Shown piece after piece: positions 1 through 24,544 of a stretch of 24,544 bases of DNA. A program made the position numbers and the translations under genes. The stretch is taken from IMG/VR virus record IMGVR_UViG_3300005842_000043, positions 1 to 24,544 of that record; one strand, written 5' to 3'. The notes beneath the pieces are model-generated. The model ran no database searches, was not told the origin of the DNA, and saw nothing but the letters and a program-made list of their open reading frames with translations. This DNA comes from a virus. The number at the start of each line of letters is the position of its first letter. The first letter of the stretch is position 1.

Positions 1-846
1 AGACCTGACAATCATCTGCCCATCAGTAACAGTACCCCCGGAAACTCGACCTCGTGCGCCCACGCACAGCGCGCCGATTACGTATCCTCCCGGCAATGTG
101 TAGGATGCCTTAGTGAAGGTTTTCTTATTTCCTGTAGCGGGGAGAACAATAGCATCGGCGTCACTGAGCTGTACTTCATCAATATCTGTGTATGACCCCG
201 TACCGTCGGTGTTGGCGCCGTTCGCGTTCGCCAGCTTCTGCATGTACTTGCAGTCCCTGGTATCGAAGTCCGCGCCCATGATCTGTGAAAACCGGCCTGT
301 GCTCCCCTGACCGATAAACCGGACACGGGCTATATTGTCGCAATCGGCATCGGATATAGCCCCCGAGTCCAAGAGCGTCCCGCCCTGATACCATTGCCAC
401 GATCCCGAAACCCCACAGACTATCTTGAGGTCAAGGGTAACTAGAGTGCCAGAGGTAGGCATCCCGAAGGTGGTAGCGCTTCCCACAAACGCCGTCCCAT
501 TCCAGTAGAAGAACTTAAGCGTCGTCGACGATCCTCCATTTGAGGTCCCGACATAAGCCACTTCCTGCCCGGTTGAATTATACAACCGAACCCACCTTGG
601 TCCATAGGTTGAGCTTGACTGGTAAGACTCAAAATGAAGCCAGAGTGTAGTAACTGAACTCACCCCGATGAAGGGTAGCGTGTCTATAAAGGGATCGGTG
701 CCAGTCAAATTGCCGCTTCCTCCATCAACGGAGATGGAGTTAGCCACAAAATTACTGTCAAACCTGCCCGCAGTAGCTGACTCTATCACGGAGGCGTGGG
801 ACCGAGCGAAAGAAGCCAGCGTGTTGCCGAAGAAATACCGAGCCAT
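1..846 (-). CDS. Tail-fibre-like phage structural protein (partial, C-terminus outside window)
   Basis: An open frame of 282 codons runs from an ATG at 844-846 to the window edge with no stop, so the C-terminus is missing. The ATG overlaps the stop of the preceding gene by one base (TAATG) and has an AGGGG ribosome binding site about 8 bases upstream. The protein is rich in Ser, Thr, Gly and aromatic residues and looks all-beta. The segment GSGNLTGTDPFIDTLPFIGV is followed by alternating beta strands, as in lectin-like (concanavalin A-like) fibre domains. A later segment, GSYTDIDEVQLSDADAI, resembles a domain I remember from many phage tail proteins. It is the last gene in the tail operon seen here, the usual place for receptor-binding or fibre proteins. 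Its GC content is visibly lower than that of its neighbours, suggesting a swapped module. A structural tail role is likely; the precise function is inferred. Confidence 0.7.
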   Translation of the reverse strand, partial: MARYFFGNTLASFARSHASVIESATAGRFDSNFVANSISVDGGSGNLTGTDPFIDTLPFIGVSSVTTLWLHFESYQSSSTYGPRWVRLYNSTGQEVAYVGTSNGGSSTTLKFFYWNGTAFVGSATTFGMPTSGTLVTLDLKIVCGVSGSWQWYQGGTLLDSGAISDADCDNIARVRFIGQGSTGRFSQIMGADFDTRDCKYMQKLANANGANTDGTGSYTDIDEVQLSDADAIVLPATGNKKTFTKASYTLPGGYVIGALCVGARGRVSGGTVTDGQMIVRS

Positions 847-1646
847 TAATATGCCCCTTCTATGGTGAATGCCGCGCAGGCGGCGGTTGCATCCGGCGTG
901 GTCGGCCCCTTGAAGCCGAGCATTTCACCTTGCAGAATGCTTTTCGACGTGCCGCAAGCGGTGGCGAATGTATATGACCCGCCGGTCGAGATGGTGATGG
1001 TGCCAATGTTGGTGCCGCCCGTGATCAGCAGCCCGGTAAAGGTCGGATTCTGGTAGACGGTGATCACGAATGAGCCGGTCGGATTGATGCCGATCTTGCC
1101 GAATGACCCCGAGAAATTCGCGGGCAATGTGAGGGCTTCAGCCGCGACGTGCAGGCCAAGCGTTTCGTCGGCCGTGGGCACAGAGCTGAAGAAGAAGCCG
1201 AAACGATACGCAACCCCAAGGTTCGCCCGCGCCGTGGCTGGACTGGCCACGTCGGACAGGTTGTTCGCCGCCAGTAGGGCGCCGCCGCTCCCTGCGGATG
1301 CGACCCAGGCTGCCCCATTATATTCGATTTCGACGTTCTCATCCTGGACGTACAGCCGGAAGCCCTCAACCGCGACCGTGATGAACAGCCAGCCATTGGC
1401 GGCGTTGGTGCCAACGGCCACCGCCATCTTGCCGTCATAGCCCGCCCAGGCCCCGGTGCCGGTCGCCAGCACCAGATAGCGCGCGCCATCGGCGCAGCTC
1501 CCCGGCGGGGCCGTGAGGTCGCGGTCGACGATGATCGCGCGCGAATAGCCGCTCTCGATCCGGCGCAGCGCCTCGTTGTGCGGCGTCCATGGCGCTGCCT
1601 GCGACGCGGCCCATTCGGGTGCGCCGGTGATCGGTGTCGTGGTCAT
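846..1646 (-). CDS. Phage tail protein with DUF2793-like N-terminus and fibre-type C-terminus
   Basis: The 266-residue product starts at ATG 1644-1646. The stop codon of the upstream hub gene (TAG) is part of the TAGGAG ribosome binding site, leaving 8 bases between the genes. Residues 1-120 resemble DUF2793, a small domain of alphaproteobacterial phage and prophage tails, with motifs such as APPGSCADGARYLVLATGTG and AYDGKM-like GYDGKMAVAVG. Residues around 125-150 carry LLAANNLSDVASPATARANL, the classic tail-fibre linker motif (NNLSDxxxxxxARxNLG). The rest (about 150-266) is Gly/Thr-rich and probably beta-structured, likely the surface-exposed tip. By position after the tail hub it is probably a fibre or fibre-attachment subunit. 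The DUF assignment is by recognition, not by search. Confidence 0.75.
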   Translation of the reverse strand: MTTTPITGAPEWAASQAAPWTPHNEALRRIESGYSRAIIVDRDLTAPPGSCADGARYLVLATGTGAWAGYDGKMAVAVGTNAANGWLFITVAVEGFRLYVQDENVEIEYNGAAWVASAGSGGALLAANNLSDVASPATARANLGVAYRFGFFFSSVPTADETLGLHVAAEALTLPANFSGSFGKIGINPTGSFVITVYQNPTFTGLLITGGTNIGTITISTGGSYTFATACGTSKSILQGEMLGFKGPTTPDATAACAAFTIEGAY

Positions 1647-1654
1647 TGAAGCTC

Positions 1655-4600
1655 CTAGGCGGCGATGGCCAGCGGATAGCCCCGCAAGGCAAGGTCAGGC
1701 GCGACCTGGTAGAGATTGACGCTCAGGCTCGACTGCGGCGCCCCGAAATCGGTGGTCTGCTGCGCCGAGGTGTAGGTGAGCGGCAGGCTGGTGCCGGTGA
1801 TGGTCCGCACGACAGCAGCGCCGTCGAGAATATCGCAGGACCAGCTTTCACTGGTCTCGCCCAGCGGTACGTCCGCGCCGTCGACATTGGCCCCGCCGAT
1901 GCGCGTGCGGCGCGTGGCGTCGATCGACCAGTCACCGCTGCCGCTGTCGAGGGTCAGCTCGCCATGGGCTGCGGCATAGGGCTTCTGCGCGGCGGCGCCG
2001 AACGTGACCGATTCCTCGAACGCGCTGTCGACCGTGCGGCCCTGGCTGACCGCGCGATAGGTGTCGGTGTCGCCGATCTCGCTGGTGCCCATGCTGCGCT
2101 TGTGGATGCGGCTGGACAGCAGGACGACGGTCTCGCCAACCGCATGCCCGTCGGTCGCCCATTCGGTGCCCCTGACCCCGCGCAGCAGGGTTGAGAGAGT
2201 CCATGAGCCGTCGGCCTCCAGTGTCGCGGCTGAGTATTGCAGCATTTCATCGCCCACCAGGATCAGGTTGAGCGTGCCGTTGGCTAGCAATTCAGTCTCG
2301 GTCGCGCCGGTCGGTGTGCCGGACTTGAAATTGACGTTGAGCGTGCTGGCGCGGTCGAACAGCCAGGGCAGCGCGTCGGGCAGGGCGTTGGTGGTGATGC
2401 CCCAGACCATGGGGTCGCTGGACGGCACCGCGCCCCAGCCGCCGATATAATCGGCCAGTAGGCCGGTGTCGCTGGTCCAGACGTCCGCGCCGGTCCACGC
2501 CGCGCTGCTGTACGGGCCCGCCGCGTAATACAAGAATGGCACCCGGCTGTCGTCGACATCGTGGATCAGCGGGATATCGAGGATGGCCGCCTTGCTTGGC
2601 GCCGTCACGAGGATGACGGCCGGGACGACCCGCCCATCCATCGGCGCGCCGATCGAGCCGTCGAGCAAGGCCAGGGTCGCGCTGTCCGGCACCCATTCCA
2701 GATTGATGCGGCCGTCAGCGGCGAAGGTCGCGCGCGTCGCCCGCGCCGCCACCGTCTCGCCGTCGAGCGTGAGATAGCGCAGGTCGGCAGGCTCCAGCGC
2801 GGCCTGCTGCATGGTCAGGCTGTTGGTGATTGTCTCGCGGCTGTTCCAGAGGCGCCGGAAATAGCGATTGGCCAGTTGCCGGGCATCATTGACCGACAGA
2901 ACCAGCGTGGTCATGTCGATGGTCTGCTCGCCCCTGGCATCGGTGGCATCGACAGGGCGCGATACCCGGACCGAATTGCTCTGCTGATCGGCGGCGACGT
3001 CCGCGAAGTTGAATATCAGCGCGCGGGGCAGCTCGCTCGCCTGGCACAGGTCGATCTTGTAGCGCGCCTCGCCACTCTGGCGCGCGAGCCATTCGGTCGT
3101 GATCGTCAAGCTGGCGGTGCCGGCGCGCTTGAGGCCCTGCACCGTGAAGTCGTGCGGCCGGAGGTCGCTGTCATAGGCGTCGAATAGTGGTTCCAATATT
3201 TCCGACCCGGCACCCAGCACCCACGAATAGCCCGTGATCGCCTGCGTCAGGTCGGTGAAATCATAGTCCGCCAGCCCGCATTGCCCGGCGACATCCTCGG
3301 CAATCTGGCGCAGGGTCACGGTGTCGGCGCCAATGCGGTCGAGATAGCGGATCGTCAGGTCGGTATTGAACTGCGGCCAGCACGCCAGCGCGTCGAGCGC
3401 CGGGATATAAAGAATCCCGTCCGAATCCTCAGCCTTCCAGAGAAGAAGATCGACGGTACGAATTACGGTCAGATCGAGAAGGCTGACCTCGGTCGCGTTG
3501 AGCCACACGCTGGTGGCCCCATAGCGCAGATTGGCGAACTGTTTCGCGCAATTATAGACGTCGAGCCCGGTTGTTGTGTTCGAGGCGAGAACCGCGCCGG
3601 TATCGACCGAGACGGCATAAAGCGCATCATACCCCCAATTGAATACGAATTGATCATGGGTCGCATCCATGACGTGGACGGCTTGGACTTGCATCAATCC
3701 ACTGCCCGACGGCACCAAGCCAGTGACGGTCAGGAAGCCGTTGGCGCTCCGGCCAGAGGCGGAGACCATGCGCAAGAAATAGGCCGTTGTGATGCCAACG
3801 CCGCCGGTATGATGACAACCCGCCGCCCAGACATCACCATATCCATCGGTGAAAAAGCATGTCGGGTTCCAGATTATGCCGGTCAGGTCGACCATTTCCA
3901 TTTCGGCGGCATTGAAAAAGAATTCGGTATTTATCGAATAGGGCGACGTGCCCCAATAATCCTGCCCGTTTCCGGCGACCGCGACATAGACGGCCCCTTG
4001 GTTTTTGTTGTTGGTGATCGTTGGATCGAATTCGAACGTCGAGATGAGACTGCTGCAATCCGGGCTGTAGCGGTACATTTTTGTCGCAGTGTCGCCGATC
4101 AGAAGGATGGACCCGTCGCTCAGGATGCCGATGCTCTCACATGACCATAGATCAGTGTCGGTGCCCGTTGGCAGCATGCCGTAGTTGAGGCGGGTGCGGC
4201 TCGGCAAATCCCATATCTCGAAACTGTCGCCAGCCGCCCATATCAGTTTGGTGCCGTCCGGCGAGATCACGGTATTCCAGAGGCGGCTGTTGTTTACATC
4301 AATATCGAACGTCTCATAGGGATAGCTGGGCAGCGCGCCCCGGACCATCTCGACCGTCACCTGCGGAATGCGGTTGCCGAACTTTTCGAGCGGGACTTCC
4401 TCGAACATGACATAAGCGCTGCCGCGATAGGCCGGGCAGCTGCCGACGCCATGCGCCGCCTCGATCGTCGCCAACATGCGCGGGTCTGCGGTCTGGGTCT
4501 CGGTGCCGAGATAGATCCGCATATGATCGGCCAGATTGGCCGTCGTCGTGGAGGTGCCCTTACCCTTGTTGGCGATGTTGGTGTAGGCGATCGGGAAGAT

Positions 4601-4963
4601 GGTCGGCGGCCCGGCATCGGTCGCTTGGTAGACGAGATGACGGTCGAACCAGATGCGGGTAACGGCCTCGATCTCATGCCCGGCCAGCAACACCGCCCAG
4701 GTGCCGAAATAGGTGTATTCGTTGTACTTGCCGCCCTTGGTCTTGGCCTCGCGATGAACCTCGTGCAGCGGCTCGGCAAAGAAGATCGACGGGCCATCGG
4801 TCTTGCGGATGCCGTGAAAGTTGAAAATCGCGGCGCCATAATCCGCGACGCTGACGCTCAGGTCGTCGAGGCGCGGGCCTTCGATCTTGGTCGACGCCTG
4901 CAGCGCCATCTGGGCGGCGGTGAGCGCAAGGGTGATGCCCAGGCTGACGGGGTCGATCGTCAT
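1655..4963 (-). CDS. Tail tip/hub protein (GTA gp15-like, phage tail 3 family) with beta-propeller-like insertion
   Basis: A 1102-residue protein that forms the distal tail hub and probably contacts the host. I chose the ATG at 4963 (MTIDPVSLG) over one five codons upstream, because GGAGG lies 8 bases before it and it forms an ATGA overlap with the NlpC/P60 gene. The N-terminus has a helical start, then DYGAAIFNFHGIRKTDG and the conserved segment GPSIFFAEPLHEVHRE, as in GTA gp15/lambda J-like hubs. Residues about 225-535 are a repetitive, aromatic, WD/NHL-like stretch (SPDGTKLIWAAGDSFEIWDL, then GDVWAAG, SDGSILLIGD), absent from the usual hub layout. From about 540 onward the hub resumes (DTVTLRQIAEDVAGQCGLAD), with the phage-tail-3 type domain and a C-terminal beta region (GEMLQYSAATLEADGSWTLS-type). 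It ends the GTA-like tail module. Hub identity is fairly sure; the propeller is inferred from the repeat pattern. Confidence 0.85.
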   Translation of the reverse strand: MTIDPVSLGITLALTAAQMALQASTKIEGPRLDDLSVSVADYGAAIFNFHGIRKTDGPSIFFAEPLHEVHREAKTKGGKYNEYTYFGTWAVLLAGHEIEAVTRIWFDRHLVYQATDAGPPTIFPIAYTNIANKGKGTSTTTANLADHMRIYLGTETQTADPRMLATIEAAHGVGSCPAYRGSAYVMFEEVPLEKFGNRIPQVTVEMVRGALPSYPYETFDIDVNNSRLWNTVISPDGTKLIWAAGDSFEIWDLPSRTRLNYGMLPTGTDTDLWSCESIGILSDGSILLIGDTATKMYRYSPDCSSLISTFEFDPTITNNKNQGAVYVAVAGNGQDYWGTSPYSINTEFFFNAAEMEMVDLTGIIWNPTCFFTDGYGDVWAAGCHHTGGVGITTAYFLRMVSASGRSANGFLTVTGLVPSGSGLMQVQAVHVMDATHDQFVFNWGYDALYAVSVDTGAVLASNTTTGLDVYNCAKQFANLRYGATSVWLNATEVSLLDLTVIRTVDLLLWKAEDSDGILYIPALDALACWPQFNTDLTIRYLDRIGADTVTLRQIAEDVAGQCGLADYDFTDLTQAITGYSWVLGAGSEILEPLFDAYDSDLRPHDFTVQGLKRAGTASLTITTEWLARQSGEARYKIDLCQASELPRALIFNFADVAADQQSNSVRVSRPVDATDARGEQTIDMTTLVLSVNDARQLANRYFRRLWNSRETITNSLTMQQAALEPADLRYLTLDGETVAARATRATFAADGRINLEWVPDSATLALLDGSIGAPMDGRVVPAVILVTAPSKAAILDIPLIHDVDDSRVPFLYYAAGPYSSAAWTGADVWTSDTGLLADYIGGWGAVPSSDPMVWGITTNALPDALPWLFDRASTLNVNFKSGTPTGATETELLANGTLNLILVGDEMLQYSAATLEADGSWTLSTLLRGVRGTEWATDGHAVGETVVLLSSRIHKRSMGTSEIGDTDTYRAVSQGRTVDSAFEESVTFGAAAQKPYAAAHGELTLDSGSGDWSIDATRRTRIGGANVDGADVPLGETSESWSCDILDGAAVVRTITGTSLPLTYTSAQQTTDFGAPQSSLSVNLYQVAPDLALRGYPLAIAA

Positions 4964-5394
4964 GGCGCGGGCCTCCACGTCCAGATGCTATCGATGCGGC
5001 AGCGCCAGAAATCGTCAACCGGCACCTCCCTGACGCGGAATGGCCGATGCGCGATGGCGTGGATCATCGCCACCGGCACGCCCGCCACAGTCTCGCTGAT
5101 GATGGCGAGGTGCTGCGCGCGGTTCGCAATGCTCAGCAGCAGGATATCGCCGGGGCTAGCCGCGCGCGTCTGATCGAACAGGGCGACCATCCCGGCGCGC
5201 AGCCGGCGCGGATCGATCTTGCGAATGTCATAATTGCCGGCATGGGCGGCGAGGCTGTCGCCCTCGCGGCGCCCACAGTTCCGCGCCACGCCAGCCACCA
5301 GCCCCTTGCAGTCGCAACCGACGCCCTTTTGCGCGCCCAGCCCGACGACGCGGGTATCGATCCATTGGCGGGCCTCGGCGACGATCGCGCTCAT
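4960..5394 (-). CDS. NlpC/P60-type phage cell wall peptidase (GTA gp14-like)
   Basis: A 144-residue tail-tip hydrolase expected to cut peptide cross-links of peptidoglycan during DNA entry. The NlpC/P60 catalytic pattern is visible: Cys29 in GVGCDCKGLVAG (the D-C-x-G-L box), His95 in RAQHLAIISE, and a third polar residue, probably His112 in AMIHAIAHRPF. The length fits the compact phage/GTA form, which has no extra cell-wall-binding domain. It overlaps both neighbours by 4 bases (ATGA), the DUF2163 gene before it and the hub gene after it, so the three are probably translationally coupled. The order DUF2460-DUF2163-NlpC/P60-hub is the standard distal-tail order of alphaproteobacterial GTAs and related phages. 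No signal peptide is seen, consistent with delivery in the virion. Family assignment is strong; the exact bond cut is inferred. Confidence 0.9.
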   Translation of the reverse strand: MSAIVAEARQWIDTRVVGLGAQKGVGCDCKGLVAGVARNCGRREGDSLAAHAGNYDIRKIDPRRLRAGMVALFDQTRAASPGDILLLSIANRAQHLAIISETVAGVPVAMIHAIAHRPFRVREVPVDDFWRCRIDSIWTWRPAP

Positions 5395-6248
5395 GCCGCC
5401 GGCACCGGATATTTGAGCACCTGATCGGTGCCCGGCACTTCGGGAAAGCCGCGAAAATTGACGATGTTGGCATGGGCCATGCAGGCAGTGCGGGTCTTGT
5501 TGCAGCCAGGCCGCAGGTCGAGGGTGTCGCCGATTGCGGGCGGTGCCGGCGCGAAGGTCCAGAGCCGGAGCACGCCCGAGGCCGCGCTGTCGAATATCTC
5601 GATCGGTCGGATGCCGGACAGCGCGCCGCTGGTGAATGTCACTGTGCCGAAATTGTAGAAGTCATCCGCGAAGGCCGAGGCCGGCAGGACCGTGAACAGG
5701 TCGGCGCCCGTCACCGCCGTTACCGTCGCGGTGACAACCGCTACAGCCTTGGCGCAGCGGGCATCGCCGAAATCGGCATCGCAATAGGGTGTGAGGGTGC
5801 GGCCGATGCGCTGGCCGAAGCGGCTGGTGTCGCCCTGCACGGTGAAGCGGAACAGGTCGCCCTCGACAGCGGCGAGCGTCACCCGGCCCTTGAGCAGCTT
5901 GCCGGCGCCGGAGCCCAGGCTGGCCCAGTTGACGAAGAACAGCCGCGCCACCGCATCGTCGATTTGGCCGCCGCGCACCTGCGCCAGCGTCACGTCCGCG
6001 CCGATCGGGCCGCTGATGTCGAGATTGTCGGCGGAAAAGCCGGCGGTCAGGGCGATGTCGCTGGGCAGGATGCCGGTCTGCGGGCGATAGTCGATCGCGC
6101 CATCGCCCAGGTCGAAGCTCAGCGCCTGGTCATGATCGGTGAAGCCCATCGACGTGCCGTCTTTCAGGTCGAGCCGGAGCATCATGGCGCGGGTGTGGGT
6201 CGTCGTTGCCAGATGCGCGGCGAGCGGGCCGCCAAGGGTGCGGCTCAT
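5391..6248 (-). CDS. DUF2163 family tail hub protein (GTA gp13-like)
   Basis: A 285-residue protein of the phage BR0599/DUF2163 type. Recognisable features are the N-terminal MLRLDLKDGTSMGFTDHDQA segment, the central RGRV-type stretch (KLLKGRVTLAAVEGDLFRF), and four cysteines grouped as TPYCDADFGDARCAK (about residues 155 and 163) and GCNKTRTACMAH (about 248 and 255). The family forms part of the baseplate hub between the distal tail protein and the tip. In the related RcGTA hub and in lambda gpL such cysteines are reported to bind an iron-sulfur cluster, so the same is plausible here (inference). The end, NFRGFPEVPGTDQVLKYP, is typical of the family. It overlaps its neighbours by 4 bases on each side (ATGA). 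Assignment is confident. Confidence 0.9.
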   Translation of the reverse strand: MSRTLGGPLAAHLATTTHTRAMMLRLDLKDGTSMGFTDHDQALSFDLGDGAIDYRPQTGILPSDIALTAGFSADNLDISGPIGADVTLAQVRGGQIDDAVARLFFVNWASLGSGAGKLLKGRVTLAAVEGDLFRFTVQGDTSRFGQRIGRTLTPYCDADFGDARCAKAVAVVTATVTAVTGADLFTVLPASAFADDFYNFGTVTFTSGALSGIRPIEIFDSAASGVLRLWTFAPAPPAIGDTLDLRPGCNKTRTACMAHANIVNFRGFPEVPGTDQVLKYPVPAA

Positions 6249-6844
6249 TCGCGCACCTCCCGCAATGTCATCGTCTCGATATGCTCAAGCTCGCTCGAAT
6301 AGCCGAGCGTCTCCAGCGGCGTGTCGAACCGCACCGGCACGTCGAACTCCCCGGTCACGGTAATGGCCACCGCAGCAAGCGGGGCTGACGTGAAGGTGAC
6401 GATGCCGGTCGAATAGCTGACCGAGTAGCCCGAGACTTGCAGGACGCCCGCCTTGTAGACACCGATCGCGCTCACCGGCCGGGTGATCTTGCGGCTGTGC
6501 GTCTCGCTGCCAGCGGTCCATTTCTGGACAATCTGGAACGCGGTCGTCACGCCGTTGCCCGTGCCGATATTGGCGGCGGTGAGCTGGTAGTTCGCCCAGT
6601 CGCGAAACAGGAAGCCATGCAGCTGGCCGCGCGCGGCCTTATACATCGCAAGTACCTGTAGATAAATGCTGCCCGTGCGCAGCGACATCGGGAAACTGAT
6701 GTCATATTCCATCAGGGATTGGGCGGCGCGCGCGTTGCGCACCTCCCAACCGCCATCGGTCGTCACGACGCCAATATCCTCGACATCGCGGCGGGTCGCG
6801 CCGATCTCGACCTCCATGGGCAGGCGGGTAGTGATGAAGGCCAT
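6245..6844 (-). CDS. DUF2460 family distal tail protein (GTA gp12-like)
   Basis: A 199-residue protein with the typical DUF2460 opening (FITTRLPMEVEIGATRRDVE) and the conserved centre, RGQLHGFLFRDWANYQ. The C-terminal half has the usual TGIVTFTSAPLAAVAITVTG strand pattern and ends in a charged tail, ETMTLREVRE. Members are about 200 residues long, so this is full length. In GTA and siphophage structures the family forms the ring joining the tail tube to the baseplate hub. One base separates it from the stop of the tape measure gene (TGAGATG), and its own stop overlaps the start of the DUF2163 gene by 4 bases. Assignment is confident by motif and by position. Confidence 0.9.
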   Translation of the reverse strand: MAFITTRLPMEVEIGATRRDVEDIGVVTTDGGWEVRNARAAQSLMEYDISFPMSLRTGSIYLQVLAMYKAARGQLHGFLFRDWANYQLTAANIGTGNGVTTAFQIVQKWTAGSETHSRKITRPVSAIGVYKAGVLQVSGYSVSYSTGIVTFTSAPLAAVAITVTGEFDVPVRFDTPLETLGYSSELEHIETMTLREVRE

Positions 6845-6845
6845 C

Positions 6846-9800
6846 TCAGAACCCCCCCTTCACGCTGCGGGCGATCTCATGGCGAAGTCCCGCCGCTGCC
6901 TGCATGCCGCTGCGCCGGTCGCGCCGATCATCGCCGGTCCCGACAATATGGACGCCGCCGACATGGATCGTCTGGCCGCTGGGTCGGTTGTCGTTCTCCG
7001 GCGAAATGCGCAGCTGTTCGCCGCGCCCGACGCGCGCGGTGGGAATGCCGTTGATGCTCAGCAGGTTCTTGTCGATGCCGCTGAAGCCGCGAATCGTGCC
7101 ACCCTTGGCGAAGCCGGGAATCTTGGTCAGAGACCCAGCCCAATCGCCGTTCATGACCGAGCCGAAGCCGGGCATTGAAGAGGTGAGGGCGCTGCCGCCA
7201 AGTTCGGCGGGGGAGCCGCCGCCGAAGTTGGTGCCGCCGAGCACCGTGCCGGCCACGCCGAGCAATGTGCCGAGCAGGCCGCCGCCACTGGTGCTGCCGG
7301 GCACGATGATCCCGTTGCTGCCGCCGCCCCCCTTGCCCCCAAAAAGCATATTGGCGAGCGGCGCGGTGATGTTCTGCTGGATCGCGATGCGCAGCAGATC
7401 GCGGACGATCCCGGCGGCCACATTCTTGAAGGCGTCGCCTAGGGATTCAACGCCCGTGATCGCATCGAGAATGCCATCCTCAAGCGAGCGGATGCCGTCG
7501 ACCTCAATCTGCTGATAGGCCTCTTTCACCTTGGCGGCGGTATCAAGCAGGCTGTCGCGGAACTGTTCGCCAGGGCCAGCGGTGGACCGGCGCACATTCT
7601 CCCGGTCGGATTTCCGGATGCTATCGAGAACGGCCAGCCGGGCCTCGGCGTTTTGATATTCCGCCGTGGTGGAGGCGTTGGTCGCCTTAATCAGGTCGAG
7701 CTGCGCGCGCTCTTGTTCATGTTGAAGATCAAGCAGGCGCATTTCCAGCTGGCGGCGCTCGTCAGCGGTCTGCGCCAGGGCCAGCTGCCCCTGAAGCATG
7801 TCGCGCTCATTCTCATTACCGGCCTCGGCGAGGTCGAATTTCTCCTGCGCAACGCGCCGCTCTTCGACCAGGCCGACCACCGCGAGGCGCTGATTGGCCA
7901 CCTTGTCATGGGCGGCGATCAACTCCTGTTTCTGGGCGGCGGAAATCCCCTCTTCCAGCATGGTCTGGCGCATGAAGGAGGCGCGATCCGCCTCGATCCG
8001 CGCCCGCTCAAGGTCGGCGCGCGCGGCCTCGTTGCCGGTGAGTTCGTTGGTCGCCTCCATGAGTTCCACGCGCAGGCGCGCGATGTCGTCCTGGAATTTC
8101 GCCGCGTCCTGCGCCGAACGGTCTTTTTTCTCTTTTTTCGAGCGTTCTTTTTTCTCCTTGGACGGCTTGTCGAAATCCAGGTCGATCGTGCCGGCCGGAT
8201 CGGCCGATCCGGCGGCGATCACAGCCTGAAGTTTCACGACCTCGGCCGTCCGCCCCTTGAGCACCTCTATGGCGGCGCGGGCGTTGACATCGGCCTGTTC
8301 CGACGCCCTTTTATTGGCCCCGATCTGGCTCAAGATGGCGTCTGGCCCGCCGGCCTGTATCCGGAACCTGGCATCAGCGACGCGTTGCGCGGACGTTGCG
8401 CGGACAAGTTCACGTTCCGCCATGGCCCGCTGAAGCGCAGCCTGAGCCGCCTTCAGATGGGCGACCGCCTCGACGCGGGCGGCCTTCGCATTGAGAAGAG
8501 CTTGTTTGCGCACCTCCCCGGTGGCCGAGGCGAGCGCGAGGGCAATTTCCTCATTTTTGGCCTGCGCCTTGGTGAGGTCTTCGGTCGCCTTCTGATATTC
8601 GCCCGTGGCGGCTTTTGCCCGGCTGGAGTAAAGCACGAGAAGCAGGAGCGCGGTCGCGACAAGCCCGATTATGCCAGCATAGGCGCCAAGCGTTGCCCCG
8701 GCCGTGCCAAGTATTACCCCGAACGAGCCCATGATGCCCGTCGCGCTGGCGATTACAACCAGCAGCCGCGCCAGTCCGGCGACAAGCACGCCGATCGGAT
8801 TGATCAGAAAAGCGATGGAAAGCCCAAACAAGCCGAGGCGGCTGATCATAAGCGGCAGGACGATCCTGGCGAGCGCGAGCGCTGCCAGGGTCAAAGGCCC
8901 CAATGCTGCCGCTAGCGCCCAGATCGCGATAACCGCCTTGTGCGCAATCGGCGGCAGGTTCGCGAACGCGTTCGTCACGCTCGCGATGGCGCTTTTTACC
9001 GCCGTCATGGCGGCGAGAATGCCGGCATTGCCAAGCGCGATCTTGAGGCTTTCAAACGCCGCCGCCATCCGGTTGCTGGCAGCGATGCTGCCCTGCATCT
9101 GGATTTCGAGCTTCTTGGCCGCATCGCCCTTGGCAATGGCGGCTTGCAGCTCCTCGAACCCCTTGCGGCCCTTCTGCATCAGTCCGATCGCGGTCCGCAT
9201 CGCGTCCGTGCCGAACATTTTTGTCAGCGCCTCGGTGCGCGACCGTTCAGAGAGGCTCCCCAGCTTGTCCTGAAGAATCTGCGCGATGTCCGCGAGGCCC
9301 TTCATCTTGCCGGTGGCATCGAAGAAGCTGATCCCCAGCTTCTCCATGACAAATTCAGCCTCGCTCGATTTCGCGTTCAGACTGGTGATGAAGGTTTTGA
9401 ATGAGGTGCCGGCATCCGACCCGCTCGCGAACAGGGCACTGGTTGCGGCAATCGCGGTGTTGAAGTCCTCGAACGAGACGCCCGCCGAACCGGCGACGCC
9501 GCCGGCCTGCGCAATGGCCTGCTGATAGTCGAGGAAGGAGAATTTGGAATTGTCAAGCGCGCCCGTCACCTTGTCGATGAGCGGTTCGAGGTCGGACGAT
9601 GTTTTCGCGAACTGCGCCATCACGTCGGTAACGAGCGTGGCCGCTGGCGCCAGTTCGGCGTTATTGGCTGCCGCCAGCTTCAGTGATGCGTCGAGGGCGC
9701 CGCCGAGGATGCCCTCGACGCCGACACCCGCCAGCGCCAAGCCTTCGATAGCGTCCGCCGCCTCAGTTGCGCTGCGACCGACCGCCGGGCCAAGCAGGCG

Positions 9801-10241
9801 CGCTTGCTCGGACAGTGCCTTCAACTGTTCAGCGCTGATACCTTGAAGCGCCGCCTGCACGCGGTTCATCGACGCCTCGAACGCGCCGGCCCCCTTGTCG
9901 GTCTTGGCGACCATGAGCGCGAATGGGGCGGTGATGCCGACCGTGAGGCCGATGCCAACCTTCTTGATGGTGCTTTCCAGCGCCTGCAGCTGCGCGCTCA
10001 CCTCTTTGGCGAACCGCGCAAATGCAGCCTGAGCCCGGACAGCCCCCCTGACCATGGCATCGGCGCCGGCCGCCAGGTTGCCGCCCACCTTCTTGATGAC
10101 GCCGCCCAGCGCCTGAAGCCGAGCGCTCACCTCTTGGGAGAACCTCGCCAGCACGCCCTGCGCGCGGGCAACGGCCTTGGTCAGCGCGGCTGTGTCGATG
10201 TTGAGCGTGACGCTCAGGGCGCCGATATGCGCAGACCCCAT
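6846..10241 (-). CDS. Tail tape measure protein
   Basis: A 1131-residue protein that sets tail length and is ejected with the DNA. The start ATG at 10241 has a GGGGAGG ribosome binding site about 5 bases upstream. Residues 1-100 contain two copies of a 43-residue unit (RAQGVLARFSQEVSARLQAL and RAQAAFARFAKEVSAQLQAL). Residues about 110-390 match the TP901-type tape measure core (SEQARLLGPAVGRSATEAAD, SLNAKSSEAEFVMEKLGISF). Around 440-550 there is a run of hydrophobic segments, probably membrane-spanning. After that come a long Ala/Glu/Lys coiled coil, a Lys/Glu-rich linker near residue 700 (KEKKERSKKEKKDRS), and a Gly/Ser-rich C-terminus (GGKGGGGSNGIIVPG). The length predicts a tail of roughly 170 nm, using the usual 1.5 angstrom per residue. 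It sits between the tail assembly chaperone and distal tail protein, its normal place. Confidence 0.93.
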   Translation of the reverse strand: MGSAHIGALSVTLNIDTAALTKAVARAQGVLARFSQEVSARLQALGGVIKKVGGNLAAGADAMVRGAVRAQAAFARFAKEVSAQLQALESTIKKVGIGLTVGITAPFALMVAKTDKGAGAFEASMNRVQAALQGISAEQLKALSEQARLLGPAVGRSATEAADAIEGLALAGVGVEGILGGALDASLKLAAANNAELAPAATLVTDVMAQFAKTSSDLEPLIDKVTGALDNSKFSFLDYQQAIAQAGGVAGSAGVSFEDFNTAIAATSALFASGSDAGTSFKTFITSLNAKSSEAEFVMEKLGISFFDATGKMKGLADIAQILQDKLGSLSERSRTEALTKMFGTDAMRTAIGLMQKGRKGFEELQAAIAKGDAAKKLEIQMQGSIAASNRMAAAFESLKIALGNAGILAAMTAVKSAIASVTNAFANLPPIAHKAVIAIWALAAALGPLTLAALALARIVLPLMISRLGLFGLSIAFLINPIGVLVAGLARLLVVIASATGIMGSFGVILGTAGATLGAYAGIIGLVATALLLLVLYSSRAKAATGEYQKATEDLTKAQAKNEEIALALASATGEVRKQALLNAKAARVEAVAHLKAAQAALQRAMAERELVRATSAQRVADARFRIQAGGPDAILSQIGANKRASEQADVNARAAIEVLKGRTAEVVKLQAVIAAGSADPAGTIDLDFDKPSKEKKERSKKEKKDRSAQDAAKFQDDIARLRVELMEATNELTGNEAARADLERARIEADRASFMRQTMLEEGISAAQKQELIAAHDKVANQRLAVVGLVEERRVAQEKFDLAEAGNENERDMLQGQLALAQTADERRQLEMRLLDLQHEQERAQLDLIKATNASTTAEYQNAEARLAVLDSIRKSDRENVRRSTAGPGEQFRDSLLDTAAKVKEAYQQIEVDGIRSLEDGILDAITGVESLGDAFKNVAAGIVRDLLRIAIQQNITAPLANMLFGGKGGGGSNGIIVPGSTSGGGLLGTLLGVAGTVLGGTNFGGGSPAELGGSALTSSMPGFGSVMNGDWAGSLTKIPGFAKGGTIRGFSGIDKNLLSINGIPTARVGRGEQLRISPENDNRPSGQTIHVGGVHIVGTGDDRRDRRSGMQAAAGLRHEIARSVKGGF

Positions 10242-10270
10242 GAACGCCTCCCCGTGATTGGCATTGTCGG

Positions 10271-10627
10271 CTAGGATTGGACTGGCGACCGCTTGCTGAT
10301 CGTCATCGGGATGCCGCCAGCCTTCATCGTCTGAAAGATCGCCAAGATTTCAGCCGGGGCCTGCTTGGCCGGCGGCTTGCCGATGAGCTTCGCCAGGGGC
10401 GGCATCGTCTTGGTGCGCGCGAGCGCTTCGCCATGCCAGACGGTCCACGCCCGGCCGCGATGCACGTCTTCCGCCACTTTCGCGCGCCCGGTCATCACCG
10501 CCCGAAAGGTTCGGGGCGTCTGACGCCAGAACGCGTCGGGCTCCAGGCCGGCGTAGGACCACGCCTCGATCAGGTCGTCCCAACTCAGCCCCGACGCGCG
10601 GCCTTCTTCTTCGTCGGGGCTTTCGGA
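10271..10627 (-). CDS. Tail assembly chaperone frameshift extension (gpT-like / GTA small tail protein), no normal start codon
   Basis: A frame that continues the tail assembly chaperone gene in the -1 frame, giving 118 residues after the slip and ending 29 bases before the tape measure gene. It contains LSWDDLIEAWSYAGLEPDAF followed by WRQTPRTFRAVMTGRAK. This resembles the short protein encoded between the chaperone and tape measure genes in GTA-like clusters. The first usable start codons, GTG 10498 and ATG 10495, lie after this conserved stretch. No ATG, GTG or TTG occurs in the frame between a TGA near 10690 and 10498. The conserved part is therefore most simply made by a -1 shift at 10627-10633, as in the lambda G/GT arrangement. 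A separate gene starting at CTG 10586-10588 is the alternative. The frame and its content are seen in the sequence; the mechanism is inferred. Confidence 0.65.
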   Translation of the reverse strand, partial: SESPDEEEGRASGLSWDDLIEAWSYAGLEPDAFWRQTPRTFRAVMTGRAKVAEDVHRGRAWTVWHGEALARTKTMPPLAKLIGKPPAKQAPAEILAIFQTMKAGGIPMTISKRSPVQS

Positions 10628-10941
10628 GGGTTTTCGTCGGCCTTCGGCATGACGGCGATGAACAGCCGCGTGAGGGCTTCGCTGGTTTCCTCAATGCCGA
10701 TCGCCGACAGAATCCGTCCGGTCTCTTTTTCCGTGGTGCTGGGATGATGCTCCTGAAGGCAGGCCCAGAATACCGTGCGCAGCAACGCGAAGGTCGGATT
10801 GTCGTTCAGGGCCGGGCCGAGCTGGTTGATGCCAAGCCCGGTCTCGGCTTCGATCTCGCAGAAGGTGTTGAAATCGAGGAGCAGCGTCATCCGCTCCCCC
10901 TCGACCTCAATCACCGCCTCGCCGCGCAATGGGTTCGCCAT
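10585..10941 (-). CDS. Tail assembly chaperone (GTA gp10/TAC-like, gpG-equivalent)
   Basis: A 118-residue protein starting ANPLRGEAVIEVEGERMTLL, the typical beginning of the GTA tail-assembly chaperone family, with LDFNTFCEIEAETGLGINQL after it. The body (residues about 25-95) is helical and includes LLRTVFWACLQEHHPSTTEK. The C-terminus is a Lys/Pro/Ala-rich tail (PPKAPTKKKAARRG). The start overlaps the stop of the tail tube gene by one base (TGATG). Position between tail tube and tape measure genes is diagnostic. These chaperones coat the tape measure protein during tail assembly and are not in the mature virion. The frame just upstream of its stop appears able to shift -1 into the following frame, giving a 223-residue fusion. 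Confidence 0.85.
   Translation of the reverse strand: MANPLRGEAVIEVEGERMTLLLDFNTFCEIEAETGLGINQLGPALNDNPTFALLRTVFWACLQEHHPSTTEKETGRILSAIGIEETSEALTRLFIAVMPKADENPPKAPTKKKAARRG
10627..10633 (-). promoter_or_regulatory. Candidate -1 ribosomal slippery heptamer
   Basis: Read on the minus strand, the heptamer is A AAC CCT in the frame of the tail assembly chaperone, fitting the X XXY YYZ pattern. A simultaneous -1 slip puts the tRNAs on AAA and CCC. The next codon read is TCC, which enters the open frame of the extension. It lies 42 bases before the zero-frame stop codon. The Asn re-pairing would have a third-position mismatch, so it is a weaker site than lambda GGGAAAG. No other heptamer of this form is seen between 10585 and 10650. 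Confidence 0.45.
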
Positions 10942-11372
10942 CAGACGACGGCCTCAGTCGTGTTGCCGGTGAACTTGACAGTCAGCGTGGCCGTCATGCG
11001 GTCATCGACAGGGACGCCGCGTTCATAACCCTTGGCAAAACAGTCGCCGTCGATCGTCCATTCATCGGCGCCGGCCACGTCAGGAATGACAATCCGGAAG
11101 GAGCGAGTGGCGCCATCGGCATGGGCGGCACGGCAGATCACGTCCGTCGCCGAACCGGGCACATAGTTCATCGTGAACGTGCCCTCGCCGGTCTCGATCA
11201 GGCCGGCAATATATTCGCGCTTGCGGCCCAGGCTCTTATAGTGGGTGATCTCGACTTCGTCCGTCTGATAGTTCGGGACCGTCAGCTCAAAGATGCCCGC
11301 AAGCTCCGTGAGTGCGCCAGCCGCGTCATCCAGCCAAAATTCAGCACCCCAACCGATCGATTCCCCTGCCAT
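10941..11372 (-). CDS. Major tail tube protein (GTA gp9 / TP901-1-like)
   Basis: A 143-residue protein. I chose ATG 11372 (MAGESIGWG) because GGAG lies 8 bases before it; an in-frame TTG two codons upstream is less likely. The sequence has the compact beta-sandwich pattern of lambda gpV-like tube proteins: GAEFWLDDAAGALTELAGIF, a Tyr-rich loop (YKSLGRKREYIAGL), the strongly conserved ETGEGTFTMNYVPGS, and FRIVIPDVAG near the end. It polymerises into stacked hexameric rings forming the tail tube. The gene lies just after a terminator-like hairpin whose U-tract is less than 20 bases from the start codon. The tube is needed in high copy, so separate control makes sense. Family assignment is confident. 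Confidence 0.88.
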   Translation of the reverse strand: MAGESIGWGAEFWLDDAAGALTELAGIFELTVPNYQTDEVEITHYKSLGRKREYIAGLIETGEGTFTMNYVPGSATDVICRAAHADGATRSFRIVIPDVAGADEWTIDGDCFAKGYERGVPVDDRMTATLTVKFTGNTTEAVV

Positions 11373-11386
11373 GGTCAATTCTCCAT

Positions 11387-11412
11387 AAAAAAGCCCCGCT
11401 GGAGGGCGGGGC
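11387..11412 (-). terminator. Intrinsic-terminator-like hairpin directly before the tail tube gene
   Basis: On the minus strand a 7-bp perfect GC stem (GCCCCGC / GCGGGGC, 11393-11412, 6-base loop) is followed by six T residues (11387-11392). The RBS (GGAG) begins two bases further on. It lies 29 bases after the stop of the DUF3168 gene. Hairpin and U-tract are both seen; termination in vivo is inferred. Confidence 0.75.
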
Positions 11413-11441
11413 GGATTGAAATTAAAGCCGGAAGAAGCTGG

Positions 11442-11846
11442 CTAGGCTGACACGCTCCACCAGATGATCAGGTCAAGAGAGGTTCGGTGGATTTCCTGAG
11501 CATTTGACCGCTCGAACAGATCGCCATCGCGCTTGGCATCTATCTGTGGTCGGCCGAAAATGATTCCGTTGCTTGTTTCGGGCGTCGCCAGTTCCGCGAT
11601 CACCGCTTCGGCGATAGCGCTCGCTGCGCTGTAGGATGCCGCCCGGCAATCAACCTGGACCTTGGTCGAGCGCAGCGGCTGGAACCCATGGAATGTTTGG
11701 GGGCGGCCATCGCTGATTATCTGAAGCGTGATCCGGGGGAGCCCGTCATCCTGCGGCGCCTGAACCCAATAGATGCGGCCCGCGACAAGCGCGGCAACGC
11801 CCGCGTCCGCCACCAGCCGGGCGCGAAGGGCGGCTTGCATATCCAT
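11442..11846 (-). CDS. DUF3168 tail completion protein (GTA gp8-like)
   Basis: A 134-residue protein beginning MDMQAALRARLVADAGVAAL, with the family hallmarks RIYWVQAPQDDGLPRITLQI and STKVQVDCRAASYSAASAIA. It ends near ERSNAQEIHRTSLDLIIWW. DUF3168 proteins act at the tail end next to the head-tail interface, capping the tube or joining it to the head. The start codon overlaps the stop of the HK97-gp10-like gene by one base (TGATG). A second Met two codons on is possible but not better placed. It is the last gene before a terminator-like hairpin. Family assignment is confident by pattern and order. Confidence 0.87.
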   Translation of the reverse strand: MDMQAALRARLVADAGVAALVAGRIYWVQAPQDDGLPRITLQIISDGRPQTFHGFQPLRSTKVQVDCRAASYSAASAIAEAVIAELATPETSNGIIFGRPQIDAKRDGDLFERSNAQEIHRTSLDLIIWWSVSA

Positions 11847-12280
11847 CAGCCCGTCCTTGCCGCCGTCGCAGCCTTGGTGATTTCTTTCGCCAGGGACTCC
11901 TGCAACCGCTTGATGGTGGCCTCAGCCTCCTGATCGAAGGCTGGCCGCATATAGGGCTGCGCCGGGGTATCGACCGTCCCGAACTCCACGAATGATGCAT
12001 AGGGCAGCGCGCTGAACCCGCCCGCTGGCCCCATCGCGATTTCGATGCTGGTCTTCGGGTCGCGTCCGCCGCGCGACGCGCGCCTGGTCCGCTGTTCGGA
12101 AACCGCGATCGACAGGGCCAGATTGCCTTCATCCACCGGAGCCCTGGCAGCGGCAATGGCCGCCATCGGCTCCAGCGCCTCCTTGCCAATCCTGCGTAGG
12201 GTGTTGCGCGCCACAGCCTTCGGCAATTGCGCAAGGGCGTGGTCAAGCTCCCGAAATCCCGAGAGCTTGACCCTCGTCAT
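11846..12280 (-). CDS. HK97 gp10-like head-tail joining / tail completion protein
   Basis: A 144-residue protein with the family pattern: a basic N-terminus (TRVKLSGFRELDHALAQLPK), RAPVDEGNLALSIAVSE in the centre, and the near-diagnostic FVEFGTVDTPAQPYMRPAFD before a C-terminal amphipathic helix. Members connect the tail to the head completion proteins. It overlaps the preceding gene by one base (TGATG) and the following one by one base, so it belongs to the same translation unit. The length is normal for the family. Confidence 0.9.
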   Translation of the reverse strand: MTRVKLSGFRELDHALAQLPKAVARNTLRRIGKEALEPMAAIAAARAPVDEGNLALSIAVSEQRTRRASRGGRDPKTSIEIAMGPAGGFSALPYASFVEFGTVDTPAQPYMRPAFDQEAEATIKRLQESLAKEITKAATAARTG

Positions 12281-12762
12281 CAGGATTCGCCGATGATGTA
12301 GATCGTGCCCGAGACATCGGTCCCGGAAAGCGTGATCAGATCGGCGGTGGTGGCGGTCACGGCCTGGCCCGCTGCCGTGGGATCGGCGAGCACGATGAAG
12401 CCGCCGGCCGGGACAACGATCTCATCCGTGGCGTCGCCGAGGAAGCCGAGGAACGACGCCGAGCCGCCGCCATAGGTCAGCGCGGTCGTGCCGTTATTCT
12501 TGATCGCAATCATCTTGATCGCGGTGAAGATCGCCGTTCCGCCGATGCCGTTGGTCAGCGCGCCCGCAAGGTCATAGGTCTGCGTGCCCGCGCCGACGAT
12601 CGAGAAATCGTCGGTAAAAATGTTGTTCGCCTGATTGGCGCCGGTCCCGCTGGTCAGCGTGAGCCGCAGCTTGTCCGAGATTTCCTGCGATACGGCGCCG
12701 ACATCCGGCGCGCCCGTGAGCGATGCAACGATCGAGGTCGTGATTTGGGCAGTCAAAGCCAT
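12280..12762 (-). CDS. Phage structural protein of unknown function, beta-rich
   Basis: A 160-residue protein with an excellent ribosome binding site (GGAG, 6 bases before ATG 12762) and one base between it and the stop of the head-tail adaptor gene. Residues 1-35 (ALTAQITTSIVASLTGAPDV) look helical. The rest is Gly/Thr/Ala-rich with short strands (FTAIKMIAIKNNGTTALTYG; FIVLADPTAAGQAVTATTAD) and no Cys, typical of virion surface proteins. It is inserted between the adaptor and gp10-like genes, a position that is often empty. It could be a decoration, minor tail or head-tail interface protein. I do not recognise the family; a structural role is inferred from position and composition only. Confidence 0.75.
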   Translation of the reverse strand: MALTAQITTSIVASLTGAPDVGAVSQEISDKLRLTLTSGTGANQANNIFTDDFSIVGAGTQTYDLAGALTNGIGGTAIFTAIKMIAIKNNGTTALTYGGGSASFLGFLGDATDEIVVPAGGFIVLADPTAAGQAVTATTADLITLSGTDVSGTIYIIGES

Positions 12763-12763
12763 T

Positions 12764-13099
12764 TCAATCTCCTGTTGGCTGTAGGCGGATGGCTACGAAC
12801 TCGAAGCCTTCTTGAAATCCGAGCGGAACCACGGACGTGATGTCCCAGGCCGATCCGAGATATTGGATGCGGTCGGTGGGCAGAATACTGGCCGTGTGGC
12901 TGTTGTGGAGCACGCGGAAGGTAGCCGGCGCGCTCGCGCTTTCCTGCGCTGCCTCGCGCCGCTCCTGGCCTGTGCCGAAGCCGACAGAGGCAAAAGCGCG
13001 GCAGAGCATCACCCAGCTTTCAACTCTACCGCCATAATCGTCCGTGGTTGAAATGCTGCGCTGGAAAGTGATCCTGCGGTTGCGCGGGCCTGCCTTCAT
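12764..13099 (-). CDS. Phage head-tail adaptor (head closure) protein
   Basis: A 111-residue protein of the SPP1 gp16/HK97 gp7-like adaptor family: KAGPRNRRITFQRSISTTDD at the N-terminus, then GGRVESWVMLCRAFASV and the conserved closing motif RIQYLGSAWDITSVVPLG. It seals the connector after DNA packaging and forms the surface to which the tail binds. One base separates it from the stop of the connector gene (TAAAATG), and one base from the next gene. Family assignment is strong by pattern and by order. Confidence 0.9.
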   Translation of the reverse strand: MKAGPRNRRITFQRSISTTDDYGGRVESWVMLCRAFASVGFGTGQERREAAQESASAPATFRVLHNSHTASILPTDRIQYLGSAWDITSVVPLGFQEGFEFVAIRLQPTGD

Positions 13100-13100
13100 T

Positions 13101-13652
13101 TTAGAAGCGCCAGCGGCGGTTGTTGGCGAGCAGCCCGTCGAGCGCCGTGCCGATATCCGCCTTCACATTCTCGCGCTGGTGAAAGCCGTCAGCGACAAGC
13201 AGCAGCAACGCGTGGACGATGCTTTCCGGCACCGTCGCATAGCCGACCACCGCTGTCAGCGTGATCCGCGAGCCGGACCGGATCGATGGCCAGGTTTGAT
13301 CATATTTCAGGACAATCGCCGTCTCCAGCCCGTCCGCGCGCAGCTCATAGACCGAGCTGGCGAGGGTCTGGGCCGCGCCGTTCGTGTCCACATAGCCGAT
13401 CGACGAAACCGACTGGACGGGCGCCACCGGCAGCCGCGCCATGTCGGCGAAGCAATCCGCCTTCACCGCGACCGTCTGCGTCGACAGCCGGGCGCCGGTA
13501 TAGGCTTCGACATGCGCGCGGGCGACCGTGATCAGGCGCGTGAGATGGGTATCGGAATCGAGATCGTCCGCCTCGATACGGCATTGCTCCTTGGCCTGCG
13601 CGAGCGTGATCGGCTCAGCGCCTGCCGCAGTGATGGCGGCGGGATACCACAT
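13101..13652 (-). CDS. Head-tail connector protein (gp6-like)
   Basis: A 183-residue protein with the gp6/phage_gp6 signature near the N-terminus: EPITLAQAKEQCRIEADDLD followed by HLTRLITVARAHVEAYTG. A beta region follows (VYELRADGLETAIVLKYDQT), then the end VPESIVHALLLLVADGFHQR. It forms the ring below the portal. The first gene after a strong terminator-like hairpin, it starts 23 bases after the U-tract, with AGAGAGGGG as ribosome binding site. It opens the head-tail joining block, followed by adaptor, gp10-like and DUF3168 genes. Family assignment is confident. Confidence 0.88.
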   Translation of the reverse strand: MWYPAAITAAGAEPITLAQAKEQCRIEADDLDSDTHLTRLITVARAHVEAYTGARLSTQTVAVKADCFADMARLPVAPVQSVSSIGYVDTNGAAQTLASSVYELRADGLETAIVLKYDQTWPSIRSGSRITLTAVVGYATVPESIVHALLLLVADGFHQRENVKADIGTALDGLLANNRRWRF

Positions 13653-13674
13653 GGGCGCGCCCCTCTCTTGGAAT

Positions 13675-13708
13675 AAAGAAAAGGGCCGCCCCGGTTTAGG
13701 AGCGGCCC
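13675..13708 (-). terminator. Intrinsic terminator before the head-tail connector gene
   Basis: On the minus strand a 10-bp stem with one G-U pair (13683-13708, 6-base loop) precedes TTTTCTTT (13675-13682). It lies 31 bases after the stop of the 118-residue gene and 23 bases before the connector start. It is the strongest terminator candidate in the window. Confidence 0.8.
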
Positions 13709-13739
13709 CCCAGTTGGCCGGGGGGAGAGGTTTCCCGGA

Positions 13740-14096
13740 TCAGGAAACGGTAATGGTGAATGTGCCGGTCTTGACGTTGCCACCCGCCGCGATCACGATC
13801 TTGACCCGGTCATTGGCCAGGACGATGGGAACCTCGGTCAGTGTGGACGCCGCGCCGGTCGCGCCGAGATTGCCGGCCGCCAGCGGATAAACCGTCTCGC
13901 TCGCATTGATGTTCTGGTCGGTCCAGATGCTCTGGCCAGTCGCCTCGGCGGTGATCGTGAAATCCACGCCATCGGCGAAGTCCACCTTGGTATAGGCGAG
14001 GCTATGAATGCGCCCAGTGACGACCGGCAGATAGGCCGTCGCCGATCCGTCCGCGATCGTCGTCGCCGTGACGCTATGGCGCTCTGCGTAGCTCAT
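13740..14096 (-). CDS. Small phage structural protein, possible head decoration
   Basis: A 118-residue protein beginning SYAERHSVTATTIADGSATA, followed by YLPVVTGRIHSLAYTKVDFA and TGQSIWTDQNINASETVYPL, and closing with VPIVLANDRVKIVIAAGGNV. The pattern is that of a small single beta-sandwich. I recall similar short proteins between capsid and connector genes in many siphophages, but no firm function. It overlaps the preceding 68-residue gene by 4 bases (ATGA) and is the last gene before a terminator. A decoration or capsid-stabilising role is inferred from position. No Cys residues and no signal peptide are seen. Confidence 0.75.
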   Translation of the reverse strand: MSYAERHSVTATTIADGSATAYLPVVTGRIHSLAYTKVDFADGVDFTITAEATGQSIWTDQNINASETVYPLAAGNLGATGAASTLTEVPIVLANDRVKIVIAAGGNVKTGTFTITVS

Positions 14097-14299
14097 CGGC
14101 CGCGTCCTTTCATCTTGCCCGCCCGGTGCAGCACCGCCCTTTCAGGCGCCGCCACAGTCGCGATTTCCGGCTCCCCGGTCTGTTCGGCGAACCCGCCCTC
14201 GATCAGAGCATAGGCGGTGATCCGGTCGGTTTCGATGATATCGCCGGGCGAGGCGTTAACCGCCGGCCCAGCGATGCGCGTCTTCATGCGGATCTGCAT
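14093..14299 (-). CDS. Small phage protein of unknown function (68 residues)
   Basis: A 68-residue basic protein (MQIRMKTRIAGPAVNASPGD, then ITAYALIEGGFAEQTG) ending with a Lys/Arg-rich tail (HRAGKMKGRGR). Its pattern, a short beta hairpin followed by IIETDRITAYALIEGGFAE, is that of small phage proteins next to capsid genes, where the helix after D often holds a residue-rich contact site. Start and stop overlap both neighbours (1 base TGATG, 4 bases ATGA), supporting that it is real. A second Met at codon 5 is a less likely start. The function is unknown; a head accessory role is inferred from context. Confidence 0.7.
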   Translation of the reverse strand: MQIRMKTRIAGPAVNASPGDIIETDRITAYALIEGGFAEQTGEPEIATVAAPERAVLHRAGKMKGRGR

Positions 14300-14766
14300 C
14301 AGCGCGTGATCACCACGGCGAGGTGGATACGGGGCGCGCCGCCAGCGCCGCCGCCGGCCACTGTGAAGTTCATCGCCGCGCCAGCCGTGATCACATTCGC
14401 GGCAGTCGGGGTAGCTACATCAACATCCCCAGCAGCCGAAGCTGCCGTGGCGATTGTGACCACACCGCTCGTAATCGCCGTAGCCCCGATTTTGCCGGTA
14501 ACTGTAATGTCTGCGGTCGAAACAACGTCATCGATCACCGTGTAAATCTTGCTGATCGTGCCGGCGATTGGGCTAGTCAGAAAATAGACCGCCTCGGCCG
14601 AGCCGTCAGCGATGTCGAGATGGAGGACGGTATCAAGCAGGCTGGAGCCGCCGGGCGTGGCGATGGCGCCACCGCTCTCGACGGTGATCGTGCCGCCAGA
14701 TGCAACGACCATCTCGTTGCCGCCGGACTTCTTATATATTTTGGGGCTGTAGGTTGCGTCGGCCAT
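14299..14766 (-). CDS. Probable head decoration / structural protein
   Basis: A 155-residue protein starting ADATYSPKIYKKSGGNEMVV with a GGAG site 7 bases before its ATG. Residues about 22-42 form a Gly/Val/Thr repeat (SGGTITVESGGAIATPGG), typical of small beta-helical spikes or stalks. The rest (about 45-155) is a Thr/Ala/Val-rich beta domain (VYFLTSPIAGTISKIYTVID; GDVDVATPTAANVITAGAAM) that resembles domains I remember from phage capsid decoration genes. No Cys or charged catalytic cluster is seen, so an enzyme is unlikely. It lies in the accessory block between capsid and connector. A decoration role is inferred. Confidence 0.75.
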   Translation of the reverse strand: MADATYSPKIYKKSGGNEMVVASGGTITVESGGAIATPGGSSLLDTVLHLDIADGSAEAVYFLTSPIAGTISKIYTVIDDVVSTADITVTGKIGATAITSGVVTIATAASAAGDVDVATPTAANVITAGAAMNFTVAGGGAGGAPRIHLAVVITR

Positions 14767-14835
14767 AATAAATCTCCGTTGGCTACAGCGGCTTTCCGCC
14801 GCCTAGTCACTGATGGACACGGGAAAGGATTGGTG

Positions 14836-14856
14836 GGGCGGCTTATCTGGCCGCCC
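14836..14856 (-). other. GC hairpin after the capsid-adjacent gene
   Basis: A 7-bp perfect stem (GGGCGGC / GCCGCCC, 7-base loop) lies 11 bases after the stop at 14868. It has no T-run on the minus strand, so it is not a standard terminator. It may slow exonucleases or act as a weak termination or processing site. It lies in the 101-base gap before the 155-residue gene, which holds nothing else I can name. Confidence 0.4.
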
Positions 14857-14867
14857 GGCGGGGTCTT

Positions 14868-15311
14868 TTACGCGGTGCCGTTGATCGGGCTGACGCTCAG
14901 CTCTTGCGTGACGACCGTTGCATCGGCGGCAACCGGCATCTTCACCGGATCGTAGAGTTCGGCGATGATGCAGTTGACCACCGAGTTCTGCGTGGCGCGG
15001 TCCACCCAGGGGCGGACATAGCGCAGCGCCGGCTTGTGGATGTCGAGGATGTAGAGCTTGTCATCCCCGTCATCGGCAACGGTGATGCTGCTGCCGAGGA
15101 TATCGTCGGTTCCCTTGGTCGGGCTCGACGTGGCCAACGCAGACGCGCCGACCGAAGTCACCGCGCCGGAGGTGATGGTGCCGAACGAGAAGATGAACCG
15201 GACACCCTCATAGCCGGACATATCGACCGCCGTGGCGTCCGTGATGTCCGCGCTGCCGGCGGCAACCGCCGTTTTGCAGAGGATGGTCTTGACTTTATTG
15301 GTGAGCTGCAT
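14868..15311 (-). CDS. Phage structural protein next to the capsid gene
   Basis: A 147-residue protein beginning MQLTNKVKTILCKTAVAAGS, with AVDMSGYEGVRFIFSFGTIT as its core and DILGSSITVADDGDDKLYIL, YVRPWVDRATQNSVVNCIIA later. The composition (Ser/Thr/Ala/Val, few charged residues) is that of a beta-sandwich virion protein, and the pattern resembles small proteins I know directly after HK97-like capsid genes. It starts 27 bases after the capsid stop, with AGGGA as ribosome binding site. It could be a decoration protein or head stabiliser. No catalytic motif is seen. The family is recognised only by pattern. Confidence 0.75.
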   Translation of the reverse strand: MQLTNKVKTILCKTAVAAGSADITDATAVDMSGYEGVRFIFSFGTITSGAVTSVGASALATSSPTKGTDDILGSSITVADDGDDKLYILDIHKPALRYVRPWVDRATQNSVVNCIIAELYDPVKMPVAADATVVTQELSVSPINGTA

Positions 15312-15338
15312 GGTGATTTATCCCTTCAATTTCGCGCT

Positions 15339-16553
15339 TTAGGCCAGCTTCACGCGGGCAAAAGCCTCCTCCAGAACCGGCATGCCGTCCGTCTCGACGC
15401 GGCTGATGAAGCCAATCTGGTTGGTTTCGGCGTACAGTTCGGTGAGGCGCTGCATCTGCAAGCTCAGCGCGTCGGCGATCCAGTATTTTGAGAAATCGCC
15501 GAGCAGGCCGACATACAGGCCGGTCGTGAAGGTGTTCGGCGCATATTCCGAAACATTCATCGGCATGCCGAGAATGGTGTCGGGCTCGCCGACGCGAACC
15601 GATTCGCGCCAGAGATACTGGCCGTCGCCGTCCTTCAACTTGGTGATCATCTTCACCGCGTCGCGGTGGAAGAGCCACTGAGCCTTGCCCCAATAGGCAG
15701 CCTTGAGCGCGTATTTCGCCTCGATCAGGCCGTCAAAGGTGACGGCGGTCGTGCTGTTGCCGGTGAAGACGTCGCGGCCGGTCGAGATGCCGTTGGCCGA
15801 TGCGGTGAACACGCCCAGCGGCTGGGCTGCGCCATTGCCGGTCAGGAACGCCTTTTCCTGCGTGACGCCGACCTTGTACGACATGCGATCGATGATGATC
15901 CGCTCGACAGGCATGATGGCCTTGCGGATCAGGTCATTCGAGATCTTCACGCGCTTCGCCATCGGATGAGGATACAGATTGCGCTTGCCGAAGCGGATCG
16001 AGTCTTCCTCGTTGCCGGTCAGCAGCTCGGTCGTCCAATCCGTATCTTCCGCATCCGTGTCGAGCGTGGGCACGCCGAGCGAGGATGCCTGACCGACCTG
16101 AAACTTGGTCGCGAGGCCGCGAATGAATACGGCGTTGTCAACGGCCTGGATCATCTGCTGGACGAACTGCTCCGGCGCGACGAGAAAGCCGCCCTCAGTG
16201 TCCGAACCGGCCTGAAAGGCGCGATATTCCTCAGCCCCTTCGCCGTCGATCCGGCCGAAGCTGAGATATGACCGGAAGCCCGCCATGCGGAGTTCGGCGT
16301 CGCTTTTCGGTGCGGCGCGATCTTCCTGGCGCTCCTCCTGCCGATCGGCGATGAGGCGGCCAGCCTCAATGCTGCGCTCTTCGGCCGTGATTTGCTTGCC
16401 GAGATTTTCGACCTCATCGAAAATGGTCGAGTGGCGCGTTACCTCCTCATCGGTCAGGTCGCGCTTCTCAACGGTTCCAGCCTCAGTGATAGCGCGCATG
16501 TCGTGAATGAACTCACCGCGTTTTGCGCGGAGTTCCTTGAGCCGTTCGCTCAT
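15339..16553 (-). CDS. HK97-type major capsid protein
   Basis: A 404-residue protein. I chose ATG 16553 (MSERLKELR) with GGAG 6 bases before it; an in-frame TTG four codons upstream lies within the U-tract/RBS and is unlikely. Residues 1-100 are charged and helical, with coiled-coil heptads (delta domain/scaffold), ending near AELRMAGFRSYLSFG. The rest has the HK97 fold pattern: GSDTEGGFLVAPEQFVQQMI, WTTELLTGNEEDSIRFGKRN (E-loop region), FLTGNGAAQPLGVF and LYVGLLGDFSKYWIADALSL near the end. It lies directly after portal and protease genes. The protease probably removes the N-terminal domain. A terminator-like hairpin is adjacent to its ribosome binding site. Assignment is very confident. Confidence 0.96.
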   Translation of the reverse strand: MSERLKELRAKRGEFIHDMRAITEAGTVEKRDLTDEEVTRHSTIFDEVENLGKQITAEERSIEAGRLIADRQEERQEDRAAPKSDAELRMAGFRSYLSFGRIDGEGAEEYRAFQAGSDTEGGFLVAPEQFVQQMIQAVDNAVFIRGLATKFQVGQASSLGVPTLDTDAEDTDWTTELLTGNEEDSIRFGKRNLYPHPMAKRVKISNDLIRKAIMPVERIIIDRMSYKVGVTQEKAFLTGNGAAQPLGVFTASANGISTGRDVFTGNSTTAVTFDGLIEAKYALKAAYWGKAQWLFHRDAVKMITKLKDGDGQYLWRESVRVGEPDTILGMPMNVSEYAPNTFTTGLYVGLLGDFSKYWIADALSLQMQRLTELYAETNQIGFISRVETDGMPVLEEAFARVKLA

Positions 16554-16563
16554 AGTATTCTCC

Positions 16564-16590
16564 AAAAAAAAGGCCGGCGGAATGCCGACC
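16564..16590 (-). terminator. Intrinsic terminator joined to the capsid ribosome binding site
   Basis: A 7-bp stem with one G-U pair (GGTCGGC / GCCGGCC, 16572-16590, 5-base loop) is followed by eight Ts (16564-16571). The GGAG site of the capsid gene starts at the next base (16563) and the ATG 10 bases after that. It lies 26 bases after the protease stop. Confidence 0.75.
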
Positions 16591-16616
16591 TATTCAACCC
16601 CGCAGGTGCGGTTCCT

Positions 16617-17195
16617 TTAGATGCTGGACTGACGCTCTAGGGCCTGCATCAATCTGTACGGCGTGGGCGCCTTCAGCGCCTGTTCCCACGCCCGCAATTC
16701 GCGCACCGCCACGTCCGTCTGGGTGTAGGCGGGATAGGTGACGACCGAGACGTCGAAGAGCCGGAGCTTCTTCAATGTGCGGATCGTGCGGCCCTCGTCA
16801 TCCTTGGCCCAGTCCTGCCCGCCGGGGCGGACCGAGAAGCCGAAAGACATCTGGTTAACATCGCCGCGCACCAGCTTGGGCAGCAGCCGCATGACATCGG
16901 GATCAGTCTCGTCGAGATCGGCCTCGATAACGAGCCCGCGCGCGTTTTCGGACAGCTTCAGCGTGCCCGACAGGTTGCGCGCCAGCGGCAAGCCTTCATG
17001 GTTGATGAGCAGCCGGACATCATCCGTGCCGATCGCATCCGTAAAGGCGCCAGGCGAAATCTGTTCGCGAAACCCGCCCAGGTCTTCGGACAGCGCATTG
17101 AATACAGCGGCGTGGCCGCGCAGCGTGCGCTTGCCGTCATCGCGGGTTTCAATGTCGATCCCGACCGCAAGGGCGCGGCGCTCGATGTCATGCAT
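16617..17195 (-). CDS. HK97-type prohead protease
   Basis: A 192-residue serine protease that matures the procapsid by cutting the scaffold domain of the capsid protein and then itself. The S78/U35 pattern is clear: LRGHAAVFNALSEDLGGFRE and FREQISPGAFTDAI at the N-terminus, the catalytic His in LLINHEGLPLARN (near residue 65), and Ser in NQMSFGFSVRPGGQDW (near 116). The C-terminus has KLRLFDVSVVTYPAYTQTDV, typical of the family. I prefer ATG 17195 (MHDIERR), 9 bases after GGAGG, over Mets at 17201 (3 bases) and 17216. It overlaps the end of the portal gene by 8 bases and is followed by a terminator. Confidence 0.93.
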   Translation of the reverse strand: MHDIERRALAVGIDIETRDDGKRTLRGHAAVFNALSEDLGGFREQISPGAFTDAIGTDDVRLLINHEGLPLARNLSGTLKLSENARGLVIEADLDETDPDVMRLLPKLVRGDVNQMSFGFSVRPGGQDWAKDDEGRTIRTLKKLRLFDVSVVTYPAYTQTDVAVRELRAWEQALKAPTPYRLMQALERQSSI

Positions 17196-18507
17196 GTCCA
17201 TATTCCTCCATCTCACCGGGCTCGCGCATCTCGATCAGCAGGTCCGCCATCGCCCGCATCGCCTTGGCGGGTTCCTTCAGTAGCACGTCCATGATCCGGT
17301 CAGCCGGGGCGTAATTCAGCGGCATCATCCGCACGTCGCCGCCGGGAATCGGCGGCATGTTTTCCTTGCGGCGAACCTCATTGACCGTCGCCATGCCCCA
17401 CTGGATGAGGATGGCGTAGCCTTCCATGCGGCTCTTGAAGTCGCCGCGCAGCAGGCCCTCGACATTGAACTCGAATTTGAACCGCCGCCGGCCGTCCGCC
17501 GTGAGCAGCGCCATCGACAGGGCCTGCTCAATGCCGACCAGATAGGGGCGCACCACATGCTTGACGTAGCCGATATCCATCTGTTCGATGCCAGCGCCCC
17601 AGCTCGTCTGCTTCTCGATATCGCCCGACAGGTGCGGTGGGATGCCGTAAAGCCGCGACGCGATCTCAAGCGCGGACTGCTTGTAGAGTTCGAGCGTCTG
17701 CGCCTCCTGGTTCGTAGACCCCAGCGTGGTCAGCTCCATGCCACCCGGCACGATCACGAGCTTGTGCGCGTTCTCCAGCCCCTTGTGGCGATCCTCGAAA
17801 TCCTTGCGCAGCCGCGCCGTCGCCTCCGGCCCAACCTCGCCGGGGATTTTGATGGCGGCTTTCGGCACGGCACTGTTGGCGAAGAACCGGGAAATATATT
17901 CGCCGGACGCGATCGAGCGCGCGATCAACTCCCGGCCAATGACGACAGGCGAGTCCGCCTCGATCTTGTCCTCGCTCTGAAACGGGCCTCGGATATGCAG
18001 CACGTCCATGGCGTTGAGCGTGTAGGTTTGTCCGTCCTGGTAGACGGTATAATAGACATTCCCATTGACCCGCTTGGGCGTGACGGTCTTGGGCAGCGGC
18101 TCGATCGAGCGCACCGACCCATCGCCCGCCCAATAAATCCGGTTATACTGGTTCCCACGCAGCAGCACGCCATTCATCACCCGGCGGCGCCAGTCGGTCG
18201 AACTCAGCCAGTTGTTCGGCGCGTCGTGCACCATGGCATGCAGTGGCTGCGCGATTGCCCGCTCCCGCTCGCCATTTGGCATAAGCTCGAACAGGTCGAG
18301 CGGGATCGTCGCGATGGTTTCCGACAGCAGCCGCACCGATGCCGCCACCGCTGGCGCGCGCATCGCCGTGTCCGGCGTCACCGATATGCCGGACGCTGTG
18401 TCAGCGCCATAGCCCCAGAGCGTCGCCAGTGCCGGGTCGCGCGGGTGCGTGCCGGCATGGACCGTGGAGCGCCCTTCCATGCCGAGCATGCGACGCCACC
18501 ACGCCAT
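17188..18507 (-). CDS. Phage portal protein (HK97 family)
   Basis: A 439-residue protein that forms the dodecameric DNA channel at one head vertex. Visible family features: SISVTPDTAMRAP-like GISVTPDTAMRAPAVAASVR, LLSETIATIPLDLFELMPNG, HAMVHDAPNNWLSSTDWRRR and VMNGVLLRGNQYNRIYW. Then come GIPPHLSGDIEKQTSWGAGI and the conserved KFEFNVEGLLRGDFKSRMEG, MATVNEVRRKENMPP near the end. I start at ATG 18507, which overlaps the terminase stop (TGATG), in preference to a TTG one codon upstream. The length is usual for HK97-type portals. The end overlaps the protease gene. Assignment is very confident. Confidence 0.95.
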   Translation of the reverse strand: MAWWRRMLGMEGRSTVHAGTHPRDPALATLWGYGADTASGISVTPDTAMRAPAVAASVRLLSETIATIPLDLFELMPNGERERAIAQPLHAMVHDAPNNWLSSTDWRRRVMNGVLLRGNQYNRIYWAGDGSVRSIEPLPKTVTPKRVNGNVYYTVYQDGQTYTLNAMDVLHIRGPFQSEDKIEADSPVVIGRELIARSIASGEYISRFFANSAVPKAAIKIPGEVGPEATARLRKDFEDRHKGLENAHKLVIVPGGMELTTLGSTNQEAQTLELYKQSALEIASRLYGIPPHLSGDIEKQTSWGAGIEQMDIGYVKHVVRPYLVGIEQALSMALLTADGRRRFKFEFNVEGLLRGDFKSRMEGYAILIQWGMATVNEVRRKENMPPIPGGDVRMMPLNYAPADRIMDVLLKEPAKAMRAMADLLIEMREPGEMEEYGHA

Positions 18508-20324
18508 CAAAAGATGCTTTCGGCGGCGAGGATCATCTTATCGTAATCGACGGCATCTCCCATGTTCGCCATTGCCGCCCCCATTGCCATGCACAGCGCC
18601 ACCGCCGCGTCGATCTTGTTGACCGAGCGCGACTTGGCGAGCCATGCGTTTTCCCATTTGTCCGATTCCGTCACCGCGCTCATCATCGCGGAAATCAGCA
18701 CCGGACTGCGTTTCAGCCGAATCCGGCCCTCAAGCAGCGCATCCTCCAGCAACCGCAGCGAACCGGGCATCCATAGCCCTTCGCCCCCAGCGACCAGCGG
18801 CTTGCCCTTTTTGAGCCCACCCTGCGGATGCTCCGCGAAGGTCAGCGACAGGCCGATCTCGTCGATGTCTTCCTCGAACCGCTTGAAGGCGAAGCGGTCA
18901 TAAGCGACCGTCGCAATCTCGAAACGGTCGGCATATTCCGCCAGCGTCTGCGCGACATGCCGGTAATTGATACTCTCGCCCTGCGGCGCGTGGATATGGC
19001 CTTCCCGTGCCCAGACGGCATAGGGCAGCTTGTCCCGCATTTCGCGCGCCTGGAGCGTGTCGCCGGGCGTCCAGGCTTCTATCCAGGCGTCGAAGGTCGG
19101 CTTATTGTGTCCATCGGTGCCGGTGCGGACGATTGCCGCCAGCGCCGTGATGTCCCGGTTCTGCGAAAGGTCCAATCCAAGCCAGACCCGTTCGCCGCGA
19201 TGTTGTTCGATATCGAAATCCGCGATGCACGGCTCCAGCGTCGCCCGCGTCATCCATGCCGTTTCCGCATCGGTCCAGACGCAGAAGTGAAGCCGCAAGA
19301 TGCCGTTGAGCTGGCCGGGGATCGCCCTGGCCTGCGCCACCACCTCGGTGAGATATTCCTCCGTGATCGTCACGCCCAAAAGCGGGTTCGCCTTGATCCA
19401 ACACATCGGATCAGTGAGCGGATTATCCCCCTCATCAAGCGAGCAAACGTAAGAAAATGTCGTGTCGTCGACGACGTCGCCCTGATAGGTCGGATCCGTC
19501 ACCGCGTCGATATTGCCGGCCGCGACCTTGATCGCGTGCTCATGCTCCTCCCACGCCACCGAATTGCGATCGGATCCGCTGTTCGTGATCATGAACAGCA
19601 GCGGCTCGCGGCGAAACTTGAACCCCCGCTCAAGCATCTCCAGAATCTTGCGGTCGGGCAGCTCGTGGACCTCATCGGCCAGCACGAAATAGGGCCGGGG
19701 CCCTGAGCCCGTCTTGCCCGTATCCCTCGACACCGGCCGGAAGAATGACCCGCTGGCATGATGGGCGATGTTGAACTCGCGCCCCACGCCGCCCGAAAAG
19801 TCCAGCCGCTTGCCCAGAGCCGGGGCCGCGCGCACCATCTTGCAGGCATCCTGGAACAGGATTTGCGCCTGTTCCTTCTTCGCCGCCGCCGCGTAAATCT
19901 GGGCGCCAGATTCCCCGTCGGCCGTCATGCCATAAAGGCCGATGCCGCCAGCGAGGGGACTTTTGCCGTTACCCTTGCCTTGCTCGATATAGGCCCGGCG
20001 AAACCGCCGCATGCTGTTCGCCCGCTTCCATCCGAACAGCGATCCGATGATGAACGCCTGGCTCTCGTGCAGCTGGAACGGAAGCCCCTCGAACTGCCCC
20101 TCGGACAATCTCAGGACCTGTTCGAAAAAGCCGAATGCCCGGCTAGCCGCCTCCTGGTCGAACCATATGCCATCGGTGCGCTTCAGATCGTCCAGATGAC
20201 GCTGGCAGGCGTTGCGGACATGCGGCCCGGCGACAATCTCACCCGAGGCCACCGCCTCGGCATAATCCCTAGTTCGGTCTGGCAAAGAAGAGGTCGGCGG
20301 GGTCTTCATCCTCGTCCCCACCAT
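18507..20324 (-). CDS. terL: Terminase large subunit (Terminase_1 type)
   Basis: A 605-residue DNA-packaging motor protein. Walker A is IEQGKGNGKSPLAGG (residues about 115-128), Walker B is PYFVLADEVHELP (about 212-220), and the coupling segment is FMITNSGSDRNSVAW. The C-terminal nuclease carries its metal-binding acidic residues in VWLGLDLSQNRDITALA (near 380), VAYDRFAFKRFEED (near 475) and KIDAAVALCMAMGA (near 571). It uses ATP to pump DNA into the head and cuts the concatemer. A Met at 20309 (MKTPPTS) is an alternative start; the 20324 start has a GGAG 4 bases before. The gene overlaps the small subunit by 56 bases and the portal by one base. Assignment is very confident. Confidence 0.96.
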   Translation of the reverse strand: MVGTRMKTPPTSSLPDRTRDYAEAVASGEIVAGPHVRNACQRHLDDLKRTDGIWFDQEAASRAFGFFEQVLRLSEGQFEGLPFQLHESQAFIIGSLFGWKRANSMRRFRRAYIEQGKGNGKSPLAGGIGLYGMTADGESGAQIYAAAAKKEQAQILFQDACKMVRAAPALGKRLDFSGGVGREFNIAHHASGSFFRPVSRDTGKTGSGPRPYFVLADEVHELPDRKILEMLERGFKFRREPLLFMITNSGSDRNSVAWEEHEHAIKVAAGNIDAVTDPTYQGDVVDDTTFSYVCSLDEGDNPLTDPMCWIKANPLLGVTITEEYLTEVVAQARAIPGQLNGILRLHFCVWTDAETAWMTRATLEPCIADFDIEQHRGERVWLGLDLSQNRDITALAAIVRTGTDGHNKPTFDAWIEAWTPGDTLQAREMRDKLPYAVWAREGHIHAPQGESINYRHVAQTLAEYADRFEIATVAYDRFAFKRFEEDIDEIGLSLTFAEHPQGGLKKGKPLVAGGEGLWMPGSLRLLEDALLEGRIRLKRSPVLISAMMSAVTESDKWENAWLAKSRSVNKIDAAVALCMAMGAAMANMGDAVDYDKMILAAESIF

Positions 20325-20730
20325 CTATCTCCACGCGGGACCGCGACGCGGGCGTAAACCCCATCTCGCTCGCCGCTTTCAACATGATCGCCGCCTGCTT
20401 GTTGACGATCGAGATGTAGGGCGACTGCACCGGCATCCCGTTGGGCGTCTTGATCAGCAAGGCGCCTGTATTCAGTTTCTGCGCAGCCTGACGGTGGAGG
20501 TCTTCAGCGATGACCCATGCCACCAGCGTCGAACGATCGACCCGCTTGAGCAAGCCATAGGGCGCGGTCTCGATCGCGTATTCCCAGCCAACCCGCTGCT
20601 CTTGCGTCAGCCAGGCCGGCGGATCGCGCAGATTGCCGCGCGGTTTCGGTTCCTTCTTGGGCAGCGCCCGCTTACCGGGATTGCCGGCAACGATCTTGAG
20701 CGCGGTCGGCTTCCTCGGTGGTCCTGGCAT
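20269..20730 (-). CDS. terS: Terminase small subunit (P27 family)
   Basis: A 153-residue DNA-recognition subunit. The family opening is present (PGPPRKPTALKIVAGNPGKR, then PKPRGNLRDPPAWL), followed by a helical centre (AIETAPYGLLKRVDRSTLVA) and the conserved end AAIMLKAASEMGFTPASRSR. An acidic tail follows (DGGDEDEDPADLFF). It binds the packaging start site and recruits TerL. It overlaps the methyltransferase stop by one base (TGATG) and the start of terL by 56 bases, so coupling is likely. Family assignment is confident. Confidence 0.93.
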   Translation of the reverse strand: MPGPPRKPTALKIVAGNPGKRALPKKEPKPRGNLRDPPAWLTQEQRVGWEYAIETAPYGLLKRVDRSTLVAWVIAEDLHRQAAQKLNTGALLIKTPNGMPVQSPYISIVNKQAAIMLKAASEMGFTPASRSRVEIDGGDEDEDPADLFFARPN

Positions 20731-21968
20731 CAGGCGGCGACCTTGGCATCCCGCGCGGCCCGCATGTCATCGAACAGGCGGCCGTCAGCGTGCGTCGCCT
20801 GCAGGCCTGTGAACTCCTGCCAGCGGATGACCGCTACGTCGACATAAGCCGGGCTGAGTTCGATCGCGTGGATGGAGCGGCCCGTCATCTCGCCCGCGAT
20901 GATCGTCGTGCCGCTGCCGCTGAAAGGCTCGTACACCGCCTGTCCCGCGCTGCTGTTATTCTCGATCGGGCGCTTCATGCACTCGACGGGCTTTTGGGTG
21001 GAGTGGCCGGTTTCGGACCTCTTGGGCTTATCGATCTGCCAGAGGGTGGTCTGCTTGCGGCCCCCATCATAACGGCCCGGCTTGCCCTTGCGGACGGCAT
21101 ACCAGCAGGGCTCGTGCTGCCAATGATAGTCGCCTCTGCTCATCACCATCTGGCTCTTCGCCCAGATGATCTGCGAACGCGGTACAAGGCCCGCTGTGGC
21201 TAGGCTGTCGGCGACCGTGCCGGCATGGAGCCCGGCGTGCCAGACATAGGCCACGTCGCCAGGGAACAACGCCCACGCTTCGGTCCAATCGGCTTTGTCG
21301 TCGTTCATGACCTTGCCGAGCGCGGCAGTGTCCTTGTTCACGCCCGCGTCCACACGCCAACTGGCATCATACTCCACCCCATAGGGCGGGTCTGTAACCA
21401 TCAAATGCGGCACCACGCCGTTCAGCGCGGCCGCGACGCAATCCGCGTCGGTCGAATCCCCGCAGACAATCCGATGCTTTCCCATCAGCCAGATGTCGCC
21501 CGGAACCGAAACGGGATCGGCAGGCGCCTCGGGCACATCGTCGGGATCGGTTAAACCCTCGGTCTTGTCGATCGTCAGCGCGGCCATCTCGTCATCAGAG
21601 AAGCCGAGCAGCGCCATGTCAAAGTCAGCGTCGGCCAGTTCGCCAATCTCAAGCGCGAGCATGGCGTTGTCCCAGCCGGCATTCAGGGCCAGCTTGTTGT
21701 CGGCAATGATCAGCGCCCGCTTCTGCGTTTCGGACAGTCCATCAAGGACAATGCACGGCACGTCCACATGGCCGAGCTTGCGCGCCGCAAGCAACCGGCC
21801 GTGGCCCGCGATAATGCCATCCGCGCCGTCGATCAGGATCGGATTGGTCCACCCGAACTCGCGGATACTCGCCGCGATCTGCGCCACCTGCGCGTCGCTA
21901 TGCGTGCGCGCATTGCGGGCATAGGGGATGAGCGCAGTGACCTGGCGGGACTCGACCTGGATTGTCAT
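20730..21968 (-). CDS. ParB-domain DNA methyltransferase (N6-adenine/N4-cytosine type)
   Basis: A 412-residue protein. Residues about 1-100 form a ParB-like domain (YARNARTHSDAQVAQIAASI; DGADGIIAGHGRLLAARKLG). Residues 165-400 form the methyltransferase: motif IV DPPYGVEY (near 192), HSTQKPVECMKRPIE, and motif I VYEPFSGSGTTIIAGEMTG (near 350). The order IV before I is that of the beta class, which methylates adenine N6 or cytosine N4 using S-adenosylmethionine. Phages use it to evade host restriction or as an accessory of packaging or regulation. It sits between the HNH and terminase genes, with AAGGGGGG as ribosome binding site. The target sequence cannot be read from the gene. Family is sure; the role is inferred. 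Confidence 0.92.
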   Translation of the reverse strand: MTIQVESRQVTALIPYARNARTHSDAQVAQIAASIREFGWTNPILIDGADGIIAGHGRLLAARKLGHVDVPCIVLDGLSETQKRALIIADNKLALNAGWDNAMLALEIGELADADFDMALLGFSDDEMAALTIDKTEGLTDPDDVPEAPADPVSVPGDIWLMGKHRIVCGDSTDADCVAAALNGVVPHLMVTDPPYGVEYDASWRVDAGVNKDTAALGKVMNDDKADWTEAWALFPGDVAYVWHAGLHAGTVADSLATAGLVPRSQIIWAKSQMVMSRGDYHWQHEPCWYAVRKGKPGRYDGGRKQTTLWQIDKPKRSETGHSTQKPVECMKRPIENNSSAGQAVYEPFSGSGTTIIAGEMTGRSIHAIELSPAYVDVAVIRWQEFTGLQATHADGRLFDDMRAARDAKVAA

Positions 21969-22064
21969 TGACCCCCCTTAGCCATTGTGCGGACGTGGAA
22001 GATTCAGACCCGCGCCGGTTTCCTTGCCCAAGGGCCCAGAGTTTCGACCCGCCCCCCGGCCTGA

Positions 22065-22331
22065 TCAGCCGATCGGCCAGCCATCTGGGCAGGTGCCGAT
22101 GGTCCTGCGATGACCGAACTGCTCGGCGGTGCGTGCCTTGTGGCAGTCGGCGCAGAGGCAGCGGATGTTGCTGTCATCGTCGCTGCCACCCTTGGTGAGC
22201 GGAACGATATGGTCCGGTACTGTGGCTTCCCGGACGACCCCCTTGGCGACACAGTCCCGGCACAGCGGTTCGGCCTGTAATCGTCGCAGGCGCTGCGCGA
22301 CCGCCCGACGTCCCCGTTGCCGTTCAGCCAT
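22065..22331 (-). CDS. HNH endonuclease (packaging-associated)
   Basis: An 88-residue protein starting at ATG 22331; an in-frame TTG two codons upstream is less likely. It has a basic helical N-terminus (AERQRGRRAVAQRLRRLQAE), a zinc-binding CRDC pair, the HNH core VPDHIVPLTKGGSDDDSNIR and the second pair CLCADCHKART. The H (DHIV), N (SNIR) and H (CHKA) residues are all present, so it is probably active. Small HNH proteins next to terminase genes assist TerL in cutting cos sites (HK97 gp74 type), and this one is probably of that kind, although a methyltransferase gene lies between. The gap of 96 bases to the methyltransferase gene holds no clear feature. A GC hairpin lies just before the gene. 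Confidence 0.9.
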   Translation of the reverse strand: MAERQRGRRAVAQRLRRLQAEPLCRDCVAKGVVREATVPDHIVPLTKGGSDDDSNIRCLCADCHKARTAEQFGHRRTIGTCPDGWPIG

Positions 22332-22353
22332 GCGCAACGCCTGAAACGAACAA

Positions 22354-22380
22354 CGCCCGGAAGCGGGTGGGCTCCGGGCG
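22354..22380 (-). terminator. Leader hairpin before the HNH gene
   Basis: An 8-bp perfect stem (CGCCCGGA / TCCGGGCG, 11-base loop) is followed on the minus strand by TTGTTCG and TTTC, a weak T-rich tract. It lies 23 bases before the HNH start and about 20 bases after the expected start of the candidate late transcript. It may be an attenuator or early terminator. Hairpin seen; function inferred. Confidence 0.5.
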
Positions 22381-22405
22381 CAGTTCTTAATTCTCTATTT
22401 CGGAA

Positions 22406-22434
22406 GGCATATAGCATCTGTCGAGTCTGGTCAA
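22406..22434 (-). promoter_or_regulatory. Candidate late promoter for the packaging-structure operon
   Basis: On the minus strand, TTGACC (22429-22434) is followed 17 bases later by TATGCC, with the overlapping alternatives ATATGC at 16 and TATATG at 15. The flanking region 22385-22500 is AT-rich compared with all its neighbours. Just upstream are two direct copies of CATTATTG (in GCATTATTGCC and TTCATTATTGACC). It is the first non-coding AT-rich stretch upstream of the late genes. The match to a sigma-70 promoter is only partial. Confidence 0.4.
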
Positions 22435-22461
22435 TAATGAAACAGGCAATAATGCAATAGA

Positions 22462-22478
22462 TTCAGTTTGTTACTGAA
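22462..22478. promoter_or_regulatory. Inverted repeat, possible operator
   Basis: TTCAGT / ACTGAA with a 5-base spacer (TTGTT), located about 28 bases upstream of the candidate late promoter -35 and 22 bases after the end of the 193-residue gene. The size and spacing fit a dimeric regulator site, but it could equally be a weak hairpin ending the upstream operon. Confidence 0.35.
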
Positions 22479-22499
22479 CTTGATAGGCAAGTGATACCA

Positions 22500-23081
22500 T
22501 CACGAACTGTCGCTGCTGATACGGAACAGCCGGCACAACGCATCAAGACCGTGGCCAAGGTTGACGATGTCAGCCGCAGGCCAGTTCGATGCTTCTGCCT
22601 CATGGCAAACAACCGCATGAACCAATACGCTGGGCTTACGCCCGGCAGTGCCCGGGGCATCGTGGTCGGCCGTACGCAGCATCATGACCGTCGCAGCAGC
22701 GCGCCGACGAACCTTCTCAACCAGTTCAGGATCATGGTCAGGCGCACTGCCACCGAAGATCCCCTCGTTGATCAGCAGCGCTGTGACTGAGCGAGGTTGA
22801 TCCATAGGCAGGCCCATCACGGCGCGATTGCGGGCCATGATCTCCCCATACATCTCGCCAGCTGCGTACTGGTCGGCAGTGACCTTGCCCGCGAACGCAA
22901 GTCGTCCCAGCGCGGTGCCGAGCCGTGCGTCACTGGCCTGCTTTGCCGTCACCCCATAATGTCGCTGCCGGGCCTCGATTACGGTTGCCATTGCCTCGCG
23001 CTGGAGTTCGCCGGTGCCGGGCTGCACCAGTTTGCCCGAAGGATGCCGCAGACCTGCTTTCCGCTTACGACCGCGCGCCAT
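22500..23081 (-). CDS. Conserved-looking phage protein of unknown function (193 residues)
   Basis: I do not recognise this gene's function. The 193-residue protein has a strongly basic start (ARGRKRKAGLRHPSGKLVQP), a helical centre (AMATVIEARQRHYGVTAKQA; GRLAFAGKVTADQYAAGEMY) and a second Ala/Leu-rich helical half. His residues occur near the end (DHDPELVEKVRRRAAATVMM; LVHAVVCHEAEASNWPAADI). The basic N-terminus suggests nucleic acid binding. It overlaps the preceding 69-residue gene by 17 bases. Lying between the replication region and the late promoter, it occupies the place where late regulators or small nucleases often sit. A regulator role is a guess from position. Confidence 0.75.
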   Translation of the reverse strand: MARGRKRKAGLRHPSGKLVQPGTGELQREAMATVIEARQRHYGVTAKQASDARLGTALGRLAFAGKVTADQYAAGEMYGEIMARNRAVMGLPMDQPRSVTALLINEGIFGGSAPDHDPELVEKVRRRAAATVMMLRTADHDAPGTAGRKPSVLVHAVVCHEAEASNWPAADIVNLGHGLDALCRLFRISSDSS

Positions 23082-23274
23082 CGTTCACCTTCCTTGCTGC
23101 GGACGATGGTCCGTAGAGCTTCTCTCCCAATTGACGGACGAGTTCGCGTTCGGGCCAGGACAGCCGGGGGTCGACGGCCGAAATGGCGAGCACGCCCATT
23201 TCCCTCCAGCCATCGCGTTTGACTTCATCTGGGCTGCGGCGCTCGCCGCCATAACCGCGGGGATGCCACTTCAT
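23065..23274 (-). CDS. Small phage protein of unknown function (69 residues)
   Basis: A 69-residue protein with the motif DEVKRDGWREMGVLAISAVD followed by PRLSWPERELVRQLGEKLYG. I have a memory of this motif in small alphaproteobacterial prophage proteins, without a known function. The C-terminal half is probably a single helix rich in charged residues. The start overlaps the stop of the preceding 49-residue gene by 4 bases (ATGA) and its end overlaps the next gene by 17 bases, supporting that it is real and translationally coupled. It may be a partner of the 193-residue protein. No enzyme motif is seen. Confidence 0.72.
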   Translation of the reverse strand: MKWHPRGYGGERRSPDEVKRDGWREMGVLAISAVDPRLSWPERELVRQLGEKLYGPSSAARKVNDGARS

Positions 23275-23420
23275 CGTGCCACCACCCCGGCCGGAGCCGA
23301 AAGGTCACCGATACCGCTGGGGCGCAGGGCAAAGAATGGGACGCGGACCGGCGATACTGAACCGGGGGTCATGGAAGTGGATGCGATGCCGATGGGCAAA
23401 GCGGGGGTATGCGAAGCCAT
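23271..23420 (-). CDS. Small open reading frame of unknown function (49 residues)
   Basis: A 49-residue product (MASHTPALPIGIASTS, then SVSPVRVPFFALRPSG) starting at ATG 23420, 6 bases after a clear GGAG site. It ends in a 4-base overlap (ATGA) with the next gene. A longer in-frame start at 23543 exists but has no such site. The Ser/Pro-rich sequence gives little structural information. Good start signals and overlap suggest it is translated, either as a protein or as a leader that couples translation of the operon. Function unknown. Confidence 0.6.
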   Translation of the reverse strand: MASHTPALPIGIASTSMTPGSVSPVRVPFFALRPSGIGDLSAPAGVVAR

Positions 23421-23521
23421 ACAGGTCTCCGTTGAATTCGGGTCAGGACTGAATATTTGAGAAGCAGAGCAGCTGATCAGGGAGGCGCGCGCTGATGAGC
23501 TGAAACGACGAGACGCGGGTT

Positions 23522-23537
23522 CCCATTCTGATGGGGG
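23522..23537. promoter_or_regulatory. Palindrome 1, possible operator
   Basis: CCCAT / ATGGG arms around a TCTG centre, with two further Gs after. It shares CCCATTCT...ATGGGGG and a following ACGCACACC with palindrome 2, where the sequence is TTACACACC. The starts of the two are 37 bases apart. The shared sequence suggests sites for one DNA-binding protein; this is inferred. Confidence 0.45.
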
Positions 23538-23558
23538 ACGCACACCTCACGGGATGCG

Positions 23559-23580
23559 CCCCCATTCTTTAGAATGGGGG
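23559..23580. promoter_or_regulatory. Palindrome 2, long perfect inverted repeat
   Basis: Two perfect 10-base arms, CCCCCATTCT and AGAATGGGGG, flank a 2-base TT centre. No T-tract follows on either strand, so it is not a terminator. It could be an operator, as it overlaps a candidate -10 on the minus strand, or a cruciform element of an origin. Confidence 0.5.
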
Positions 23581-23637
23581 TTACACACCGACAACATAAC
23601 AGGGGTCCGAAACCCGCAGAAAACTGCCAGAAATTGA

Positions 23638-23844
23638 AGTTGCGCAAGACGAAACCCGCCAGTGCGTCCGCAACTGGATTGTAGGCGTCACGGCGCATCG
23701 TTGCGCAGGTCTGCGGGGGTAGTTGCGAAAACCGCCCGCAACTGGATTGCGCGCATCCCGGCGAAGGGCAGCGTAGCTCTTCGGATGCAGTTACCGATGT
23801 TCGCCGCAACTTCCGCAACTGGATTGTGCGAAAACCTGCGCAGG
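23638..23844. repeat. Iteron-like repeat cluster, possible replication origin
   Basis: Three direct copies of CCGCAACTGGATTG at 23668-23681, 23736-23749 and 23813-23826 (68 and 77 bases apart), plus a partial CCGCAACTT just before the third. AGTTGCG, the inverse of CGCAACT, occurs at 23638 and 23721 ahead of the first two copies, making inverted repeats with 24- and 9-base spacers. A second motif, CGAAA(A)CCCGC-like, recurs near 23608, 23649, 23726 and 23828. CCTGCGCAGG (23835-23844) is a perfect palindrome. The cluster starts 22 bases after the stop of the RepA-like helicase gene. Iteron-type origins commonly lie beside the replication gene. Repeats are seen; origin function is inferred. Confidence 0.6.
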
Positions 23845-23865
23845 GTGCGTTTGTCCGGAGCACGG

Positions 23866-24544
23866 TCACTGATCCTCCTCCGGATAGACCCAGATCCGCG
23901 GATTCTCGACCGGCAGCGGACCTCCTGACTGCGGACATTTGAAATGGCTCGGCAGGACATCGAGCATGTCGCGATGCAACTCACCGGTGTCCCCATCGGC
24001 AACCTCATCGGTCCCGGGAAAGGCCATTCCTTCGGTGCACATGAAGCCGAACTTGGATGTCGTCCCGCCCAGGCCATAGGAGGCGCCCTCGCGCACGAAT
24101 TTGATGTAGCCCTTGGTCGCGAGCACGCTGGTACGGTCCCGGATGGTGTGCTTGCCGCCAAGACCTGCCTGGTTTTCGAATTTCTCGGCAAACTGCGTCG
24201 AGGTGTACAGCCGTCCAGCCGCAGCCTCGTCGAGCAGGATCCCGAGAATTACGTCATGCTTACGCACGCGTTCGGCATCCAGGAGGCCGCCGATTTCCTG
24301 GCGTACCAGCCGGTCATTATTGGCATCCACCTCCATCCACTGCCCGCCACGCTTGTCGATCAGCATCGGCTCAAGGGCCGGGCCGTTGCGCAGTTCGATC
24401 TCGAGCCGTCGCTCGCCGCGGCCTTCCAGCGGGCGATGCATGATGATGCCTGAGGTATAGAAACCGCGCAGCGAACTTGCACCGGACAGCGCCTGAAACG
24501 GATCCTCACCGACCTGTTTCTTCGTCAGCTTCTTGGTATGGTGT
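23866..24544 (-). CDS. RepA-like replicative helicase / AAA_25 ATPase (partial, N-terminus outside window)
   Basis: The frame is open through the window edge, giving the last 225 residues; the ATG at 24441 is internal. It contains HHTKKLTKKQVGEDPF and then QALSGASSLRGFYTSGI, matching the C-terminal part of the AAA_25 RecA-like ATPase core: the HH motif after strand 4 and the RGSS-like segment of RepA helicases. This is followed by ERRLEIELRNGP and a winged-helix-like tail (HDVILGILLDEAAAGRLYTS; GGKHTIRDRTSVLATKGYIK). Walker A and B would lie outside. These proteins unwind DNA at origins of plasmids and phages. The C-terminus ends in HFKCPQSGGPLPVEN and RIWVYPEEDQ. Adjacent repeats support a replication module. 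Family is probable by motif, not by search. Confidence 0.75.
   Translation of the reverse strand, partial: HHTKKLTKKQVGEDPFQALSGASSLRGFYTSGIIMHRPLEGRGERRLEIELRNGPALEPMLIDKRGGQWMEVDANNDRLVRQEIGGLLDAERVRKHDVILGILLDEAAAGRLYTSTQFAEKFENQAGLGGKHTIRDRTSVLATKGYIKFVREGASYGLGGTTSKFGFMCTEGMAFPGTDEVADGDTGELHRDMLDVLPSHFKCPQSGGPLPVENPRIWVYPEEDQ

Follow-up and report, generated by a model that had tools for sequence, protein, structure and literature searches.

The window, by which we mean the whole stretch of DNA analysed, is a 24.5-kb virus contig (24,544 nt) whose minus strand carries a siphophage tail module. A tail assembly chaperone gene with an overlapping second frame is flanked by a lambda-type tail tube gene, directly upstream, and the tape measure gene, directly downstream, which is the position expected of a lambda G/GT-type pair. 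The tape measure gene also matches several tape-measure PHROGs and is followed by a DUF2460 gene and then by baseplate genes of the phiJL001/BR0599 type; for the tail tube ORF an alternative start is possible at TTG 11378. The features of the locus are listed in window coordinates.

10941..11354, minus strand: major tail tube protein (PF16461 Phage_TTP_12, E 2e-15)
10585..10941, minus strand: zero-frame ORF, gpG-like tail assembly chaperone of 118 aa (GTA-gp10 / Phage_TAC_11-like; PF11836, phrog_2115)
10627..10633, minus strand: candidate slippery heptamer A_AAC_CCT, in phase, under synonymous constraint
10622..10626, minus strand: 5-nt spacer CCGAA between heptamer and stem
10612..10621, minus strand: stem-loop 5' arm, AGCCCCGACG (dG -19.9 kcal/mol for 44 nt, z -2.6)
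10587..10596, minus strand: stem-loop 3' arm, CGTCGGGGCT, its last base the first of the zero-frame stop TGA
10271..10690, minus strand: -1 open frame
10273..10588, minus strand: T-like domain in the -1 frame (LSWDDLIEAW...EPDAFWRQTPRTF...; PF09550, phrog_19318, 31 homologues aligned)
10271..10941, minus strand: predicted gpGT-like fusion of 223 aa, the two frames joined at the heptamer
6846..10241, minus strand: tail tape measure protein (PF10145, E 1.1e-39)

The zero-frame protein matches phrog_2115, annotated 'tail protein', with an E-value of 1.9e-22. Against PF11836 it scores 23.2 bits over profile positions 1-86 of 96 (E 7.6e-5), short of the gathering cut-off of 27.8, and by this comparison it is related to the Phage_TAC_11 / GTA-gp10 family while lying outside its curated threshold. 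Its AlphaFold model (pLDDT 87) is folded to about residue 97 and ends in a flexible tail. A Foldseek search with this protein gave no match at E <= 0.001, its comparison with ORF12 of phage p2 (3d8l) reached a Z of only 2.4 and ranked among unrelated rows, and structure searches with the zero-frame and T-like domains brought up no PDB entry that was a convincing relative of either one.

An earlier note on this DNA had proposed that the chaperone gene probably undergoes programmed -1 frameshifting, and its description of the second frame was borne out. The -1 frame, placed by the note between about 10690 and 10271, is open from 10690, after TGA 10693-10691, to the stop TAG 10273-10271 and overlaps the zero frame by 106 nt. 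As claimed, no ATG, GTG or TTG precedes the conserved stretch; the first such codon is GTG 10498, already within the conserved domain. That domain scores 24.3 bits against PF09550 (Phage_TAC_6), marginally above the cut-off of 23.4, and 23.3 bits when the 34 upstream residues are added; it also matches phrog_19318, a family of unknown function (E 1.7e-16). Joining the frames at the heptamer gives the 223 residues that had been predicted, 105 zero-frame and 118 -1 codons meeting at DENP/SESPD. The slip point, at residues 104-105, falls in the flexible tail beyond the folded chaperone domain of the AlphaFold model, so the T-like domain would be appended by a linker.

The heptamer named in the earlier note as a candidate, A AAC CCT at 10633-10627, is present with AAC in the P site and CCT in the A site, in phase with the upstream frame. 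It is the sole X_XXY_YYZ heptamer in the overlap and occurs in frame once in the 6557 codon junctions of 21 window genes, which together hold 10 in-frame X_XXY_YYZ heptamers of any kind. The description of the site as not a textbook one also holds: it is a true X_XXY_YYZ sequence, but its A-site half is C-rich and tRNA-Asn would re-pair with a wobble mismatch. A survey in E. coli, which used the IS3 pseudoknot as a strong stimulator, recorded shifting at 61 of 64 X_XXZ_ZZN heptamers; the three that failed include A_AAC_CCA, A_AAC_CCU is not among them, and A_AAC_CCU is not among the strong motifs either (PMC4066793).

We gathered loci from viral contigs, phage records and bacterial genomes, of which 40 were left, the window included, after duplicates were removed; these are related loci and not independent samples. 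Scans for close relatives with the window proteins alone yielded none for gp10 and three for the T-like frame. Very distant members aligned too weakly for scanning, and closer subsets were used instead. Of two scans of genome contigs, the first confirmed no locus and the second confirmed two; from an exact-codon pattern scan the unrelated L022, L024, L026, L028-L030, L034 and L039 were excluded. When the zero frame was chosen by ORF length, the second frame was read as +1 in four loci including the window, the third frame being open by chance, and gp10 homology restored the -1 assignment.

The earlier note had proposed a homologue alignment as a check on frame and heptamer. The zero-frame ORF matches the gp10 profile in 40/40 loci (by construction in the eight from which the profile was built, and at E 2e-7 or better in the others), the T-like domain lies in the -1 frame in 40/40, and no ATG, GTG or TTG precedes the domain in 38/40. 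The split is shared by isolates (Rivra, W2, Shpa), bacterial genomes, among them prophages of Aurantimonas endophytica and Sphingomonas hankookensis, and other metagenomes. The window itself is a single metagenome-derived record, and decay of the gene, or an error in sequencing or assembly, could in principle divide a reading frame in this way; with the same -1 split in 39 other distinct loci and both frames conserved, such an origin is hardly credible.

Within the last 40 codons of the overlap, an in-phase X_XXY_YYZ heptamer occurs in 31/40 loci, against 11.4 expected from codon shuffling, and the other two phases hold heptamers in 9 and 4 loci. The commonest type is GGGAAAC (12 loci), followed by AAACCCT (9, the window and eight relatives), GGGAAAG (6, lambda's own) and AAAAAAG (3), with others including CCCCCCG. 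Over all overlap codon sites the heptamers number 41/1169, compared with 7/3588 (0.2%) in the part of these ORFs that lies further upstream (Fisher p 7e-19, for loci that are related). Dependence on codon phase would be expected of ribosomes only, and argues against a fusion made by transcriptional slippage at a homopolymer run. The latter is suggested by nothing more than the AAAA run in GAAAACCC; the runs available, 4 A and 3 C, are shorter than those used for such slippage, and GGGAAAC, GGGAAAG and CCCCCCG in the relatives keep to the codon phase. We regard it as extremely unlikely.

Selection on A_AAC_CCT can be seen at the nucleotide level. The heptamer is found nine times in the overlaps and not at all upstream in the same ORFs. 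To avoid choosing by outcome, all Asn-Pro dipeptides were listed: they are spelled NNA AAC CCT in 9/10 cases in overlaps and in 0/23 upstream. The codon before AAC CCT is GAA, GCA, GGA or CCA, so that the amino acid varies and the A is kept, and codons ending in A make up only 11% in these ORFs. Retention of the A despite the changing amino acid is the strongest evidence that A_AAC_CCT is the functional site. In a tree of both proteins built with the overlap tail removed, many of whose branches are weakly supported, the A_AAC_CCT and GGGAAA types interchange, at least two changes being forced for A_AAC_CCT. Both sites are overlapped in L046 as G_GGA_AAC_CCT, plausibly a step between the two types.

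The nine loci that have no heptamer bear on where in the overlap slipping might take place. Eight of them carry an in-phase C_CCT, as in GAC CCT CCC (L002/L003), CAC CCT CCG (L067/L068) and CGC CCT CAG (L041). The ninth, L005 (phage Rivra), has CGC CCC, with a 12-bp hairpin after 5 nt. In the whole set C_CCT occurs 20 times against 9.0 expected, the 20 including all nine A_AAC_CCT loci. A shift elsewhere in the 106-nt overlap, or a slip by tRNA-Pro alone on C_CCT, would accommodate these relatives, and C_CC.U, one of six shifty tetramers in E. coli, shifts weakly there, as does C_CC.C (PMC4066793). For the window we nevertheless judge this improbable, because A_AAC_CCT is the only X_XXY_YYZ sequence in its overlap and because a slip by tRNA-Pro alone would not need the A before AAC, yet that A is constrained. 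The heptamer-less NNC_CCT loci themselves (L002, at 1860; L003, at 2454; L004, L041, L067, L068, L069 and L021), most of which continue with a second Pro codon, may support slipping by a single tRNA or with help from a Pro-Pro step. Tentatively, we suggest that a class of proline-codon sites, comprising A_AAC_CCT and the heptamer-less NNC_CCT and CGC_CCC, might serve this chaperone family through cognate re-pairing of tRNA-Pro from CCU or CCC to CCC, interchanging with G_GGA_AAC/G. Most of these sites precede another Pro codon, which suggests that they are possibly helped by a slow Pro-Pro step.

A feature that the earlier note did not mention is a stem-loop 5 nt beyond the heptamer, within the 5-9 nt at which stimulatory stem-loops or pseudoknots are sought; its own stimulatory role is putative. 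The stem, AGCCCCGACG/CGTCGGGGCT, is a perfect 10-bp inverted repeat with a 15-nt loop and a dG of about -19 kcal/mol. The window as a whole has about six places with a perfect stem of at least 9 bp and a loop no longer than 20 nt. Ranked by energy against comparable hairpins of this GC-rich window, the stem falls in the top 6% and is not exceptional (80/1308 control sites are as stable), which makes it suggestive of a role and not proof of one, and folding of the 91 nt around the heptamer gives a z of only -1.1. No strong stem was found at the corresponding place in the A_AAC_CCT relatives L062, L063 and L066; conservation of the stem among relatives is only partly supported. Other perfect stems of 10-11 bp in tail-module coding sequence, at 9688-9698/9711-9721 and 12241-12250/12263-12272, have no adjoining in-frame heptamer.

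A second arrangement of the T-like domain is seen in homologous loci on bacterial chromosomes. In chromosomal PF09550 loci, which come mostly from Sphingomonadaceae, to which Sphingomonas hankookensis belongs, a start codon precedes the domain by no more than 75 nt in 31/31 cases, in 25/31 as an NTGA overlap with a TGA, and a PF11836 gp10 gene lies upstream in 4/4 loci tested. We infer that these are GTA clusters from their frequency (41/60 genomes) and the GTA-gp10 match. The paired GTA-type gp10 (PF11836) and Phage_TAC_6 proteins are homologous to the window's pair; the difference is that they have a start of their own, whereas the window has none before the domain. The earlier note had named a homologue with a standard start in this place as evidence that would tell against frameshifting. 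Such homologues exist only in the GTA-type loci, and are absent from the phage relatives nearest the window. The GTA-type loci show that a -1 phase alone is no proof of frameshifting, and the missing start and the heptamer carry the case. A heptamer is listed among them only for L073 and L084, the latter read on the wrong strand. In L073, which is the second PF09550 locus in genome G002, from Aurantimonas endophytica, the zero frame ends at about 1451-1470 with A_AAC_CCT_TGA and a TTG start overlaps the stop; judged by this arrangement, it is possibly an intermediate between frameshifting and a separate gene.

By the same route, the T-like domain of the window might be made as a separate protein from CTG 10588, GTG 10498 or ATG 10495, by reinitiation after TGA 10587 as in the GTA type. 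CTG 10588 does overlap the zero-frame stop (CTGA) with the same geometry as the NTGA of 25/31 GTA-type homologues, but it lies at the foot of the stable stem and has no clear ribosome binding site. A start at GTG 10498 or ATG 10495 would lose the conserved EPDAFWRQTPRTF and begin inside a predicted long helix. Among the phage loci, moreover, slippery heptamers are conserved and start codons are not, 38/40 lacking any ATG, GTG or TTG before the domain. We consider separate initiation decidedly improbable.

Taken from sequence comparison, the families, the frame, the missing starts and the conserved heptamer support the proposal of the earlier note: the window chaperone is very probably a lambda G/GT-type gene decoded by programmed -1 ribosomal frameshifting at A_AAC_CCT. 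Slipping itself and its rate are inferred, as are stimulation by the stem and a part for the products in assembly. Most ribosomes would read the zero frame and produce the 118-aa chaperone. A minority would pause at the heptamer, aided by the downstream stem-loop, and slip back one base, tRNA-Asn leaving AAC for AAA, where it has a wobble mismatch, and tRNA-Pro leaving CCT for CCC, where its pairing is cognate. The slipped ribosomes would read on to TAG 10271 and yield the 223-aa fusion carrying the T-like domain. In lambda, the tape measure protein is the binding partner of gpG, and the tail tube protein is brought in by the T part of gpGT (PMC5009743). By analogy, the short form would coat the tape measure protein and the fusion would recruit the tail tube subunit.

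Frameshifting of the -1 type in the tail chaperone gene is known across tailed phages, and the window case is largely expected. With lambda gpG/gpGT the window shares the gene order tail tube - G - T - tape measure and, by prediction, the short protein with a -1 fusion whose T domain is startless; the lambda heptamer G_GGA_AAG is used by the relatives L012, L013, L040, L050, L051 and L055. Unlike lambda, the window has A_AAC_CCT, proteins of the GTA-gp10/Phage_TAC_11 and Phage_TAC_6 families, and a predicted strong stem 5 nt downstream. A -1 frameshift was also predicted in the chaperone gene preceding the tape measure gene of the Caulobacter phages phiCbK (AAAAAAC) and Colossus (GGGAAAC), likewise alphaproteobacterial tailed phages (PMC3556154). 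The window differs from these in its slip site, and GGGAAAC is shared by its relatives. A -1 frameshift in this chaperone gene is known for most of a set of Rhodobacter phages (PMC8601537), and slippery sites with letters other than A and T occur in actinophages (PRFect, PMC10885494).

In the openly accessible literature searched, AAACCCT/AAACCCU was not named as a natural slippery site, and A_AAC_CCT appears only as a laboratory-tested motif. Here it recurs in alphaproteobacterial phages of high GC content, with selection acting on its nucleotides, and the window locus offers a natural test case for C-rich slip sites. A likely function is thereby offered for PHROG families such as phrog_19318. 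The contrast between phages and GTA-type loci in the expression of the second ORF, of which we found no description in the openly accessible literature searched, suggests that a fixed-ratio fusion is kept by phages, and that domesticated chromosomal elements do not need it or have replaced it.

Elsewhere in the window, three successive Ala/Thr/Gly-rich ORFs on the minus strand (13740-14096, 14299-14766 and 14868-15311) adjoin a capsid-like ORF at 15339-16565; none matched in a PHROG search, and they are possible capsid decoration proteins. The sole PHROG match of the ORF at 12280-12762 is phrog_22694, of unknown function. At 20730-21968, also on the minus strand, one protein combines a ParB-like N-terminal part with a DNA methyltransferase C-terminal part (phrog_498); its ORF adjoins an HNH endonuclease ORF (22065-22337) and lies upstream of a terminase-like gene.
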